Source: an uncultured Clostridia bacterium (GTDB lineage: Bacteria > Bacillota > Clostridia > Oscillospirales > Ruminococcaceae). Taken from it: DNA of 64,000 nucleotides. Location of the stretch: NCBI GenBank assembly GCA_947625615.1, contig CANQPB010000010.1:1-64000 (forward strand). The letters are read 5' to 3'. Shown here one piece after another: positions 1-64,000 of this stretch. Each line of letters starts with the position of its first letter. Positions within the stretch are counted from its first letter, which is position 1. The notes under the pieces were generated by a model. It saw only the letters and a program-made list of their open reading frames with translations, was not told the DNA's origin and did not search any database. A program made the position numbers and the translations under genes.

Positions 1-1
1 G

Positions 2-943
2 GGCGATAGCCTGCCCGATATCGCGCTGCTGCCCGCTATCGCCTCCTATTTCAACGTCACCGTAGACGACCTTTTGGGCGTGGGCGAGATAAGAAAGCAG
101 GAGCGGATTGATTGGTACTTTGCCGAGAGCAACAAGCTGCAAAACGTCGGGAAGATTCCCGAGGCGGAAGCACTCTGGCGGGAGGCTTTAAAGGAATTTC
201 CGAACGACCACACCGTAATGTCGCAGCTTGCTCACGCGATCTTCTATCAGAACAGCGACGACATGGAGCGCTATAATGAGGTGATAGAGATTCAGGAGCG
301 GATACTTCGCGAATCGACGGATCAGGCTCTTCGCGACAGCGCTATTCAGGAGCTTTGCTACTCCTACAGCTACCTCGGCGACTATGAAAAGGCGAGGAAA
401 TATGCCGAAATGGGCGGAAGCATATACTGCACGCGAGAGAATCTTCTTTCAAGCGCTCTTAAAGGAGAGGAAAAAGAGGATCACGAAAAGCGCATGCTGG
501 CCGAGTATTCCGATCTCATGGGGTTCACCGTCAACGGCATCGTCTCCGTACCCTGGGAAAAGCGGCATGAGCTTTACCTGAAAATAATGGAGCTCGTCTT
601 CGACGACGGCTTCTACGGCTTCTATGCCTGCCGCGCCGTCGATCGCCATTACTGCCTTGCGAGGATTTACGCAGGTTGGGAGAATCAAGATGAAAAGGTC
701 AGGTATCACCTTGAGCGGCTCCTTCATTTTGCAAAGCAGTATGACAGCCTCGACGGGGAATATACCTACACCTCGACGTTTATGAATGGCGTCAGGAGCA
801 ACACAAAGGGTTCCACCACAAACACCGAGGGCACCGTATGCGAGCAATATCTTAGAGAGCTCACCGGCGGCGACAGCAAAATGTTCGACCGCTTCCGCGA
901 GACCGATTGGTTCAGATCAGTAATTGAGGAGCTCGGCAAATAA
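2..943 (+). CDS. XRE-type transcriptional regulator with helical repeat C-terminus (5' truncated)
   Basis: The gene enters from the left edge. The reading frame is open from base 2, and the first residues (SLPDI, then IASYFNVTVDDLLG) match the end of a Cro/C1-type helix-turn-helix domain, whose usual closing motif is 'YFxVSxDxLLG'. The first start-like codon inside the window (TTG at 74) lies within this motif, so it is not the real start. The remaining ~290 residues are helical and TPR-like, with an early segment of the form 'EAEALWREALKEFPND'. This is the common Clostridia architecture of an N-terminal DNA-binding domain plus a helical sensing domain. The ligand and targets are unknown. A hairpin with a T-rich tail at 1037-1071 probably ends the transcript. 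The HTH part itself is outside the window, so the family call rests on its last ~24 residues. Confidence 0.7.
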   Translation, partial: GDSLPDIALLPAIASYFNVTVDDLLGVGEIRKQERIDWYFAESNKLQNVGKIPEAEALWREALKEFPNDHTVMSQLAHAIFYQNSDDMERYNEVIEIQERILRESTDQALRDSAIQELCYSYSYLGDYEKARKYAEMGGSIYCTRENLLSSALKGEEKEDHEKRMLAEYSDLMGFTVNGIVSVPWEKRHELYLKIMELVFDDGFYGFYACRAVDRHYCLARIYAGWENQDEKVRYHLERLLHFAKQYDSLDGEYTYTSTFMNGVRSNTKGSTTNTEGTVCEQYLRELTGGDSKMFDRFRETDWFRSVIEELGK

Positions 944-958
944 ATCGGGATTTTGCAC

Positions 959-1040
959 ATTTTGCACACTTTGCAAAGCCTCTATCTTCTAACATCTAAC
1001 TCTCTATCCTCTAATACGCATTTTGCACACTTTGCAAAGC
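959..1040. repeat. 21-bp direct repeats flanking a heptamer-rich 40-bp segment
   Basis: A perfect 21-bp direct repeat (beginning ATTTTGCACAC, ending TTTGCAAAGC) lies at 959-979 and 1020-1040. The 40 bp between the copies consist of TCTATCT/TCTAACA/TCTAACT-type heptamers. The same heptamer occurs inside the two longer elements at 1088-1207 and 39491-39611. No gene overlaps it. Confidence 0.8.
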
Positions 1041-1071
1041 GCAGCGCGTTAATGCCGCTGCGCTTATTTTT
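1037..1071 (+). terminator. Intrinsic terminator after the XRE-type regulator
   Basis: A perfect 10-bp stem (AAGCGCAGCG / CGCTGCGCTT) is followed by ATTTTTA. It lies about 95 bp after the stop codon at 943 and before the rnhA promoter. Confidence 0.75.
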
Positions 1072-1087
1072 AGTCACACGCCTTGGG

Positions 1088-1207
1088 TGTGTCCATTCCG
1101 CACGCATTATCAGAAATATTTAGATGCGTCGCCGCAGGCGACACCTTGAAACTCTAACTTCTAATTTCTAACTTCTATCTTCTTGATGTGGCCGTTTCGG
1201 CCACATC
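1088..1207 (+). mobile_element. MITE-like element, copy 1 (~120 bp)
   Basis: This sequence is about 90% identical by eye to 39491-39611, in the same orientation. Shared parts in order are a left edge GTGTCCATTCCGCACGC, a small hairpin GTCGCC-GCA-GGCGAC, about five tandem TCTAACT-type heptamers, and a right-end perfect hairpin GATGTGGCCG-TTT-CGGCCACATC (1185-1207). The direct repeat ACACGCCTTGGG flanks it at 1076-1087 and 1208-1219. It has no coding capacity. It sits immediately upstream of the rnhA promoter. Confidence 0.65.
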
Positions 1208-1223
1208 ACACGCCTTGGGCATA

Positions 1224-1252
1224 TTGACAAAATGCAAAATCGGTAGTATAAT
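1224..1252 (+). promoter_or_regulatory. Sigma-A promoter of rnhA and probably the Fe-S genes
   Basis: A consensus TTGACA (1224-1229) and a consensus TATAAT (1247-1252) are separated by 17 bp. Transcription would begin near 1259, about 40 bp before the rnhA start. Confidence 0.85.
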
Positions 1253-1301
1253 AGCGGTTAGCCGAGAACAACCGAAATATTCCGGCCTGAAAAGGGTAAT
1301 A

Positions 1302-1754
1302 ATGAAAAAAGTACAGATTTTTACAGACGGCGCGTGCTCGGGAAACCCGGGAGCGGGCGGCTGGGGCGCGGTTCTCAAATATATGGGCCACCGGCGGGAG
1401 ATGTCGGGATACGAGCCGGACACCACCAACAACCGAATGGAGCTTACCGCCGCGATAATGGCGCTTAAGGCTTTGAAGGAGCCCTGCGACGTGACGCTTA
1501 CAACCGATTCGAAATATCTTGTCGACGGAATGACAAAGGGCTGGGCGCGTTCCTGGAAATTCAGGGGCTGGAAAAAGTCGGACGGAAAGCCGGCGCTTAA
1601 CCCCGATTTATGGGAGGAGCTTTTGGAGCTTTCGGATATCCACAAGATCACCTTTGTGTGGATAAAGGGGCATGACGGAAATCCCGAAAACGAGCGCTGC
1701 GACGCTCTCGCGGTCGGGGAATATTCAAGCAGACAAAAGGGCGACGCCCGATAA
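1302..1754 (+). CDS. rnhA: Ribonuclease HI
   Basis: This 150-aa protein has the full RNase H fold signature: [12 protein letters not shown] at the N-terminus with the first catalytic Asp, NNRMEL with the catalytic Glu, [10 protein letters not shown] with the second Asp, and a basic segment WKKSDGKP before VKGH-like WIKGHDGN. The family hydrolyses the RNA strand of RNA-DNA hybrids, for example primers and R-loops. The open frame extends upstream to 1188, but that part overlaps the promoter, and the ATG at 1302 gives the canonical '[17 protein letters not shown]' start. A consensus promoter lies 50 bp upstream. The desulfurase gene follows after 51 bp and is probably co-transcribed. Confidence 0.96.
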
Positions 1755-1805
1755 TTTCAGGGCGGCCTTTGATCGGATAAATCATTTTCAGAAAGGACTG
1801 CAAAT

Positions 1806-3002
1806 ATGGACAAACGCTTTGTTTATGCCGACAATTCGGCGACGACGAAAATTTCGGACGCCGTTTTGGAAGCTATGATGCCTTATTTAAAGGATTATTA
1901 CGGAAACGCCTCGAGCATCTATTCCCTCGGAATGGATTCGGCGAGGGCGATACTTCGCTCCCGCGAGGCGGTGGCAAAGGCCATCGGCGCAAAGACGAGC
2001 GAGATATACTTCACCTCGGGCGGCTCGGAATCGGACAACTGGGCGATTAAATGCGCGGCAGAGGTCGGCGCCGCAAAGGGCAAAAAGCATATCGTCACCA
2101 CGGTTTTCGAGCACCACGCCGTGCTGCACACCTGCGAATATCTTGAAAAACACGGCTTTGAGGTGACATACGTCCCCGTTGACGAAATGGGGCTTGTTCA
2201 CGCCGAGGACATCAAAAACGCCCTGCGCGACGACACCTGCCTTGTGACCGTGATGTTTGCAAACAACGAGATAGGCACGATTCAGCCTATAGCGGAAATC
2301 GGCGCTATATGCCGCGAGAGAAAAATTCTGTTTCACACAGACGCCGTACAGGCCGTGGGCAATGTGGAGATAAACGTGGCCGAGATGAATATAGATCTTC
2401 TCTCGCTTTCGGGGCATAAGATTCACGCGCCGAAGGGCGTCGGGGCCTTGTATATGCGCACCGGCATTAACCTGCCAAACTTCATTCACGGCGGCGCTCA
2501 GGAGCGCTCGAAGCGCGCCGGCACCGAAAACGTCGCCGGGATAGTCGGGCTTGCGACGGCCATAACCGAGGCGACAAAGAATATCCCCGAAAAGCAGGCG
2601 CGGCTTTCAAAGATGAGAGACCGCCTTATTGCCGAGCTGACTAAAATACCCGAATCCCGCCTGAACGGCGACCCGGTGAAGCGCCTTTGCGGAAACGTGA
2701 ACATTTCATTCAGGGGTATTGAGGGCGAAAGTCTGCTTTTGTCCCTCGACCTTGAGGGGATATGCGCCTCGTCCGGCTCGGCGTGCACCTCCGGCTCGCT
2801 CGATCCGTCGCACGTTCTTCTGGCCATAGGCCTCCCCCACTCTACGGCGCACGGCTCATTAAGGCTTTCTTTAAGCGATGACACCACCGAGGAGGACATA
2901 GACTATATCCTCTCGAAAGTTCCCCGAACAGTGGAGAAGCTCAGGGCGATGAGCCCCTTGTGGGAGAGAATACTTCGCGACGAAGACATCGACGCGGAAT
3001 AA
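1806..3002 (+). CDS. nifS: Cysteine desulfurase, NifS/IscS type
   Basis: This 398-aa protein is a group I PLP-dependent cysteine desulfurase that converts cysteine to alanine and supplies persulfide sulfur for Fe-S clusters. Visible signatures are YADNSATTK at the N-terminus, [12 protein letters not shown], the PLP lysine in [12 protein letters not shown], and the active-site cysteine loop [18 protein letters not shown]. The long cysteine loop marks the NifS/IscS rather than the SufS group. AGAAAGGA precedes the ATG at a normal distance. The scaffold gene nifU follows after 38 bp, so the pair forms a minimal Fe-S assembly unit. No iscR, iscA or ferredoxin gene is present here. Confidence 0.95.
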
Positions 3003-3040
3003 TAAAGACCTAAAATTTTTTGCAGAAAGGAAAATGCACG

Positions 3041-3466
3041 ATGATATATTCTGAAAAGGTTATGGATCACTTCGCGAATCCCCGCAACGTCGGAGAGATT
3101 GAGGACGCCGACGGCGTAGGAGAGGTCGGCAACGCAAAGTGCGGCGACATCATGAAAATGTACATCAAGGTCAACGACGGCATCATCACCGACGTGAAAT
3201 TCAAGACCTTCGGCTGCGGCGCCGCCGTCGCGACGAGTTCGATGGCCACCGAGCTTATAAAGGGCAAGCCCATCGAGGAGGCCATGAAGCTTACCAACAA
3301 GGCGGTCGTAGAGGCCCTTGACGGCCTGCCGACGGTCAAGCTGCACTGCTCGGTTTTGGCCGAACAGGCTATTCACGCCGCCCTGAGCGACTACTACACC
3401 CGCCAGGGGGTTGACCCCAAGGCTATCCTCGGCGACTGCCCTCCCGCCGATATGTGCGAGATCTGA
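3041..3466 (+). CDS. nifU: Fe-S cluster assembly scaffold NifU/IscU
   Basis: This 141-aa protein corresponds to the single-domain IscU-type scaffold, matching the N-terminal domain of NifU. It starts MIYSEKVMDHFANPRNVG, a near-universal IscU opening, and has the three cluster-ligand cysteines in NAKCGD (with the conserved Asp), TFGCGAA and KLHCSVLAE. It ends with a CPPADMC tail carrying two further cysteines, typical of clostridial NifU-like proteins. The frame is open from 3020, but AAAGGA sits just before the ATG at 3041, which also gives the family start. It lies downstream of the desulfurase and just ahead of a carbonic anhydrase. Confidence 0.94.
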   Translation: MIYSEKVMDHFANPRNVGEIEDADGVGEVGNAKCGDIMKMYIKVNDGIITDVKFKTFGCGAAVATSSMATELIKGKPIEEAMKLTNKAVVEALDGLPTVKLHCSVLAEQAIHAALSDYYTRQGVDPKAILGDCPPADMCEI

Positions 3467-3468
3467 CA

Positions 3469-4044
3469 ATGAACCCGGGATTCAGCGCCGAAAAGGCGCT
3501 TGAAAAGCTGAAAGAGGGCAACAGGCTTTACGTTTTAAGCGGTAGCTACCGCGGCGACGTCTCGGCCGACATGAGGCTTGACACCGCCGAGCATGGGCAG
3601 TCTCCCTATGCCGTCGTCGTCGCCTGTTCTGATTCAAGGGTTATCCCCGAGGCGATTTTCAGTGCGGGCATTGGCGAGCTGTTTGTAATTCGGGTCGCGG
3701 GTAACGTGATCTCGCAAAACCAGCTCGGCTCTGTTGAATACGCGGCCGAGCATCTCGGCTGCCGGCTCGTTCTGATTTTAGGGCACACCTGCTGCGGCGC
3801 GGTTGCCGCCGCACTTGAATCTCCCCAGACCGGCCACGTTGCCTCAATAACCGAGGAGATACGCCGGGCTGTCGGCGGCGAGACCGACCCGACAAGGGCT
3901 TCGGTCAAAAACGTGGAGAATTCGGTGAAAAAGGTAAGAAGCGAGCTGAAAGGAATCGACGGCCTTGTGACGGTCGGCGGTATATACGACATAAAAACCG
4001 GCGCAGTGGAATTTTTGGAGGCGCCGGACAAATTGCAGGATTAA
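3469..4044 (+). CDS. Beta-class carbonic anhydrase
   Basis: This 191-aa protein has the beta-carbonic anhydrase zinc signature: ACSDSR (first Cys ligand with the Asp/Arg dyad), RVAGN, SVEYAAEHLG and GHTCCGAV (His and second Cys ligands). The enzyme interconverts CO2 and bicarbonate in the cytoplasm. The ATG lies two bases after the nifU stop codon, so translation is probably coupled. An in-frame GTG at 3454 inside nifU is an alternative start. The gene's position at the end of an Fe-S assembly operon is not an obvious functional match. A terminator hairpin follows at 4060-4092. Confidence 0.93.
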   Translation: MNPGFSAEKALEKLKEGNRLYVLSGSYRGDVSADMRLDTAEHGQSPYAVVVACSDSRVIPEAIFSAGIGELFVIRVAGNVISQNQLGSVEYAAEHLGCRLVLILGHTCCGAVAAALESPQTGHVASITEEIRRAVGGETDPTRASVKNVENSVKKVRSELKGIDGLVTVGGIYDIKTGAVEFLEAPDKLQD

Positions 4045-4059
4045 AGCTGCACATATTCA

Positions 4060-4092
4060 AGGGACGCCTTTTTAATAGGGCGCCCTTTTTAT
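4060..4092 (+). terminator. Terminator after the carbonic anhydrase
   Basis: The stem AGGG(A)CGCC / GGCGCCCT with a T/A-rich loop is followed by TTTTTATTT, 15 bp after the stop codon. Confidence 0.7.
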
Positions 4093-4192
4093 TTGCCTCG
4101 CTGCGCTTGGACTTTAGCGCTTGTCGTACTGGCTACGCGTAGCTGCTACCAAGCCCAACGGGCTCGGCCAAACTAAAGGGTATTTTCTATAA

Positions 4193-4426
4193 CCGTTTTC
4201 CCTGCGCCCTTTTCCGAATGCGAGGCGCCCTGCGGCGCCGCAATAAGGGGACGCCCTCTCTTGCAGGGCGTCCCCTCTTGCAAAAACAGTCCACCGGACT
4301 GTTTTTGCAATTCACCCCTTGCGGTGCGCCTGACGTATAGGATTTCGCAGTCTGCGGGCTGCGACCAGAGGCTCCTCGCCTCTGGATTCTCGCGGCCTTT
4401 TGAAAAAGGCCGGCGAAAACTTTTAT
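4193..4426 (-). repeat. Intergenic hairpin-array element, copy 1 (reverse orientation)
   Basis: Read on the minus strand this begins with AAAAGTTTTCGCCGGCC and a CCTTTTTCAAAAGG hairpin, identical over about 33 bp to the start of the element at 10825. Three more stems follow: an 8-bp stem CCAGAGGC..GCCTCTGG, a CAGTCC-GGT-GGACTG core extended to AAAAACAGTCC/GGACTGTTTTT, and GGGGACGCCC..GGGCGTCCCC. The 5' module and the CAGTCCGGTGGACTG core are shared with 10825-11060 and 33948-34224, while the stems between differ. No convincing gene is present from 4045 to 4471. Confidence 0.7.
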
Positions 4427-4432
4427 CATTAT

Positions 4433-4466
4433 AACAAAGCCCCCGGCAGCGGGCTGCTGTCGGGGG
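4433..4466 (-). terminator. Terminator of the Cthe_2159-like gene
   Basis: The stem CCCCGACAGC / GCTGCCGGGG lies directly after the minus-strand stop codon at 4472 and is followed on that strand by GGCTTTGTTAT. On the plus strand the same stem is followed by ATATTTTATT, so it may work in both directions. Confidence 0.55.
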
Positions 4467-4471
4467 ATATT

Positions 4472-6487
4472 TTATTGCGGAGGTGCGTTCATTACATTGT
4501 CCGGCGGGACGTCGCCGAAGCCGCCCTCGGGGGGCTGGGGCATTTCGCCCTGAGGCCCTTGGCCTCGGCCTCCGAACGGATTCTGGTGGCCTTCGCCGCC
4601 CATGCCGCCGAACTTTCCGCCCTCGCCGAAGCCTCGGCCGCCCATTGAGCCGCCTATGCCTACGCGGCCGTAGGAATTGAGACCCTCGGTGAGCGTGACG
4701 GTGGCAAGCTGTGTGCCGCCAGAATAGCTGCCGCCGTCGCCTATGCCGTATGAAATGTCGCCGGTGAATTTGCCGCCGTAGGAGACGGTGTATTCGACGC
4801 CGGTTTCAAGCTCGGGCGAGCTGAACACGATGTTGCCCACCCTCTTTTCGGCTTGAAGGACTATATCCTTACCGTTGCCGGAGATGCAGATATATGTTCC
4901 GGCGTCCAGAACCTGGTCGAAAGTGATGCTTATGGTGTTGACGGTCATGTTGTCGGGAGCCTGGGCCATTCCCGCCGCTCCCGCAGCAAACAGAAGTCCG
5001 CCGTCGGTGTGGAAATCTCCGGCGTAGTCAATAGCGCCGTCGGCGTCGCGCTCCGACCCGCTGATCACAAGCGTTCCGCCCGACATGTATATATCGCCGT
5101 TGGAATCTATTCCGTCGCCCTGAGAATTGATGTATACAAATCCGCCGGTTATGCCGAGATAGGAGCCGTCGCTCGCGGGCATGCCGCCCATGAAATCGCC
5201 GGCCGAGCTGCTGTCGTTGCCGCCCGCGGCGTTTATGCCGTCGTCGTCGGCGTTGATGTAAACCTCGCCGCCGGATATTTCTACGAGAACGCCCTCAAGC
5301 CCTTCGTGGGAAACGGGGATCTCGACCTTGCCGCCGCCGATATAGATATTAGCGTCGGAATGCAGGGCGTCGTCGCCGGTGGCAATAGAAAGGGCGCCGC
5401 CGTTTACCGAAATATCCCCCGCCGAATGGAATGCGTCGTCGGTGGTGTTTATCAAAAGAGTGCCGCTGTTCACGGTTATGCCGCCCTGATTGCTTTTAAG
5501 ACCCTTCTGGCTCGTATCCGAGGGGGTGCCCTCGGCGCCGTTTACTCCCGCGGTAACGCTAATTGAGCAGTTGTCTACGGTTATCGCCGTCTCTACCTGC
5601 ATGCCGTCTTCCCCCGCGACGAGCCGGACGTTGGAATCGGTAAACTTAGCCCAGCCGAGCGAGGGATCCTTTTCCTGGGTGGAGCGCAGCGCGTCGCCGC
5701 CGGCGTTCACGCTGACGGTGGAATTCTGAACGGTGAGGCTGTCCTTGCCGTTTATGCCGTTGTTTTTGGCGGTGACGCTGACGGTGGTGTTGATGATTTG
5801 AAGAGTGTCCTTGCTGATGATGCCGCTGTTGTAGTTGGCGTTGACGGTAAGCGAGCCGGTGCCCCGGATTATAAGATCGGCCTTCGAGAAAACGCAGGCG
5901 TCCGGCTCCTCGGCGACGGCGTCGCCGTATTCAAGGGAATAGTCGTAATTAGTGCCGTCGGTGAAGACGTTTTCCGTCGTTCCGTTCAACAAAAGCGTGA
6001 CCGAGGCCGCCTTGTTGACATAGAGCGGCGCGGAATTAAGGCAGGTGACGTTTACGCCGTTGAGTATCAAGACGACGTCTTCGCCCTGGGCGCGGACGGC
6101 TATTCTGCCGTCGGAAAGGGTGCCGGAGAGCGAGTAAACTCCCCCGCGGATAATTTTAAGATAGCTTCCCTCGGCGACCGCTCCCTGGCCGTCTACAGTG
6201 ATGCCGCTGTCGCTGAGGGTGATTATCGTGTCGCCGGTCTCGTCGGTGGTCTGGACGGTTTTTGTGGAATCTGGCAGGGAGGATTCGTCGATAAGGGTGA
6301 GGGCGGTGCCGTTTGTGGTGCCGTCTCCCCCGCCTAAGATATCCTCCTTTATCTTTCCGACAATTCCCTTGCCGCCTTCTCCTCCGAATGCGAAGATAAA
6401 CGCAACGGCAAGAATTATCACAACAACCGCCGCAACTATTATCGCGCCGGCGGCGCCGCCGCTTCTTTTCTTTGAATATGGGCTCAT
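4472..6487 (-). CDS. Membrane-anchored carbohydrate-binding beta-helix protein, Cthe_2159 family
   Basis: This 671-aa protein starts with MSPYSKKRSGG and a single hydrophobic helix (about residues 8-28). It continues with a long repetitive domain of short alternating strands with SGITVDG, ADDDGINA, GDDALHSD and SQGDGIDSNGD motifs. These Asp/Gly-rich rungs are typical of right-handed beta-helix proteins of the Cthe_2159 type, some of which bind polysaccharides and calcium. The last ~60 residues are low-complexity Gly/Pro/Phe-rich, with GGRGFGEGG and QPPEGGFGD segments. The ATG at 6487 has AAAGGAG eight bases upstream; the open frame goes 11 residues further but overlaps the promoter. The protein is probably displayed outside the membrane. 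The ligand is not deducible. Confidence 0.8.
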   Translation of the reverse strand: MSPYSKKRSGGAAGAIIVAAVVVIILAVAFIFAFGGEGGKGIVGKIKEDILGGGDGTTNGTALTLIDESSLPDSTKTVQTTDETGDTIITLSDSGITVDGQGAVAEGSYLKIIRGGVYSLSGTLSDGRIAVRAQGEDVVLILNGVNVTCLNSAPLYVNKAASVTLLLNGTTENVFTDGTNYDYSLEYGDAVAEEPDACVFSKADLIIRGTGSLTVNANYNSGIISKDTLQIINTTVSVTAKNNGINGKDSLTVQNSTVSVNAGGDALRSTQEKDPSLGWAKFTDSNVRLVAGEDGMQVETAITVDNCSISVTAGVNGAEGTPSDTSQKGLKSNQGGITVNSGTLLINTTDDAFHSAGDISVNGGALSIATGDDALHSDANIYIGGGKVEIPVSHEGLEGVLVEISGGEVYINADDDGINAAGGNDSSSAGDFMGGMPASDGSYLGITGGFVYINSQGDGIDSNGDIYMSGGTLVISGSERDADGAIDYAGDFHTDGGLLFAAGAAGMAQAPDNMTVNTISITFDQVLDAGTYICISGNGKDIVLQAEKRVGNIVFSSPELETGVEYTVSYGGKFTGDISYGIGDGGSYSGGTQLATVTLTEGLNSYGRVGIGGSMGGRGFGEGGKFGGMGGEGHQNPFGGRGQGPQGEMPQPPEGGFGDVPPDNVMNAPPQ

Positions 6488-6518
6488 GAAACCGCTCCTT
6501 TCGGAAAATACTATATTC

Positions 6519-6546
6519 ATTATAGCCTTTTTTCGGCGAAAGTCAA
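6519..6546 (-). promoter_or_regulatory. Promoter of the Cthe_2159-like gene
   Basis: On the minus strand TTGACT (6546-6541) and TATAAT (6524-6519) are separated by 16 bp, about 30 bp ahead of the start codon. Confidence 0.75.
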
Positions 6547-6613
6547 TTGCGGAAGATAAATTTTCATATTTTTTTCATAACTGAGTTAAAACTGTGAAAA
6601 TTTCGTGCGGGTT

Positions 6614-7789
6614 TTATCCGAAGATCTCCCTGCACAGGGTGTTTATAAGCTTTCGGGTGAGGGCGCAGGTGCCGCTGTCGACGCGCTGCATGCCTATCAA
6701 AATCGTGAGGCCGCTTTCGGGGCAGTTTGCAAAGTAGCAGCCGAGCCAGCCGTCCCAGCCGTACTCCCCTTTTTCGCCGAAGAGAACCGCGCGGCCGGGG
6801 TCTACAAGATGCCGCATCAGATTGCCGTAGCTGAAGCCGGAGAGCGAGCGCCAGTTTCTGTCGATCTCCTCGCGCTGGTGATCCGAAAGCCCCGGCGAGG
6901 TGAGATATTTTACCGCGGTCTTTGAAAGAATTCTCACGCCGTTGAGCTCGCCGCCGTTTTGGAGCATTAAAGCAAACTTTGCGAAGTCGTCGAGGGTGGA
7001 GACGAGCCCCGCGCCGCCCGACTGGAACGCCGGCTCGCGATCCAAAAGATAATCTATGCCGAGGTGGTTTGTCGGGCAGTGCTCGACCTTCCAGGCGGCG
7101 TAGTCGGTTTTATACACCTTTGCAAGCCTGTTTTGCTTCTCGGGGGGCACCCAGAAGCCGGTGTCGGACATGCCGAGGGGCTCGAAGATGTTCTCCCTCA
7201 GAAAATCGCCGAAGCGCATGCCCGAGACTATCTCGACAATTCCGCCCAGAACGTCTGCCGAGGTGCCGTACATGAATCTGTCGCCGGGGTTGAAGCAAAG
7301 ATCGACCTTGCCTATCCTCTCCATGAATTCGCGGGTGGTCATGGGGTTGTCAGACCTCAGGCGCCCGTCCATTTCGACAAAGATATCCGCCACCTGCGCC
7401 GACGAGCCCTCGCCGCCGGGATATGGCAGGCCGGAGGTCATGTTCATGAGATCCTTTATCATTATCTCCTGCGAGGTTTTGCGTCGGTTTCCGTTTTCGT
7501 CGATATAGTGCGCCGGGGAAAAGCCCGGAACGCTCCAGGCGAGGCAGTCTGAAAGATCCAAAAGCCCGCGGTCTACAAGAATCATCACCGCGGCGGCGGT
7601 TATCGGCTTGGACATTGAATAAAGCCTCATTATGGTGTCGCGGGAGAAGGGAACGCGGTTTTCAAGGTCGCGATAGCCGTATTCGTCGTAAATAAGCTCC
7701 TTGCCGTCCTTTAAAATTAGCATGTTCGCGCCCGACGTAAAACGCCGGTCTTCAATTTCCGTCTTCATTATCTGCTGATATTTTGTCAT
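6614..7789 (-). CDS. Serine hydrolase, class C beta-lactamase-like family
   Basis: This 391-aa protein belongs to the beta-lactamase/D-alanyl-D-alanine carboxypeptidase/esterase superfamily (PF00144). The nucleophile motif SxxK is seen as SMSK near residue 60, after the typical TIMRLYSMSKPITAAAVM-type helix. A Tyr-containing second motif, YGTS, is near residue 170, and an FGDFLRENIFEPLGM segment is family-typical. No signal peptide or membrane segment is visible, which suggests an intracellular esterase or peptidase rather than a secreted beta-lactamase. AGGAGG lies directly before the ATG at 7789. The substrate cannot be assigned. Confidence 0.85.
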   Translation of the reverse strand: MTKYQQIMKTEIEDRRFTSGANMLILKDGKELIYDEYGYRDLENRVPFSRDTIMRLYSMSKPITAAAVMILVDRGLLDLSDCLAWSVPGFSPAHYIDENGNRRKTSQEIMIKDLMNMTSGLPYPGGEGSSAQVADIFVEMDGRLRSDNPMTTREFMERIGKVDLCFNPGDRFMYGTSADVLGGIVEIVSGMRFGDFLRENIFEPLGMSDTGFWVPPEKQNRLAKVYKTDYAAWKVEHCPTNHLGIDYLLDREPAFQSGGAGLVSTLDDFAKFALMLQNGGELNGVRILSKTAVKYLTSPGLSDHQREEIDRNWRSLSGFSYGNLMRHLVDPGRAVLFGEKGEYGWDGWLGCYFANCPESGLTILIGMQRVDSGTCALTRKLINTLCREIFG

Positions 7790-7814
7790 GGCGACCTCCT
7801 TATAAAAATGCGGT

Positions 7815-7846
7815 TAAAAAAAGCCTCTCCCACCCGGGGAGAGGCT
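7815..7846 (-). terminator. Terminator of the secreted protein gene
   Basis: A perfect 10-bp stem (AGCCTCTCCC / GGGAGAGGCT) is followed on the minus strand by TTTTTT, just after the stop codon at 7859. Confidence 0.85.
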
Positions 7847-7858
7847 AAGTTGCCGAAA

Positions 7859-8545
7859 TTATCTCTTCTTGGAGACTGCGACGGCGGCAAGGGCCATTAC
7901 AGCGGGAACAACCGCTATGGCAAGGCCGGTCTTAGGAGCAGAGGTGGCTGCCTCGGTAGTAGCAGCGGGAGCCTCGGTCTCGGCAGGAGCTTCGGTCTCG
8001 GCGGGAGCTTCGGTGGAAGGAGCTTCGGTCTCGTCGGGAGCGGCTTCATCAGCGGCGAGCTCTTCAGCGGCAGCGCTCATACCGGAAACGGTAAAGGTGA
8101 GCTTGATAGAAGAGAGAACGGGGGTGAGGTGTTCAATCGGAGGATTGGACTTGGTGTCACCGTAGTCGTTGTAGATCTCAATTCTGTAGTTGCCGTTCTG
8201 CTCAATATCGCCGTAGACGATCTTGGAAGCGTCGAAGTCAACGGCGTTGCCGTCGATCTCGATAGCGTCAAGGGTAGCGGTGATGTCGGGGTTGTCGGCA
8301 TGCATGCCCTCGAAGTCGATAACGAAAACGAGGATATCGCTTGCGCCGGCAAACTGGGTGGATTCGATGGTGTACTGACCGTCGCCGGTGATCTCGACGC
8401 CGTCGGTATCAGGGTGGAATCCCGAATGCGACCAAGAGCTGTCAGCAAAGCCGATGTAGGCCATATAGCTGTCAGCCGCAAAAGCGGGGATAGCCATAGC
8501 CATAACCATTGTCAGGGCAACGATGATTGCTAAAACTTTTTTCAT
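7859..8545 (-). CDS. Secreted protein with Glu/Ala/Pro/Thr-rich stalk and C-terminal anchor
   Basis: This 228-aa protein has a clear signal peptide (MKKVLAIIVALTMVMAMA, cleavage near AFAA-DS). A globular domain of about 140 residues follows; its function is not recognised, although a beta-sandwich is plausible. Next is a low-complexity stalk of EAP/TEAPAE repeats, then APKTG, a hydrophobic helix and a final SKKR. The ending resembles a cell-wall sorting signal with the usual LPxTG replaced by APKTG. GGAGG precedes the ATG. A promoter (8593-8620) and terminator (7815-7846) of its own indicate a single-gene transcript, probably well expressed. The exported domain may bind a surface ligand, but nothing in the sequence fixes which. 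Confidence 0.8.
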   Translation of the reverse strand: MKKVLAIIVALTMVMAMAIPAFAADSYMAYIGFADSSWSHSGFHPDTDGVEITGDGQYTIESTQFAGASDILVFVIDFEGMHADNPDITATLDAIEIDGNAVDFDASKIVYGDIEQNGNYRIEIYNDYGDTKSNPPIEHLTPVLSSIKLTFTVSGMSAAAEELAADEAAPDETEAPSTEAPAETEAPAETEAPAATTEAATSAPKTGLAIAVVPAVMALAAVAVSKKR

Positions 8546-8592
8546 AAATTATTTCCTCCTTTGAAATTGACGGATAAATATTATCCGATTAC

Positions 8593-8620
8593 ATTTTATC
8601 ATATCCACGGGAGATGTCAA
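8593..8620 (-). promoter_or_regulatory. Promoter of the secreted protein gene
   Basis: On the minus strand a consensus TTGACA (8620-8615) is followed after 16 bp by TAAAAT (8598-8593). A palindrome CGGATAA..TTATCCG (8571-8587) lies just downstream, in the untranslated leader. Confidence 0.7.
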
Positions 8621-8659
8621 TATACTTTTTCAACAATTTATATCACATTTTTTGCATAT

Positions 8660-9799
8660 TCAGATATAACCGCCGTTTCCGTAATAATCCATAAGCAGCT
8701 CGACGACGCGGTTATAGGCGTTTATTCCGTCGCTCACGCCGTTCATCACAAGGTTTGCGTCGGTAAGCGCGTCGGAAATTGCGGCAACGGTTTCCGTCGG
8801 GATAATTTCCTTATCGCTGTTTTTCTCCCAGTAATCGGCGGTATAGGAGCCGATGTCGTGATCCCAGACCGTTTCGGGAACCGCCGCCACCGATTCCCAA
8901 AGGCGCTCCTCGTAATCGGTGCCGCGAAGATCGAGCGCGTTTTTATAGAGGTAGTAAAAGGCGTCGAGGCAGGCGGAATATTTCAGCTCGTCGGTGCCGT
9001 GCTTGAAGCAGGCAACTATCGCGACGAAGCTCGCCTCGTCCTCCTGGATTATCCCCTTTAAATGCGCAAGCTCGTGGCAGATTGTCGCCGGGGCGGCGAT
9101 TGGCTGAATGTCGCGGTTATAGGTTGCCTCAAAGGCAAAGGGTATATACAGGCCGATTATCCCCTCCTGCGACATGAAAAAGGAATTGATTATCTTTTTC
9201 GGCCTCGGGTAATATCCCCGAAGCTGGGAATATTCCTCGCCGAGCTGTCGCATGGCCTCGCGGCATTTGTCGGCGGGGTCTTCGGAAAGGATTATATAGC
9301 CGTCGGCGTCCCGCTCGAATTTTCCGGCGAGATCGCCTATTCTCAGGCTGACCGCTTTTAAGGTGTCGAGCAAAAGCTCCTCGTTATGCTCGACCGGCTG
9401 AAAATATCTTTCGGAAAAGCCGGTGCAGTGATACATCACGAAGCAGCCCAGCGTCTCGCACAGAAAGACGAGGACGATTATCCACAAAAGCAGCCTGATG
9501 ACAACGGAGTACATTTTTTTCAGGAGCTTCGGGCTTTGCCGCTTTATCACCGAGACGGCGATGAGGGCGGGTATGCCGACAATGGTTGCGGCGACAAGGG
9601 CGATTATCATTATTTCGCCCAGAGAAAACGGCAAAAGCCCAGACAGGCGGATAGGCAGGGCGCTGTAGATAGGATAGATTTTTTGGACGTAAAAATCGGA
9701 AAAGGCGGTAGAGAGCCAGGAGAGCAGATTTATTATCAAAAGCAGGGCAAAAATCGCCGCCATTACGATGTCGGATTTTTTAAGTCTGAGTTTTTTCAT
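8660..9799 (-). CDS. DUF3810 family membrane protein with HExxH motif
   Basis: This 379-aa protein has three predicted membrane helices in the first ~130 residues, followed by a soluble domain with the zinc-peptidase-like sequence ICHELAHLKG and, a few residues on, QEDEASF. This arrangement is that of the DUF3810 family (PF12725). The HELAH motif and nearby acidic residues suggest a membrane-tethered metallopeptidase, but no substrate is known. The start codon at 9799 lies 9 bp after the stop of the upstream cation transporter gene, so the two are one transcript. AAAGGATAAC is the likely ribosome site. Confidence 0.85.
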   Translation of the reverse strand: MKKLRLKKSDIVMAAIFALLLIINLLSWLSTAFSDFYVQKIYPIYSALPIRLSGLLPFSLGEIMIIALVAATIVGIPALIAVSVIKRQSPKLLKKMYSVVIRLLLWIIVLVFLCETLGCFVMYHCTGFSERYFQPVEHNEELLLDTLKAVSLRIGDLAGKFERDADGYIILSEDPADKCREAMRQLGEEYSQLRGYYPRPKKIINSFFMSQEGIIGLYIPFAFEATYNRDIQPIAAPATICHELAHLKGIIQEDEASFVAIVACFKHGTDELKYSACLDAFYYLYKNALDLRGTDYEERLWESVAAVPETVWDHDIGSYTADYWEKNSDKEIIPTETVAAISDALTDANLVMNGVSDGINAYNRVVELLMDYYGNGGYI

Positions 9800-9808
9800 G
9801 GTTATCCG

Positions 9809-10723
9809 TTATCCTTTCGGCCGATCGGCGGGTGCGCCGTCTTCCTGACCCGCGGGGTCTACATGTATTGTCAGCTTGATACCCAGCTTTTCGCCGACCT
9901 CTCTTTCAATGCCGTCCACCACCCTGTGAACGGAAACGATGTCGCCGTCGGGGTCTACCACGGCGTGTATAGAGGCGAAATCGGCGCCGGAGCCGTAGTT
10001 GTGAATATAAAGATCGTGACAGCCCAAAATTTCGGGGCGGCTGAGAACTATTTCGGTGAGGCGGTCGACGGTCTCCTTGGGGGGCTTCGAGCCGAGCATG
10101 GGGCTTATGGCGGATTTTACCGTCGCGGCGGCGGAGAAGACAATAAACACGGATATCGCAAGCCCCGCCCAGCCGTCGATATTTACGTCAAAAATGCCCA
10201 TGACAAGAACGCTCAGAAGCACCGACGAGGTGATCAGGGCGTCGTTGCGGGAATCGACTGCGGCGGCACGCAGCGCCACGGAGGATATCTTTTTCGAAAG
10301 GCGGTAGTTTACCGCCGCCTGCAAAACCTTTAAAAGCACCGCCGCGGCGAGGGCGGTATATGTAAGGGCGTCTATAGAAAGATCGGCGGGGGCGACGATT
10401 TTTTCCGCGGAGCTTTTAGCAAAGAGCACTCCGACGGCAAGGGTGACGAGGGAGATTATCAGCGCGGTGATCTGCTCATATCTCGCATGGCCGAATGGGT
10501 GATCGCTGTCGGCGGGTTTGGCGGCAAGGCGGAAGCCTATCATGGTCAGAACCGAGCTTCCGGCGTCGGTGAAGCTGTTAAAGGCGTCGGCGGCGACCGT
10601 GACGCTTCCCGAGATAATGCCGACGGCTATCTTTATCAAAAATGCCGCGGTGTTTGTCGCGACGCCGAAGATGCCGGCGATGAGGCCGACCCTTGTGCGG
10701 TCGGCAGAGCTTTTTTCTGACAA
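9809..10723 (-). CDS. Cation diffusion facilitator family transporter
   Basis: This 304-aa protein has about six transmembrane helices plus a C-terminal cytoplasmic ferredoxin-like domain. Family motifs are the metal-site segment ADAFNSFTDAGSS in helix 2 and DHPFGHARYEQ after helix 3. CDF proteins export divalent cations (Zn, Mn, Fe, Co) in exchange for protons; the metal cannot be read from the sequence. The start is TTG at 10723, chosen because AAAGGGGG lies six bases upstream and no ATG fits. It is the first gene of a two-gene operon with the DUF3810 protein. Confidence 0.92.
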   Translation of the reverse strand: MSEKSSADRTRVGLIAGIFGVATNTAAFLIKIAVGIISGSVTVAADAFNSFTDAGSSVLTMIGFRLAAKPADSDHPFGHARYEQITALIISLVTLAVGVLFAKSSAEKIVAPADLSIDALTYTALAAAVLLKVLQAAVNYRLSKKISSVALRAAAVDSRNDALITSSVLLSVLVMGIFDVNIDGWAGLAISVFIVFSAAATVKSAISPMLGSKPPKETVDRLTEIVLSRPEILGCHDLYIHNYGSGADFASIHAVVDPDGDIVSVHRVVDGIEREVGEKLGIKLTIHVDPAGQEDGAPADRPKG

Positions 10724-10758
10724 GGGTATCCCCCTTTTCGAGATCGTAGGATAGTTTT

Positions 10759-10787
10759 ATTATATCAGATGAAAGGTGAAATTTCAA
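10759..10787 (-). promoter_or_regulatory. Promoter of the CDF-DUF3810 operon
   Basis: On the minus strand TTGAAA (10787-10782) and TATAAT (10764-10759) are 17 bp apart, about 35 bp from the TTG start. Confidence 0.8.
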
Positions 10788-10824
10788 GACGTAGAAAATG
10801 GAATAATTCCGTTTCGCCAAATGA

Positions 10825-11060
10825 AAAAAGTTTTCGCCGGCCTTTTTCAAAAGGCCGCGCGGGTCGAGGGGCGCGAAGCCCCCGTCGCGCTCCGCAGAGC
10901 GCGAAACACCCCCCGGAGGACGCCGAGCAGGCGTCCTCCGGGATAATGCGAAGCGAAGCGCAGGAGAGGGAGCCCGAAATCAGTCCGGTGGACTGTTTCG
11001 GGCCGGGGGAACCCTCGCCGGGGGTTCCCCCGGCGCAGTGACAGCTTGCTGTCGCTGCGC
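10825..11060 (+). repeat. Intergenic hairpin-array element, copy 2
   Basis: This is a run of at least six hairpins. It begins AAAAGTTTTCGCCGGCC with CCTTTTTCAAAAGG, then CGCGCT..AGCGCG (near 10890), CCGGAGGACGCC..GGCGTCCTCCGG (about 10913-10941) and CCCGAAAtCAGTCC-GGT-GGACTGTTTCGGG (10973-11001). It ends with GGGGGAACC..GGTTCCCCC (11005-11031) and GCGCAGtGACAG-CTTG-CTGTCgCTGCGC (11033-11060). The first 85 bp and the 10957-11031 block are shared with 33948-34224. Open frames across it are by-products of the base composition. From 11061 to 11216 only a further hairpin (11078-11105) is seen. Confidence 0.75.
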
Positions 11061-11216
11061 ATGCCGGAAAAGGGAATGGGGAAAACCTTGCAAAGGTGTT
11101 CCCCATATTTGCAGAGTGCAGACAAGGCAAATAAAAAATTCTTTTCTTTGAGTGCCTCTCAACTTCCACTAACAAGTCTATGCCGCCCATGCGGGCGGAT
11201 ATTCCCGGCGAAAGAT

Positions 11217-11810
11217 TTAAAAACCCTCCTGCTTCGTCTGCTCGTCGAGGGTGAGGCTGTAGGCCGGCAGGAATTCCTCGATAAAAACGTCAGCCTCTTT
11301 TAGGCCGAGATTTTTTATCGCTTCAAGCGTCGAGCGCTCGGCCTCGGCAAAATCGGTGTTGCCGCTGCGGCGCTCCTCAATGCACTTTATAAGCGCCGAA
11401 AGCTTGTCGGCCGCCTTGACTATCTTCGAAATCTCGGGGTCGCCGTTTTCGTCAAAAAGCGGGGCGTAGGCCTCCCGAAGATCCTCCGGCACGGAATCCA
11501 TAAGCCTGTCCTTCGCGGCCTGCTCGACCCTGCGGTAGGCGGATTTTATCTCGGGACCGTAATATTTAACCGGCGTGGGAAGATCCCCCGTGATTATCTC
11601 GGGGACGTCGTGATAAACCGCCGTCAGCACCGCTTTGGAGACGTCGATATTTCCGCCGAAGCGGCGGTTGCGAAGCTCGCACAGAAGATGCGTGATTATT
11701 GCGACCTCCAATGAATGCTCGGCGATGTTTTCGGGGCGGGAATTTCTCATCAGCCCCCAGCGGGTAATGTATTTCATGCGCGAGGTGAGCGCGAAAAAGT
11801 TTCCTGACAT
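11217..11810 (-). CDS. yfbR: 5'-deoxynucleotidase, YfbR-like HD domain
   Basis: This 197-aa protein has the HD-domain metal-binding motif set of YfbR: AEHSLEV, YHDVPEIITGDLPTPVKY and KAADKLSALIK. The opening SRMKYITRWGLMRN is almost invariant in the family. YfbR removes phosphate from deoxyribonucleoside 5'-monophosphates, serving dNTP pool balance. GGAGG precedes the ATG. It is the last gene of an operon behind pcrA and a DUF4364 gene, with 10 bp separating it from the latter. Confidence 0.92.
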   Translation of the reverse strand: MSGNFFALTSRMKYITRWGLMRNSRPENIAEHSLEVAIITHLLCELRNRRFGGNIDVSKAVLTAVYHDVPEIITGDLPTPVKYYGPEIKSAYRRVEQAAKDRLMDSVPEDLREAYAPLFDENGDPEISKIVKAADKLSALIKCIEERRSGNTDFAEAERSTLEAIKNLGLKEADVFIEEFLPAYSLTLDEQTKQEGF

Positions 11811-11820
11811 GTTTTCCTCC

Positions 11821-12408
11821 TTATTCGACGTCTATCGGCTCGGGGTTGTACTCCTCGTTCTCAAGGGCGTAGTCGAGAACCTTGCCGTAAAAGTCGACGG
11901 GGTTGAGCATTATCTTCTCTCCCAAAATCTCGGCCTGCTCGCGATCCGGCGCGTAAAGCTTGAGATCCATGAGGGTGAGGCCGCCCTCGGTGCATAGGAC
12001 ATTCACCGACCAGCCCTTTTGCTGCTCGGTATAGGATATCTTGACGTCGTTTTCGTTTTTCAGCCTTGCAAAGAATTTGAGACCCGAGGTGAGTATCTTC
12101 TCCCTAAAGGCGCGGGGAACCATAGTTTTGAAGTCGTCGGCGCCGATGCGGGCCATCTCGGTGAGGACGTAATACTGCTCGCCGTCCCGCTCCTCTAAAA
12201 TGAGGGTCTTCGCCTCAAGAAGCTGGTTTATCGCCTCGGTGAAGATAAAGTAGTTGATAAGCCCGTCCTCTGTGGCGATCTCGATGAGCTGCTCCGGCGT
12301 TATCGGGCGGTTTATCTGCTTTAAAAAGTAGCAGACGAGAATTTTTATGGCATAGGTGTCGGTGAGATTCATCATGCCGGAGGATATGTATTTTTCCAGA
12401 TTAGCCAT
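11821..12408 (-). CDS. DUF4364 family protein
   Basis: This 195-aa protein matches the DUF4364 family (PF14277) of Clostridia in its length and its opening, with a winged-helix-like N-terminal half (ILVCYFLKQINRPITPEQLIEIATEDGLINYF). The second half is a mixed alpha/beta domain ending in an acidic tail. The N-terminal helices suggest DNA binding, but no direct function is known. The gene lies 2 bp after the pcrA stop codon and 10 bp before yfbR, so it is co-expressed with a repair helicase and a nucleotidase. Confidence 0.85.
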   Translation of the reverse strand: MANLEKYISSGMMNLTDTYAIKILVCYFLKQINRPITPEQLIEIATEDGLINYFIFTEAINQLLEAKTLILEERDGEQYYVLTEMARIGADDFKTMVPRAFREKILTSGLKFFARLKNENDVKISYTEQQKGWSVNVLCTEGGLTLMDLKLYAPDREQAEILGEKIMLNPVDFYGKVLDYALENEEYNPEPIDVE

Positions 12409-12410
12409 GG

Positions 12411-14774
12411 TTACACCTTTCTGATGTTGGCAAAGTTTGCCATTATTTTCTTAGTGCCCACCCTGTCGAAGGCGATCTCCAAAAGGGTGTCGTTTGACAT
12501 TCGCGTAGCCTTTAGAACGGTTCCCTCGCCGAAGACGCTGTGGTTTACCCTTTCGCCTACGCCGAAGGACTTGGGCGCGCCCTGCGCCGGCTTTTTTGCG
12601 CCGAAGCTTTCGCCGAATCCCCTGCCGAAGCCGCTTTCGGAGGATCTTGCCGCTGCCGGGCGGCTCTGTTGGGGCTGAGGCTTCGGGACATCGCTGACGT
12701 CGTTGACGAATTCCGCCGGAAGCTCGCCGACAAACCTTGACGGCTTGTTATACTGCGTAGAGCCAAAGAGCATTCGCTGGCGGGCGCAGCAGAGATAGAG
12801 CCGCTTTCTTGCGCGGGTTATAGCAACGTAACAGAGCCTGCGCTCCTCCTCGACGTCCTCCTCAAGGTCTACGCTTCGCGAGCTCGGAAAGATGTTCTCC
12901 TCCATGCCGGTGACGAAGACGTTGTTGAATTCAAGGCCCTTGGCCGCGTGAACCGTCATTAAGGTGACGGCGTCGGCCTCGGTGTCAAGGCTGTCGATGT
13001 CGGTATAAAGGGCTATCTCCTCAAGGAAGCCCGAAAGCGAGGGCTCGTCGGTGTTCTGGGAGTATGAAACCATTGTGGATTTCAGCTCCTCGATATTTTC
13101 AAGCCTGCCGGCGCCCTCGTCGCCCTGCGAGCGGAGCATTTCAAGGTAGCCGGTCTTTTCCATAAGCTCGTCGAGCAAAATATCGAGGGATTCCGTCTCG
13201 GCGGTCTCTTTGAGCTCGTCGAAGACCTGAGCGAGGGCGGTGAGCTTTAAGGCCGCGCGGGACAAAAGCGGATATTCAGCGGCGTTTCGCATTACGGCTA
13301 TCGGAGATTCGCCCAGACCCGCCGCCACCTGCGCGAGCATATCCACGGAGGCCTCACCTATTCCCCTCTTGGGCTCGTTGATTATTCTGCGGAGCCGCAA
13401 AAGATCGTTTTCGTTGTTGAGCACCGATAGGTAGGCGACGATGTCCTTGATCTCCTTGCGGTCGTAAAACTTTACGCCGCCTATCACCCTATAGCTTATG
13501 CCGGAATTTACGAGGGCGCGCTCGATGGCGTTAGACTGCGCATTCATGCGGTAAAGCACGGCGTTGTCAGACCACCTGCCGCCGTTTTTGACGGACTGAT
13601 ATATCGTCTGCGCGACGAACCTCGCCTCGGTCTGCTCGGAATCGGCCCTGAAAAGAACCACTTTTTCACCCTCGCCGGCGGAAGTCCAGAGATTTTTGCC
13701 CTTGCGGCCGCGGTTGTTCTTTATCACCTCGTTCGCGCAGTTGAGTATGGCCTGCGTGGAGCGGTAGTTCTGCTCGAGGCGGATAACCGCGGCGTTCTCA
13801 AACTGATTCTCAAAGGAGAGGATATTTTCTATCGTGGCGCCGCGGAATTTGTAGATGGACTGATCGTCGTCGCCGACTACGCAAAGGTTTGCCCGCCTCT
13901 CGGAAAGCAGGGAAACAAGGCGGTACTGCACCATGTTGGTGTCCTGATATTCGTCGACGAGGACGTATTTATAGAGATTCTGATAGTGCGACAAAACGTC
14001 GGGGAAGGTTTCAAAGAGCTGCACAGTCAGTAAAAGAATATCGTCGAAATCGACGGCGTTGGCGTTTTTGAGCCTCTGCTGATATGCCCTGTATATTTCG
14101 CCTATCATCTTCTTGCGGTAATCCCCCGCAGACTGGAGGATATATTCCTCGGCGCCGATCTGTGATTCCTTGGCGTGGGAGATTTCCCCGAGGACGGATT
14201 TCGGCTGGAAGAGCTTGTCGGAAAGCTTCATGTCGGCGAGGCAGGATTTTATCACCCTCGTAGAATCGTCGGTGTCGTATATCGTGAAATTGCTGCCGTA
14301 GCCGAGGGCCTCTATCTCGCGGCGAAGGATCCTTACGCAGGCGGAATGAAAAGTCGCGGCGGTGATACCGTCCGCCTTTTGACCGAGCATCATCTGCAAA
14401 CGGGTCTTCAGCTCGCCGGCGGCCTTGTTAGTAAAGGTGATCGCAAGGATATTCCAGGGATTCACGCAGTCTACGGCGACTATGCTTTTAAGGCGCTCGT
14501 TATCCGTTTCAAGGCCCGCGGCGTAGTCCAAAAGAAACTGCTCGTCGGCGGGGCTGACGCCGGCATAGCGGTGCTCGTCAGCATAGGCGTTGCCGAAATA
14601 GATCATATTGGCGATGCGGTTTACTAAAACGGTGGTCTTTCCGCTGCCCGCCCCGGCAAGTATCAGAAGCGGGCCGTTCACCGTAAAAACAGCCCTGCGC
14701 TGCATATCGTTAAGATTTGAGAAATATTTTTCCATCGCGCGGCGCTTTGCCGCAGTAAATTCCTTATCGGTCAT
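12411..14774 (-). CDS. pcrA: ATP-dependent DNA helicase, PcrA/UvrD type
   Basis: This 787-aa protein has the full superfamily 1A motif set: NDMQRRAV (Q motif), LAGAGSGKTTVL (Walker A), TFTNKAAGEL, DEYQDTN (Walker B), GDDDQSIYKFRGA, EQNYRST and VTLMTVHAAKGLEF. The C-terminal ~60 residues contain a small KOW/Tudor-like segment (GVGERVNHSVFGEGTVL) that in PcrA contacts RNA polymerase. The protein unwinds DNA 3'-5' in repair and replication restart. AAGGAG lies ahead of the ATG. It is the first gene of the pcrA-DUF4364-yfbR operon. Confidence 0.96.
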   Translation of the reverse strand: MTDKEFTAAKRRAMEKYFSNLNDMQRRAVFTVNGPLLILAGAGSGKTTVLVNRIANMIYFGNAYADEHRYAGVSPADEQFLLDYAAGLETDNERLKSIVAVDCVNPWNILAITFTNKAAGELKTRLQMMLGQKADGITAATFHSACVRILRREIEALGYGSNFTIYDTDDSTRVIKSCLADMKLSDKLFQPKSVLGEISHAKESQIGAEEYILQSAGDYRKKMIGEIYRAYQQRLKNANAVDFDDILLLTVQLFETFPDVLSHYQNLYKYVLVDEYQDTNMVQYRLVSLLSERRANLCVVGDDDQSIYKFRGATIENILSFENQFENAAVIRLEQNYRSTQAILNCANEVIKNNRGRKGKNLWTSAGEGEKVVLFRADSEQTEARFVAQTIYQSVKNGGRWSDNAVLYRMNAQSNAIERALVNSGISYRVIGGVKFYDRKEIKDIVAYLSVLNNENDLLRLRRIINEPKRGIGEASVDMLAQVAAGLGESPIAVMRNAAEYPLLSRAALKLTALAQVFDELKETAETESLDILLDELMEKTGYLEMLRSQGDEGAGRLENIEELKSTMVSYSQNTDEPSLSGFLEEIALYTDIDSLDTEADAVTLMTVHAAKGLEFNNVFVTGMEENIFPSSRSVDLEEDVEEERRLCYVAITRARKRLYLCCARQRMLFGSTQYNKPSRFVGELPAEFVNDVSDVPKPQPQQSRPAAARSSESGFGRGFGESFGAKKPAQGAPKSFGVGERVNHSVFGEGTVLKATRMSNDTLLEIAFDRVGTKKIMANFANIRKV

Positions 14775-14820
14775 GTTCTGCTCCTTAATTTAAAAATCCG
14801 AACGCCGAAAATATCCCGGC

Positions 14821-14849
14821 CATATAATCATATCACAAATCAAGTCCAA
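14821..14849 (-). promoter_or_regulatory. Possible promoter of the pcrA operon
   Basis: On the minus strand TTGGAC (14849-14844) and TATATG (14826-14821) are 17 bp apart and about 45 bp upstream of pcrA. The match is partial. Confidence 0.4.
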
Positions 14850-14904
14850 ATAAAAGACCTCCGGCGATTTTTTCTGAAAATTTTCTTAAAGTCGGTTTTT
14901 CCTA

Positions 14905-14933
14905 TGGACTTTTTTTGTAAAATGTTCTATAAT
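14905..14933 (+). promoter_or_regulatory. Promoter of the AI-2E family gene
   Basis: TGGACT (14905-14910) and a consensus TATAAT (14928-14933) are separated by 17 bp, about 30 bp before the start codon. It is divergent from the pcrA promoter. Confidence 0.75.
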
Positions 14934-14964
14934 AGATTTATTATAAAATTCAGGAAGTGATCAG

Positions 14965-16221
14965 ATGAAATTCTGGCCGGTAAAAAAATACAACACGATT
15001 TTGAAATACGTCCTCACCGCTATAACCGTCACCCTGCTGCTTGTGGTGGCTATTTTCAGGTGGGACACCGTTAAAAACGTCTTTGCGGGGATAGTCAACA
15101 TCTTCGAACCGATAATCTGGGGAGCGGTGATAGCCTTTATCATGAACCCTATAATGATGTCGACGGAAAAATTCCTGAAAAGGTTTGTCTTTCGCAAAAA
15201 GCCGCGGCCGAAGGCCGCAAGGGCCATTGGCGTTTTGGTGGCGACGGCGGTATTTCTTGCATTGATAACGATGATCATTCTCTCGGTGATACCGGAGATC
15301 GCCTCGAACATTCCTGACATCTACAACGGGATCGTCAATTTCCTGCCGAAAGCGCAGGAATGGGCGGAAAGCGTCCTTAACGACATTCCCTCCGTCAGGG
15401 AGATCGTTGTCAACGAGCTGTCTGACATCGGCGCCACCTTGCAGGGGCTTCTTGCCGCGCTTGTGCCGCAGATCAACAATTTCCTCACCAGCCTTCTCGA
15501 CTTTGCCGATTCCGTTAAAAACTTCGTATTCGGAATCATCGTTGCGATATACTTCCTGCTGAGCAAGGAGACGCTTCAGGCGCAGGCCAAAAAGATGATG
15601 ATAGCGACGATGAGCGAGGAGAGCTGCGCACGGCTTTTCGGCTTTGTTTCGAACACCAACACTGCGCTTCTTAACTTTATTTACGGCAAGGTGATCGATT
15701 CGATAATCATAGGGCTTTTATGCTGCGTGGGAATGCTTATTTTCAGAATGCCATATGTGATGCTCGTCTCGATAATCATAGGGATCACGAACATCATACC
15801 CATATTCGGCCCGTTCATCGGGGCGATACCCTCGGCGATACTGATTTTGATCGCGGATCCGAAAAAGGTGATATGGTTCCTGATATTCATAGTCGCGCTG
15901 CAGCAGCTTGACGGAAACATCATCGGCCCGAGGATCCTCGGCTCGAGGATCGGGCTTTCGCCGTTCTGGATGCTCTTTTCAATCATCGTGTTCGGCTCGA
16001 TGTTCGGGATTGCGGGCATGATCATAGGCGTGCCGCTCTTTGCGGTGTTCTATGACGAGCTGAACGGCTATATAAAAACAAAGCTTGAGCAGAAAAATCT
16101 GCCGACCGAGGACGCGGCTTACTCTTCGCCCGGAATGGACATGAAAAAGATCTCGCAGGCCGGGGGCGGCGCAGATCAAAAGGCGCCAGCGCCGAAGGCC
16201 GACGGCAAAAAGGAACAGTAA
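14965..16221 (+). CDS. AI-2E family transporter (UPF0118) membrane protein
   Basis: This 418-aa protein has about eight membrane helices: two or three N-terminal ones, a soluble segment of ~100 residues, then five helices with the family-typical stretches FGIIVAIYFLLSKE and IIPIFGPFIGAIPS. The AI-2E/PerM family includes exporters of AI-2 (TqsA) and Na+/H+ antiporters, so the substrate is open. The C-terminal ~40 residues are hydrophilic, Lys/Ala/Pro-rich and probably disordered. AGGAAGTG precedes the ATG. The gene has its own promoter and is followed by a GC-rich palindromic element. Confidence 0.9.
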   Translation: MKFWPVKKYNTILKYVLTAITVTLLLVVAIFRWDTVKNVFAGIVNIFEPIIWGAVIAFIMNPIMMSTEKFLKRFVFRKKPRPKAARAIGVLVATAVFLALITMIILSVIPEIASNIPDIYNGIVNFLPKAQEWAESVLNDIPSVREIVVNELSDIGATLQGLLAALVPQINNFLTSLLDFADSVKNFVFGIIVAIYFLLSKETLQAQAKKMMIATMSEESCARLFGFVSNTNTALLNFIYGKVIDSIIIGLLCCVGMLIFRMPYVMLVSIIIGITNIIPIFGPFIGAIPSAILILIADPKKVIWFLIFIVALQQLDGNIIGPRILGSRIGLSPFWMLFSIIVFGSMFGIAGMIIGVPLFAVFYDELNGYIKTKLEQKNLPTEDAAYSSPGMDMKKISQAGGGADQKAPAPKADGKKEQ

Positions 16222-16247
16222 AGTTTAGGGCGGCATTTTGCAGCCTT

Positions 16248-16340
16248 GGGCGCAGCCCCGCGCCGCCGAACAGGCGGCGCCCCCGCCCGCAGGGCGGGGG
16301 CCGGGTTTGCCGCAAGGCAAACCCGGCAGGGGCTGCGCCG
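16248..16340. repeat. GC-rich cruciform-like element (three hairpins closed by an outer stem)
   Basis: The outer stem GGCGCAGCCCC (16249-16259) pairs perfectly with GGGGCTGCGCC (16329-16339). Inside it stand three perfect hairpins with almost no unpaired bases: CGCCGCC..GGCGGCG (16261-16279), CCCCCGCCC-GCA-GGGCGGGGG (16280-16300) and CCGGGTTTGCC-GCAA-GGCAAACCCGG (16301-16326). It lies between the AI-2E gene and the GH43 gene. There is no T-run on either side, so it is not a simple terminator. Confidence 0.8.
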
Positions 16341-16384
16341 GGGCAGGAGGCCGCTCAAAGATATAAAGAAAGGCTCGGAACATT

Positions 16385-18040
16385 ATGAAAAAGGCACTTA
16401 GGCTCGCCGCGGCGCTAACGGCTGCGGCAATAATTTTAACCTCCTGCGGGCGGGCAAAAACCGTAACCTCGGCCGACGGCAGCGTTAAGCATCTCATCAC
16501 GGCGACAAACCCCATCGTCTGGGACGACATTCCCGACGTCGACGTAATCAGGGTGGACGACGCCTACTACATGGTATCCACGACTATGTATTTCATGCCC
16601 GGCTGCCCGGTGATGCGCTCCTACGACCTCGTACACTGGGAAATCGTCTGCTACGTCTACGACATCTTGGAGGACAACGACCAGTTCAACCTTGTCGGCG
16701 ACCAGAATTCCTATTCCCGCGGGCAGTGGGCGTCGAGCATTCGCTACCACGACGGCTTCTTCTACGTTTTGTTCTGCGCGCTCGACCAGAACAAGACCTA
16801 CATCTTCAAAACCGCCGACATTGAAAGCGGCGAATGGGAGCGCACCGAATTCAACCGCGTCTTCTACGACGCCTCCCTATTCTTCGACGACGACGGCAGA
16901 GTCTACGTTGTCCAGGGGATCGGCGGCGTGACGATAACCGAGCTTCTGCCCGACTGCTCCGGCGTCATGCCGGGCGGAATAGACCAGCCCCTTCTGAACT
17001 CGGGGATAGTCGACGGCCTCGACGGCGCCGAAGGCTCGCATTTTTACAAGATAGACGGAACCTATTACCTTCTGATGATAAGCTACGCCACCGCCGAGGA
17101 GGGCGTGGCGCGTTGCGAGCTGTGCTACAGGTGCGACACCCTCACGGGAGAATATGAGGGCAAAAAGGTGCTCTGCGATTCCATGGGCTACTACGGCAAC
17201 GGCGTCGCTCAGGGCGGCATAGTCGACACCCCCGAGGGCGACTGGTACGCGCTTTTGTTCCAGGATCACGGAAGCGTGGGGCGCGTCCCCTGCTTGCAGC
17301 CCGTCGAGTGGAAGGACGGCTGGCCGATGATGGGCAAAGACGGCAAGGCCGTCCGCGAAGTTGAGGTATACTCCCCCGAGACCGAGTGGCGGGAATCCAC
17401 CTTCATGCAAAACGACGAGTTTGACGAAAGCGCCCTCTCGCTTTACTGGCAGTGGAATCACAACCCCGACAACGACAACTGGAGCCTTTCTGAGCGCAAC
17501 GGTTACCTGAGAATTCGCACCGCGAAGACCGTCAGCGACATCTTCCACGTGCGAAATACCCTCACCCACCGCACCGAGGGGCCTAAATGCTCGGCAGAGG
17601 CAAAGCTCGACTTCTCCGGCCTCAACCCCGGCGACTGCGCGGGAATCGCCGCGTTTCAGTCGCTGTGCGGCGAGGTGGGCGTTTACATCGACGCCGACGG
17701 CAAGCCGCACGCCTACTTTGCCTCGACCCAGCGCGGCAGCGAAAAATATATCCACCGCGAGGAGGAGATCTCGGGGAGCGAGATCTACCTGAGAATCAAC
17801 TACAACTTCTCCGACGTAGACGAGGACGGGAACATCACCACAAACGACACCGCCCGCTTCTTCTATTCGCTCGACGGCGAAAACTGGGAGAAGATAGGCA
17901 AGTCCTTCACGATGAACTATAACCTCGATCTCTTCACCGGCTACCGTTCGGCGCTCTACTGCTATTCGACCGAAACGGCGGGCGGCTGCGCCGACTTCGA
18001 TTGGTTCCACGTTTTAAAGGGCGAGCTGCCGGAATCTTAA
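16385..18040 (+). CDS. Glycoside hydrolase family 43 lipoprotein (beta-xylosidase/arabinofuranosidase-like)
   Basis: This 551-aa protein has a lipoprotein signal (MKKALRLAAALTAAAIILTSC, lipidated Cys about residue 21), so it is held outside the membrane. The five-bladed propeller of GH43 is recognisable from the catalytic base region IPDVDVIRVDDAYYMVS, the second Asp in DASLFFDDDGRVYVVQG, and the acid Glu in AEGSHFYKIDGTYYLL. The C-terminal ~200 residues form the beta-sandwich usual for GH43 beta-xylosidases (LYWQWNHNPDN, then FYSLDGENWEKIG). It probably removes xylose or arabinose from plant-derived oligosaccharides. It is an isolated gene, with no transporter next to it. Confidence 0.92.
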   Translation: MKKALRLAAALTAAAIILTSCGRAKTVTSADGSVKHLITATNPIVWDDIPDVDVIRVDDAYYMVSTTMYFMPGCPVMRSYDLVHWEIVCYVYDILEDNDQFNLVGDQNSYSRGQWASSIRYHDGFFYVLFCALDQNKTYIFKTADIESGEWERTEFNRVFYDASLFFDDDGRVYVVQGIGGVTITELLPDCSGVMPGGIDQPLLNSGIVDGLDGAEGSHFYKIDGTYYLLMISYATAEEGVARCELCYRCDTLTGEYEGKKVLCDSMGYYGNGVAQGGIVDTPEGDWYALLFQDHGSVGRVPCLQPVEWKDGWPMMGKDGKAVREVEVYSPETEWRESTFMQNDEFDESALSLYWQWNHNPDNDNWSLSERNGYLRIRTAKTVSDIFHVRNTLTHRTEGPKCSAEAKLDFSGLNPGDCAGIAAFQSLCGEVGVYIDADGKPHAYFASTQRGSEKYIHREEEISGSEIYLRINYNFSDVDEDGNITTNDTARFFYSLDGENWEKIGKSFTMNYNLDLFTGYRSALYCYSTETAGGCADFDWFHVLKGELPES

Positions 18041-18062
18041 TATAATCTTAATAAATGCCCCC

Positions 18063-18091
18063 TTGAAACTTAGATCCTTTGGCGGTATAAT
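18063..18091 (+). promoter_or_regulatory. Promoter of the small lipoprotein gene
   Basis: TTGAAA (18063-18068) and a consensus TATAAT (18086-18091) are separated by 17 bp, about 32 bp before the start codon. Confidence 0.85.
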
Positions 18092-18122
18092 TGTCAAAAG
18101 AAGTTTCAAAGGGGTGTTTTTT

Positions 18123-18482
18123 ATGACAAAAAGAGGCGTTTTGATTTTTGCTGCGATATTCGCCGCGCTTATGCTTGCGGGGTGCTCTTCAAAAGGCAGC
18201 GTTAAAAGCGCGGAAAAGATAATCCGCCGGCATTTCGGCTGGGCGTGGCAGGGCAGCGAGCTTATAGACCTTGAGCTTGACGTTGAGAAGACGAAATCGG
18301 CTGGAGGCGAATGGGCGGAAAAATACGGCGACGACGAGGGAATCATCTTCGTCTCGACGATAAAGACCTCGAAAAACATCGAGGGAAGCTTAAGCCCGAA
18401 CCAATATTACTCCGGCTGGGAGTGGATCCTAACAAGAAAGGAAAACGGCGGCTGGAAGCTCAGGGACTGGGGCTTCACCTGA
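18123..18482 (+). CDS. Small lipoprotein of unknown function
   Basis: This 119-aa protein has a lipoprotein signal (MTKRGVLIFAAIFAALMLAGC) with the lipid-modified Cys in LAGCSS. The remaining ~95 residues are a compact alpha/beta domain ending GGWKLRDWGFT. The Trp/Gly-rich ending (YYSGWEWILTRKENGGWKLRDWGF) resembles the final strands of small NTF2-like or DUF4829-type secreted domains, but no family is assigned. The start at 18123 is supported by AAAGGGGTG and by the lipobox; an upstream in-frame codon lies within the promoter. It has its own promoter and terminator. Confidence 0.8.
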   Translation: MTKRGVLIFAAIFAALMLAGCSSKGSVKSAEKIIRRHFGWAWQGSELIDLELDVEKTKSAGGEWAEKYGDDEGIIFVSTIKTSKNIEGSLSPNQYYSGWEWILTRKENGGWKLRDWGFT

Positions 18483-18493
18483 TTCAACATACA

Positions 18494-18534
18494 AAAGACA
18501 GACTGCGAAAAACGCAGCCTGTCTTATTTTTTAT
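18494..18534 (+). terminator. Bidirectional terminator between the lipoprotein gene and gpmI
   Basis: The stem AAGACAG(A)CTGCG / CGCAG(C)CTGTCTT has a five-A loop and is followed by ATTTTTTAT on the plus strand and TTTTGTATG on the minus strand. It serves the convergent genes ending at 18482 and 18544. Confidence 0.85.
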
Positions 18535-18543
18535 GGAATAATA

Positions 18544-20109
<1,566 letters not shown>

Positions 20110-20151
20110 ATAAAAATCTTCCTTTCAATTTTGTATGGGCGCCAAAGCATA

Positions 20152-20250
20152 TGTAAAGTATGTTCGCTTTACGTCATACCGCGGCACCGCGCCGGAAAAT
20201 AACGCATATCTGCGCAATTTCGCAGCATTGTAAAGCATATTGGCTTTACA
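20152..20250. repeat. Two related 21-bp hairpins between gpmI and tpiA
   Basis: TGTAAAG..CTTTAC at 20152-20172 and TGTAAAGC..GCTTTACA at 20229-20250 are two related short palindromes, matching at about 16 of 21 positions. The second is 4 bp after the tpiA stop codon. Neither has a T-run, so they look like RNA-processing or stability elements rather than terminators. Confidence 0.5.
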
Positions 20251-20253
20251 AAA

Positions 20254-21021
20254 TTATACGCTTGCAGCCTTGATTATCTCGCCGAAATCGGGGGCCTTTA
20301 AGGAGGCGCCGCCGATAAGTCCGCCGTCAACGTCTACCTTAGAGAGGAGCTCGGCGGCGTTCTTGGCGTTCATCGAGCCGCCGTACTGAACGGTGACGGC
20401 TTCGGCGGTCTCGGCGCCGAACATCTTTGCGATCACGCTGCGGATATAGGCGCAGGCCTCCTCGGCCTGATCGGCGGTGGCGGTCTTGCCGGTGCCTATG
20501 GCCCAGACGGGCTCGTAGGCGATGACGGTTTTGCGCATATCCTCGGCGGAAATGCCGTAGAAGTCTAACTTGCACTGCTTGCCGAGGACTTCCTCGGTGA
20601 TGCCGCACTCGCGCTCCCACAGAAGCTCGCCTATGCAGACTATCGGCTTGAGGCCGGCGGCAAGGGCGGCTTTAAGGCGCTTGTTGACGGTTTCGTCGGT
20701 CTCGGCGAAATACTGCCTGCGCTCGCTGTGGCCCAAAACGACGTATTCCACGCCGAGCTCTGTGAGCATATCGGCGGAAATTTCGCCCGTGAATGCGCCC
20801 GACTTTTCAAAGTGGCAGTTCTGTGCGCCGACGTGGATATTTGTGCCCTCGGTGGCGGCTACGGCGGTCTCGAGATTCGTGAACGGCACGCATACGACTA
20901 CTTCGCAGCCTGCGTTCTCGGCGAGGGGCTTTATAGCTTCGATGAGCTCCTTCGCCTCGGGGCGGGTCTTGTTCATCTTCCAGTTGCCGGCTATAACGGC
21001 TTTTCTAACGTTCTTGTTCAT
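20254..21021 (-). CDS. tpiA: Triose-phosphate isomerase
   Basis: This 255-aa protein has all TIM active-site signatures: NWKMNK near the N-terminus (catalytic Lys), VLGHSERRQYF (catalytic His), AYEPVWAIGTGKTA (catalytic Glu and start of loop 6), and YGGSMNAKNA/GGLIGGASL phosphate-binding loops. It interconverts dihydroxyacetone phosphate and glyceraldehyde 3-phosphate. AGGAG precedes the ATG. A 54-aa membrane protein gene ends 14 bp upstream, and pgk lies before that, so pgk, the small gene, tpiA and gpmI form one cluster. Confidence 0.97.
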   Translation of the reverse strand: MNKNVRKAVIAGNWKMNKTRPEAKELIEAIKPLAENAGCEVVVCVPFTNLETAVAATEGTNIHVGAQNCHFEKSGAFTGEISADMLTELGVEYVVLGHSERRQYFAETDETVNKRLKAALAAGLKPIVCIGELLWERECGITEEVLGKQCKLDFYGISAEDMRKTVIAYEPVWAIGTGKTATADQAEEACAYIRSVIAKMFGAETAEAVTVQYGGSMNAKNAAELLSKVDVDGGLIGGASLKAPDFGEIIKAASV

Positions 21022-21035
21022 ATAAATCTCCTATA

Positions 21036-21200
21036 TCAGTTATTGTCACCGGATACGGTATTGCCGCATCCGTTAAAGCATCCCATATACTTAGGCGAAA
21101 ACAGAAGCCCCACGGTCATTCCGACAATCGCCCCCAAAAGTAAATAAAACAGGATTTTGCCGTCGGCGCTCCGTCTGACCGCTTCAAGCTTTTTCAACAT
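21036..21200 (-). CDS. Small single-pass membrane protein (54 aa) in the glycolytic cluster
   Basis: This frame is short but well supported: ATG at 21200, GAAAGAGG ten bases upstream, stop TGA at 21036. It lies between pgk and tpiA in the same direction, in a space otherwise unexplained. The protein has a basic amphipathic start (MLKKLEAVRRSADGK), one hydrophobic helix with a glycine pattern (FYLLLGAIVGMTVGLLF, about residues 18-34), then SPKYMGCFNGCGN with two cysteines three residues apart. The helix resembles YtxH-type glycine-rich small proteins. A role in placing or regulating glycolytic enzymes is speculation. Confidence 0.7.
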   Translation of the reverse strand: MLKKLEAVRRSADGKILFYLLLGAIVGMTVGLLFSPKYMGCFNGCGNTVSGDNN

Positions 21201-21222
21201 AATATCAGACCTCTTTCAAATT

Positions 21223-21255
21223 AAGAGCAGACAGAGCTCGCCGCCCTGCCTGCTC
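21223..21255 (-). terminator. Weak terminator or processing hairpin after pgk
   Basis: On the minus strand the stem GAGCAG(G)CAG / CTG(T)CTGCTC is followed by TTAATTTG, 10 bp after the pgk stop codon. The short T-run suggests partial read-through into the small gene and tpiA. Confidence 0.4.
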
Positions 21256-21264
21256 AGCAATAAA

Positions 21265-22485
21265 TTACCTGTCTGCAATGGCGTCAACGCCGGGAAGACC
21301 CTTGCCCTCGAGGTATTCAAGGGAGGCTCCGCCGCCGGTGGAAATGTGGGTCATCTTGTCGGCAAAGCCGAGATTGATGACGGCCGCTGCGGAATCGCCG
21401 CCGCCGATAACGGTGGTTGCGTCGGTTTCGGCCATGGCCTTTGCGACTGCAAGGGTGCCGGCCGCAAGGGTGGGATTCTCAAAGACGCCCATCGGGCCGT
21501 TCCAGACGACGGTCTTGGCGTGGGAAACAGCCTCGCAGAAGAGCTTGGCGGTGGCCTCGCCGATGTCGAGACCCATCATGTCGGCGGGAATGGCCTCGAC
21601 AGAAACGGTGGAAACCTCAACGGGGGCGTCGATAGGATCGGGGAAGGAATGGGCGACGACGGTGTCGACGGGGAGAAGGATCTTCTTGCCGAGGTCGTCC
21701 GCCTTTTTAAGCATTTCGCGGCAGTAGTCGAGCTTTTCGTCGTCGACGAGCGACTTGCCTATCTCGCAGCCCTTTGCCTTGAGGAAGGTATATGCCATGC
21801 CGCCGCCGATGATGAGGTTGTCGCACTTTTCAAGCAGATTCGAGATTACGTTGAGCTTGTCGGCAACCTTGGCTCCGCCCAGAACGGCGACGAAAGGTCT
21901 CACCGGGTTTTCAACGGCGTTGCCGAGGTAGGTTATCTCCTTCTGCATGAGATATCCGACTGCGGTCTCCTTGACGAACTTGGTGACGCCGACGGTGGAA
22001 GCGTGGGCGCGGTGGGCCGAGCCGAAGGCGTCCATTACAAATACCTGGTTGTCAACAAGGGCGGCAAGCTCCTTAGAGAATTCCTCGCCGTTCTTGGTTT
22101 CGTCGTTGCCCCTGAAGCGGGTGTTCTCCAGAACGACGATCTCGCCGTCCTTCATTTCGGCGACGGCCTTCTTCGCGTTTTCGCCGACAACGGCGTCGTC
22201 CTTGGCGAAAATCACGTTGGTGCTGACGAGCTGAGCAAGCCTTTCAGCCGCGGGAGCGAGGGAGAATTTGTCCTCGGGACCGTTCTTCGGCTTGCCGAGA
22301 TGAGAGCACAGAACCACCTTTGCTCCGTCGGCGACGAGCTTGTTGATCGTCGGGAGAGCGGCGGTGATGCGGTTGTCGTTGGTGATCTTGCCGTCCTTGA
22401 GAGGCACGTTGAAATCGACGCGGACGAGAACCTTTTTGCCCTTAACCGAAAGGTCGTCTACTGATACTTTGTTTAATCCAGCCAT
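21265..22485 (-). CDS. pgk: Phosphoglycerate kinase
   Basis: This 406-aa protein has the PGK signatures [14 protein letters not shown] (substrate-binding Arg/Asp), [35 protein letters not shown] and the nucleotide-binding GGGDSAAAV near the C-terminus. It transfers phosphate from 1,3-bisphosphoglycerate to ADP. AAGGAG lies before the ATG and a good promoter is 50 bp upstream, so pgk heads the glycolytic cluster. No gapdh gene is adjacent; in many Clostridia gap precedes pgk. Confidence 0.97.
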
Positions 22486-22534
22486 AATATTTTATCTCCT
22501 TTACAATTTGATCAAGGAAAATCCTGATACGACT

Positions 22535-22563
22535 ATTATACTAAATTTCCCGCAAAATAGCAA
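22535..22563 (-). promoter_or_regulatory. Promoter of the pgk cluster
   Basis: On the minus strand TTGCTA (22563-22558) and a consensus TATAAT (22540-22535) are 17 bp apart, about 50 bp before the pgk start. Confidence 0.8.
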
Positions 22564-22673
22564 TAGTTTGCGAAAAAATTTTCACTAAATCCTGAGTAAA
22601 TCGCGCCGATTTGAAGCGTGAACCCGCTTTTCATCGGCAAAATCTGACTGATTTTCAAAATGCCGTATAAAAT

Positions 22674-23168
22674 TCAGGCCTTAAGTCCCTGTTCCGAAAC
22701 AGTTACATCTACCTCGTCGGGCGAGGGAGCCTCAAAGAAGCTCTCGAACTTTTTCAAAAGGTTTTCGTCGACGGTATACGCCTCGGTGAGGCCGGCCTCG
22801 ATATCGCGGTTGCGCTTTTCTATCCTGCGGCGCCATTCGGGCTCGGAGACGGATATATAATGCAGCTCGCAGGCCGCTCCCCTGTCGCGGTAAAATTTTC
22901 TGACCGCTTCGCGCTCTGCCCTCGTCCAGAGACCGATATCGATGACGGAGCTGATGCCACGCTCGGCGAGCTCGATAGACTTCTCGAAGAAATAGCCCTC
23001 CAACTTTTCGACGTATTCGTCGAGGATATCGCCGGGATAGGGGCCGAGGAGCAGGAGCGTAAGATCGTCGACGGAAAAATGAACCGCCGGGAGGCTTTTT
23101 GATAGTGCCGTTGCGTAGGTGGTCTTGCCGGAGCAGAGCCTGCCGCAGGTAACGATTATTCTTGCCAT
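22674..23168 (-). CDS. Small P-loop kinase (AAA_33/zeta-like ATPase)
   Basis: This 164-aa protein opens with a beta strand and Walker A motif (IIVTCGRLCSGKTTYA). It continues with HFSVDDLTLLL, where the Asp pair probably binds the phospho-acceptor and Mg2+, and SVIDIGLW as a Walker-B-like strand. Size and order match the small AAA_33 kinases related to zeta toxins, chloramphenicol phosphotransferase and polynucleotide kinases. The acceptor is unknown. The start is 4 bp after the trmL stop codon, with GGAG in the last trmL codons, so it is translationally linked to trmL. No antitoxin-like small gene is next to it. Confidence 0.8.
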   Translation of the reverse strand: MARIIVTCGRLCSGKTTYATALSKSLPAVHFSVDDLTLLLLGPYPGDILDEYVEKLEGYFFEKSIELAERGISSVIDIGLWTRAEREAVRKFYRDRGAACELHYISVSEPEWRRRIEKRNRDIEAGLTEAYTVDENLLKKFESFFEAPSPDEVDVTVSEQGLKA

Positions 23169-23172
23169 ATGG

Positions 23173-23670
23173 TCACTCCCATTCGAATTTTGTGAGCCTG
23201 CCCTCCGTCTCGAGGCCGGGGAAATTCCACTGCCGCAGGACTTCGTAGGCCGCGATGGCGACGCTGTTTGACAGGTTGAGGCTTCTTAGCGTCGGGCGCA
23301 TGGGCAGCCTAAGGCAGGAATCGGGGTTTTCATGCAAAAGATCCTCCGGAAGACCTGCGTCCTCCCGGCCGAAGACGATGTAGCAGCCGTCGGGATATAA
23401 AACCTCGGAGTAGATATTCCTCCCCTTGGTTGTAAAGTAAAAATACTTGCCGCCTCTGGTCTTCTCAAAGAAATCGGCGAGGCCGTCGTAATAGGTGACG
23501 TCGAGCTTGTCCCAGTAGTCGAGGCCGGCGCGCTTGAGATTTTTATCGGTGACTTCAAAGCCGAGCGGCCTGACAAGGTGGAGCCGTGCGCCGGTGACCG
23601 CGCAGGTGCGGGAGATGTTGCCGGTGTTCTGGGGGATCTGCGGCTCGACTAAAACTATGTTGAGGGTCAA
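23173..23670 (-). CDS. trmL: tRNA (cytidine(34)-2'-O)-methyltransferase
   Basis: This 165-aa SPOUT-fold enzyme methylates the wobble base ribose of tRNA-Leu. Family motifs are LNIVLVEPQIPQNTGNISRTC at the start, RLHLVRPLGFEV, LDYWDKLDV, IVFGREDAGLPEDLL and LRLPMRPTLRSLNLSNSVAI with the trefoil-knot SAM site. The start is taken as TTG at 23670 because GGAG lies eight bases upstream and this gives the normal N-terminus. The open frame continues 80 residues upstream through the palindromic element at 23709-23900 with nonsense low-complexity sequence. Confidence 0.93.
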   Translation of the reverse strand: MTLNIVLVEPQIPQNTGNISRTCAVTGARLHLVRPLGFEVTDKNLKRAGLDYWDKLDVTYYDGLADFFEKTRGGKYFYFTTKGRNIYSEVLYPDGCYIVFGREDAGLPEDLLHENPDSCLRLPMRPTLRSLNLSNSVAIAAYEVLRQWNFPGLETEGRLTKFEWE

Positions 23671-23708
23671 AACAATCACTCCGTATGTATAATTGCGCTC
23701 ATGGGGCG

Positions 23709-23900
23709 GGCGAAGCCCCCCCCCGAAAACCGCAAAGCGGTTTTCGGGCTCTGCGCCCCTTGGCGCCGCAGGCGCCCGCAAGCGGGCAGCTTCGCTGCCC
23801 GCTTGCGGCCCCGCCGAAGCCGCCGCGCTCCGCGCAGGGGCGGCTTCGGCGGGGAAAGGGGCGCAGGCCCCGCGGGCGAAAGCCCGCGGGGGGCTTCGCC
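23709..23900. repeat. Nested GC-rich palindromic element (tree-like fold)
   Basis: The outer stem GGCGAAGCCC (23709-23718) pairs with GGGCTTCGCC (23891-23900). Inside are hairpin 1, CCCGAAAACCGC-AAA-GCGGTTTTCGGG (23722-23748), and an inner closing stem CTGCGCCCCTT (23751-23761)/AAGGGGCGCAG (23856-23866). The inner stem encloses GGCGCC-GCA-GGCGCC (23762-23776), a 14-bp stem CGCAAGCGGGCAGC..GCTGCCCGCTTGCG (23777-23807) and a 16-bp stem (23809-23824/23839-23854). A last hairpin CCCCGCGGGC-GAAA-GCCCGCGGGG sits at 23868-23891. It lies between the pyridoxal kinase stop and the trmL start. All open frames across it are compositional. Confidence 0.8.
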
Positions 23901-23916
23901 ACGGCTGCAAATTAAA

Positions 23917-24777
23917 TCAAAGCTGCGTGTATTCGGTAAAGCTGCGCTGCTCAACGAGCATAGGCAGGCATTTTTCAAGCATAACGCCCTCACGCAGGGG
24001 CGCGCCGTAGCCGAAGGTGGTTTTTATAGCGTACTCGCAAAAGGCGGTGGCGCGGGTCATAGCGATGGGCAGGCTGTCGCCCAAAAGAAGCCCGCCGGTG
24101 AGAATGCTCGCAAAGATGTCGCCAGTGCCGGGGTAGCTTTTCGGGATCATCTCGTAGGGCACGCGCCAGAAAGCGTTGTGTTTGCTGTCAAAGCCGGCGT
24201 TGCATACGCCGCCGTCCGCCATAACCGCGCTGGTGATGACAACCGTCTTAGGGCCCTTTGCCGCAAGCTTTACGAGCATTTTTTTCAGCTCGCTGACGGT
24301 AAGAGGCGCGGCGGGGTAAGGTATCCCCAAAAGTATGGCCGCCTCGGTTACGTTCGGCGTGATGATGTCCGCCGCGGCGACAAGCTCGCTCATTCTGCGG
24401 CAGAGATCGTCGTTATACGTCCGATAGCGCTTGCCGCCGTCCCCCATCACCGGGTCTACCACCCGCAGGGCGCTTTTAAAGCTGTCCATGAATTCGAGAC
24501 AGTGGCTCACCTGCTCCTCTGAGGCCAAAAAGCCGGAATAGACGCAGTCGAAGCTTATTTCCGCGGAAATATAATGCTTAAGCGCCTCGGGAATGTAGGA
24601 GGTCATGTCCTTTAGGACGACGTCGCCGAAGCCGTTGGTATGGGTGGACAGAAGCGCTGTCGGCACCGCGCAGACCTGGATCCCCATGACCGAAAGCGTG
24701 GGAAGGATCACCGAAAGAGAACATCTTCCTACGCCGGAAAGATCGTGAATTGCGGCAACTCTTTTTTGTTCTGACAT
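23917..24777 (-). CDS. pdxY: Pyridoxal/pyridoxamine kinase
   Basis: This 286-aa ribokinase-family protein has a PdxY/PdxK-like layout: AAIHDLSGVGRCSL at the N-terminus, STHTNGFGDVV, the substrate-region segment VYSGFLAS, VVDPVMGDGGKRYRTY (metal/ATP) and YPGTGDIFASILTGGLL with the catalytic Asp in GTGD. It phosphorylates B6 vitamers in the salvage route to PLP. The ATG at 24777 is preferred because AAGGA is nine bases upstream; an in-frame ATG at 24783 is too close to that site. The leader carries a terminator-like hairpin (24823-24851). Confidence 0.9.
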   Translation of the reverse strand: MSEQKRVAAIHDLSGVGRCSLSVILPTLSVMGIQVCAVPTALLSTHTNGFGDVVLKDMTSYIPEALKHYISAEISFDCVYSGFLASEEQVSHCLEFMDSFKSALRVVDPVMGDGGKRYRTYNDDLCRRMSELVAAADIITPNVTEAAILLGIPYPAAPLTVSELKKMLVKLAAKGPKTVVITSAVMADGGVCNAGFDSKHNAFWRVPYEMIPKSYPGTGDIFASILTGGLLLGDSLPIAMTRATAFCEYAIKTTFGYGAPLREGVMLEKCLPMLVEQRSFTEYTQL

Positions 24778-24822
24778 ATCCATCAGTCCTTGAATGAAAT
24801 TTTTGAAGCCGGGGCTTCCCCC

Positions 24823-24851
24823 GAAAAAATAAAACCCGGCGATTTTCGCCG
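24823..24851 (-). promoter_or_regulatory. Terminator-like hairpin in the leader of the pyridoxal kinase gene
   Basis: On the minus strand CGGCGA-AAA-TCGCCG is followed by GGTTTTATTTTTTCGG, 46-74 bp upstream of the start codon. A second small hairpin GAAGCC..GGCTTC follows. It could be an attenuator for this gene or the end of a longer antisense transcript. Confidence 0.4.
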
Positions 24852-24923
24852 CCCAAGGGTGTATTTTCGGAAAAAACGCGCAGAATATCATCACAATATT
24901 TTGAAAGGCAGGAATGAACCGTG

Positions 24924-25097
24924 ATGAACGTATCCTCACTCTGCAAGGGCATCGCCGTCGGAATGACGGCGGGCGTGGTGACCTATGCCCTGACAAACGC
25001 CACAAAATCAGAAAAGCGCCGCTTCAAGTCGAACACCGTGAAAGCAATGCGCTCCGTCGGCTCGATGATGGACATTCTCGGCGGAATGTTCATGTAA
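24924..25097 (+). CDS. Small glycine-rich membrane-associated protein (57 aa)
   Basis: A complete short frame with ATG at 24924, AAAGGCAGGA upstream and stop TAA at 25095-25097, in a space of about 350 bp with no other gene. The sequence opens MNVSSLCKGIAVGMTAGVV, a short hydrophobic glycine-containing helix. A basic hinge (SEKRRFKSN) follows, then an amphipathic Met-rich helix ending MMDILGGMFM. This is the layout of small YtxH-like proteins common in Clostridia. Its first helix shares the pattern VGMTxG with the 54-aa protein at 21036-21200. Function is unknown. A GC hairpin follows at 25106-25125. Confidence 0.65.
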   Translation: MNVSSLCKGIAVGMTAGVVTYALTNATKSEKRRFKSNTVKAMRSVGSMMDILGGMFM

Positions 25098-25105
25098 AGC
25101 CGATC

Positions 25106-25125
25106 GCCCGCCAAAAAAGGCGGGC
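25106..25125 (+). terminator. Hairpin after the 57-aa protein gene
   Basis: GCCCGCC-AAAAAA-GGCGGGC is followed by ATACATATTTT. It lies between convergent genes. The T-rich tail is poor, so this is a moderate call. Confidence 0.45.
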
Positions 25126-25134
25126 ATACATATT

Positions 25135-26019
25135 TTACCGGATCTTTCGATTCTTTTTCTTTTTCGGCGGCTCCTGCGGTATCTCCGTCTCGGGGGTGTC
25201 CACAAACACCGCCTCGCCCTCCTCCGGCGCGGTATAGCTTATGTCCGGCATCTTTTCGCCGCGCTCGTCGTAATAGGGCTGAATAACGTATTTTCTTATG
25301 ACCGGGAAGCAGTTAAAGGCGTAAAGAAGCCCCAAAAACGACGGGAACAGAAGTATGCAGACGATAGTCCAGGGGAAGAGCACCACAAACGCGAGCACTA
25401 TGACTACCGTGACTAAAAGATTCACGATGCTTGTTTTTATGTCGATGGCCGTGAGAAACAGGGAGTTTTTAAGGATCTTCCAGAGCGAGAGATTTGTTGA
25501 AACTATCAGAAGATAGATATAAAAATGCATCATCAGGAACAGGAAGCCGCAGACAAGGCAGATTATGAACGGGAACATGAAAAAGTTGTTGTCCTCGGCC
25601 ATGTTGAAATACATCGGGATGGCAAAGGACATCGCGACGATGACAAACATATCGAGCACACCCATTATCGCGCCCTGAACGAAATTCGAGCGGAACGCGC
25701 GCCAAAAATCTGCCCAGACAAACACCGGGCGGCGGACGGAGATATTTCTTAACACCTTCATGAAGCCGCATAAGGCCGGGCCGACAAAAATTCCCGTCAG
25801 GACGAATACCGCGTAATAGGCGATGTTGCCGAGGTCTAAATACTCCAAAAACATTATCCCCGCAAAGGGAAGCAGCGCCAAAAGAAATATCAGGTTCAGC
25901 CCCACAAGCTTTGAAAAGTGGGAGGTGAAAATGTCTAAGAACCGAAACAGCGCTATCTTCTGGTCGGGGTCTTTGGTAACGCCCTTTCCGACGCGTTCGT
26001 AATTGGAAAACAGTCCCAT
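25135..26019 (-). CDS. DUF624 (YesL-like) membrane protein
   Basis: This 294-aa protein has about five to six membrane helices and the DUF624/YesL pattern: a start MGLFSNYERVGKGV, FFRFLDIF-like FRFLDIFTSHFSKL, GPALCGFMKVLRN, and VWADFWRAFRSNF between helices. The C-terminal ~45 residues are polar, rich in Glu/Pro and then Lys. Members are often next to sugar transporters, but none is seen here. The gene lies 20 bp after a SpoIIM-like gene and shares its promoter at 26719-26747. The role is unknown. Confidence 0.8.
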   Translation of the reverse strand: MGLFSNYERVGKGVTKDPDQKIALFRFLDIFTSHFSKLVGLNLIFLLALLPFAGIMFLEYLDLGNIAYYAVFVLTGIFVGPALCGFMKVLRNISVRRPVFVWADFWRAFRSNFVQGAIMGVLDMFVIVAMSFAIPMYFNMAEDNNFFMFPFIICLVCGFLFLMMHFYIYLLIVSTNLSLWKILKNSLFLTAIDIKTSIVNLLVTVVIVLAFVVLFPWTIVCILLFPSFLGLLYAFNCFPVIRKYVIQPYYDERGEKMPDISYTAPEEGEAVFVDTPETEIPQEPPKKKKNRKIR

Positions 26020-26039
26020 TTTTTAACGTCCTTTCTCGG

Positions 26040-26624
26040 TCATGCCGCGCCCAAAACCGCCCTTGCCAGAAAGGAATCGGCAAATGTTAAAAGCGCGAGC
26101 AAAACAGTATATATCAAAAATTTAACGGCGTAGTCGTTTACCGCCGAGCGCAGGCCGAGGCGGTTTTCGTTTGTTGACGAGAGGGATAGATATCTCATCG
26201 AAAGGTAAAAGGAATCGCGGGAGGCCAAAATCAGCACGCCCGTCGACAAGACCGCGAAGGGCAGAAAAACCGCCAGCGATCGCCAGACGTCCTCGCCGAG
26301 ATATATTCCCCTGACGCATATTCCGAGCCCGAGGCCGCGAAACATAACGAGCAGAAGCTCGAACGGCTGGGCAACCGCGCAAAATCCGAATAAAAACGAT
26401 GAGGCAAGCATCAAAAAAATCCCGGTGAAGGAGCCGAAAAAGAGCCTGAGCCACCTTCCCTCGGCGGCAAGGGCGAGCTTTGCTTCCGCCCCGCCCAAAG
26501 ATATTAACGTCGCGGAATCGAGCCTGACGCTGATAATCACCCCGGCGGTGACGCCCGCCGCGCAGAACACCGCGAGCGCGACGTCTATATTCATGGCTCT
26601 CGGGCGGCGTAAAGTTTCGTTCAT
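26040..26624 (-). CDS. SpoIIM-like integral membrane protein
   Basis: This 194-aa protein has about five hydrophobic segments. Its length and the short motif around VAQPFELLLVMFRGLGLG resemble the SpoIIM/PF01944 family, but the match by eye is weak. SpoIIM proper takes part in peptidoglycan remodelling during engulfment. The start at 26624 is supported by GAGGTGAT; an upstream ATG at 26654 has no ribosome site. It precedes the DUF624 gene. No other sporulation gene is in the window, so the sporulation role is only a possibility. Confidence 0.5.
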   Translation of the reverse strand: MNETLRRPRAMNIDVALAVFCAAGVTAGVIISVRLDSATLISLGGAEAKLALAAEGRWLRLFFGSFTGIFLMLASSFLFGFCAVAQPFELLLVMFRGLGLGICVRGIYLGEDVWRSLAVFLPFAVLSTGVLILASRDSFYLSMRYLSLSSTNENRLGLRSAVNDYAVKFLIYTVLLALLTFADSFLARAVLGAA

Positions 26625-26692
26625 AATATCACCTCGTCCCTCAATTATATTCATCGGGGACAGGCGTTATGACCCGGCGGCATAAGCACAAA

Positions 26693-26715
26693 GGCGGCGA
26701 AAATTATCCGCCGCC
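26693..26715 (-). terminator. GC hairpin at the folT end / start of the next transcript
   Basis: GGCGGCG..CGCCGCC is followed on the minus strand by TTTGTGC, about 45 bp after the folT stop codon. It also coincides with the predicted +1 region of the promoter at 26719-26747. Confidence 0.5.
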
Positions 26716-26718
26716 TAT

Positions 26719-26747
26719 ATTATACTACCAAATCCGCCCTGTTGCAA
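26719..26747 (-). promoter_or_regulatory. Promoter of the SpoIIM-like/DUF624 pair
   Basis: On the minus strand TTGCAA (26747-26742) and a consensus TATAAT (26724-26719) are 17 bp apart. The predicted transcript starts in the stem of the hairpin at 26693-26715. Confidence 0.7.
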
Positions 26748-26760
26748 GCATTTTTTGAAA

Positions 26761-27573
26761 TTATTCCGCTTCTTCGGCAGGCTGAGGGCGCTCGGCGCCG
26801 ATTTTGCCGTAAAGTTCGGATATCTCGGAATCAAACTGCTCTATCTTTTCGCCCTGCTCGGCAACTGTGGCCTTAAGCTCCTTAAGCTGATCGCTCAGGT
26901 TCTGCGCGCCGTAGCCGAGGCTTATGACTATCACCATTATAAGCACGGTAATGGCTATCATCGCCCTGCCGGCGCTTTCGTCGCAGAAAAGAAGCTTTTC
27001 GTCGATAACTCTTTTGTTGTCGGGAATGAGCTTCCATACCTTTAACACGACGGGAAGCAGCAGCGTGAGAAGTATTACGTCTATCGGGAGTTGTATTATG
27101 TTCTTTATCGCCCTTGCCGGGAACATCGCCAAAAAGCCCTTGCCGGCGAGCGACGCGACTGCCCATGTTGTCAGCCACAGGTTGCATATTATCACGACGG
27201 TGGTCTTTGCGGCGATTACGCGGGGCAGAAGCCAGCGGTCGTTTTCGGCGTTATACAAAAAGATGCCGTAGATCATGGCGCCCAGGGCCTCGATAAGCGT
27301 GAAGCGGATATCGAACGCGCCGGAGGGAGCTATAAGATAGCCCAAAATGTCGGTGATCATTCCGGCCGCAAAGCCGACGGTCGGGCCGTAGAGCATTGAG
27401 ACGGAAGCGAGCGCGACGAACGCGAATGAGATGTGAAGGGTGTCGCTCGTTCTCATGGTGGTGAGAAGCTTTATGGCGAGATCGAGAGCGATAAGCATTG
27501 CGGTGACGGTTATGCAGCGGATACTTTTTAATTCAAGCGCAGAGCGTTTGAACAGATTGAAAAAGCCTTTCAT
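26761..27573 (-). CDS. folT: Folate ECF transporter S component with C-terminal extension
   Basis: This 270-aa protein has five to six membrane helices in residues ~20-190 with the FolT-type openings (SIRCITVTAMLIALDLAIKL; LHISFAFVALASVSMLYGP; MITDILGYL; DIRFTLIEALGAMIYGIFLY). It captures folate for a shared ECF energising module encoded elsewhere. Folate specificity is supported by the THF riboswitch in the leader. Typical FolT proteins are ~170-190 residues. Here an extra helix (about residues 205-225) and a Glu/Lys-rich coiled-coil segment follow. GGAGG lies nine bases before the ATG. Confidence 0.9.
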   Translation of the reverse strand: MKGFFNLFKRSALELKSIRCITVTAMLIALDLAIKLLTTMRTSDTLHISFAFVALASVSMLYGPTVGFAAGMITDILGYLIAPSGAFDIRFTLIEALGAMIYGIFLYNAENDRWLLPRVIAAKTTVVIICNLWLTTWAVASLAGKGFLAMFPARAIKNIIQLPIDVILLTLLLPVVLKVWKLIPDNKRVIDEKLLFCDESAGRAMIAITVLIMVIVISLGYGAQNLSDQLKELKATVAEQGEKIEQFDSEISELYGKIGAERPQPAEEAE

Positions 27574-27627
27574 GGCAGTTCCTCCTTTAAATCAAACACA
27601 AATTGCCTGCTTAATATGCGGAACGCC

Positions 27628-27753
27628 AAAAAAGGCCGGTTTATGCACGTTAAGCGGGATGCGGGGCATAAACCGCAGCCTTTGGGCGTTTTGTCCCCGC
27701 GGCAACTCCCCGTCCGCAGGGCACTGGTTTCACGCTTATGCCCCTACTCTTAA
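27628..27753 (-). promoter_or_regulatory. Tetrahydrofolate (THF) riboswitch with intrinsic terminator, controlling folT
   Basis: On the minus strand the aptamer runs from 27753 to 27650. P1 is TTAAG/CTTAA, followed by the conserved AGTAG; P2 is GGGGCATAA/TTATGCCCC, followed by GCATCC. Between the P2 strands lie a GCGTGAAACCAGTG segment, a GC hairpin and an ACGCCCAAAGGC turn, the order seen in class I THF aptamers. An alternative stem, GCGGTTTATGC (27676-27666) with GCATAAACCG (27646-27637), then GCC and six Ts (27633-27628), is a terminator that uses the P2 3' strand. Ligand binding would hence favour or block termination. Confidence 0.85.
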
Positions 27754-27777
27754 ACTGTTTTGTTTTTTATATAGATC

Positions 27778-28752
27778 TCAGATGGAAAGAATTCTGAGAA
27801 CGGAATGAAGCTTTTCGTCGTAGCCCTTCTGCATGCTGAGGGCTTCGTTGATGTCGTAGTCGACGAGCTTGTTGTTCTTGACGGCGACGATGCGGTTTTT
27901 ATAGCCGTTGGCGAGAAGCTCTACGGCGTAGTAGCCCATTTTGAGAGCCATTACGCGGTCGTAGCAGGAAGGAGCGCCGCCGCGCTGAACATGTCCGAGG
28001 ACGGTGGCGCGCGAGGTGACGCCCGTCTTCGCCTCGATGTACTTGGCGATGTCGTCGGAGGTGAAGCCCTCGTGAACGACGCCCTCGGCCACTATGAGCT
28101 CGAAGTGGGTCTTGCCGGCGTTTTTCTGTTCAATTATCTTTCCGCAGATCTCGTCAAGATCAAAGGGCCTTTCAACGGTAAGGCAGTCTATGGCGCCGGT
28201 GGCGGCAGCCACGTTTACGCCGATGTGGCCGGCGTTGCGGCCCATTACCTCGACGACGGAGCAGCGGTTGTGGGACATTTCGGTGTCCTTGAGCTTGTCG
28301 AGCATTTCAATGGCGGTGTTCTGTGCGGTGTCGAAGCCGATGGTGTATTCGGTGCAGACGATGTCGTTGTCGATGGTGCCGGGAATGCCTATGCACTTCA
28401 CGCCGTAGCGGGAAATGTCGAGCGCTCCGCGGTAGGTGCCGTCGCCGCCGATGACCACCAAAGCGTCCATTCCTGCGGCGTCGCAATTCTGCTTGGCCTT
28501 TTCAAGGCCAGCCTGGGTGGTGAATTCCTTGCTTCTTGCCGAGTAGAGCATGGTTCCGCCGCGGTGTAAAATATCCGAAACGTCGCGAACGCCGAGTTCG
28601 AACATGTTGCCCTCGATAAGGCCCTGATAGCCCCTGCGGATTCCGATGACTTTATAGCCGCGCGCTATCGCAGCCCTTGTGACTGCGCGAATCGCCGCGT
28701 TCATGCCGGGCGCGTCGCCGCCGCTGGTAAGGATGCCGATTGTCATTGACAT
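27778..28752 (-). CDS. pfkA: ATP-dependent 6-phosphofructokinase
   Basis: This 324-aa protein has GILTSGGDAPGMNA with the ATP site, GYQGLIEG, VIGGDGTYRGA (the Gly in GGDGT indicates ATP rather than pyrophosphate), GTIDNDIVCTEYTIGFDTA with the catalytic Asp pair, EVMGRNAGHI, and the allosteric-site segment GHVQRGGAPSCYDR. It carries out the committed step of glycolysis. GGAGGA lies eight bases before the ATG at 28752. It has its own promoter. The folT riboswitch starts only 24 bp after the pfkA stop codon, so folT may partly depend on pfkA read-through. Confidence 0.97.
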   Translation of the reverse strand: MSMTIGILTSGGDAPGMNAAIRAVTRAAIARGYKVIGIRRGYQGLIEGNMFELGVRDVSDILHRGGTMLYSARSKEFTTQAGLEKAKQNCDAAGMDALVVIGGDGTYRGALDISRYGVKCIGIPGTIDNDIVCTEYTIGFDTAQNTAIEMLDKLKDTEMSHNRCSVVEVMGRNAGHIGVNVAAATGAIDCLTVERPFDLDEICGKIIEQKNAGKTHFELIVAEGVVHEGFTSDDIAKYIEAKTGVTSRATVLGHVQRGGAPSCYDRVMALKMGYYAVELLANGYKNRIVAVKNNKLVDYDINEALSMQKGYDEKLHSVLRILSI

Positions 28753-28832
28753 AGTATTGTTCCTCCATCTTATAGAAATTGACGGTGAATAATCCTGAAA
28801 CTTGCGGAAAATACTTCCCCGCAGATATATTT

Positions 28833-28861
28833 AGGATAGCACAGTGAAATTGTAAAGTCAA
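28833..28861 (-). promoter_or_regulatory. Promoter of pfkA
   Basis: On the minus strand TTGACT (28861-28856) and TATCCT (28838-28833) are 17 bp apart, about 80 bp upstream of the start. Confidence 0.7.
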
Positions 28862-28875
28862 GAATTAACTGCAAT

Positions 28876-28904
28876 AAAGACGTGCCAAAAATCGACACGT
28901 CTTT
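28876..28904 (-). terminator. Terminator of the PASTA-domain kinase-like gene
   Basis: A perfect 9-bp stem AAAGACGTG / CACGTCTTT has an 11-base loop and is followed on the minus strand by ATTGC; the T-run is within the stem. It lies 42 bp after the stop codon. Confidence 0.6.
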
Positions 28905-28945
28905 TGTTTAGTTTCTGTGCATTTTTTTGAATGGTGGTCACTCCG

Positions 28946-30718
28946 TCACCCTGCGAAGCCCATGTTGGGATTGAAGTTCGCGACGTCGACATAAAGGGTG
29001 TTCCCCTCGGCTACGTTGATGTCTCCGCCGACTTCGCCGCCGGTCTCCTTGCAGTAGACGCCGAGGACGGTGCCGGTGGGCTCGAACGAATCGACGTTTC
29101 TGCACTCGTATTTTATATTCAGCCCGTCAAGGATAACGGTGTAGTCGTCCTTGAGCATGTTGAAGCCTAATTCGTCCCTGAAATCGGGTATCTGGACTAT
29201 CGCGAGGCCCTTGGAGACCGAAATTCTAACCTTTGTGAGACCGCTTAAGAACGTGCCGCTCTCGATGTCCTGCTCGAAGATGAGGCCGTTTTCGTATTCC
29301 TCGGAGTAGTCGTAGGTGACCTCGAATTCAAGCTTGCCGGTCCAGACGGAATTTGAGACGACGGAATCGTATCTCTTGCCCAAAAGATCGGGCATGGCGA
29401 ACATCTGGCCCTGCTGAGCCGTCTGCTCGGTCTCGGACTGAACGGGAGCCGTGACGGGAGGCGTGGTGGTGACTTCGGCCTGCTGGGTGGGCATGCTTGA
29501 GAAGGGAGCCATTGTCTGAACGCTCGGGCGGGAGGTCTCCCCCTGGCCTTCCGAGCTGCCCGGCAGGAGCATCTGCGCGAGAACGACAAACGCCCCGACT
29601 ACTATTGCTATAAGCGCGACAGCGGCTATGCCCATGAATACGTTTGCGATGACGGCGGTGCGCTTCTGCTTTTTCTTTCTGCCCTGCGAGCGGCTGCCCT
29701 GTCTCGGCACCTGAATGGGTATGGTCTGGGTGGAGCCGTTGAGATGCTTTTGCATATAGCTCGGCTGCTCGAAGAGCTTGGTGACGAAATCGGTGACGGT
29801 CTGGATCCTCTGGTCGCAGTTGAGGCGCATGGCCTGCATTATCACCTTGGAGACGTTCGCCGGGACGTTGGGATTTATCTTTGCGGGCTCCAAAAGATCG
29901 TCGTTGCCGACGCGCGCCATAGGCTCGGTGGGCATGCAGCCGGTGAGCAGGCGGTACATAACCGCCGCGACGGCGTAGACGTCGGTCCAGGTGCCTATCC
30001 ACTCGCTGGAGGAATACTGCTCCGGCGCGGAATAGCCGGTATAAAGCTCGGGGGCGAGATCGGTGTTGACGGTTCTCACCTCGGGGATAGAGAAGCCGGT
30101 GAGCAATAGCTCTCCCCTGTCGGTAACGAGAATGTTTTCAAGCGAGATTCCCCTGTGCAGAAGGCCTGCGTTATGTATGCAGGCAAGGGTGGTGAGAAGG
30201 GGCGGGAAAAGCTTTTTTACCTGCTCCCAGGTGAGCTCGCCGGCGTTGTCGGCAAGATACTGCTTTAAAGTGACCGCCTCGGTGTATTTTAAGATGACGT
30301 AGGCGGTGCTGTTCTGGGAAAACATGTCCGTCGGGGCGACAAGGTGGCTCATGGTGCGCAGGCGGGAGATGGCCCTGTTGAGCTCGACAAATTCCGACAT
30401 GTAATTTTTATACTGCACCACCGCGCCGACGTTCACCTTTAAATCGGGAGATTCGCGGGTGCGAGTGCAAAGGGCGTCGGGCATGTATTCGCGGATATAT
30501 ACCTTTTCTGAGGCGGTGCGGTCGTATCCTATATACACCGCGGACTCGCCGTTGGAACTAAGAAGTCTTCCTACGATATATCTTCCGTCCAGAACGGTTT
30601 TCGGGGGAAGGTAGCTCGGCAGAGATGGCGCGCCGTCTTCATATCCGCAGCGCGGGCAGACGCCCGGCTGATCCATGGGCTCCATGCACCCCATGCAAAG
30701 CGTTTTATATTCGCTCAT
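28946..30718 (-). CDS. Zinc-ribbon, kinase-fold and PASTA-domain membrane protein (predicted pseudokinase)
   Basis: This 590-aa protein resembles the PrkC/Stk family. In order it has a zinc ribbon (Cys 8, 11, 21, 24), a kinase fold (about residues 44-330), a basic linker with GRKKKQKR, one membrane helix (about 360-385), a Thr/Ser/Gln-rich region and two PASTA-like domains. Three catalytic positions are changed. The VAIK lysine is Arg76 (VYIREY), the HRD aspartate is Gly190 (LLHRGISLEN) and the DFG aspartate is Thr207 (LLTGFS); Asn195 and the APE motif (SAPEQY) remain. It may bind peptidoglycan fragments and act as a scaffold rather than an enzyme. A separate promoter and terminator indicate a single-gene unit, with no PPM phosphatase gene next to it. 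Confidence 0.85.
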   Translation of the reverse strand: MSEYKTLCMGCMEPMDQPGVCPRCGYEDGAPSLPSYLPPKTVLDGRYIVGRLLSSNGESAVYIGYDRTASEKVYIREYMPDALCTRTRESPDLKVNVGAVVQYKNYMSEFVELNRAISRLRTMSHLVAPTDMFSQNSTAYVILKYTEAVTLKQYLADNAGELTWEQVKKLFPPLLTTLACIHNAGLLHRGISLENILVTDRGELLLTGFSIPEVRTVNTDLAPELYTGYSAPEQYSSSEWIGTWTDVYAVAAVMYRLLTGCMPTEPMARVGNDDLLEPAKINPNVPANVSKVIMQAMRLNCDQRIQTVTDFVTKLFEQPSYMQKHLNGSTQTIPIQVPRQGSRSQGRKKKQKRTAVIANVFMGIAAVALIAIVVGAFVVLAQMLLPGSSEGQGETSRPSVQTMAPFSSMPTQQAEVTTTPPVTAPVQSETEQTAQQGQMFAMPDLLGKRYDSVVSNSVWTGKLEFEVTYDYSEEYENGLIFEQDIESGTFLSGLTKVRISVSKGLAIVQIPDFRDELGFNMLKDDYTVILDGLNIKYECRNVDSFEPTGTVLGVYCKETGGEVGGDINVAEGNTLYVDVANFNPNMGFAG

Positions 30719-30768
30719 TTAACTTAACTCTCCCTTTCAAAGAGATGGTAACATAATCGTTCATTTAT

Positions 30769-30797
30769 ATTTTATCCCGCAAAGCGCAAATTGTCAA
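30769..30797 (-). promoter_or_regulatory. Promoter of the PASTA-domain gene
   Basis: On the minus strand a consensus TTGACA (30797-30792) and TAAAAT (30774-30769) are 17 bp apart, about 45 bp from the start codon. Confidence 0.75.
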
Positions 30798-30850
30798 CCT
30801 TTTGCGCCAAATCGTAACCTTCTTGTAACCAACTTGTAACTTTTTGCCTC

Positions 30851-30879
30851 TTGACAGGCGTGTTATAATAGATTTATAA
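30851..30879 (+). promoter_or_regulatory. Promoter of the cardiolipin synthase gene
   Basis: TTGACA (30851-30856) and TTATAA (30874-30879) are 17 bp apart. A perfect TATAAT with extended TGT (30861-30869) lies in between and could serve as an extended -10 instead. Confidence 0.6.
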
Positions 30880-30905
30880 GCTTTTTGAGGCAAGGGAGGG
30901 CTTAA

Positions 30906-32432
30906 ATGAAAAAGCTTTCGAAATTTATTCAGAGCCGCATGTTCATAACCATTCTGCTCATGCTTTTGCAGGTTATTATCCTGTTTGCGCTTTTGACTAT
31001 CGCTGCGAGCAGGTTTTACATCTATTATGTCCTCACGCTGATTCTTGCGGCGCTTATTATTTTAGACCTTGCGAACCAGAATATGAATCCCTCGTTCAAG
31101 CTGCCATGGGTGATACTCGTAGTGGCGGTGCCGATAATCGGCGCGCCGCTGTACCTTTTGTTTGCGAAGTCGAAGCAGAGCAGAAGAATTTCAAAAAGAT
31201 TCCGAAACTACCGCACGCTCATGCGAAACACCCTGCCAAACCCCGACGACCCGATATCGGACATCGAAAAGGAGAACCCGGCTGTCGCGAGGCAGATGAA
31301 ATATGTGGAGAAGACCTCATATGCGCCGGTATACCGCGGCACCGAGGCGGTATATTTCCCGTCTGGTGAGAAATATTGGGAGGCCGTTCTTAAAGAGCTT
31401 GAAAAGGCCGAAAAATTTGTCTTTCTTGAATTTTTCATCTTGGAGGACGGCAAGATGCTCGGTGCGGTGCTCGATATATTAAAGAGAAAGGCCGCCGAGG
31501 GCATCGACGTCAGGGTGATGTACGACGACATCGGGACGATAAACAAGCTCCCCAAAGATTACGACAAAACGCTTTCGGATATGGGCTTTCAGGTGTCGGT
31601 ATTCAACAGAATGAGGCCCTCGCTCGACGCGTTTTTGAACTACCGCGATCACCGAAAGATAATAGTCATTGACGGAAACATCGGCTTTACCGGCGGCATA
31701 AACCTCGCGGACGAATATATAAACGAGGTGGAGCGCTTCGGCCACTGGAAGGACACCGCGGTGATGCTTAAGGGCCATGCGGTGACGAAGATGACCGAGA
31801 CTTTTTTGCAGCTCTGGCATTTTTCTCACGGGGAGACAAAGATAGATTACAGCGAATATGCGAGCACCTTAAGCTGCGAGACGGACGGCTATATCCAGCC
31901 CTTTGCCGACGGCCCCTCGACCGACGACCTGACCTGCGAACTGTGCTTTATGGGGCTGATAAACAGCGCGACGAAAAATTTCTATCTGACTACCCCCTAC
32001 CTGATTTTAGACAACGAGATGATCACCGCTTTCTGCCACGCGGCTAAAAGCGGCGTAGACGTTAGAATAATCACCCCGCACATTCCCGACAAAAAGACGG
32101 TGATGGCGGTGACGAGATCGAACTACCGCACGCTTTTGCAGAGCGGCGTAAAGATATATGAATACACTCCGGGGTTTATCCACGCAAAAAGCATTGTCAC
32201 CGACGGGACGACGGCTATAGTCGGGACGGCGAACTTTGACTTTCGGAGCTTTTATCTTCACTTCGAAAACTGCGTGCTCTTCTATAAATCAAAATGCGTC
32301 GGCGACGTAGAACGAGACTTTTTAGAGACGCAGGAAAAATCCCACGAGGTGACCCTTGAGGAGATAAAGAAAAAGGGCCCGTTTTACGCCCTTGCGCAGA
32401 CCCTTCTTAAATTTTTCAGCCCGCTTATGTAG
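30906..32432 (+). CDS. cls: Cardiolipin synthase
   Basis: This 508-aa protein has two N-terminal membrane helices (about residues 15-60) and two phospholipase D motifs: NYRDHRKIIVIDG with the first HxK(x4)D, and GFIHAKSIVTDGTTAIVGTANFDFRSF with the second. It condenses two phosphatidylglycerol molecules to cardiolipin at the membrane. The length matches the Bacillota ClsA type. GGGAGGG precedes the ATG. The gene stands alone between its own promoter and a bidirectional terminator. Confidence 0.95.
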   Translation: MKKLSKFIQSRMFITILLMLLQVIILFALLTIAASRFYIYYVLTLILAALIILDLANQNMNPSFKLPWVILVVAVPIIGAPLYLLFAKSKQSRRISKRFRNYRTLMRNTLPNPDDPISDIEKENPAVARQMKYVEKTSYAPVYRGTEAVYFPSGEKYWEAVLKELEKAEKFVFLEFFILEDGKMLGAVLDILKRKAAEGIDVRVMYDDIGTINKLPKDYDKTLSDMGFQVSVFNRMRPSLDAFLNYRDHRKIIVIDGNIGFTGGINLADEYINEVERFGHWKDTAVMLKGHAVTKMTETFLQLWHFSHGETKIDYSEYASTLSCETDGYIQPFADGPSTDDLTCELCFMGLINSATKNFYLTTPYLILDNEMITAFCHAAKSGVDVRIITPHIPDKKTVMAVTRSNYRTLLQSGVKIYEYTPGFIHAKSIVTDGTTAIVGTANFDFRSFYLHFENCVLFYKSKCVGDVERDFLETQEKSHEVTLEEIKKKGPFYALAQTLLKFFSPLM

Positions 32433-32436
32433 GCAT

Positions 32437-32470
32437 AAAAAATCCGGGAATGCTCCCGGATTTTATTTTT
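32437..32470 (+). terminator. Bidirectional terminator between cls and the SPFH gene
   Basis: AATCCGGGA / TCCCGGATT with a four-base loop is followed by TTATTTTT on the plus strand and TTTTTATGCC on the minus strand. Confidence 0.85.
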
Positions 32471-32477
32471 ATGCGGT

Positions 32478-33428
32478 TTATTCTTTTACGAGCTCCTTAA
32501 GGCTTGCGGCGAGACCTGCAACGCCCTGTATCTCGCTCGGAATGATGATCTTAGTCGCTTTGCCGTCGGCGGCCTTGGCGAACGCCTCAAGGCTTTTAAG
32601 CGCGATGACCTGCTCGTTGGGATTGGCCTCGTTTAGCTTTTTAAGGCTTTCGGCAAGGGCAGTCTGAACGGCGTTGATGGCCTCGGCTTCGCCCTGGGCC
32701 TCGAGTATCTTCTGCTCTCTGACGGCGTTTGCGCGCAGCACCATGGCCTCGCGCTCGGCTTCTGCCTTAAGGATCTCGGCCTGCTTATCGGCCTCGGCCT
32801 TTAGGATCTTAGATTCCTTTTCGCCCTCGGCTACGAGTATCTGAGATTTCTTATCGCCCTCGGCCTGGAGGATCTTTTCGCGGCGCTCGCGCTCGGCTTT
32901 CATCTGTTTCTCCATGGCGTCCTGAATTTCACGCGGAGGAATGATGTTTTTAAGCTCCACGCGGTTCACCTTGATTCCCCAGCGGTCGGTGGCCTCGTCG
33001 AGGATTATGGTTATCTTTTCGTTTATCGTGTCGCGGGAGGTAAGGGTGCTGTCAAGCTCCAATTCGCCGATGATGTTTCTTAGGGTGGTGGCCGTGAGAT
33101 TTTCAATGGCGGCTATCGGGCGCTCGACGCCGTAGGTATAGAGCTTTGCGTTGGTTATCTGGAAGAAGACAACGGTGTCTATCTGCATGGTGACGTTGTC
33201 CTTGGTGATGACGGGCTGCGGCGGGAAATCGGCTACCTGCTCCTTTATCGAGACCCTCTTGGCGATGCGGTCGATAAAGGGAACGAGCATGTGGGGGCCG
33301 GTGTGCAGCTCGCGGTTAAACGCGCCGAGGCGCTCGACAACAAACACCTGCGCCTGCGGGACGATCTTGAAATTGGAAATGACGATGATGAGCAGAATAA
33401 TTATAACTGCAAAAATGATGTACGCCAT
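32478..33428 (-). CDS. SPFH/stomatin-like membrane protein (paraslipin, QmcA type)
   Basis: This 316-aa protein has one N-terminal membrane helix (MAYIIFAVIIILLIIVIS), then the SPFH domain with VVERLGAFNR, GPHMLVPFIDRI and NAKLYTYGVE. A long Glu/Ala/Lys coiled coil (about residues 175-255) follows. Such proteins form oligomeric membrane scaffolds that organise microdomains and protease complexes. An NfeD gene is 13 bp upstream, the usual partner. GGAGG lies before the ATG at 33428. Confidence 0.92.
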   Translation of the reverse strand: MAYIIFAVIIILLIIVISNFKIVPQAQVFVVERLGAFNRELHTGPHMLVPFIDRIAKRVSIKEQVADFPPQPVITKDNVTMQIDTVVFFQITNAKLYTYGVERPIAAIENLTATTLRNIIGELELDSTLTSRDTINEKITIILDEATDRWGIKVNRVELKNIIPPREIQDAMEKQMKAERERREKILQAEGDKKSQILVAEGEKESKILKAEADKQAEILKAEAEREAMVLRANAVREQKILEAQGEAEAINAVQTALAESLKKLNEANPNEQVIALKSLEAFAKAADGKATKIIIPSEIQGVAGLAASLKELVKE

Positions 33429-33441
33429 AATTAAACCTCCT

Positions 33442-33873
33442 TTATGGCCTTGAAACTATAAGCTTGGCGCCGTCGATGTCCTTTATGACGACGACCTCGC
33501 CTTCTTCGATATTGCTGCCGTCCTCGCTGACGGCTATCCAGGAAACTCCGCCCACCTTGGCTCTGCCCTTTGAGAGGGAGTTATCCACCCTTTCGGTGAT
33601 GACGGCGGTCTTTCCGATGTTTAAGTCGGCATTCGTGCGGACGTATCCCCCGCGGATTTTTCTGACTATCGGCCGGGTGACAATCAAAAGAAGCACGGAG
33701 ACCGCGCAGAACGCCGAGAGCTGCGCCCAGAGCGGCGCCCCAAAGCCGGCGAGCAGCAAAGATACAAACGCCGCGCAGGCAAACCATATCGAGACGAACT
33801 GGACGGTCATGAGCTCGGTTATCACCGCGGCAATGAGAACGAAGCACCACGCCGCAGCCATATATACATTCAT
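33442..33873 (-). CDS. NfeD family membrane protein (short form)
   Basis: This 143-aa protein is the short NfeD form: three to four N-terminal membrane helices and a C-terminal OB-fold (~65 residues, with NIGKTAVITERVDN and AKVGGVSWIAVSEDGSNIEEGEVVVI). It lacks the ClpP-like protease domain of long NfeD. It is coupled to the SPFH gene, with which family members interact at the membrane. AAGGAGG lies before the ATG. Confidence 0.92.
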   Translation of the reverse strand: MNVYMAAAWCFVLIAAVITELMTVQFVSIWFACAAFVSLLLAGFGAPLWAQLSAFCAVSVLLLIVTRPIVRKIRGGYVRTNADLNIGKTAVITERVDNSLSKGRAKVGGVSWIAVSEDGSNIEEGEVVVIKDIDGAKLIVSRP

Positions 33874-33947
33874 CTTAACGCCTCCTTTTTAAAATTTTAC
33901 CATATTTCAGGGTTGGTGTCAATAAATATTTCTCAACATTAAAATTT

Positions 33948-34224
33948 AAAAGTTTTCGGTCAAGCCTTTTTCAAAAGGCTTGCAGGGTCGAGGGGCGGCG
34001 CCCCTCGTCGCACTCCGCAGAGCGCGAAATCCTTATCCTAAAAAAGCGCAGGAGGGGGAGCCCGAAATCAGTCCGGTGGACTGCTTCGCAGGAAAGTCCG
34101 GCAAAGCCGGTAGTCTGCGAAGCAGACCCGAGGCATTGCCGAGGCGGCTTTGCAGCGCAACGCAAAACGAAAGTGCAATTTTGCAGAATTCTTTCGCGTT
34201 GCGCTCTCGCCGGGGGTTCCCCCA
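33948..34224 (+). repeat. Intergenic hairpin-array element, copy 3
   Basis: It begins AAAAGTTTTCGG and CAAGCCTTTTTCAAAAGGCTTG. CGAGGGGC..GCCCCTCG, an ACTCCGCAGAGCGCGAAATCC block and GGAGCCCGAAATCAGTCC-GGT-GGACTG follow. Two larger stems follow next: TGCTTCGCAG..CTGCGAAGCA (34082-34124, with an internal GTCCGGC/GCCGG arm) and GCGCAACGC..GCGTTGCGC (34155-34204). It closes with CCGGGGGTTCCCCC, as in the copy at 10825. It occupies the space between nfeD and dnaE; no gene is seen there. Confidence 0.75.
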
Positions 34225-34270
34225 AAGCAATGGCAGAAATTAGTTTCAAATATTCATTCGCGGACTGCCC

Positions 34271-37200
34271 TTATTTCAGGCGCACGTTTTCTAAGCCGAA
34301 TATGCCCTCAAGCTCCGCAAGAACTTCGGCGTCAAGGTTAATTGTCTCGGCGCCCTTTAAGACTGTTCTGCCGCGGACATCGGACAGCCAGAGCATCAGC
34401 TTATTCGCGCCGGGGTGAGATTTTGCGAGCGCGCGGAGCTTTTCGCGGTTTTCATAATCGTAAGAAAGGGTCTTTACGCCGACCGACATCTTCGAAAGCT
34501 CTTTTAGCTTTGCGTCTACGGGGATTATCTCGTCGGCAATGAGCTTTGCGGGCTCCTCCTCGCGAACCGAAACGCGCCCGCCGACATAATAGCTCTCCCC
34601 CGTTTCAAGCGAGCTGCCGAAGCGCTCGAACGTCCTTGAGAATACTATCGCCTCAATGTCCGAGGTGACGTCCTCAAATACGGCGAAGCACATGCGGCTC
34701 CCCTTTTTGTCGGTGTGATAGTTTCTGCTCCTCAATATCCCGATGATCGCCGCGGGCTTGCCGTCGGCCTTTTCGCCGGCGTCGGCTATCTTTCTCACGG
34801 TGGTCATTCCGGCGGCGCTCAGCCAGGGGACGTACCCCGAGAGGGGGTGGCCGGAGACATAGATTCCTATCGTCTCCTTTTCCATTTCAAGGCGCTCGGC
34901 AAGGGAATATTCCGGCGCGGAGGGGATATCCGGCTCGGCGACGCCCGAGCTGCCGCCGAAGAAATCAAGCTGGCCGTCGAGGTTTTCCCTCTTCTGTTCG
35001 GCGACGGAGCTTACCACCGCCTCCAAGCTTTCAAGCATTTCGCGGCGGTTGTGCGGAAAGCCGTCGAACGCGCCGGATTTTATCAGCGCCTCGACCGCCT
35101 TTGAATTTAGCTCGCGGCCGTGCATTCGGCTGACAAAATCATAAAGCGATTTAAATTTTCCGCCGCTTTCCTTTTCGGCGATGATGTTTCTTATGAATCC
35201 GCTGCCGAGGCTTTTTACCGCCAAAAGGCCGAAGCGTATGCCCTCGGGGGTGGAGGTGAAGCCCTCGCCGCTGAGATTTATATCGGGCGGGAGGATCTTT
35301 ACTCCCCTCGTCTTGCAGGTTTCGGAATATTCCGTCACCTTTGAGGCGCTTTCAAGGACGCTCGTCAAAAGCGCGGCCATATACTCGCTGAAATAGTGGC
35401 ACTTCAGGTATGCCGTCTCGTAGGCGACGACGGCATAGGCCGCCGCGTGGGACTTGTTGAACGCGTAGGAGGCGAAGGAAAGCATGTCGTCAAAGAGGCG
35501 GTTGGCAACCTCCTCGGGCACGCCGTTTTTAACGCAGCCGGGGCAGCTTTCGTCGCCGAAGACGAACGCCTTTCTCTCGGCCTCGAGCACCGAATGCTTC
35601 TTTTTGGCCATAGCCCTGCGAACGACGTCGGCGCGGCCATAAGAATAACCCGCGAGCTCGCGGAATATCTGCATTACCTGCTCCTGATAGACTATGCAGC
35701 CGTAGGTGACGTCGAGGATAGGCTTCAAAAGCGGCGTGGAATAGCTGACGAGGGAGGGATTGTGGCGGTTGCGGATATAGGTGGGTATAGAATCCATGGG
35801 GCCGGGGCGGTAGAGCGAGATGACGGCGATGAGGTCTTCAAGCGTCTCGGGGACGAGCCGCACTATCGTCGAGGTCATGCCGGAGGATTCAAACTGAAAT
35901 ACGCCGGAGGTGTCCCCACGTGAGAGCATCGCGAACACCTCGGGATCGTCAAAGGGGATATTTTCTATCGAGAAGCCGGGCTCCCGCAGCTTTATGTGAT
36001 CCTCGGCGTCGCGGATAACCGTGAGGTTTCTAAGACCCAAAAAATCTATTTTCAGCAATCCGAGCCGCTCAAGGACGGTCATGGTGTACTGGGTGACTAA
36101 CTGGCCGTCGTTTGTCTGCAGGGGGACGTAATCCGAGACGGGGCCGTCGGTTATCACGACGCCCGCCGCGTGGGTGGAGGCGTGGCGGGGCATGCCCTCG
36201 ACCTGCTTCGCCATGTCGATAAGCTCGGCGATCTTTTCGTCGCCGTAGCAGAGGGCGCTGAAATCGCCGTCGGAATCGAGGGCCTCCTGAATGGACATTC
36301 CGAAGGGCACCGCCTTTGCGACGGTGTCGGCAAGGCTGTAGGGAAGGGCCATGGCTCGGGCGACGTCGCGTATGGCGTTTTTGGCGGCCATGGTGCCGAA
36401 GGTGATTATCTGGGCGACGTGATCTACGCCGTAGCGCCGCTTGACGTAGTCTATAACCTCCTGACGCCTTGCAACGCAGAAATCGATGTCGAAGTCGGGC
36501 ATGGAGACGCGCTCGGGATTCAAAAATCTCTCGAACAGCAAATTGTATTTAAGCGGATCGATGCCGGTGATGCCGATGCAGTAGGCGGCAAGGCTGCCTG
36601 CGCCGGATCCCCTGCCGGGGCCGACGGGGATTCCCACCGAGCGGGCGTAGCGGATAAAATCCCAGACGATAAGATAATAGTTCACATAGCCCATGCGGGA
36701 GATTACGGAAAGCTCGTATTCAAGCCTGGCTTTAGCCTCCGGCGTGGGATTTTCATAGCGGTTTTTAAGGCCCTCCTCGCAGAGGCTGCGAAGATATGCC
36801 TCGTTGTCCGTGACGCCCTCTATAGAAAATCCCGGGAGCTTTGTAACGCCGAATTCAAATTCGAGGTTGCATTTATTCGCTATCTCTACGGTGTTTGATA
36901 TCGCCTCGGGGTGGGCCGAAAACAGGCGGGACATTTCCTCCTGAGACTTAAAGTAAAACTCGTCGGTCTTGAAGGCCATGGCGTCGGGGGAATCCTCGGT
37001 GGTGTTGGTGTTTATGCACATGAGGATCTTCTGGGTGCGCGCGTCGGTGCGGTCTATATAGTGGCAGTCGTTGGTGGCGCAGGGCTTTATGCCGAGCTCC
37101 CTTGCGAGCTTATACTGGTACGGGAGTATGCTGCGCTGCTCCTCATAGCCGTGATCCTGAACCTCGATGTAGTAGTCGTCGCCGAAGAGGGCTTTATACC

Positions 37201-37681
37201 TTTGGGCGCACTCCTTGGCGCCGTCGTAGTCGCCGTTTGTAAGCTTTCGTGCAACCTCTCCGGCGAGGCAGGCGGACATGCAGATTAACCCCTCGCTGTG
37301 GCTTTTGAGAAGCTCGAAATCTATGCGGGGCTTGCCGTAAAAGCCCTCGGTGTAGGACGCCGAGACGAGCTTGCAGAGATTTTTATAGCCTACAGTATCC
37401 TTGCAGAGCAAAATAAGGTGATAGGGCATGAGATCAGTCCTGCCCTCTTTCTGAAAGCGCGAGCGGGGGGCGACGTAAACCTCGCAGCCGATTATCGGCT
37501 TTATGCCCTGCGCCTTGCATTCGTTGTAAAATTCCACCGCCGCATAGACGTTTCCGTGGTCGGTGACCGCGACGGAGGACATGTTAAGCTCCTTGGCGCG
37601 GCTGACAAGCCTTTTAAGCCGGCATGCGCCGTCAAGAAGGGAATATTCGCTGTGTACGTGAAGATGTATGAATTCGGACAT
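34271..37681 (-). CDS. dnaE: DNA polymerase III subunit alpha, DnaE type
   Basis: This 1136-aa protein has an N-terminal PHP domain (HLHVHSEYSLLDGA, then DHGNVYAAVEF) and the polymerase palm aspartates in SMPDFDIDFC. It continues with the fingers region (VEGMPRHASTHAAGVVI), two helix-hairpin-helix segments (YAFNKSHAAAYAVVAYETAYLK region and later) and a C-terminal OB fold. In Bacillota with PolC, DnaE extends RNA primers on the lagging strand. The ATG at 37681 has AGAGGAAAAATC upstream; the open frame goes ten residues further without a ribosome site. The gene is 26 bp downstream of whiA in the same operon. Confidence 0.96.
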   Translation of the reverse strand: MSEFIHLHVHSEYSLLDGACRLKRLVSRAKELNMSSVAVTDHGNVYAAVEFYNECKAQGIKPIIGCEVYVAPRSRFQKEGRTDLMPYHLILLCKDTVGYKNLCKLVSASYTEGFYGKPRIDFELLKSHSEGLICMSACLAGEVARKLTNGDYDGAKECAQRYKALFGDDYYIEVQDHGYEEQRSILPYQYKLARELGIKPCATNDCHYIDRTDARTQKILMCINTNTTEDSPDAMAFKTDEFYFKSQEEMSRLFSAHPEAISNTVEIANKCNLEFEFGVTKLPGFSIEGVTDNEAYLRSLCEEGLKNRYENPTPEAKARLEYELSVISRMGYVNYYLIVWDFIRYARSVGIPVGPGRGSGAGSLAAYCIGITGIDPLKYNLLFERFLNPERVSMPDFDIDFCVARRQEVIDYVKRRYGVDHVAQIITFGTMAAKNAIRDVARAMALPYSLADTVAKAVPFGMSIQEALDSDGDFSALCYGDEKIAELIDMAKQVEGMPRHASTHAAGVVITDGPVSDYVPLQTNDGQLVTQYTMTVLERLGLLKIDFLGLRNLTVIRDAEDHIKLREPGFSIENIPFDDPEVFAMLSRGDTSGVFQFESSGMTSTIVRLVPETLEDLIAVISLYRPGPMDSIPTYIRNRHNPSLVSYSTPLLKPILDVTYGCIVYQEQVMQIFRELAGYSYGRADVVRRAMAKKKHSVLEAERKAFVFGDESCPGCVKNGVPEEVANRLFDDMLSFASYAFNKSHAAAYAVVAYETAYLKCHYFSEYMAALLTSVLESASKVTEYSETCKTRGVKILPPDINLSGEGFTSTPEGIRFGLLAVKSLGSGFIRNIIAEKESGGKFKSLYDFVSRMHGRELNSKAVEALIKSGAFDGFPHNRREMLESLEAVVSSVAEQKRENLDGQLDFFGGSSGVAEPDIPSAPEYSLAERLEMEKETIGIYVSGHPLSGYVPWLSAAGMTTVRKIADAGEKADGKPAAIIGILRSRNYHTDKKGSRMCFAVFEDVTSDIEAIVFSRTFERFGSSLETGESYYVGGRVSVREEEPAKLIADEIIPVDAKLKELSKMSVGVKTLSYDYENREKLRALAKSHPGANKLMLWLSDVRGRTVLKGAETINLDAEVLAELEGIFGLENVRLK

Positions 37682-37707
37682 GATTTTTCCTCTCTGTTCA
37701 AGCAGGG

Positions 37708-38619
37708 TCACTGCTTTTTGTCGGCTATCAGTTCTATTCTTGCAAATCTGTGATTTATCCCCGAGCGGGTTAGGGGCGGATCCGCCATGGCGGCGAGCTC
37801 GTTGAGGCTGAGCTCCGGGCTTTTGAGCCGCAGCTCCGCAAGGCTTTTAAGCTCGTCGGGCAGATTGTGAAGCCCGCCGTCCCTCTCTATTATGCGGTTT
37901 ATCGCGTCTATCTGCCTGAGCGCCGAGCGGTTCTGGCGCTGGCAGTTGGCGGTATCGCAGTTGGTTGCGCGGTTGGCATGATTTCTTAAATCCTTATAAA
38001 TTTTCACGTTCATCAGTTCAAGGCTCGCCTTGGGTGCGCCGATAAAGGTGAGGACGTCCTCGACCTGTTCGCTCTCTTTAAAATAGAGCACCTGCGCTCC
38101 ACGGCGCAGGACTGTTCCCCCCTCGGCGCCTATCTGCTCCGAAAAAAGCGAAAAGAGGCTTTCGCAAAGCTTTGAAGACGGCGCGACGAATTCGAGGTGG
38201 TATTCCTTCTGCGGCTCGACAACGCTGCCGCAGCACAAAAACGCCCCGGCGGCAAACTGCCCCGAAAGCCTGTCCGACAGAGGGACAATCAGCCGCCTCG
38301 ACGAAGGATTCACCCCGGCGCTAAGGCATATTGCGTCGATATCCTCGGGGCGGCGGATCTTTACCGTCCAAAGATCGGGCCGCGACTTGAGCTCGCGCTT
38401 TGAGACCGAGCAGGAATTCTCCCCCGCCTCGTGGGTGCAGAGCTTTACAAAAAGATCGCGGACGGTTTTGTTTTCGGTCTGAAAGACTATTCCTCCGGGG
38501 CCGAGCTCGCGGCTGTATAAAAGCATTCCCGCAAGGCAGGAAAGGCATTTTTTCTTGCCGGTTATCCCGGCGGCTATCTCGGCCTTTACCCTGTGGGAAA
38601 AAAGCTCCTGCCCGCTCAT
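37708..38619 (-). CDS. whiA: DNA-binding protein WhiA
   Basis: This 303-aa protein has the WhiA architecture: a LAGLIDADG-like N-terminal half (FSHRVKAEIA, SCLAGMLLYSRELG), then the family hallmark RATNCDTANCQRQ and a C-terminal helix-turn-helix domain (SLNELAAMADPPLTRSGINHRF). WhiA binds DNA and influences cell division and chromosome segregation in Bacillota. The ATG overlaps the rapZ stop codon (ATGA), so the two are translationally coupled. In most relatives yvcK lies between rapZ and whiA; here it is missing. Confidence 0.95.
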   Translation of the reverse strand: MSGQELFSHRVKAEIAAGITGKKKCLSCLAGMLLYSRELGPGGIVFQTENKTVRDLFVKLCTHEAGENSCSVSKRELKSRPDLWTVKIRRPEDIDAICLSAGVNPSSRRLIVPLSDRLSGQFAAGAFLCCGSVVEPQKEYHLEFVAPSSKLCESLFSLFSEQIGAEGGTVLRRGAQVLYFKESEQVEDVLTFIGAPKASLELMNVKIYKDLRNHANRATNCDTANCQRQNRSALRQIDAINRIIERDGGLHNLPDELKSLAELRLKSPELSLNELAAMADPPLTRSGINHRFARIELIADKKQ

Positions 38620-39470
38620 TTGTCGACGCACCTGTGGTCGGCCCTGGCGTCGTGGCCCTCGTTTGAAAGGTCTGAAGATAGGCGGCGGGCAAAGCTTACG
38701 CTGCGGTGCTTTCCGCCGGTGCAGCCGAAGGCGATTACAAGGCGGGTCTTCCCCTCCTTGACGTACATGGGTATCAGAAAGCTGACGAGATCGTGTATCT
38801 TTTCGTAGAGCGCCTGCGCGTCGGCGGAATCGAAGACGTAGTTGTAGACCTCGTCGTCGAGGCCGTTTTTAGGCCTGAGTTCGGGAACGTAGAAGGGATT
38901 TTTCAGGCACCTGACGTCGAAGACAAGGTCGGCGTCCTTTGGCACGCCGAACATATAGCCGAAGGATACCACGTTGATTATCATCTTAACGTCGTCGCCT
39001 TCGAAAAGGCTGCGAAGCCTGCGCCTGAACGATGTCGTCGAATCGCGGGAGGAATCGAGGTAGATGTCCGCTATCTCGCGGGCAAAGGACATCTCCTTTC
39101 TCTCCATGGCAATTGCGTCAAGAAGGTTTCCCGAGGCCACGTCCTCAAGCGGGTGGCGGCGGCGGGTCTCTTTATAGCGGTTGACAAGCACGCTGTCGTC
39201 GCAGTCTATAAAGACTACCGTCACGTCGGCGCCGGAATTTCTGAGACCCGTGACGCTTTCGCGGAATTTTGAGAAAAGCTCGCCCGAGCGGACGTCCACC
39301 GCAAAACAGATCCTGTCCGTCTTGGGGACGGCGTTGCGAATAAGATCGGCAAAGCTCGCCAAAAGCTCGGGCGGCATGTTGTCTATGCAGTAGTAGTCGA
39401 GGTCTTCAAACACGTTTAAAGCGTTCGATTTTCCGGCCCCCGACATTCCGGTGACTATTACGATTTTCAT
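38616..39470 (-). CDS. rapZ: RNase adapter protein RapZ (YvcJ)
   Basis: This 284-aa protein has Walker A GMSGAGKSNALNVFED, the next conserved IDNMPPELL, RSGELFSKFRE, ETRRRHPL and a C-terminal IAFGCTGGKHRSVSFA. RapZ/YvcJ proteins bind nucleotides and, in enterobacteria, direct GlmZ sRNA decay in amino-sugar control; in Bacillota they affect competence and envelope functions. AGGAGG precedes the ATG. It is followed by whiA with a 4-bp overlap. A MITE-like element at 39491-39611 separates it from murB. Confidence 0.95.
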   Translation of the reverse strand: MKIVIVTGMSGAGKSNALNVFEDLDYYCIDNMPPELLASFADLIRNAVPKTDRICFAVDVRSGELFSKFRESVTGLRNSGADVTVVFIDCDDSVLVNRYKETRRRHPLEDVASGNLLDAIAMERKEMSFAREIADIYLDSSRDSTTSFRRRLRSLFEGDDVKMIINVVSFGYMFGVPKDADLVFDVRCLKNPFYVPELRPKNGLDDEVYNYVFDSADAQALYEKIHDLVSFLIPMYVKEGKTRLVIAFGCTGGKHRSVSFARRLSSDLSNEGHDARADHRCVDK

Positions 39471-39490
39471 TTTTCCTCCTTATTTAAGAC

Positions 39491-39611
39491 GGGAGTGTCC
39501 ATTCCGCACGCATTATTAGAAATATTTAATATGTCGCCGCATGCGACACCTTAAACTCTATCTTCTAATTTCTAAATTCTATCTTCTTGATGCGGCCGCT
39601 TCGGCCACATC
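39491..39611 (+). mobile_element. MITE-like element, copy 2 (~120 bp)
   Basis: The element begins GGGAGTGTCCATTCCG, holds a GTCGC..GCGAC hairpin and five TCTATCT/TCTAATT heptamers, and ends in the hairpin GATGCGGCCG-CTT-CGGCCACATC. A perfect 10-bp direct repeat TATTTAAGAC flanks it at 39481-39490 and 39612-39621, consistent with a target-site duplication. Its last base is part of the murB stop codon (TAG at 39613-39611 on the minus strand), so the insertion may have slightly changed the end of MurB. Confidence 0.7.
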
Positions 39612-40549
39612 TATTTAAGACCGCTTCTTTCTTCCGCCGGAATAAGTCTTACCTCCGGCTCAAGGGTGTATCCCGTCTTTTCCTTGACGGTTTTTTGGGC
39701 GTATTCCATAAGCCCGGTGATATCGCGGGAGGTGGCTCCCCCGCTGTTGATTATAAAGTTCGCGTGCTTCGGGCTTATCATCGCGCCGCCGATCCCGAAG
39801 CCCTTCAGGCCGCTTTGTTCGATGACGAGGCCGGCGTAAGTTCCCTCGGGGCGCTTGAACGCCGACCCGAAGGAGGGATATTCAAGCGGCTGTCGCGCCT
39901 TTCGCCTTGCTATCAGCTCGGACATTTTTAAGCTTATCGCCTCTTTGTCCCCCTTTTGAAGCCCGAAAGAGGCGTCTATGATGATCTCGCCGCTGCGCTC
40001 GAACCTTGAGGTGCGGTAGCCGAGGTTGAGCTCGGAGGGCGAAAGGGTGATGATCTTCTCGCCGGGGGCCATCGCCCTGACGGATTTTATTATACCCTTT
40101 ATCTCGCCGCCGTAGGCGCCGGCGTTCATGTATACCGCGCCGCCGACCGTTCCGGGAATGCCGTAGGCGAATTCAAGGCCGGTGAGCGAATGCTCGAGCG
40201 CAAACGCGCACACCGAAGAAAGCGGCACCCCCGCCGAGGCGGTGACGGTCTCGCCGTCGGCAAAAATTTTTCCGGTCTTCGAGGCGGGAGCTATAACCGC
40301 GCCGCGAAAGCCGTCGTCGGAAAAGAGACAGTTAGAGCCGTTGCCGAGCACCATTGTGTAAAGCTCTATGACTTTACACTTGAAATAAAGCCTCGCCGAG
40401 GTCTCGGAATCGGGGGAGATCAGCATGATGTCGCACTCTCCGCCCACTTTGACAGAGGTGTGCGCGCTGAGGGGCTCTCCCCTTTTTACCGAGCAGCCGA
40501 GATCGAGGGCGGCTCTCTCTATAAAGTCTATCTTTTCGGAATAAGTCAT
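39611..40549 (-). CDS. murB: UDP-N-acetylmuramate dehydrogenase
   Basis: This 312-aa FAD enzyme reduces UDP-GlcNAc-enolpyruvate to UDP-MurNAc. Motifs are LSAHTSVKVGGECD at the N-terminus, LGNGSNCLFSDDG (FAD), FAYGIPGTVGGAVYMNAGAYGGE, GYRTSRF, and the proton-donor Ser in YPSFGSAFKRPEG. The ATG at 40549 is chosen because GAGG is eight bases upstream; an earlier in-frame ATG at 40555 is too close to it. The stop codon lies in the end of the MITE-like element. The gene sits between the hprK block and rapZ in the usual Clostridia order. Confidence 0.96.
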   Translation of the reverse strand: MTYSEKIDFIERAALDLGCSVKRGEPLSAHTSVKVGGECDIMLISPDSETSARLYFKCKVIELYTMVLGNGSNCLFSDDGFRGAVIAPASKTGKIFADGETVTASAGVPLSSVCAFALEHSLTGLEFAYGIPGTVGGAVYMNAGAYGGEIKGIIKSVRAMAPGEKIITLSPSELNLGYRTSRFERSGEIIIDASFGLQKGDKEAISLKMSELIARRKARQPLEYPSFGSAFKRPEGTYAGLVIEQSGLKGFGIGGAMISPKHANFIINSGGATSRDITGLMEYAQKTVKEKTGYTLEPEVRLIPAEERSGLK

Positions 40550-40611
40550 AAACATAGCCTCACAAAATAAATCTGTGTTATATTATATGCGCGGCATGCC
40601 CGGCCGAGAGG

Positions 40612-41355
40612 TCAAATATCTATGCCGGGGCGCTTTGCCGCAATTTTTTCCCGCAGGCTATCCCAATCGGCGTTGGCGACAAGATCGACCGGAAAATCCG
40701 TCTCCGAAAGTGCCTTTTGACACTGAGGCGTGGCGCCTATGGCGTTCCAGAAATGCGCGTCGGTGTCGACGGAAATGGGGCAGGAATATTTTTTGCAGGC
40801 ATAAAGCATCTCGGCGACGGCGGCCGCCGGGCTCTTGCCGGTTTTTATCGAGCTTTCGTTCAGCTCCAAAAGAACGCCTGCCTCCTTGGCGGCGGGCACC
40901 AGGCGCTCCCACTGAACCGGGAATTTTATCGCCGTAGGGTGGCCTATCATGTCCACGCGGGGATCCGAAAGCGCCTTTATGTAGCCGTCGGTGACGGTTT
41001 TCGGATCGGCGGGCTTAAAATCGGGGAAATAGTGGTGGTGATAGGAGATTATCACCCAGTCAAGCCAGTCGACGTCGCTCGATTTAATGTCGAGCGCGCC
41101 GGAGTAGTCGGCTATGTTCACCTCGGCGCCCTTGATTATCTTTACGCCGAAGAGCTCGCCGGGGAGCACCCTTTTTGCGTTGCGAAAATGCCAGATATGC
41201 GGCGAATCGGGCATGATATTGGTGTGATCCGTCATCGCGACGGCCTTAAGGCCTATTTCGGAGGCGTATTTCGCGTTTTCCGTTATAGTTGAAAACGCGT
41301 GGGAGGACGCCACCGTGTGGGTGTGCATATCCGCCTGAATAAAAAGCTTTTGCAT
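40612..41355 (-). CDS. PHP-domain phosphoesterase, YcdX-like
   Basis: This 247-aa protein has the PHP motifs ADMHTHTVASSHAFST, AMTDHTNIM, GAEVNI, ISYHHHYF, IGHPT and SVDTDAHF, which supply the trinuclear metal site of YcdX/histidinol-phosphatase-like phosphoesterases. The substrate is unknown. The ATG shares a base with the hprK stop codon (TGATG), so translation is coupled. In Clostridia this gene often accompanies hprK, murB and rapZ. Confidence 0.9.
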   Translation of the reverse strand: MQKLFIQADMHTHTVASSHAFSTITENAKYASEIGLKAVAMTDHTNIMPDSPHIWHFRNAKRVLPGELFGVKIIKGAEVNIADYSGALDIKSSDVDWLDWVIISYHHHYFPDFKPADPKTVTDGYIKALSDPRVDMIGHPTAIKFPVQWERLVPAAKEAGVLLELNESSIKTGKSPAAAVAEMLYACKKYSCPISVDTDAHFWNAIGATPQCQKALSETDFPVDLVANADWDSLREKIAAKRPGIDI

Positions 41356-42314
41356 CACAGATCCGTCCAGTTCTGCACGGTCTCGGTGCCCTCCATTTCA
41401 AGGCCGAGATTCCCGAGGAGCTCCTGCGCGGCGTTATAGCCCATCTTCTTTTCGCGGTTGTTCATAGCCGCGACCTCAAGGATAACCGCAAGATTGCGCC
41501 CCGGCTTTACGGGAATGGTTATAGAGGGGACGTTTACCCCGAGGATATTCGTGAATTCGCTGTCTACTCCCATTCTGTCGTAGAAGCGGTCGGGATCCCA
41601 CGGCTCAAGCTTGACGACGAGGTCTATTCTCTCGGTGTTTTTTATCGAGCCCATGCCGTAGAGGCGGCGGACGTTGACTATTCCGATGCCCCTGAGCTCG
41701 ATAAAGTGGCGGATATTTTCGGGGGAGGAGCCGACAAGGGATATCGCCGAGACCTTTTTTATCTCGACGGCGTCGTCGGCGACAAGGCGATGGCCCCGCT
41801 TTACAAGCTCGATAGCAGTCTCGGACTTACCGACGCCGCTTTCGCCGACTATCAGAACGCCCTCGCCGTAAATCTCTATGAGAACGCCGTGGCGGGTGAT
41901 TCGCTGGGCGAGCTCGACGTTGAGATATGCTATGCCCCGGGCGAGAAGCTCGGAGGAGCCGAGGGCGGTGCGCAAAAGCGGGACGCCGTATTTTTTTGCG
42001 GCCTCGGTCATCTCGGGGAAGACGTCGTGATTCAGGCAGACGATGAGCGCCGGGAATTTGTGGGAGAAAAGCTTGTCGAGGCGGTCGGCGCGGGTGGCGG
42101 AATCGAGCCCGGCAAGATAGGCGAATTCGGTGTTTCCGCAGGACTGCACCTTGGCGGTGTTGAAATATTCGTAGAATCCCGCAAGCTGAAGGGCGGGGCG
42201 GTTGATGTCGTTGTTGTAGATGTAAATTTTTTCAAGGTCTCCGGGAGTGTATAAGACCTCGAGCTTGAGCTCGTCGACGAGCTGCTTTAGCGATACCTTG
42301 TAAACCTCAGACAT
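41355..42314 (-). CDS. hprK: HPr kinase/phosphorylase
   Basis: This 319-aa protein carries the P-loop GESGVGKSETAIELVKRGH and the HPrK signature LRGIGIVNVRRLYG, preceded by the N-terminal domain typical of Bacillota HprK. It phosphorylates Ser46 of HPr in response to glycolytic intermediates and reverses this at high phosphate, which sets carbon catabolite control. GGAGG precedes the ATG. It is the fourth gene of the murD operon, followed by a coupled PHP phosphoesterase gene. No HPr gene is seen in the window. Confidence 0.96.
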   Translation of the reverse strand: MSEVYKVSLKQLVDELKLEVLYTPGDLEKIYIYNNDINRPALQLAGFYEYFNTAKVQSCGNTEFAYLAGLDSATRADRLDKLFSHKFPALIVCLNHDVFPEMTEAAKKYGVPLLRTALGSSELLARGIAYLNVELAQRITRHGVLIEIYGEGVLIVGESGVGKSETAIELVKRGHRLVADDAVEIKKVSAISLVGSSPENIRHFIELRGIGIVNVRRLYGMGSIKNTERIDLVVKLEPWDPDRFYDRMGVDSEFTNILGVNVPSITIPVKPGRNLAVILEVAAMNNREKKMGYNAAQELLGNLGLEMEGTETVQNWTDL

Positions 42315-42330
42315 TTGAAATACCTCCGTT

Positions 42331-43599
42331 TCAAAGTTTTAGAATGCCGTCTTCCGTCATTTTCTGAGCGGCAAGGATAATTCCCATTCTTCCGGTGGGG
42401 TAGGTTATTCCGCCCTGAAGCCATGCGGCGTAGGGCTCGCGGATAGGCGCGTCGGCCGAAAGCTCTATCGAGGCGCCCATTGTGAACGCCCCCGCGGCCA
42501 TTATCACCTTGGATTCGTAGCCGGGAGTTTCGACCGCCTCGGGAACGACGAAGCTGTCTATCGGCCCGCCGCTCTGGATACCCCTGATAAAGGAGCAGAG
42601 CGTTTTTTCGTCCTTCAAAAGGATCGATGCGATGATGTCGGCCCGCGGCGCGCCGGGCTCGGGGAGAGTTTTGTAGCCGAGCATTCCGAAAAGCCTGCAT
42701 GCGAAGACTGACGTCTTCACGGCGTTGGCAACCGTCTGCGGGGCGAGGAAAAATCCCAGGAACATTTCGCGGTTCTGGTGCAAAGTGGCGCCGATTTCCT
42801 TTCCCATGCCGACGCAGGTGAGGCGGTTGGCGCAAAGCTCGATGAGATCCTTTCTGCCGGCGATGTAGCCGCCGGTCGAGGCTATTCCCCCGCCGGGATT
42901 TTTGATCATCGAGCCCATCATTATGTCTGCGCCGACGTCGGTGGGCTCAAGCCTGTCGACAAATTCGCCGTAGCAGTTGTCCACCATGATAACGGCCTCG
43001 GGCTCGGCGGCTCTCACCGCCTTTATGATCTTTTCAATGTCGGCCACCGTGTAGGAGGGGCGGGTGGAATATCCGCGCGAGCGCTGTATGTACGCTATCT
43101 TCGCGCCCTTTACCCTCTCGGAAATCCGGGCAAGATCGGGCATGCCGTTTTCAAGAAGCTCCACTTCCTCATATTCGACGCCGAAGTCCTTAAGGCTTCC
43201 CATTCCGGGGCTGCCGCGCTTTCCGACTATCTCCTCAAGGGTGTCGTAGGGGGCGCCGGTGCACATCAAAAGCCTGTCGCCCGGCCTGAGAACGCCGTAA
43301 AGCGCCGTGGATATGGTGTGGGTGCCGTTGACGAAATTGAAGCGCACAAGAGCGTCCTCGGCGCCGAAAGCGTCGGCGTAAACTCTGTCCAAAAGATCGC
43401 GCCCGACGTCGTCATAGCCGTAGCCGGTGGTTCCGTGAAGGGCGGTCTCGGGGACTTTGTTCTTTATGAACGCCGCGAGCACCTTTTCTCCGTTGTGCCG
43501 GGCGATTCCGTCAATTCTTTCAAATTCCGCCGAGCAGGCTTCCTCGGCTCTGCGTGCGAGATCTTCAAGCCTTGGGTCAATCTTGAAAAAATCCGTCAT
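42331..43599 (-). CDS. Methionine gamma-lyase/aluminium-resistance family PLP protein
   Basis: This 422-aa protein belongs to PF06838 (YnbB-like, 'aluminium resistance'). It has GTTGYGYDDVGRD near the N-terminus, TGAPYDTLEEIVG, VDNCYGEFVDRLEP with the PLP-stacking/Asp region, and MGSMIKNPGGGIASTGGY with the PLP lysine. The family is fold-type I and related to cystathionine/methionine gamma-lyases, but its true substrate is not established. The ATG at 43599 lies seven bases after AGGAG; an in-frame ATG at 43605 is too close to it. It is embedded in the murD-hprK operon, 16 bp ahead of hprK. Confidence 0.9.
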   Translation of the reverse strand: MTDFFKIDPRLEDLARRAEEACSAEFERIDGIARHNGEKVLAAFIKNKVPETALHGTTGYGYDDVGRDLLDRVYADAFGAEDALVRFNFVNGTHTISTALYGVLRPGDRLLMCTGAPYDTLEEIVGKRGSPGMGSLKDFGVEYEEVELLENGMPDLARISERVKGAKIAYIQRSRGYSTRPSYTVADIEKIIKAVRAAEPEAVIMVDNCYGEFVDRLEPTDVGADIMMGSMIKNPGGGIASTGGYIAGRKDLIELCANRLTCVGMGKEIGATLHQNREMFLGFFLAPQTVANAVKTSVFACRLFGMLGYKTLPEPGAPRADIIASILLKDEKTLCSFIRGIQSGGPIDSFVVPEAVETPGYESKVIMAAGAFTMGASIELSADAPIREPYAAWLQGGITYPTGRMGIILAAQKMTEDGILKL

Positions 43600-43617
43600 A
43601 TTCATTCTCCTGTTTGT

Positions 43618-44340
43618 TTATTTTCTTAGGTAGATTCTGTCCCGGCCGATCTCGGTGCAGCCGATCTCACGGTAAAAGCCGGCGGAATCCTCATTTGCGC
43701 AAAGATAGCATTTAAGGCCGCCGTCGCTTAAAAGCTTTGCCGCGCCCCTGACGAGCGTTCGCGCCATGCCCTTTCCCCTGTCGGCCGAGGGGGTGGCGAC
43801 GTCGGTGATATATGCGCGGCCGCCGTCGGAAAACCTGACCGTCAGGACGGAGGTTTTATATCCGTAAAGGGCGGAGCGGCGGGAATTTACGCGCTTTAAG
43901 GTGTCGGTGAGCCAAAGGCCGTAGTCGGCGTCGCGGCCCTCGTAGACCGTTTTGAAAACGGCTTCGGGATCCGGCGCAAAGATCCCCTCGGCGGTGTCGG
44001 CGGGAGGGATCCCGAAAAAGATCCTCTCCTCGGCGCGAAAGCCGGAAAATCCCTTTGCGGGCGCAAGCTCCCGCGGGAGCTCAACGCTTTCGGGCGAGGC
44101 GAAATCGATGAATTCCGAAAGCTCGTGCTTTGCCTCGCCGAGGTGGGCGCCCTCGTAAAAATCGGCGACGGCGGAGCCGTTGAACAGGCAGACGACACCT
44201 GCGCGCCTGCGGTATTTTATCTCATAAAATCGGCAGAAATCGTAGCCGGCGCCGTAAACGGCAAGATGGGCGCGTATAAGCCCGGAGTAGTGCGAGGCGC
44301 GAAGCGAGGCGCCGTCGAGCTGCTCAAGAAGCTTTATCAT
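43618..44340 (-). CDS. GNAT family N-acetyltransferase
   Basis: This 240-aa protein is a two-domain GNAT. The C-terminal ~90 residues contain the acetyl-CoA loop pattern in VATPSADRGKGMARTLV (R/Q-x-x-G-x-G/A) and a final DSAGFYREIGCTEIG segment. The N-terminal ~140 residues are a second, degenerate domain. Substrate is unknown. Its ATG overlaps the murD stop by 4 bp, and the aluminium-resistance-family gene follows after 18 bp. Confidence 0.82.
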   Translation of the reverse strand: MIKLLEQLDGASLRASHYSGLIRAHLAVYGAGYDFCRFYEIKYRRRAGVVCLFNGSAVADFYEGAHLGEAKHELSEFIDFASPESVELPRELAPAKGFSGFRAEERIFFGIPPADTAEGIFAPDPEAVFKTVYEGRDADYGLWLTDTLKRVNSRRSALYGYKTSVLTVRFSDGGRAYITDVATPSADRGKGMARTLVRGAAKLLSDGGLKCYLCANEDSAGFYREIGCTEIGRDRIYLRK

Positions 44341-45749
44341 TTTGACGGCCTTGCGGGAGCAAGCGAATTGACTATTGCCTTGAAATCGCGGCCGCGGGCC
44401 TCGAAATTGGGATACATGTCAAAGGAGGCGCAGGCGGGCGACAGCGAAACGACGTCGCCGGGATTTGCCGCCGAGCGGGCAAGCTCCACGGCGTTGCGCA
44501 TTGACGAGGCGTGAAGTATCTTAAGCTTCTCGGGATCGTAAAGCGGGGTTTCGGTGACCGCCTTTTCTATCTTTTCGGCGGTGGCGCCCATTAAGACGAG
44601 CACCTTTACGAATTCGTTCACAGGGCCGGCAAGCGGCTCGAAGGGGATCTTCTTGTCATATCCGCCGGCGATGACTATTATCTTTCTCTTGAACGAGCGC
44701 AGGCCGGCGATCACGCGGGTGGGGCTTGAGGCTATCGAATCGTTGTAGTATTTCACGCCGTCGAGCTCGCGGACAAATTCTATGCGGTGCTCGACGCCGC
44801 CGAAGGAGCGCGCCACCTTGCAGATTGACCTCAGCGAGACGTCGCCCCAGACCGCGCATATTGCGGCGAGGTAGTTTTCGACGTTGTGGTCGCCCGGAAT
44901 GCGTATCTCGGAGGCGGGAATTATTTTTACCGACTTGCGGCCGTCGCTGTAGCACAAAATCCCGTCGGGATCCAGATAGGCGCCGACTTCAGGCTTCTTA
45001 GTTCTTGAAAACAGGCTGAGGCTTCCGCGGACGCGGTCTTTAAGGTTCATGGTCTCGGCGTTGTCAAAATTTAAAACGGTGCGGGAAAAAGCGCTCTGGT
45101 GGTCGAGGATATTGCACTTCGCGCCAATGTATTCCTCCATGGTGCCGTGGACGTCGAGATGATTCGGAGAGATGTTGGTTATCACGGCGACGTCGGGCGA
45201 CTGGCGCATCGAAATGAGCTGAAAGCTTGAAAGCTCGACGACCGCGTAGTCGTCCTCGGAGATGCTTTCGATTCTGGGCAGAAGGGCCTTGCCGATGTTT
45301 CCGCCGAGCCAGACGGTGTAGCCCTCGGCCTTCAGAAATTCCGAGATGAGGGTGGTCGTGGTGGTCTTGCCGTCCGAGCCGGTGACTGCAAAGATGCGGC
45401 AGGGGCAAAGCTCGAAAAAGCTCTCCATTTCGCTGGTGACGACGACGCCGTGCTCGCGGACTCTGACAAGGCGGGGATCGTTGTAATACATTCCCGGGGT
45501 GCGGTAAACTATGTCGAAGCTTTCAAGGGAATCAAGGTAGCCCTCGCCGGTGACGAATTTTGCGCCGCCGCCACGAAGCTTTTCAAGCAGCTCGGGATCG
45601 TATTTGTCTTCGGTCTTGCGGTCGAGAACCGTTACGTCTATCCCCTTTTGCAAAAAAAGGGCTATCAGCTCGTTATGGCTGACACCGGTGCCGATAAAGG
45701 CGACCTTTTTGTCCTTAAGTCCTTCAAAAAAACGTGCTGTTTTGCTCAT
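44337..45749 (-). CDS. murD: UDP-N-acetylmuramoyl-L-alanine--D-glutamate ligase
   Basis: This 470-aa Mur ligase adds D-Glu to UDP-MurNAc-L-Ala. Visible motifs are the N-terminal Rossmann segment KKVAFIGTGVSHNELI, the ATP loop VTGSDGKTTTTTLI, NISPNHLDVHGTMEEY, the Mur-ligase HRIEF and YNDSIASSPTRV, and the C-terminal GGYDKKIPF. It is the first gene of a five-gene operon (murD, GNAT, aluminium-resistance-like, hprK, PHP) behind a good promoter. Confidence 0.95.
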   Translation of the reverse strand: MSKTARFFEGLKDKKVAFIGTGVSHNELIALFLQKGIDVTVLDRKTEDKYDPELLEKLRGGGAKFVTGEGYLDSLESFDIVYRTPGMYYNDPRLVRVREHGVVVTSEMESFFELCPCRIFAVTGSDGKTTTTTLISEFLKAEGYTVWLGGNIGKALLPRIESISEDDYAVVELSSFQLISMRQSPDVAVITNISPNHLDVHGTMEEYIGAKCNILDHQSAFSRTVLNFDNAETMNLKDRVRGSLSLFSRTKKPEVGAYLDPDGILCYSDGRKSVKIIPASEIRIPGDHNVENYLAAICAVWGDVSLRSICKVARSFGGVEHRIEFVRELDGVKYYNDSIASSPTRVIAGLRSFKRKIIVIAGGYDKKIPFEPLAGPVNEFVKVLVLMGATAEKIEKAVTETPLYDPEKLKILHASSMRNAVELARSAANPGDVVSLSPACASFDMYPNFEARGRDFKAIVNSLAPARPSK

Positions 45750-45822
45750 ATAAGGAAATCCTCTCTGTAATTTTTCTGCGGAATTTTATCTGAGGCGAAG
45801 ACGCCGAATCTATCCCGCATAT

Positions 45823-45851
45823 ATTATATAATATTTTTTCGGAAATTTCAA
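45823..45851 (-). promoter_or_regulatory. Promoter of the murD-hprK operon
   Basis: On the minus strand TTGAAA (45851-45846) and a consensus TATAAT (45828-45823) are 17 bp apart, about 75 bp from the murD start. Confidence 0.8.
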
Positions 45852-45943
45852 CCTCTCGCGGAGCAATTCTTTGGTCAAATTCAAAAAAGAATTCCCGGCA
45901 AAGGGTCGTTTTTTGTATGAAATGAAAAATTATTTTTTTATTA

Positions 45944-45972
45944 TTGTAATAGGTAGGAAAAAGTATTATAAT
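45944..45972 (+). promoter_or_regulatory. Promoter of the potABCD operon
   Basis: TTGTAA (45944-45949) and a consensus TATAAT (45967-45972) are 17 bp apart, about 65 bp before the potA start. It is divergent from the murD promoter. Confidence 0.8.
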
Positions 45973-46038
45973 GTAGGCGTCGGAAAATGGGTCAGTCCGG
46001 CGGTAATCTATCTAACGAAAAGGAGACAAAGAAAGTAA

Positions 46039-47085
46039 TTGGAAAATACTATCATCAGTCTGCGAAACGCTGTCGTTGAGTATGACGGGGAAAAGATTCT
46101 TAAGAACATCTCCCTCGACATCATCGACAAACAGTTCGTAACTCTTCTGGGGCCGTCGGGTTGCGGCAAGACTACAACCCTGCGTATCATCGGGGGCTTT
46201 GCCGAAATGGCAAGCGGTGAACTATTTTTTAACGGTGTTAATATCAAAAATCTTCCTCCCCATAAGCGGCAGGTCAACACCGTATTTCAGAAGTATGCGC
46301 TGTTTCCGCACCTTAACATCTTTGAAAACATCGCATTCGGACTCAGAATTCAGAAGCTTCCTGAAGAAGAGATCAAAAAAAGAGTTGAGGAAATGCTTGA
46401 GCTGGTAAATATGCGCGGCTACGAAAAGCGTTCCATCAATTCGCTGTCAGGCGGACAGCAGCAGCGCATAGCTATTGCGCGCGCGCTGGTGAACCGCCCG
46501 AAGGTTTTGCTGCTGGACGAGCCCCTTGGTGCGCTCGACCTTAAGCTGCGCAAGGACATGCAGATTGAGCTTAAGAGAATGCAGCAGGATCTCGAAATCA
46601 CATTCATCTATGTCACACACGATCAGGAAGAAGCTCTGACCATGTCGGACACCGTGGTTGTTATGCGGGACGGCATGATTCAACAGATAGGTACTCCGCA
46701 GGACATTTACAACGAGCCGAAAAACGCGTTTGTCGCGGACTTTATCGGCGAATCGAACATCATCGACGGAATTATGCGCCGCGACTTTGCGGTGGAATTC
46801 GCTGGAAAGGAATTTGTCTGCGTTGACAGCGGCTTTGAAAAGGACGAGCTTGTCGACGTGGTTATCCGCCCCGAAGACATCAAGGTTGTCCCTCAGTCCG
46901 AGGGAGCCATTGTAGGCGTAGTCGAGAGCACGATATTCAAGGGGGTTCACTACGAGATAAGCGTAGACGCCCTCGGATACAAATGGATAATCCAGTCGAC
47001 CAGAAGCGAGGAGGTCGGCTCGATAATCGGCATGAACATCACGCCGGAGGATATCCACATTATGCATAAGACGGAGGACGAATGA
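46039..47085 (+). CDS. potA: Spermidine/putrescine ABC transporter ATP-binding protein
   Basis: This 348-aa ABC ATPase has [17 protein letters not shown] (Walker A), the Q-loop [25 protein letters not shown] (signature), [11 protein letters not shown] (Walker B) and an H-loop [12 protein letters not shown]-terminal TOBE domain of ~100 residues follows. It energises polyamine uptake. The start is TTG at 46039; AGGAG lies about 13 bases upstream, a longer gap than usual, and no ATG fits the alignment better. It is first in a potABCD operon with overlapping genes. Confidence 0.94.
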
Positions 47086-47894
47086 TGAAGGCTCCGAAGG
47101 CTCTTGCAATTCCCTACGCCGTTTGGGTGCTTATATTCACCGTCGTGCCTCTCGCTTTGGTAATAGGCTTTGCCTTTACCGGCTCTGACGGCAAGATCAC
47201 CCTTGAAAACATATTCGCCATGTCGGACTATATGGCGGTTTTATTCCGCTCGATTCTCTTTGCCATAGTCGCGACGGTGATATGTCTTGTAATAGCCTTT
47301 CCCGCGGCATACATAATCTCCCGGGCGAGCGCTATAAATCAGTCCACTTTTATAGTTCTGCTCATGGTGCCGATGTGGATAAACTTTTTGCTCCGCACCT
47401 ACGCATGGATGACCCTTTTGGAGCAGAACGGCCTTATAAACAAGCTTTTGGGGCTTATCGGCCTCGGGCCGTATAACCTTATAAATAATTCCGGCGCCGT
47501 TATTTTGGGCATGGTCTATAACTACCTGCCGTTCATGATACTTCCCCTCTACTCGGTGATGGTAAAAATAGATCACAGCATAATCGAGGCCGCGCAGGAT
47601 CTCGGTTCGAACAAGGCAAGACTTGTGAGAAAGGTTCTTCTGCCTCTTTCCATGCCCGGAATTTCCACCGGCGTTATCGCGGTATTCGTCCCTTCGGTTT
47701 CCACGTTCATCATCTCAAGAATGCTGGGCGGAGGCACCAACGACCTTATCGGCGATATCATTGAAATGCAGTTTTCCGGCAACTCCTACAATCCGCATCT
47801 TGGCTCGGCCATGGCGCTGGTTCTCATGATCATCGTTCTGTTCATGATGAGCCTCTTTAATCAGTTCGGTTCGGAGGAGGACGTTGTGCTGTGA
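47085..47894 (+). CDS. potB: Spermidine/putrescine ABC transporter permease PotB
   Basis: This 269-aa protein has six membrane helices and the binding-protein-dependent permease EAA loop at EAAQDLGSNKARLVRKVLLPLSMPGIS. It forms the channel with PotC. Two ATGs lie in tandem at 47082 and 47085; the second is seven bases after GGAGG and overlaps the potA stop codon (TGATG), so it is preferred. Confidence 0.93.
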   Translation: MKAPKALAIPYAVWVLIFTVVPLALVIGFAFTGSDGKITLENIFAMSDYMAVLFRSILFAIVATVICLVIAFPAAYIISRASAINQSTFIVLLMVPMWINFLLRTYAWMTLLEQNGLINKLLGLIGLGPYNLINNSGAVILGMVYNYLPFMILPLYSVMVKIDHSIIEAAQDLGSNKARLVRKVLLPLSMPGISTGVIAVFVPSVSTFIISRMLGGGTNDLIGDIIEMQFSGNSYNPHLGSAMALVLMIIVLFMMSLFNQFGSEEDVVL

Positions 47895-48706
47895 AATCTT
47901 TATCTTCAAAAATTTACATGTATCTTCTCTACATATTCCTCTATCTGCCCATTCTCGTTTTGGTGGTGTTTTCCTTCAACCAGTCTAAATCGAGGGCAAA
48001 CTGGACGGGCTTTACCCTTCACTGGTATGCCGACCTGTTCAGGGACGAGAGGATTCTGACCGCGCTGATGAATACCGTTATCGTGGCGGTCTGCGCTTCG
48101 GTCTTCGCGACGGTTCTCGGAACGATGGCGGCGCTCGGCATTCACAGCATGCGTAAGACCGGCCGGGCAATCCTTATGGGCGCCACATATATCCCGGTTA
48201 TCAATCCCGAGATCATCATGGGTATCTCTTTGATGATCCTGTTTCGGTTCTTTGCGACGCATTTTCACATTCAGTTCGGCTTTGTTACGCTTATTCTTGC
48301 GCACATAAGCTTTGACGTTCCCTATGTCATCTACAACGTGCTGCCGAAGCTTAGGGCGATGAACCCGAACCTCGTCGAGGCGGCGCAGGATCTCGGCTGC
48401 AACCCGCGTCAGGCGTTCTTCAAGGCGGTTATCCCCGAGATCATGCCGGGCATATTCTCCGGATTTCTGATGGCGATGACCTATTCCGTCGACGACTTCG
48501 TGGTCTCTTACTTCACCTCCGGCACGAACGTCGAGCCGCTGTCCGTCACTATCGAATCTATGACGAGGGTAAAGGTGTCTCCCAAGATAAACGCCCTCTC
48601 GGCGATAATCTTCGTCGTGATCGCCGCCATTATGGTGATACGCAACGTACTTGAGAACAGAAAGCTCCGCCGCGATCTCGCCCTTTCACGGGCGGCAAGG
48701 CAGTAA
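47891..48706 (+). CDS. potC: Spermidine/putrescine ABC transporter permease PotC
   Basis: This 271-aa protein has six membrane helices, the opening YLLYIFLYLPILVLVVFSFN usual for PotC, and an EAA loop at EAAQDLGCNPRQAFFKAVIPEIMPGI. It starts with GTG at 47891, overlapping the potB stop codon (GTGA), with AGGAGGA nine bases upstream. It is the second half of the polyamine permease. Confidence 0.94.
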   Translation: MKSLSSKIYMYLLYIFLYLPILVLVVFSFNQSKSRANWTGFTLHWYADLFRDERILTALMNTVIVAVCASVFATVLGTMAALGIHSMRKTGRAILMGATYIPVINPEIIMGISLMILFRFFATHFHIQFGFVTLILAHISFDVPYVIYNVLPKLRAMNPNLVEAAQDLGCNPRQAFFKAVIPEIMPGIFSGFLMAMTYSVDDFVVSYFTSGTNVEPLSVTIESMTRVKVSPKINALSAIIFVVIAAIMVIRNVLENRKLRRDLALSRAARQ

Positions 48707-48719
48707 AGGGGGCGGGCGA

Positions 48720-49979
48720 ATGAAAAGATTTCTTGTCATTTTAACGCTTTTGGCGCTCGTGCTCTCGATGTCGGGCTGCGGCGCGCCCTCTGCCGAAGAC
48801 GAAAGGCCCTCAAAAGACGAAATACTTGAGGAATTCGGGCTCGACCCCGAGCTCTTCTCGGACTACGACTACGACAGGCTTTACGGGCAGGAGATAACCC
48901 TTAACGTGGCCAACTGGGGCGAATATATGTCGATAAACGACGACGAGACCGTCGACGTGAACGACGTGTTTGAGGCGCTCACCGGAATTGAGGTAAACTA
49001 CAAAACCTACGCTTCGAACGAAACGCTTTACTCGAAGCTTCTTTCCGGCGGCGCAACCTATGACATTGTCATACCCTCAGACTACATGATATCTAAGATG
49101 ATCTCAGAGGGAATGCTTCAAAAGCTCGACTGGGAGAATATCCCGAACGTCTCGAACATCATGCCGAGCTTTTTGAACGCGCAGTACGACCCCGACGACG
49201 AATATTCGGTGCCCTATCTCTGGGGAACGGTATGCATTATCTACAACACCACCATGGTGGACGATGAAATAGATTCGTGGGGAGCCCTCTGGGACGAAAA
49301 ATACGCGGGGAACATTCTTATGTTCAACAACCCGCGCGACGCATTCGGCATAGCGCAGGCATATCTCGGCTACAGCCTTAACACCGAAAATCACGCCGAG
49401 CTCGACCGCTGCTTCGATCTTTTAAGACAGCAGAAGGAGATCGTTCAGGGATACGTCATGGACGAGATCTTCGACAAGATGGAGGGCGGCTCGGCGGCCA
49501 TAGCGCCTTATTACGCCGGCGACGCCGTTACCATGTGCGACGACAACCCCGACCTCGCCTACGTTATCCCGAAAGAGGGCACAAACTGGTTTGTCGACGC
49601 GATATGCATTCCCACCACCGCCGAAAACAAAGAGGCCGCGGAGATGTATATAAACTTTCTCTGCGAGGCCGAAATAGCGCTTGCAAACTGTGATTACGTC
49701 GGCTACTCTACGCCGAATTCCGCGGCGTATAACCTTTTGGACGACGACGTTAAGGCCGACGAAAAGAGATATCCGCCCGACGAATTTTTGGCGGAGCACA
49801 CCGAAGTCTTCGTAAACCTCTCGGACGACGCCAACGCCTATATGCAGAGCCTCTGGAATCAGCTTAAGATAGACAGCTCGAACGTATGGTTCGTGCCGGT
49901 GTTCCTTATAGGCCTTGTGGCCGCCACCGTTTTCGTGAACGTATGGCGCGCCCGCAAGAAAAAACGGGACAGCTACTGA
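48720..49979 (+). CDS. potD: Spermidine/putrescine-binding lipoprotein PotD with C-terminal membrane helix
   Basis: This 419-aa protein has a lipoprotein signal (MKRFLVILTLLALVLSMSGC, lipidated Cys about residue 20). A PotD/PotF solute-binding fold follows: LNVANWGEYM, FEALTGIEVNYKTYASNE, YDIVIPSDYM, PYLWGTVCIIYNT and VIPKEGTNWFVDA. After the fold comes a hydrophobic helix (VWFVPVFLIGLVAATVFVNVW) and a basic tail, not usual for this family. The open frame begins 23 residues earlier within potC; the lipobox and AAGGGGG support 48720. It completes the uptake system. Confidence 0.93.
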   Translation: MKRFLVILTLLALVLSMSGCGAPSAEDERPSKDEILEEFGLDPELFSDYDYDRLYGQEITLNVANWGEYMSINDDETVDVNDVFEALTGIEVNYKTYASNETLYSKLLSGGATYDIVIPSDYMISKMISEGMLQKLDWENIPNVSNIMPSFLNAQYDPDDEYSVPYLWGTVCIIYNTTMVDDEIDSWGALWDEKYAGNILMFNNPRDAFGIAQAYLGYSLNTENHAELDRCFDLLRQQKEIVQGYVMDEIFDKMEGGSAAIAPYYAGDAVTMCDDNPDLAYVIPKEGTNWFVDAICIPTTAENKEAAEMYINFLCEAEIALANCDYVGYSTPNSAAYNLLDDDVKADEKRYPPDEFLAEHTEVFVNLSDDANAYMQSLWNQLKIDSSNVWFVPVFLIGLVAATVFVNVWRARKKKRDSY

Positions 49980-50055
49980 GAGGCTGATGCAGGATAAACA
50001 TGTTGAGATTCCTCGGCTGAGGTAAAATATTTTGCCCTAAGGGCAGGAGGTATTT

Positions 50056-51213
50056 ATGACAAAACGCAGAAAAACAGCGCAGGTCTTCAATCCAAACGTA
50101 AGCGTGGCGCCTTTGGGCATCATAGCTATGGACGGAGCCCGTGAGCTCGGCCGCAAGATAAACGATTATCTTGTCACCTGGGCGAGGCAATCGGGCCAGG
50201 ACATTGACACCTTCCTTATCCCCTGCAGATGTCCCCGCTTCCAGTCCGGCGACGCAAAGGCGCTGATAGAAAGCACAGTCCGCGGACTTGATCTATTCAT
50301 CATCTGCGACACGGGAAATTACAGCTGCACCTACCCCCTCTTCGGCCACGAAAATCACATGTCGCCCGACGACCACTACCAGGATCTGAAAAGAATAATC
50401 CAGGCGGCCGGCGGCAAGGCGCACCGCATTAACGTCATCATGCCAATTCTTTACGGCGGCAGACAGCACCGCCGCAGCTACCGCGAATCGCTCGACTGCG
50501 CATGGATGCTCCAGGAGCTGCAGTCAATGGGCGTTGAGAACATTCTCTCCTTCGACGCGCACGACCCACGCGTTCAGAACGCCGTTCCCCTCATGGGATT
50601 CGACAACATAATCCCCTCCTACCAGGTGCTCAAGGCGCTTATACACACCGTCGACGGGCTGGATCTTACAAAGGACAGCTTCATGGTGGTATCCCCCGAC
50701 GAGGGCGCCATGTCGAGAAACATGTACTACGCCTCTGTTCTCGGGGTGGATCTCGGAATGTTCTACAAGCGCCGCGACTACTCGGTCATCGTCAACGGCA
50801 GAAACCCCATAGTCGCCCACGAATACCTCGGAAACGACGTTGCCGGAAAGGATATATTCATCGCGGACGACCTTATCTCCTCGGGGGATTCGGTAATGGA
50901 TATAGCCAAAGAGCTTAAGGAGCGCAACGCGAGGCGCCTCTTTGCCTACGCCACCTACCCTATATTCACGAACGGGCTCTCGGCGTTCGATCAGGCCTAT
51001 GCCGACGGCCTCATCGCCGGAGTTTACGGGACAAACCTCAGCTACCTTAATCCCGATCTTATGGAGCGCGAGTGGTTCCACACGGTGGACTGCTCGAAAT
51101 ACGTTTCATACTTCGTGGCGGCGCTGAATCACGACATGTCGGTCAGCGACATCTTGGATCCGCATGAAAAAATAAGGCAGCTTCTTAAGGATCACAGCCA
51201 TATTATCGGCTGA
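50056..51213 (+). CDS. prs: Ribose-phosphate pyrophosphokinase (divergent PRPP synthetase)
   Basis: This 385-aa protein makes PRPP from ribose 5-phosphate and ATP. The core is recognisable: DxFI-type segments, HRINVIMPILYGGRQHRR, FDAHDPRVQNAVP (flexible loop/His region), VVSPDEGAMSR and the PRPP-binding loop IFIADDLISSGDSVMD. It is about 65 residues longer than the common ~315-320-aa PrsA, and the loop reads DDLISSGDS in place of the usual DDxIDTAGT. GGAGG precedes the ATG. It follows potD by 76 bp without a visible terminator. Confidence 0.85.
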   Translation: MTKRRKTAQVFNPNVSVAPLGIIAMDGARELGRKINDYLVTWARQSGQDIDTFLIPCRCPRFQSGDAKALIESTVRGLDLFIICDTGNYSCTYPLFGHENHMSPDDHYQDLKRIIQAAGGKAHRINVIMPILYGGRQHRRSYRESLDCAWMLQELQSMGVENILSFDAHDPRVQNAVPLMGFDNIIPSYQVLKALIHTVDGLDLTKDSFMVVSPDEGAMSRNMYYASVLGVDLGMFYKRRDYSVIVNGRNPIVAHEYLGNDVAGKDIFIADDLISSGDSVMDIAKELKERNARRLFAYATYPIFTNGLSAFDQAYADGLIAGVYGTNLSYLNPDLMEREWFHTVDCSKYVSYFVAALNHDMSVSDILDPHEKIRQLLKDHSHIIG

Positions 51214-51271
51214 GCGGGCATATAGTTATATCCCCCGCATTAAGCCGGAGCATTTATCAAGGAGGCAAAAC

Positions 51272-51772
51272 ATGCTTAAGGAATTTGATATCAAAACTCT
51301 TGAATTCAACCCGTTTAAGAGGATCGCCCGCGACTGGTGCCTTATAACCGCGGGACAAAAGGGCAGCTTTAACACCATGACCGCCTCGTGGGGCGGCGTG
51401 GGGATACTCTGGAACAAAGAGGTCGCCACTTGCTATATCCGCCCTCAGCGCTATACGAAGGAATTTGTCGACCGCGAGGAGCTTTTCACCCTAAGCTTCT
51501 TCCCGGACGGCTGCAGAAAGGCGCTCAACCTTTGCGGAACGGTTTCGGGCCGCGACCATGACAAGCCCGCCGAGGCGGGTATTACCCCGGTTTTCTCGGA
51601 CGGAACGGTATGGTTTGAAGAGGCGAATCTCGTTTTAGTATGCCGAAAGCTTTACGCCCAGCCGATGACCGAGGAAAGCTTTATCGACAAAAAGGTGCTT
51701 TCGCAGAACTACCCCGCCATGGATCTTCACACAATTTACATCGGAGAGATCGTGAAGGCATATAAAGCCTGA
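51272..51772 (+). CDS. Flavin reductase-like (DIM6/NTAB) protein
   Basis: This 166-aa protein has the FMN-binding split barrel of the flavin reductase family: a start IKTLEFNPFKRIARDWCLITAG, then FNTMTASWGGVGILWNKE with the FMN phosphate segment and CYIRPQRYTKEFVD. The physiological electron acceptor is not defined; some members bind FMN and reduce it with NAD(P)H. AAGGAGG lies before the ATG. The Ca2+ ATPase gene follows after 71 bp that hold a terminator-like hairpin. Confidence 0.85.
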   Translation: MLKEFDIKTLEFNPFKRIARDWCLITAGQKGSFNTMTASWGGVGILWNKEVATCYIRPQRYTKEFVDREELFTLSFFPDGCRKALNLCGTVSGRDHDKPAEAGITPVFSDGTVWFEEANLVLVCRKLYAQPMTEESFIDKKVLSQNYPAMDLHTIYIGEIVKAYKA

Positions 51773-51790
51773 CAGGCTGTCATAAAATTC

Positions 51791-51843
51791 ACTCCCTTTT
51801 CATAACATGTCCTTGAAGGACGAGTAAGGAAAGGGAGTTTTTT
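51791..51843 (+). promoter_or_regulatory. Terminator-like hairpin abutting the Ca2+ ATPase start codon
   Basis: ACTCCCTTT (51791-51799) pairs with AAAGGGAGT (51830-51838), with an inner GTCCTTGAAGGAC arm in the loop. TTTTTT follows at 51838-51843, and the ATG starts at 51844. The stem includes the ribosome binding site GGGAG. It may be the end of the previous transcript, an attenuator, or both. Confidence 0.65.
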
Positions 51844-54474
51844 ATGCTTAATTACACCGGGCTGACAAACGAAAAGGCGGCGGAGATCCTAAAGGAGCAC
51901 GGCCGCAACAGTCTTAAGGGAAAGGCGCGCCCCGGGCCGCTGAAAATATTTGTCGGGCAGTTTCGCGACGTTATGGTGATGATCCTTCTTGCGGCGACGG
52001 CGGTCTCGGCGTTTTTGGGGGAGATATACGACGCGGCGACTATCATCGCCATAGTTCTCATGGACGCGGTGCTGGGGTTTATTCAGGAATACCGCACCGA
52101 GCGCACCCTTGAGGCCCTCGAAAAGCTCACCGCCCCGACGGCAAAGGCAATACGCTCGGGAAAGCTCTGCGAGATACCGGCGGCCGAGCTTGTTCCGGGG
52201 GATATTTTCACGGTGGAGGCCGGAGACAGGATTCCCGCCGACGGGAAAATTCTCGAAAACAACGATTTAAGGTGCGACGAATCGGTGCTGACCGGGGAAT
52301 CGGGCGGCGTAAAAAAGGAGGTTTTTTTCGGCGGTGACCTTAGCGCGCCCTCGCTTGCGGGGGCGGTGTATATGGGCACGGCGGCGGTAAGAGGCAACGC
52401 GGTCTGCGAGGCGGTGTTCACCGGCATGGACACCCAGATGGGCAGGGTCTCGGGAATGATAGATTCCGAGGGCGAGCAAAAGACGCCGCTCCAAAAAAAG
52501 CTCTCAAAGCTCGGAGGCACCCTCTGTGCGATATGCCTTTTGGTGTGCGCGGCGGTGTCGCTCTGCGGGATACTTCGTGGGCTGCCCCTCTTTGACATGC
52601 TTATGACGGGAATAACCATAGCTATAGCGGCTATCCCCGAGGGGCTGCCCGCTACGGTGACAATCTCCCTTGCGCTCGCCGTCAGGAGAATGCTTAAGCA
52701 GAACGCGCTCGTTCACAGGCTTCATTCGGTTGAAACGCTCGGCTGCACCGACGTAATTTGCACCGACAAGACCGGCACCCTCACCGAAAACAAGATGACG
52801 GTCACCCGGCTGTGGGCGGCGGACAGGGACTTCTGCCTGAGCGGCTCGGGTTATTCGGCGCGGGGAAGGCTGACCCTGCCCGACGGCAGCCCGGCCGAGC
52901 TCTCGGACGCCGTTCGGGAGGCGCTTACGGCCGCTGCGGCATGCTGCAACGCAAAAATTATCCCGCTCGGCGCGGACGGCTCCCGCGAGAGGGTGAACCG
53001 GCTTAAATTCGACATTTCGGGCGACCCGACCGAAGCCGCGCTTTTAATCGCCGCCGAAAAATGCGGGATCACAAAAAACGGCGAGATTGCGGGCCTGAGG
53101 CGCATTTCGGAAATCCCCTTTGACAGCGAGACAAAAAAGATGACCGTGACGGCAAGGCTTGACGGCCGCGAGGAGGTATATACAAAAGGCGCGCCGGGAG
53201 TGGTGCTTTCGGGGTGCACGCATATACTAACCGAAAGCGGCCCGCAGCCCCTTGACGCCAAAACCCGCCGCAGGATAACCGAAAAATGCGAGGAGATGGC
53301 CTCGGAGGCGCTGAGGGTGCTCGGGATAAGCAGGGGCTTTGAAAAGGGCGAGATCTTTCTCGGCGCTGCGGGAATGCAGGACGCCCCCCGCGAGGAGGCG
53401 GTGAAGGCTATTCGCGAGTGCAAGCGGGCGGGAATCCGCGTTGTGATGATAACCGGCGATCACCCGCTTACAGCAAGGGCAATTGCCGCAAAGACCGGCA
53501 TTTTAAGGGCGGGCTCAAGGGTGATCTCAAAAAATGAGCTCGACAGAATGAGTGACCGGGAGCTTGCTCACGCCTGCGGGGAGGCTTCGGTGTTTGCGAG
53601 GGTGTCGCCGCAGGATAAGCTTAGGATCGTGAACGCTCTTAAATCGCGGGGGCATGTTGTCGCGATGACAGGCGACGGCGTGAACGACGCCCCGGCCGTC
53701 AAGGCGGCGGACATCGGCGTGGCGATGGGCCGCACCGGCACCGACGTGACAAAGCAGGCCGCGGACATAATTCTTTTGGACGACAACTTCGCCACACTCT
53801 GCCTTGCGGTCAAGCAGGGGCGAACCATCTACTCGAACATAAGAAAGCTTGTGAGATACCTTATATCCTGCAATATCGGCGAGGTGGCGGTGATGTTTCT
53901 TTCAATAATGCTGGGCATGCCGGTGGTGCTTCTGCCGACGCAGATACTGCTTGTAAACCTTGTCACCGACGGGCTGCCGGCGGTTGCCCTCGGGCTGGAA
54001 AAGGCCGAAAAGGGCGTTATGCAAAGAAAGCCGGGCGATTTTTCGGGAAGCTTTGCGGGCGGCGGCCTTTGGCTGAGAATAGCCCTGCGCGGGGCGCTTA
54101 TAGGGGCGTGCACCCTCGGCTGCTTCGCCTACTGCCTGAAAACCGGCTACAGCCTTTCGGCGGCGCGCACCGCGGCCCTTATAACCCTTGTTCTCTCGCA
54201 GCTGATACATGTGTTTGAATGCCGAAGCGAACACGGCTCGGTATTCACGGTAAATCCGTTCGGGAACCCCGCGCTTTTTGTATCGGTGCTGACCTCGGCG
54301 GCGGCGCTCGCGGCGTGCATATGGTGGGAGCCGCTTTCGGCGGTGATGCAGACATTCCCTCTAAGCCCGATAATGCTCGCCCCGGCGGTGATATTCGCGG
54401 CGGCGGTGCCGGCGGCCGCGGGAATTATAAGCGGCTTTGCCGCGCTGGCAAATACAAAAAAACGGCGAAGGTAA
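51844..54474 (+). CDS. Calcium-transporting P-type ATPase, SERCA-like (P2A)
   Basis: This 876-aa protein has ten expected membrane helices and all P-type motifs: the actuator loop VLTGESGGVKKE, the phosphorylation site CTDKTGTLTENKMTV, KGAPGVV in the nucleotide domain, and MTGDGVNDAPAVKAADIGVAMG. Helix 4 carries IPEGLPATV, and helices 5-6 carry NIGEV and VNLVTDGLPA, which match the SERCA calcium ligands (Glu, Asn, Thr, Asp). It pumps Ca2+ out of the cell. GGGAG lies in the 3' arm of a hairpin just before the ATG. A terminator follows at 54484-54513. Confidence 0.94.
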   Translation: MLNYTGLTNEKAAEILKEHGRNSLKGKARPGPLKIFVGQFRDVMVMILLAATAVSAFLGEIYDAATIIAIVLMDAVLGFIQEYRTERTLEALEKLTAPTAKAIRSGKLCEIPAAELVPGDIFTVEAGDRIPADGKILENNDLRCDESVLTGESGGVKKEVFFGGDLSAPSLAGAVYMGTAAVRGNAVCEAVFTGMDTQMGRVSGMIDSEGEQKTPLQKKLSKLGGTLCAICLLVCAAVSLCGILRGLPLFDMLMTGITIAIAAIPEGLPATVTISLALAVRRMLKQNALVHRLHSVETLGCTDVICTDKTGTLTENKMTVTRLWAADRDFCLSGSGYSARGRLTLPDGSPAELSDAVREALTAAAACCNAKIIPLGADGSRERVNRLKFDISGDPTEAALLIAAEKCGITKNGEIAGLRRISEIPFDSETKKMTVTARLDGREEVYTKGAPGVVLSGCTHILTESGPQPLDAKTRRRITEKCEEMASEALRVLGISRGFEKGEIFLGAAGMQDAPREEAVKAIRECKRAGIRVVMITGDHPLTARAIAAKTGILRAGSRVISKNELDRMSDRELAHACGEASVFARVSPQDKLRIVNALKSRGHVVAMTGDGVNDAPAVKAADIGVAMGRTGTDVTKQAADIILLDDNFATLCLAVKQGRTIYSNIRKLVRYLISCNIGEVAVMFLSIMLGMPVVLLPTQILLVNLVTDGLPAVALGLEKAEKGVMQRKPGDFSGSFAGGGLWLRIALRGALIGACTLGCFAYCLKTGYSLSAARTAALITLVLSQLIHVFECRSEHGSVFTVNPFGNPALFVSVLTSAAALAACIWWEPLSAVMQTFPLSPIMLAPAVIFAAAVPAAAGIISGFAALANTKKRRR

Positions 54475-54483
54475 ATTTTACAG

Positions 54484-54513
54484 AACGGTATGGCGTAGGC
54501 CGTGCCGTTTTTT
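54484..54513 (+). terminator. Terminator after the Ca2+ ATPase gene
   Basis: AACGG(T)ATGGC / GCCGT(G)CCGTT is followed by TTTTAC, 10 bp after the stop codon and upstream of the blaI promoter. Confidence 0.75.
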
Positions 54514-54551
54514 ACGGGAAAAATTTCCGATAAAATATTTTTAAAAACCTA

Positions 54552-54580
54552 TTGACAATCTTAAACTATTGTGATAGTAT
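54552..54580 (+). promoter_or_regulatory. Promoter of the BlaI/M56 pair
   Basis: A consensus TTGACA (54552-54557) and TAGTAT (54575-54580) are separated by 17 bp. The palindromic operators overlap or follow it. Confidence 0.75.
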
Positions 54581-54606
54581 GTAGATACAAACTATTGCAA
54601 TAGTTT
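54563..54606 (+). promoter_or_regulatory. Tandem BlaI-type operators
   Basis: A perfect 18-bp palindrome AAACTATTGCAATAGTTT (54589-54606) and a related, imperfect AAACTATTGTGATAGTAT (54563-54580) are centred 26 bp apart. The first overlaps the -10 region and spacer; the second covers the +1 area. Their size and place match autoregulatory binding by the BlaI-family repressor encoded just downstream. Confidence 0.75.
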
Positions 54607-54626
54607 CAAAAAAGGAGTGTGCATAT

Positions 54627-54986
54627 ATGAACATCAAACTGTTTGATTCGGAGCTCAAGGTAATGGACGTTTTATGGCGGGAGGGCGACCGCACGGCCAA
54701 GCAGATCTCTCAGATTTTGGGAAAGAGCATCGGCTGGAACGTGAACACCACCTATACGGTCATAAAAAAGTGCGTTGCCAAGGGCGCAATTGAGCGCCGG
54801 GAGCCGAATTTTATCTGCCATGCGCTTGTCGCGAAGGAGAAAATTCAGCAGACCGAGGCCGAAGAACTGGTAAACAAGATTTTTGACGGCTCGGCCGATA
54901 AGCTTTTCGCCGCGCTGATAGGCAGAAAGGGACTTTCCGCCGAGGAGATCAAGCGGCTCAAAAAGCTGGTAGAGGATCTGGAGTGA
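54627..54986 (+). CDS. BlaI/MecI/CopY family transcriptional repressor
   Basis: This 119-aa winged-helix repressor has the family opening LFDSELKVMDVLWREGDRTAKQISQ and the recognition region NVNTTYTVIKKCVAKGAIER, then a C-terminal dimerisation helix bundle. Repressors of this family are cleaved or released after a signal from a partner M56 metallopeptidase, here encoded next with a 4-bp overlap. AAGGAG lies before the ATG. It probably represses its own promoter through the two palindromes upstream. Confidence 0.92.
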   Translation: MNIKLFDSELKVMDVLWREGDRTAKQISQILGKSIGWNVNTTYTVIKKCVAKGAIERREPNFICHALVAKEKIQQTEAEELVNKIFDGSADKLFAALIGRKGLSAEEIKRLKKLVEDLE

Positions 54987-57871
54987 GCGGTATGCCGATG
55001 TTGAGAATAATTGCTTCCGGCACGGCGATAATCGCCGCGATAGCCGTTTTCAGGGCGATATTCATAAACAGGCTGCCGAAAAGGGTGTTCGTCATCGCGT
55101 GGGAGCTTGCAATGCTGCGGCTTCTGATACCGATAACCCTTGAGCTGCCCGTTCTGCCCGCCGTTGAACCCGAAAAAACGGTCACGGCCCCGGCGGCGTA
55201 TGAGGATATCGGAGTGCCGGACAGCTATATCCCGCCGTATGCGCCCAAGACGGAGGGGCAGGATATTATCCGCCCGCAGACGGCATATTCAAACGCGGCG
55301 GCGCCGACTGAGGCCTCCCCTGCCCCGGTGCAAAAGGCAAAGAGAAAATTCCCGTGGCTCAGGATATGGGCTTTCGGCGCCTCGGCGATGGGGCTCTATT
55401 ATCTTGCGAGCTATCTTTATATCTTCCGAAAGCTAAAAGATTCCCTGCCAGTGGAGAACAGCTATGTTAAGGACTGGCTTTTTGTCTACCGGCGGGAGAG
55501 AAAGGTTTCGGTCAGGTATTCCGACCGCGTGAATTCGCCCCTCACCTACGGGGTATTCCGGCCGACGATAGTTCTGCCCAAGGATCTGACATGCTGCGAC
55601 GAAAACCGCCTCGGCTATATTTTGGAGCACGAATTTGCGCACGTCAAACATTACGACGCTCTGAAAAAGCCGATAGCGGCCGCAGTCCTCTGCCTTAACT
55701 GGTTTAATCCGCTCGTATGGCTGCTCTATTACCTTTACAACCGAGATATCGAGCTTTGGTGCGACGAATGCGTTCTGAAAAGTCAGGGTGGGAGAAACAT
55801 ACGCTCAGACTATGCCATGACGCTGATAACCATGGAGGAGCTGAGGGGGCATTCCACCCTTGTCAGCGCGTTCAGGAAAAATTCAGTTGAAGAAAGGATA
55901 GTATCAATAATGAAATTCAAGAAGTTGACGTTTATATCGGCTATTGCGGCGGTTTTGGTCGTGGCCGCGATAACGGTGACGATCATCGCCGTTTCGGTGG
56001 AGCCGGTGCCCAAAAAGGCGGAGGATAACCCGGAGGATCTTTCCGGGCAGGATATGAGCATTACCGGCCCCGCCATGATGATGCAGATGCATTATGTATA
56101 CGACGAAAACGCGAAGCAGGGCCGGGATTTTTTAAATCTTTCAAAGGGCGAGCATGTCGCGGCGGTATATAAATTCGACCGCGAGATCACCCAAGAGGAG
56201 GCCGACGCCCTGAGCGCCTGCGGAATTTTAAACGGCGAAAAGGTATATAAAACCGTGAAGACCCTGGCCGTCGGCGACATGGCGGCCTGCCTGTTTACGG
56301 CGCCGGAGGACGGAGAATATTCCTTCTCTGTAAACTTCGATCCCGACGGCAGTGCAATAAATTTCACCGCCGGGGAATTTACAACGCCCGAGGAGGGAGA
56401 AAATTCCATCTCGGTGAGCTACGGAACGATAAACTTCACCGCCGGGGCTTACCTTAAAAACGCCGAGGACGGCACATTCGGCGGCGCGGCAATTGACGAC
56501 AGCGAATTTGAAAACGCCGAGCCGGTTGAAATAGACCCCGCGGCGACGCCTCTTCCGAAAGAGGAAAACACCCCTCAGGTGAACGAGGATTCGGACGGCG
56601 GACACCTAACCGACGCGCTGCCCTATGCTCCGGACGGCACCTTGGACGAAACCGACAGGCTCGCCGAGCGGCATATGACCATTACCGGCCCCGCCGCGAT
56701 GATGCAGATTCACGACGTGTACGATGAAAACGGGCAGCACGGCTGGGACCTTTTAAATCTTTCAAAGGGCGAGAACGTAGCGGTGATATTTGAGCTTGAC
56801 CGTGAGGTATCCCCCGAGGAGGCCGAGGCACTCAGCGCCTGCGGCATCGCGGACGGGAAGACGGTTTACAGAACAACGAAGACAATAGCCGACGGAAGCC
56901 GGGCAATCAGCCTGTTTACGGCGCCGATGGACGGAGAGTATTCCTTCTCGGCAAATTTCGGCCTTGACGGCGTATCGGTAGGCTTCACCGCGGGGGCCTA
57001 TATTCAAAGCGCCGAAAACGGCGAATTCGGCGGCGCGGAACCTGTGGAGGTCGACCCGAGTTCCGAGCGAAGCTACGGCGACGGCGACAGCCTTGTAAAT
57101 GTAAGGATCTACGAAAACGGCAATGGCGAGATGTTCTATAACCTTTATACCGCCGTCGGCGGGCTGCCTATATGCCTGCAGCTCGACCCGGCCGACGCCA
57201 AAAACATCGGCCTTGACGGTATAGAATCCGGCGGGACGGTAACAGTTCCGAGGGAGGATTTCACCGGTTGGATTCTCGGTGACGGGGAAAATCTCAGCGC
57301 CGGCATGACCTGCTATGACGACGTGCTCGGATATGTCATACTTAACAACACCGACGGGGAGTATTCGGTCATAGAAGATCTTCACAACTCGATAAATAAG
57401 ATAGCGGAGGGGCTTCCGCAGGAGAAAGTTACCCTTGAGATCGCCAAAAAAGCCATCATGGATATAATCGATTTCGGGCCGAGGGATACCGTCGAGGTGA
57501 CCGAGGTGGGAAATATCTCTGGCGCAAGAGCTTCGGATAACGGCGACGGGACATGGCACCTTGAGACCGGGACATATGAACTCATCTGGGGATTTGACGG
57601 CACCGACAGAAGCCTTGACTACCGCCTGCCCGTTCAGATAATCTACTCTAAAGACGGGGCGGAGACCATGCTTTGCGACACTGCCGAAAGCGAAACAAGC
57701 GCGCAGTCATATAACCCCGGGCGGAGGGTTCTGACATTCAACGTCGTCGCCGAGGGTGATTACAGATTTTACATCAAAAACATCGGCGACCATTCGCTCC
57801 CCTTGAATACGCTGGCGCTCGTCTCTATCGGCGAGAGCCATGACGACGTCCCCTATTTAGAGGTAAAATAA
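54983..57871 (+). CDS. BlaR1-like M56 metallopeptidase with duplicated extracellular domain
   Basis: This 962-aa membrane protein has helices near residues 8-28, 40-55 and 130-150, and the M56 zinc motif HEFAHVKHYD (His216, His220) with ELWCDE (about 257-262). A further membrane helix lies at ~315-340. The ~620-residue C-terminal part should be outside the cell. It lacks the penicillin-binding motifs of BlaR1 and instead contains two copies of a domain beginning ITGPAxMMQ (about residues 357 and 564). The start is GTG at 54983, overlapping the blaI stop codon; ATG at 54992 with GGAG eight bases upstream is an equal alternative. It probably senses an envelope signal and inactivates the BlaI-like repressor. 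Confidence 0.85.
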   Translation: MSGMPMLRIIASGTAIIAAIAVFRAIFINRLPKRVFVIAWELAMLRLLIPITLELPVLPAVEPEKTVTAPAAYEDIGVPDSYIPPYAPKTEGQDIIRPQTAYSNAAAPTEASPAPVQKAKRKFPWLRIWAFGASAMGLYYLASYLYIFRKLKDSLPVENSYVKDWLFVYRRERKVSVRYSDRVNSPLTYGVFRPTIVLPKDLTCCDENRLGYILEHEFAHVKHYDALKKPIAAAVLCLNWFNPLVWLLYYLYNRDIELWCDECVLKSQGGRNIRSDYAMTLITMEELRGHSTLVSAFRKNSVEERIVSIMKFKKLTFISAIAAVLVVAAITVTIIAVSVEPVPKKAEDNPEDLSGQDMSITGPAMMMQMHYVYDENAKQGRDFLNLSKGEHVAAVYKFDREITQEEADALSACGILNGEKVYKTVKTLAVGDMAACLFTAPEDGEYSFSVNFDPDGSAINFTAGEFTTPEEGENSISVSYGTINFTAGAYLKNAEDGTFGGAAIDDSEFENAEPVEIDPAATPLPKEENTPQVNEDSDGGHLTDALPYAPDGTLDETDRLAERHMTITGPAAMMQIHDVYDENGQHGWDLLNLSKGENVAVIFELDREVSPEEAEALSACGIADGKTVYRTTKTIADGSRAISLFTAPMDGEYSFSANFGLDGVSVGFTAGAYIQSAENGEFGGAEPVEVDPSSERSYGDGDSLVNVRIYENGNGEMFYNLYTAVGGLPICLQLDPADAKNIGLDGIESGGTVTVPREDFTGWILGDGENLSAGMTCYDDVLGYVILNNTDGEYSVIEDLHNSINKIAEGLPQEKVTLEIAKKAIMDIIDFGPRDTVEVTEVGNISGARASDNGDGTWHLETGTYELIWGFDGTDRSLDYRLPVQIIYSKDGAETMLCDTAESETSAQSYNPGRRVLTFNVVAEGDYRFYIKNIGDHSLPLNTLALVSIGESHDDVPYLEVK

Positions 57872-57902
57872 AACTTTTCCGGCGCGGCATTATGCTTGGA
57901 AA

Positions 57903-57935
57903 ACGCAAAACCCTGCCGATAAGGCAGGGTTTTTG
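57903..57935 (+). terminator. Bidirectional terminator between the M56 gene and the COG2509 gene
   Basis: AAACCCTGCC-GATAA-GGCAGGGTTT is followed by TTTGC on the plus strand; the minus strand reads TTTTGCG after the stem. It lies between two convergent genes. Confidence 0.8.
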
Positions 57936-57938
57936 CAG

Positions 57939-59528
57939 TCAGTCATGATCCGGCGAAAAGCTCTCCATAACGCGAAGAGCGGTTTTTATGCCGTCGACTG
58001 CCGCCGACATTATGCCGCCGGCATATCCGGCGCCCTCGCCGCAGGGATAGAGATTTTTTGTACCGAGGGCGCAGCCGTTTTCGCCCCGGGTTATCCTGAC
58101 GGGCGACGATGTGCGCGTCTCGGGGCCGGTGAGAAGGGCTCCGGGGTCTTTAAAGCAGGACATGCTGCGGGAAAAAACGCGTATCCCCTCCCGCATGGCG
58201 CCGATCACGAAACCGGGGAGGATCCCCGAAAAATCACGGTCAATGGTGCCGGGGCGGTAGGTGGGCATAACGCTCAAAGACGGAGGCTTCGGGCCTCCCA
58301 AAAATTCGCCGACGGTGAGCGAGGGCGCATAAAAGCCGTTTGATTTGCAAAACGCCCGTCTCTCTATTTTTTGCGCGAATTCAACGCCGCCGAGCGCGCC
58401 CGAGGGGTAGTCGGCCGGGCTGACCGAAACTACGAGCGCGGAATTGGCGTTTCGGCCGTCGCGGGAATAGCGGCTCATGCCGTTGGTGACTGTTCCTCCC
58501 CTCTCGCTTGCCGCGGCGACTACCTCGCCTCCGGGGCACATGCAAAACGTATATACCGCCCTGCCGTCGGGCAGCCTGTGGGAAAGCTGGTATTCGCCCT
58601 TCGGGAGGCCGGCTTCGCCTGATTCCCGGCCGTAGAGGCTTATATCCACGTCGCGCTGAAGATGCTCTATCCTCGCGCCGACGGAAAAGGGCTTCGGCTC
58701 TATCAGAACGCCGTTTTTAAGCAGGAGTTCAAAGGTGTCGCGGGCGGAATGCCCCACAGCAAGGATAAGGGCAGATGTCTCGGTCTGAACGCCGGCGGCG
58801 CTGACGCTTTTGACGGCTCCGCCCTCAAGGTTTATGCCGTCAAGGCGGCTTTTAAAGCGTATCTCCCCGCCGAGGGAGATTATTTTTTTCCTTATATTTT
58901 TGACGACAACGCGCAGGCGGTCGGTGCCTATATGCGGCTTTGCCTGTAAAAGTATCTCTCGCGGGGCGCCCATTTCAACGAGCCTTTTTAAGACGTAGCG
59001 GCACAAAGGATCGCCTATGCGTGTGGTGAGTTTGCCGTCGGAAAAGGTGCCGGCGCCGCCCTCGCCGAACTGTACGTTTGAGGTCTCGTCGAGATCGCCG
59101 CCTTTCCAGAAGCTTTCTACGGCGGCGGTTCTTTCGTCAACTTCGGCTCCGCGCTCCAAAACAATCGGGCGGTAGCCCTGCTCGGCAAGAATTAAAGAGG
59201 CGAACATTCCCGCGGGGCCGAATCCCGCCGTAACCACCCTGCCGGGGCGCTTTTCGGAAGATATTTTTATCTCGGGCGAAACATCTTCAAACCGCCTGAC
59301 ATTTCGGCGGCCTTCAAGGCGCTTTTCCCGCTCGGGATCCTTTAAAACAAGCATAGCCGAGCAGACCGAATGGATATCTCCCCTGTCCCTCGCGTCGAGG
59401 GATATTTTATATATCCCCGCCTCGGCGACGTCGCCGTTTGACAGGCCGAGGGCTTTTCGGGCGAGGGATATTATTTCGGCCTCGGCGGCGCCGACCCGGC
59501 ATTTTATATTTGAGAGGATAATCGGCAT
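57939..59528 (-). CDS. FAD-dependent dehydrogenase-like protein (COG2509)
   Basis: This 529-aa protein has an N-terminal ~85-residue domain, the FAD-binding GFGPAGMFASLILAEQGYRPIVLERG (near residue 105-130) and DETSNVQFGEGGAGTFSDGKLTTR. It ends with a typical YPCGEGAGYAGGIMSAAVDGIK segment. The family is conserved in Bacillota and still without a firm function. The ATG at 59528 has GGAG seven bases upstream; the open frame extends 30 residues further through a GC hairpin and is not used. It is transcribed after the ybbR gene, or from its own unseen promoter. Confidence 0.88.
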   Translation of the reverse strand: MPIILSNIKCRVGAAEAEIISLARKALGLSNGDVAEAGIYKISLDARDRGDIHSVCSAMLVLKDPEREKRLEGRRNVRRFEDVSPEIKISSEKRPGRVVTAGFGPAGMFASLILAEQGYRPIVLERGAEVDERTAAVESFWKGGDLDETSNVQFGEGGAGTFSDGKLTTRIGDPLCRYVLKRLVEMGAPREILLQAKPHIGTDRLRVVVKNIRKKIISLGGEIRFKSRLDGINLEGGAVKSVSAAGVQTETSALILAVGHSARDTFELLLKNGVLIEPKPFSVGARIEHLQRDVDISLYGRESGEAGLPKGEYQLSHRLPDGRAVYTFCMCPGGEVVAAASERGGTVTNGMSRYSRDGRNANSALVVSVSPADYPSGALGGVEFAQKIERRAFCKSNGFYAPSLTVGEFLGGPKPPSLSVMPTYRPGTIDRDFSGILPGFVIGAMREGIRVFSRSMSCFKDPGALLTGPETRTSSPVRITRGENGCALGTKNLYPCGEGAGYAGGIMSAAVDGIKTALRVMESFSPDHD

Positions 59529-59548
59529 AAAATCACTCCGTAAACCGA

Positions 59549-59606
59549 GAGAATAGCAGGGGGCGCCCAAGAGCCCGGCTGCCCGGGCGGGGGTTCTGCT
59601 ATTCTC
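59549..59606. repeat. Long hairpin between the YbbR and COG2509 genes
   Basis: GAGAATAGCAG (59549-59559) pairs perfectly with CTGCTATTCTC (59596-59606), enclosing GCCCGG-CTGC-CCGGGC. There is no T-run on the minus strand. It stands 20 bp before the start codon of the COG2509 gene. Confidence 0.65.
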
Positions 59607-59631
59607 GTATAACGGCAAAATATTTAATGTT

Positions 59632-60954
59632 TTATTCGGCGGTTTCAGCCGGCTCGGTCTCTTCGGACTCTATCGGATTGAAGCTTGCGAGCACCTGCGT
59701 GTTGCCGGTGACCCAGACGTTCGGATAGTTCGGCGCGAAGACCGAAACCGTCAGAAATCGCTGGTCAGACCTGTTGTCGGCGGGGGTGTCGTAGTCTACA
59801 AGGTCTATCTGCCCGACGAAGTTTGAAGAATCGAGGGAGTTGATAACCTCCTCGGGGCCGACGGCGGTTACCCTTATTCTGTTCTGCTCGACATAGACGT
59901 TATACCCCGCGGGCTGATTGAGAAGCATTATCTGCGCGCTGGAAAGGGTAAACGACTTCGTTGTGTAGCCCTCAAGATCGAAATTGGCCTTTATCTCGTC
60001 TACGCCGGAGATGTTCGTATAGCGGCTGTCCTCGGGGATCTCAAAGCTCTGGACATAGCCGGGAATTATGCTTCTTATGTCTACATAGCCGACGATGCGG
60101 GTGCCGAGATCTTCTATCGAGCTGTCCTCGCTCTGGATAAGTATGCTGTCGGTGGAAAGGCGGTAGGGAATCGTGTTGACGTCTACGGCTTCGCAGTAGG
60201 AAAGCAGGGATATTCCCAAGGGAAGATCGCGGGTGATAAATACCGGCACCGAGACGGTGAACTGTTCGGTGCTCTTCTGAACCATTTCGTCGTTGATTAC
60301 CGCCCCGTTTGAATAGAGGGTGGTCTGGTTGACATTGAGCTTCTGGGTGCTCGAAAGGGTGAGGCTGCCCTCGAAGCCGAGCTTGCAGGAGGTGATCTGC
60401 TCGATGTGATCCTGCGGGCCGGAGATTTCAAGGGTTGTGGGCGAGACCTCGACCTTTGAGGGATCTATAACATGCCCCTCGGCGGCGTGAATGGCGCTGA
60501 GGTCTAACTCAAGGGTGCCGTCCTCGATGGAGAGTGTTTTTGTGGCGAGACGGTCGAAATCGATGTGAACCGACTGCGGGGCGACGCGGATATCGGTGAT
60601 GGTGTCGCCGTGGACGCTTTCGACTATCAGCGGGACGTTGTAGGAGCCGGAGCCGCGGACGTTGTCAAGATTCAGCCTTACTTTGATGTCGTCGTTGACG
60701 TATTTCGAGATCTCGGCCCTGCGGCCGTTGAAGGAAAGATTGACCGATTCGGTGTCTATGTTTATGATGGACAGGCCCTCAAGATCGGCCCAGGAGCCCT
60801 CGAGCGAGAGGTCTATCGGCACGTCGTAGAGGGTTTTTGTCATGTCGGGGAAGGCGGTCAGCGAAAGGATCACCCAGAGAATGATAGCAAGCAGCGCCGA
60901 AATTATCATCATTGAGATGTTTGAGACGCGCTCAGACCTTTTTTCTTTTCCCAT
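59632..60954 (-). CDS. cdaR: YbbR domain protein, CdaR-type regulator of CdaA
   Basis: This 440-aa protein has one N-terminal membrane helix (MMIISALLAIILWVILSLTA) and about four YbbR repeats outside the cell, seen from recurring I..P..V.I.GP patterns (VSPTTLEISGPQDHI; VTAVGPEEVIN). The tail is acidic. CdaR binds the membrane diadenylate cyclase CdaA and modulates c-di-AMP synthesis. Its start overlaps cdaA by 23 bp, and GGAAAGGAG precedes the ATG. glmM, often third in this cluster, is not here. Confidence 0.9.
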   Translation of the reverse strand: MGKEKRSERVSNISMMIISALLAIILWVILSLTAFPDMTKTLYDVPIDLSLEGSWADLEGLSIINIDTESVNLSFNGRRAEISKYVNDDIKVRLNLDNVRGSGSYNVPLIVESVHGDTITDIRVAPQSVHIDFDRLATKTLSIEDGTLELDLSAIHAAEGHVIDPSKVEVSPTTLEISGPQDHIEQITSCKLGFEGSLTLSSTQKLNVNQTTLYSNGAVINDEMVQKSTEQFTVSVPVFITRDLPLGISLLSYCEAVDVNTIPYRLSTDSILIQSEDSSIEDLGTRIVGYVDIRSIIPGYVQSFEIPEDSRYTNISGVDEIKANFDLEGYTTKSFTLSSAQIMLLNQPAGYNVYVEQNRIRVTAVGPEEVINSLDSSNFVGQIDLVDYDTPADNRSDQRFLTVSVFAPNYPNVWVTGNTQVLASFNPIESEETEPAETAE

Positions 60955-61822
60955 TCAGGCGCTCCTTTCCGGACTTTATTATTCCTATTATGTTCTTGTC
61001 GTGCATGTTTTCGGGCAGAAGCTTTTGGCGGAGCATCTCCCTCAGCTTTTCCATGGTGTAGCCCCGGGTGAGCTCGCCGTTTTCGGCGACGGATATGGTG
61101 CCGGTCTCCTCCGAAACAACGATTATTATCGCGTCGGAATTTTCACTCATTCCTATGGCGGCGCGGTGGCGCGAGCCGAGCTGCTTGTTTATCGTCTCCT
61201 CCTTGGCGGGGGTGGGCAGGAAGCATCCGGCGGCGATTATTCTCGCGTCGCGGATTATGACTGCGCCGTCGTGTAAAGGGGTCTTCGGGAAGAATATGCT
61301 GCCGAGGGTGGGCACGCTCGGGACGCAGTCCATTATCGTGCCGTTCTCTATCTGCTCGCCGAGCTTGTTTGTGCGCTCTATAACTATCAGCGCGCCGGTG
61401 GCGGTGTCGGAAAGATCGCTCGCGGCCTGGGCGACTACGTCTATGGCGTCGGCCCAGTTCTGGTTGAGGTCGTCTGCGTGGGAGCCGCTGTTGAAGACGG
61501 TCTTCACGTTTGCGCGGCCCACTCTTTCAAGCACGCGCCGAAGCTCGGGCTGGAAGACGATTATCAGCGCGATGAGGCCGACCTGGAAGAAGTTCCCGAA
61601 AAGATAGGTCATCATCTTAAGCTCGAGGGCGGCGGATATTCCGTAGATGGCGAGAATAATTACTATACCCGTTAAAAGCTGGACGGCTTTTGTCTCCCTG
61701 ATTATCTTTATGCCCTTATATAAGATGTAGGCCATTATGAGCATGTCAAGGATATCGCGGAATTCTATCGACGCCGCGACGTTAAGTATCCTTGAGGATA
61801 TATCGGTGAGAAGTTCCATCAT
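60932..61822 (-). CDS. cdaA: Membrane diadenylate cyclase CdaA
   Basis: This ~296-aa protein has three membrane helices (residues ~15-80) and the DAC domain with ERTNKLGEQIENGT, TPLHDGAVIIRD (DGA motif) and GSRHRAAIGMSENSD (RHR motif), plus IIVVSEETGTISVAENG. It makes c-di-AMP from two ATP. The start is uncertain: tandem ATGs at 61822/61819 fit the family, and a TTG at 61831 with AAAGGA nine bases upstream is also possible. It is co-transcribed with the YbbR gene. Confidence 0.93.
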   Translation of the reverse strand: MMELLTDISSRILNVAASIEFRDILDMLIMAYILYKGIKIIRETKAVQLLTGIVIILAIYGISAALELKMMTYLFGNFFQVGLIALIIVFQPELRRVLERVGRANVKTVFNSGSHADDLNQNWADAIDVVAQAASDLSDTATGALIVIERTNKLGEQIENGTIMDCVPSVPTLGSIFFPKTPLHDGAVIIRDARIIAAGCFLPTPAKEETINKQLGSRHRAAIGMSENSDAIIIVVSEETGTISVAENGELTRGYTMEKLREMLRQKLLPENMHDKNIIGIIKSGKERLNGKRKKV

Positions 61823-61907
61823 TCTTTCCAAAAGACATTGTCCTTTCCGCGAATGCTGTTTATCAATCCATTTTATTGTAACAGATTGCGCGGAATTTTT
61901 CAATAGG

Positions 61908-63044
61908 TCAGACGCCGTTTTTGTAAATTTTTTTCACTTCATTTATCAGCGCGGCTACGTCCTTCTCGGAGCTGAACACAGACGGCGAAAATCTGACGGC
62001 GCCGAACGGGAGCGTCGAAAGCGTCTCGTGAGCAAGAACCGCGCAGTGAAGGCCTCCCCTTAAGGCAAACCCTGCCGAGGAAAGCGCCCCCGCAAGCGCC
62101 TCGGCGGGTATGCCCTCAAGATTAAAGGAAACTATCGGGACGAAATTTTCGCCGCGGCGGTATATCCTCGCGCCGCCGAGATTTTTTATGCCGTCAATGA
62201 ACATGCTGCAAAGCCCCTCCTCGCGGGAGCGGATCTTATCGGTGCCGGTCTCTTTCAAATAGGCTATCCCCGCCCCGAGGCCGGCTATTCCGACGGAATT
62301 AACGGTTCCGCTTTCAAGCCTCTCGGGCATGAAGCCGGTCTGCTCAAGCTCGGCCGAGGTGGCCCCGGTGCCCCCTTCGATGACGGTATTCAGGGCGTAT
62401 TTTCCGTCGGATATCAAAAGCCCGGTGCCGGTGGGGCCGTAAAGGCCCTTGTGACCCGCCGTGCAGAAAAAATTCATGCCGTCCCGAAGGCTTATCGGGA
62501 TAATGCCGCAGGCCTGCGCGCCGTCGACTATGAAGCATACCCCGCTTTCGCGGCAAAGGGCGGCTATCTCGCGTATGGGATTTATTCTGCCTGTGACGTT
62601 CGACGCGGCGGTGCATATTACGCAGCGGGGACCGGTTTTTATAAGCCGGCCGAAATTTTCCACCGTTTCGGCGTCGGAGCGGCCTATCATGGCTACCTCG
62701 GCCCTTACCCCCTTTTTCGTCAGAGCGTAAACCGGCCGGGCGACGGAATTGTGCTCCATCGAGGATATGACCGCCCTGTCGCCGGGGCGCAGAATGCCCT
62801 TTATCGCAAGGTTAAGGCTGTGGGTGCAGTTTAGGGTAAAAACGGTGTTCTCCGGCTCGGCGCAAAACATCTCGGCGGCCTGCTCCCTAACCCTGTAAAC
62901 AGCCTCGGCGGCCTTTTTCGAATAGTAATGTCCCCCGCGGCCGGGGTTTCCCCCCAAATGCAGGGCGGCCTCCCTTACCGCCTCGGCCACCGAGGGCGGC
63001 TTCGGGAAAGTTGTGGCGGCGTTGTCAAAATATATCTGTCTCAT
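61908..63044 (-). CDS. Class V aminotransferase, cysteine desulfurase-like
   Basis: This 378-aa PLP enzyme has IYFDNAATTFPKP at its start, GGNPGRGGHYYS, CTHSLNLAIKGIL, the PLP lysine in FCTAGHKGLYGPTG, and a cysteine in RGGLHCAVLAH at the position of the SufS/CsdB catalytic Cys. It is similar to the group often named 'cysteine desulfurase family' in Clostridia, separate from the NifS at 1806. The DUF3343 gene lies 4 bp upstream, so the two are one unit. A role in sulfur or selenium delivery is inferred from that pairing. Confidence 0.88.
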   Translation of the reverse strand: MRQIYFDNAATTFPKPPSVAEAVREAALHLGGNPGRGGHYYSKKAAEAVYRVREQAAEMFCAEPENTVFTLNCTHSLNLAIKGILRPGDRAVISSMEHNSVARPVYALTKKGVRAEVAMIGRSDAETVENFGRLIKTGPRCVICTAASNVTGRINPIREIAALCRESGVCFIVDGAQACGIIPISLRDGMNFFCTAGHKGLYGPTGTGLLISDGKYALNTVIEGGTGATSAELEQTGFMPERLESGTVNSVGIAGLGAGIAYLKETGTDKIRSREEGLCSMFIDGIKNLGGARIYRRGENFVPIVSFNLEGIPAEALAGALSSAGFALRGGLHCAVLAHETLSTLPFGAVRFSPSVFSSEKDVAALINEVKKIYKNGV

Positions 63045-63048
63045 GTCG

Positions 63049-63270
63049 TCAGCGCTCGGCGGTCGTCCAGCTTCGCGCGGCTATCCCCCCTGCGTTGAGT
63101 ATAGGAAGAATTTTCGCCGGGTCGTCCTTTACCCTGATAACGTATCCGCAGCCGCTGCGCGAGCCCTTTTCCTGCCGCTCTATCTCGCAGTAGTAGCCCA
63201 TTCTGTTCAGTATGCTCTTCGATTTCATCGCGTAGGTAACCGACGAAACCGGTATAAGCGTATATGTCAA
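63049..63270 (-). CDS. DUF3343 protein (putative Se/S carrier-like)
   Basis: This 73-aa protein has the DUF3343 core: S-x-x-x-AMKSKSILNRMGYYCEI and a single cysteine in RSGCGYVIRV. Related proteins act next to SelD/YedF or desulfurases and may carry sulfur or selenium on the Cys. The start is TTG at 63270; AAGGGGTGA is upstream, and it gives the normal length. The class V aminotransferase gene begins 4 bp after its stop codon. Confidence 0.85.
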   Translation of the reverse strand: MTYTLIPVSSVTYAMKSKSILNRMGYYCEIERQEKGSRSGCGYVIRVKDDPAKILPILNAGGIAARSWTTAER

Positions 63271-63369
63271 GCTATGTCACCCCTTATTGCGTGCACTGTT
63301 GTCGGTGTGCTCTTACAGTTTATGCCGCAAAAAAGGCTTTTGACATAGAAAAAAATTTCACAAAACCTA

Positions 63370-63398
63370 TTGAAAAAGATTGCGGTATAATGTATAAT
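63370..63398 (+). promoter_or_regulatory. Promoter of the fucose/arabinose isomerase-like gene
   Basis: TTGAAA (63370-63375) and TATAAT (63393-63398) are 17 bp apart. A second TATAAT at 63386-63391 has no -35 at a proper distance. Confidence 0.75.
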
Positions 63399-63485
63399 GT
63401 TCATATAGTGACGGTTTGTGCCCCGATATGCCCAAGACGGGTCCCGACTGTCAACTAATTATCAAAATACTTGGAGGTATCACAA

Positions 63486-64000
63486 ATGGTAAACATTCCA
63501 GAAGTAAAGCTCGGCATTATCGCCGTATCGAGAGACTGCTTCCCCATAGCTCTCTCCACCGCCCGCCGCGAAGCAATTGTAAAAGCCTACGGCGAGGGCA
63601 TCTACAACTGCAAGATCACCGTTGAAAACGAAAAGGACGCCCTTAAGGCCGTCGAAGAGGTGACCGCGCAGGGCGTCAACGCGCTTGTCGTATTCCTTGG
63701 CAACTTCGGCCCCGAGACTCCCGAAACCCTTATCTGCAAACATTTTGACGGCCCCGTTATGTACGTCGCTGCCGCTGAGGGCGACGGAGACATGATAAAC
63801 GGCCGCGGCGACGCCTACTGCGGAATGCTCAACTGCTCATACAACCTCGGCATGCGTCATCTTCAGGCCTACATACCCGAATATCCCGTCGGCACCGCCG
63901 AAGAGTGCGCCGAAATGATCCGCGAGTTCGTTCCCATCGCCCGCGCCTTCATCGGTGTAAAGAATCTTAAGATTATCACCTTCGGCCCCCGCCCGCAGGA
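63486..64000 (+). CDS. L-fucose/L-arabinose isomerase-like protein (3' truncated)
   Basis: The ATG at 63486 has GGAGG nine bases upstream, and the frame runs open past the right edge; 171 codons are present of a gene expected to have ~480-500. The N-terminal part (KLGIIAVSRDCFPIALS, VNALVVFLGNFGPETPE, GRGDAYCGMLNCSYNLGMR) matches the large family of fucose/arabinose isomerase-like proteins common in gut Clostridia. The exact sugar is not determined by this part, and the catalytic Glu/Asp/His ligands are beyond the window. It has its own promoter. Confidence 0.85.
   Translation, partial: MVNIPEVKLGIIAVSRDCFPIALSTARREAIVKAYGEGIYNCKITVENEKDALKAVEEVTAQGVNALVVFLGNFGPETPETLICKHFDGPVMYVAAAEGDGDMINGRGDAYCGMLNCSYNLGMRHLQAYIPEYPVGTAEECAEMIREFVPIARAFIGVKNLKIITFGPRPQ

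Follow-up and report, generated by a model that had tools for sequence, protein, structure and literature searches.

The window analysed here, that is, the whole stretch of 64,000 nucleotides from an uncultured Clostridia bacterium, contains two copies of a sequence of about 120 bp, one in front of a gene and the other between two genes, which raises several questions: are these copies the traces of a mobile element? If so, which enzyme moves it? And what determines the places where it lands? An earlier note, made from the sequence alone, had described the copies as about 90% alike by eye and as what a small non-autonomous mobile element with target-site duplication would leave. Both copies lie where that note had put them, with an identity of about 92%, and a 22-base piece of the element matches the window twice and none of 100 shuffled versions of it, with up to three mismatches allowed. 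Copy 2 (39491..39611, plus strand, 121 bp) has the edges given before, together with the perfect 10-bp repeat TATTTAAGAC claimed for both of its sides (39481..39490 and 39612..39621). The left edge of copy 1 needed a correction from 1088 to 1085, since the GGG found there is the element's own start. Copy 1 thus spans 1085..1207 (plus strand, 123 bp), begins with GGGTGTGTCC, finishes with GGCCACATC and is flanked by the 9-bp duplication ACACGCCTT at 1076..1084 and 1208..1216, the GGG that follows past 1216 being a chance match. It carries an internal hairpin (1128..1142, plus strand, GTCGCC-GCA-GGCGAC) and a right-end hairpin (1185..1207, plus strand, GATGTGGCC-GTTTC-GGCCACATC), the latter corresponding, in an alignment by eye, to the right end of the IS1-family element discussed below. 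The perfect terminal hairpin that had been noticed holds for copy 1 (1185-1193 pairing with 1199-1207) and not for copy 2, which has one stem mismatch.

Downstream of copy 1 lies rnhA, encoding ribonuclease HI (1302..1754, plus strand; NF001236, E 3.8e-64), preceded by a promoter on the same strand with a -35 box TTGACA at 1224..1229, 16 nt past the copy, and a -10 box TATAAT at 1247..1252. Copy 2 is placed between murB (39611..40555, minus strand; NF010480, E 3.4e-99), with its stop codon at the copy's right edge and its 3' end overlapped by the right duplication, and the next gene, rapZ (38616..39470, minus strand; NF003828, E 6.2e-97); a promoter at the expected distance is absent there. 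Other features of the window are worth recording. Positions 74-943, adjoining copy 1, hold a 289-aa ORF without an NCBIfam match at E≤1e-10, and positions 944-1060, just upstream of that copy, hold a pyrimidine-rich TCTATCTTCTAACATCTAAC tract and two copies of ATTTTGCACACTTTGCAAAGC; TTCTAACTTCTAA tracts, resembling the TCTATCTTCTAACATCTAAC tract, occur inside the MITE and near other copies. A second dispersed repeat family, with the sequence AGTCCGGTGGACT... and GCCTTTTTCAAAAGGC blocks, is present at 4284-4430, 10820-11000 and 33964-34088, in both orientations.

Bacterial MITEs derived from insertion sequences are short, non-coding and present in many copies, with ends taken from the IS and a target-site duplication. 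In the organism's own genome (2.17 Mb in 58 contigs), a window copy used as the query found 43 matches at E≤2e-11, a number that rose to 65 distinct matches, fragments included, after the addition of copies found by the left-end pattern and of a query from a second subfamily. Both ends could be aligned in 49 of them, the other 16 being left out of the full-copy counts. The element is short (~120 bp), non-coding and multi-copy. As had been predicted for a mobile element, there are many copies with differing direct repeats: perfect repeats of 8-10 bp flank 29 of the 49 full copies (9 bp in 16 cases), while pairing the left and right flanks of different copies gave a mean of 0.095 and a maximum of 2 perfect repeats in 200 trials, and six further full copies have one mismatch over a repeat of 8-9 bp. 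These repeats differ from site to site, and the same direct repeat in all copies, which would have spoken against mobility, was not seen among the 49. Copy 1 is 100% identical to a copy on another contig (G000:C41) with a different flanking repeat, and such an identical sister points to recent movement. Among the 60 genomes searched, the element is present in 12, namely its own and 11 of 30 genus relatives (0 of 29 others); an exact 22-base piece of it also occurs in nine stretches of uncultured Clostridia metagenome assemblies with isolate names 'Lapin', and a search of phages, plasmids and viral contigs with the element gave zero matches. A separate observation concerns a relative's locus (L141, G018:C37), in which a related element of ~111 bp sits inside the ORF of an IS256-like transposase and is accompanied, by eye, by a near-duplication of 9 bp.

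Empty orthologous sites, the other outcome expected of a mobile element, were found for both copies. At the murB-rapZ junction, the element is missing from all 29 of the other genus members examined; one (L117) has a different insert of several hundred bases there, and in the rest the space is too small for the element. The rnhA promoter was recognisable by its conserved -35/-10 stretch, by eye, in 12 of 28 loci, and in eight of these the element was not seen within the 230 nt read. The remaining four carry it in front of the promoter, at 16 nt in the own genome and at 17 nt in each of G023, G021 and G016, which may reflect independent insertions or a common one. The insertion in the own genome is recent, judging from its intact repeats and its identical sister copy.

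The distance between copy 1 and the rnhA promoter proved to be a general property of the family. A promoter was called when the -35 and -10 boxes each matched at least 4 of 6 positions and the -35 box lay 15-18 nt from the right end. By this measure, 24 of 50 right ends in the own genome are followed by a promoter (5 of 55 ends, running into another element, were left out), compared with a mean of 1.36 and a maximum of 5 in 200 sets of shuffled flanks; the relatives, whose copies come from the loci at hand and are not a full census, gave 26 of 51 (7 of 58 left out), with shuffles at a mean of 1.55 and a maximum of 6. The shuffles used for the promoter counts of the MITE and of the IS keep base composition and do not keep dinucleotides. 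Furthermore, wherever a -35 box agreeing with TTGACA at 5 or more of its 6 positions was found at 15-18 nt, a -10 box followed 16-18 nt further on (20/20 in the own genome and 24/24 in the relatives), itself with at least 5 of 6 matches in 19 and 23 of these cases, respectively, whereas shuffled flanks show a -10 box in only 15-18%. It is therefore whole promoters, beyond the -35 hexamer, that mark the insertion site. When both sides were considered in 47 full copies of the own genome (2 of the 49 were left out), the promoter was on the right in 23, one of which has it on both sides, on the left only in 6 and on neither side in 18, with shuffles giving 1.2-1.3 per side and at most 5.

The distances peak sharply at 16-17 nt in the own genome, in the relatives and in the IS copies described below. 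Moreover, the same spot can be used repeatedly, as indicated by stacked copies that share one spacer of 8-10 bp: on contig C22, two successive copies are split by AGGCCGAAGG, which occurs again after the second copy, 17 nt before a -35 box, and in G021 a single 10-bp spacer sequence separates three consecutive copies. The elements found before the orthologous rnhA promoter in 4 of 12 genomes point the same way. Insertion of the MITE is thus aimed at complete promoters, at a fixed distance and with a bias for the right end, although its orientation is not strict. Two further observations can be added on the arrangement of copies. In the G021 array (L089, G021:C5), the identical 10-bp spacers TTCACCATCT between the three MITE copies differ from both outer flanks, a pattern expected if the array came from a circle or from tandem duplication. 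In addition, three own copies (L020, L034 and L049) end exactly at the -35 box, at offset 0 and without a duplication, as if the need for the promoter had stopped deletions.

Which enzyme could be responsible for this precision? In the 11 carrier genomes other than the own one, the left-end pattern of the MITE was found, among the matches listed, as plus/minus pairs 906-1025 bp apart in G019, where stretches of 905-906 bp contain two ORFs; complete copies of this IS measure 898-906 bp, with three end-search artefacts (L206, L217 and L219) left out of the copy counts. Its terminal repeats, GGGAGTGTACAAACCGCCCACA and GGGAGTGTCCATTCCACCCACA, are 22 bp long and identical at 18 of 22 positions in one copy, and perfect repeats of 8-9 bp surround four of nine complete copies, in line with the 8-10 bp duplication and the terminal repeats of about 20 bp of an IS1-type element. 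ORF A has an InsA zinc ribbon over the cut-off (PF03811, E 7.2e-8), with its cysteines present and 24% identity to E. coli InsA, and matches positions 1-80 of the NF033558 transpos_IS1 model (E 1.9e-16; 60.6 bits, the curated cut-off being 100). The match of ORF B to this model covers positions 90-199 (E 2.5e-7; 30.8 bits against the same cut-off of 100), and the ORF also matches PF03400, as InsB, with E values of 0.0014 and 0.0008 (19.4-20.2 bits, under the cut-off of 24.1); its identity to E. coli InsB is 22%, and its D, D and E positions coincide with D32, D93 and E121 of that protein. The pair typical of IS1, an InsA zinc-ribbon ORF and an InsB DDE ORF, is consequently present.

Between the two ORFs there is an A-run followed by C, a putative slippery site, which reads A7C in eight of nine genus copies and A6C in the other one; at two G036 loci, an A-run with C was absent at the computed position. 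By our own reading of the sequence, ORF B is shifted by +1 (or -2) with respect to ORF A, so that a fusion of both would need such a shift or transcript slippage. The InsB residues past ~137 extend beyond the IS1 model; they are conserved in the aligned genus copies and partly matched in G036.

The transposase was found in 7 of the 30 genus relatives, all seven among the 11 that carry the MITE, which is supporting and not independent evidence, since the carriers of both are related. G033 and G036 yielded distant partial matches, plasmids one distant match (28.5% identity, Deinococcus) and viral contigs none. Five of the 12 MITE-bearing genomes lack the transposase, including the own assembly, where a protein search gave zero matches. 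There, the left-end pattern (≤2 mismatches) occurs at 91 places, compared with 26 for a reversed control, and in 20 further left-end stretches the first 260 nt proved to be MITEs, fragments or chance matches, with the transposase absent from them in the protein search. Several of the IS matches sit at contig ends, which indicates that these assemblies break at such repeats; the fragmented own assembly could have lost its IS copy in this way, or the genome may truly lack it.

How do the ends of the two elements compare? When the right terminal repeat of the IS is read inward, 22 of the first 26 positions are, by count, the same in the usual left end of the MITE. The right ends, compared by eye (TTGATGTGGGCGGGTTGGACACTCCC in the MITE and TTGATGTGGCCGTTTCGGCCACATC in the IS), resemble each other in their inner part and differ in the outermost one: in the MITE, the inner bases recur on the outside as their reverse complement, forming the hairpin, and the outer terminal repeat of the IS is missing there. 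Terminal inverted repeats at both ends are thus absent from the MITE (right GATGTGGCC, read inward, versus left GGGAGTGTCC), and the remark that it has no clear long ones was right for it; the full-length partner does have 22-bp repeats, to which the left end of the MITE is similar. In the right-end stem, 844 of 882 positions are paired when 98 distinct copies are taken together, compared with a maximum of 826 for shuffled arms, both anchored at the element edge, and whole-stem variants occur (e.g., GATGTGGTC/GACCACATC). Template-switch repair of near-palindromes could preserve this stem as well as selection. In the internal hairpin zone, the best 6-bp stem is fully paired in 89 of the 98 copies, a figure obtained with the register chosen per copy and without a fair control. 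The right-end loops TGAT and ATCA, which are mutual reverse complements, appear three times each among the 98 copies, as if flipped. G018 also has related elements, 110-113 bp long, in which both terminal repeats are present (L176 and L177), likely the simpler deletion form.

The IS obeys the same promoter rule. From 20 distinct right ends, seven running into another element and one of a degenerate copy were left out, and nine of the 12 usable junctions have a -10 box preceded by a -35 box that matches at 5 or more of 6 positions and lies at 14-19 nt, a range to be read with right edges in C runs that are uncertain by a few nt (500 shuffles: mean 0.11, maximum 2); the other three have no promoter. 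With the window of 15-18 nt used for the MITE, the count is 7 of 12 (shuffles: mean 0.49, maximum 3). In G036, the genome of a member of another family, three matches all lie at exactly 16 nt, these being partial InsB matches for which whole elements were not delimited. Under the same criteria, such a promoter was found at none of the 14 flanks of the seven IS1 copies of E. coli K-12, a small sample; a less strict best-match score brings IS1A and IS1D close, with a distance of 14 nt. Taken together, the similar ends and the shared rule make the IS1-family element of ~906 bp the probable driver of the MITE. A transposase-bearing element with similar ends, which the earlier note had proposed to look for, therefore exists in genus relatives, and the repeats, the empty sites and this partner all bear out the description of a small non-autonomous mobile element.

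These data have to be weighed against other explanations, one of which is random insertion followed by selection for intact promoters. The edge-shifted copies that end directly at the -35 box, three of them at offset 0, are what selection for promoter integrity would give. However, survival alone would spread the distances broadly, whereas the observed peak is sharp, and the repeated use of the same spot also argues against randomness, so we consider this account improbable. Alternatively, the sequence might be an intergenic repeat that is not mobile, for instance a terminator, attenuator or insulator cassette that recombination has spread, as its two hairpins and some paired changes in the right-end stem might suggest; nevertheless, the differing perfect 8-10 bp repeats, the empty orthologous sites and the existence of an IS with similar ends leave this idea a probability close to nil.

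A different enzyme could also be at work, i.e., a Mutator-type transposase, either of the promoter-targeting ISLre2/TnGBS or ISKra4 kinds or of the IS256 elements of the genus. The MITE does match the p-MULT 3 elements in the 16 nt, the 8-9 bp duplication and the mostly right-end-first insertion; the distance of ~16 nt to the -35 box is common to the MITE, the IS and these Mutator-type systems, IS256-type proteins occur in relatives, and weak matches to the ISKra4 model come from five of the 60 genomes, all five of them MITE carriers. Nonetheless, no ISLre2 or ISKra4 transposase, and thus no Mutator-type enzyme of these kinds with matching ends, scored over the cut-off in any of the 60 genomes, and UPF0236 gave zero matches in the genomes searched, the control genomes being silent too. 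The 11 loci with weak matches encode an IS256-like protein in nine cases (PF00872, E about 1e-110 for the two tested) and an ISL3 transposase in another (L102; PF01610, E 6.9e-42), L134 being unassigned. IS256 itself was rejected as the driver: PF00872 has zero matches in the own genome, and the copies of the relatives have other ends (GATAAGGTACAAT and GGTCCTGTCAACC, by eye), unlike those of the MITE. IS256-type elements, moreover, show no promoter enrichment and no fixed promoter position, according to PMC3942029. Given that the matching ends belong to an IS1-family element and not to a Mutator-type one, a Mutator-type driver appears very unlikely.

We therefore return to the preferred explanation, to which we assign a probability of roughly 84%: the sequence is a MITE of ~120 bp, mobilized in trans by an IS1-family transposase and inserted so that ~16 nt separate it from the -35 box of a downstream σA-type promoter. 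According to it, the left end of the MITE would be an IS-like terminal repeat, and the right one would derive from the right end of the IS, with the outermost bases replaced by a reversed copy of the inner ones to form the hairpin. The IS1-family transposase of the relatives would move the MITE, setting one end of either element, mostly the right one, ~16 nt upstream of a σA-type -35 box, and would find the site via the promoter-bound RNA polymerase holoenzyme, rather than via the -35 hexamer alone. Insertion would duplicate ~9 bp and leave the core promoter intact, and the cell would tolerate the landing, as the gene further downstream retains its promoter. Between the duplicated 9 bp and the -35 box there are ~7 nt, which puts the duplication in the zone touched by the α C-terminal domains of the RNA polymerase. 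The 18 of 47 full copies without a promoter on either side, including copy 2 of the window, count against this explanation, as do the six with the promoter on the left only, the three IS junctions without one, the missing transposase of the own assembly, the missing outer terminal repeat at the right end of the MITE, the ORF scores below the curated cut-offs and the Mutator-type IS256 proteins present in MITE carriers. The fixed promoter distance and the IS1-family partner go beyond what the earlier note had read from the sequence.

A more ambitious picture, which we hold tentatively and at somewhat less than even odds, is that a lineage of IS1-type transposases independently evolved the docking to the σA RNA polymerase at promoters, pasting DNA into the α-CTD/UP-element zone 16 nt before the -35 box, maybe with the conserved C-terminal extension of InsB as the docking part and with hairpin-ended MITEs riding along, which would rewire, or insulate, what lies upstream of many genes in these uncultured Clostridia. 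The part of InsB past ~137 might conceivably be the one involved in targeting. If a 16-nt rule does operate in an IS1-family lineage and its MITEs, promoter targeting arose at least twice, and promoter recognition by transposases becomes directly testable by comparing two unrelated enzymes. An element that lands before promoters without breaking them would also offer a natural tool for insertion and give rise to regulatory change.

Among the known systems, the closest in behaviour are TnGBS and ISLre2, whose insertions, according to PMC3942029, lie 15-17 bp upstream of the -35 region, with the right end leading and with duplications of 8-9 bp, a contact with the initiation complex being proposed for TnGBS; promoter-directed transposition in bacteria is termed unusual in that text, which documents it for Mutator-type transposases. 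TnGBS/ISLre2 (p-MULT 3) and ISKra4 (p-MULT 4) thus resemble the present elements in their distance of ~16 nt from the -35 box of σA promoters, their mostly uniform orientation and their 8-9 bp duplications, but they use a Mutator transposase and the present partner is of the IS1 family. With E. coli IS1, this partner shares the two ORFs, the InsA cysteines, the D-D-E of InsB, the A-run followed by C, the short size and the NF033558 and Pfam IS1 models. It differs from it in its length (~906 bp versus 768 bp), in the low InsB/InsA identity of 22-24%, in the InsB residues past ~137 beyond the IS1 model, in the frame of ORF B, which is +1 (or -2), and in the promoter-positioned insertion, which was not seen at either end of the seven E. 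coli K-12 IS1 copies. IS1 itself uses a -1 frameshift and duplicates 9 bp. A literature search, with subscription journals, preprints and ISfinder outside its scope, found no report of promoter-positioned insertion by IS1-family elements. Finally, IS-derived MITEs such as MITEAba12 of Acinetobacter, compared by general description, share their general features with the present one, which departs from them in having a hairpin in place of the right terminal repeat, a promoter-directed insertion and an IS1-family parent. In our reading, an IS-derived MITE is in itself a known kind of element, and what is new is a parent family with such targeting, together with the end replaced by a hairpin.
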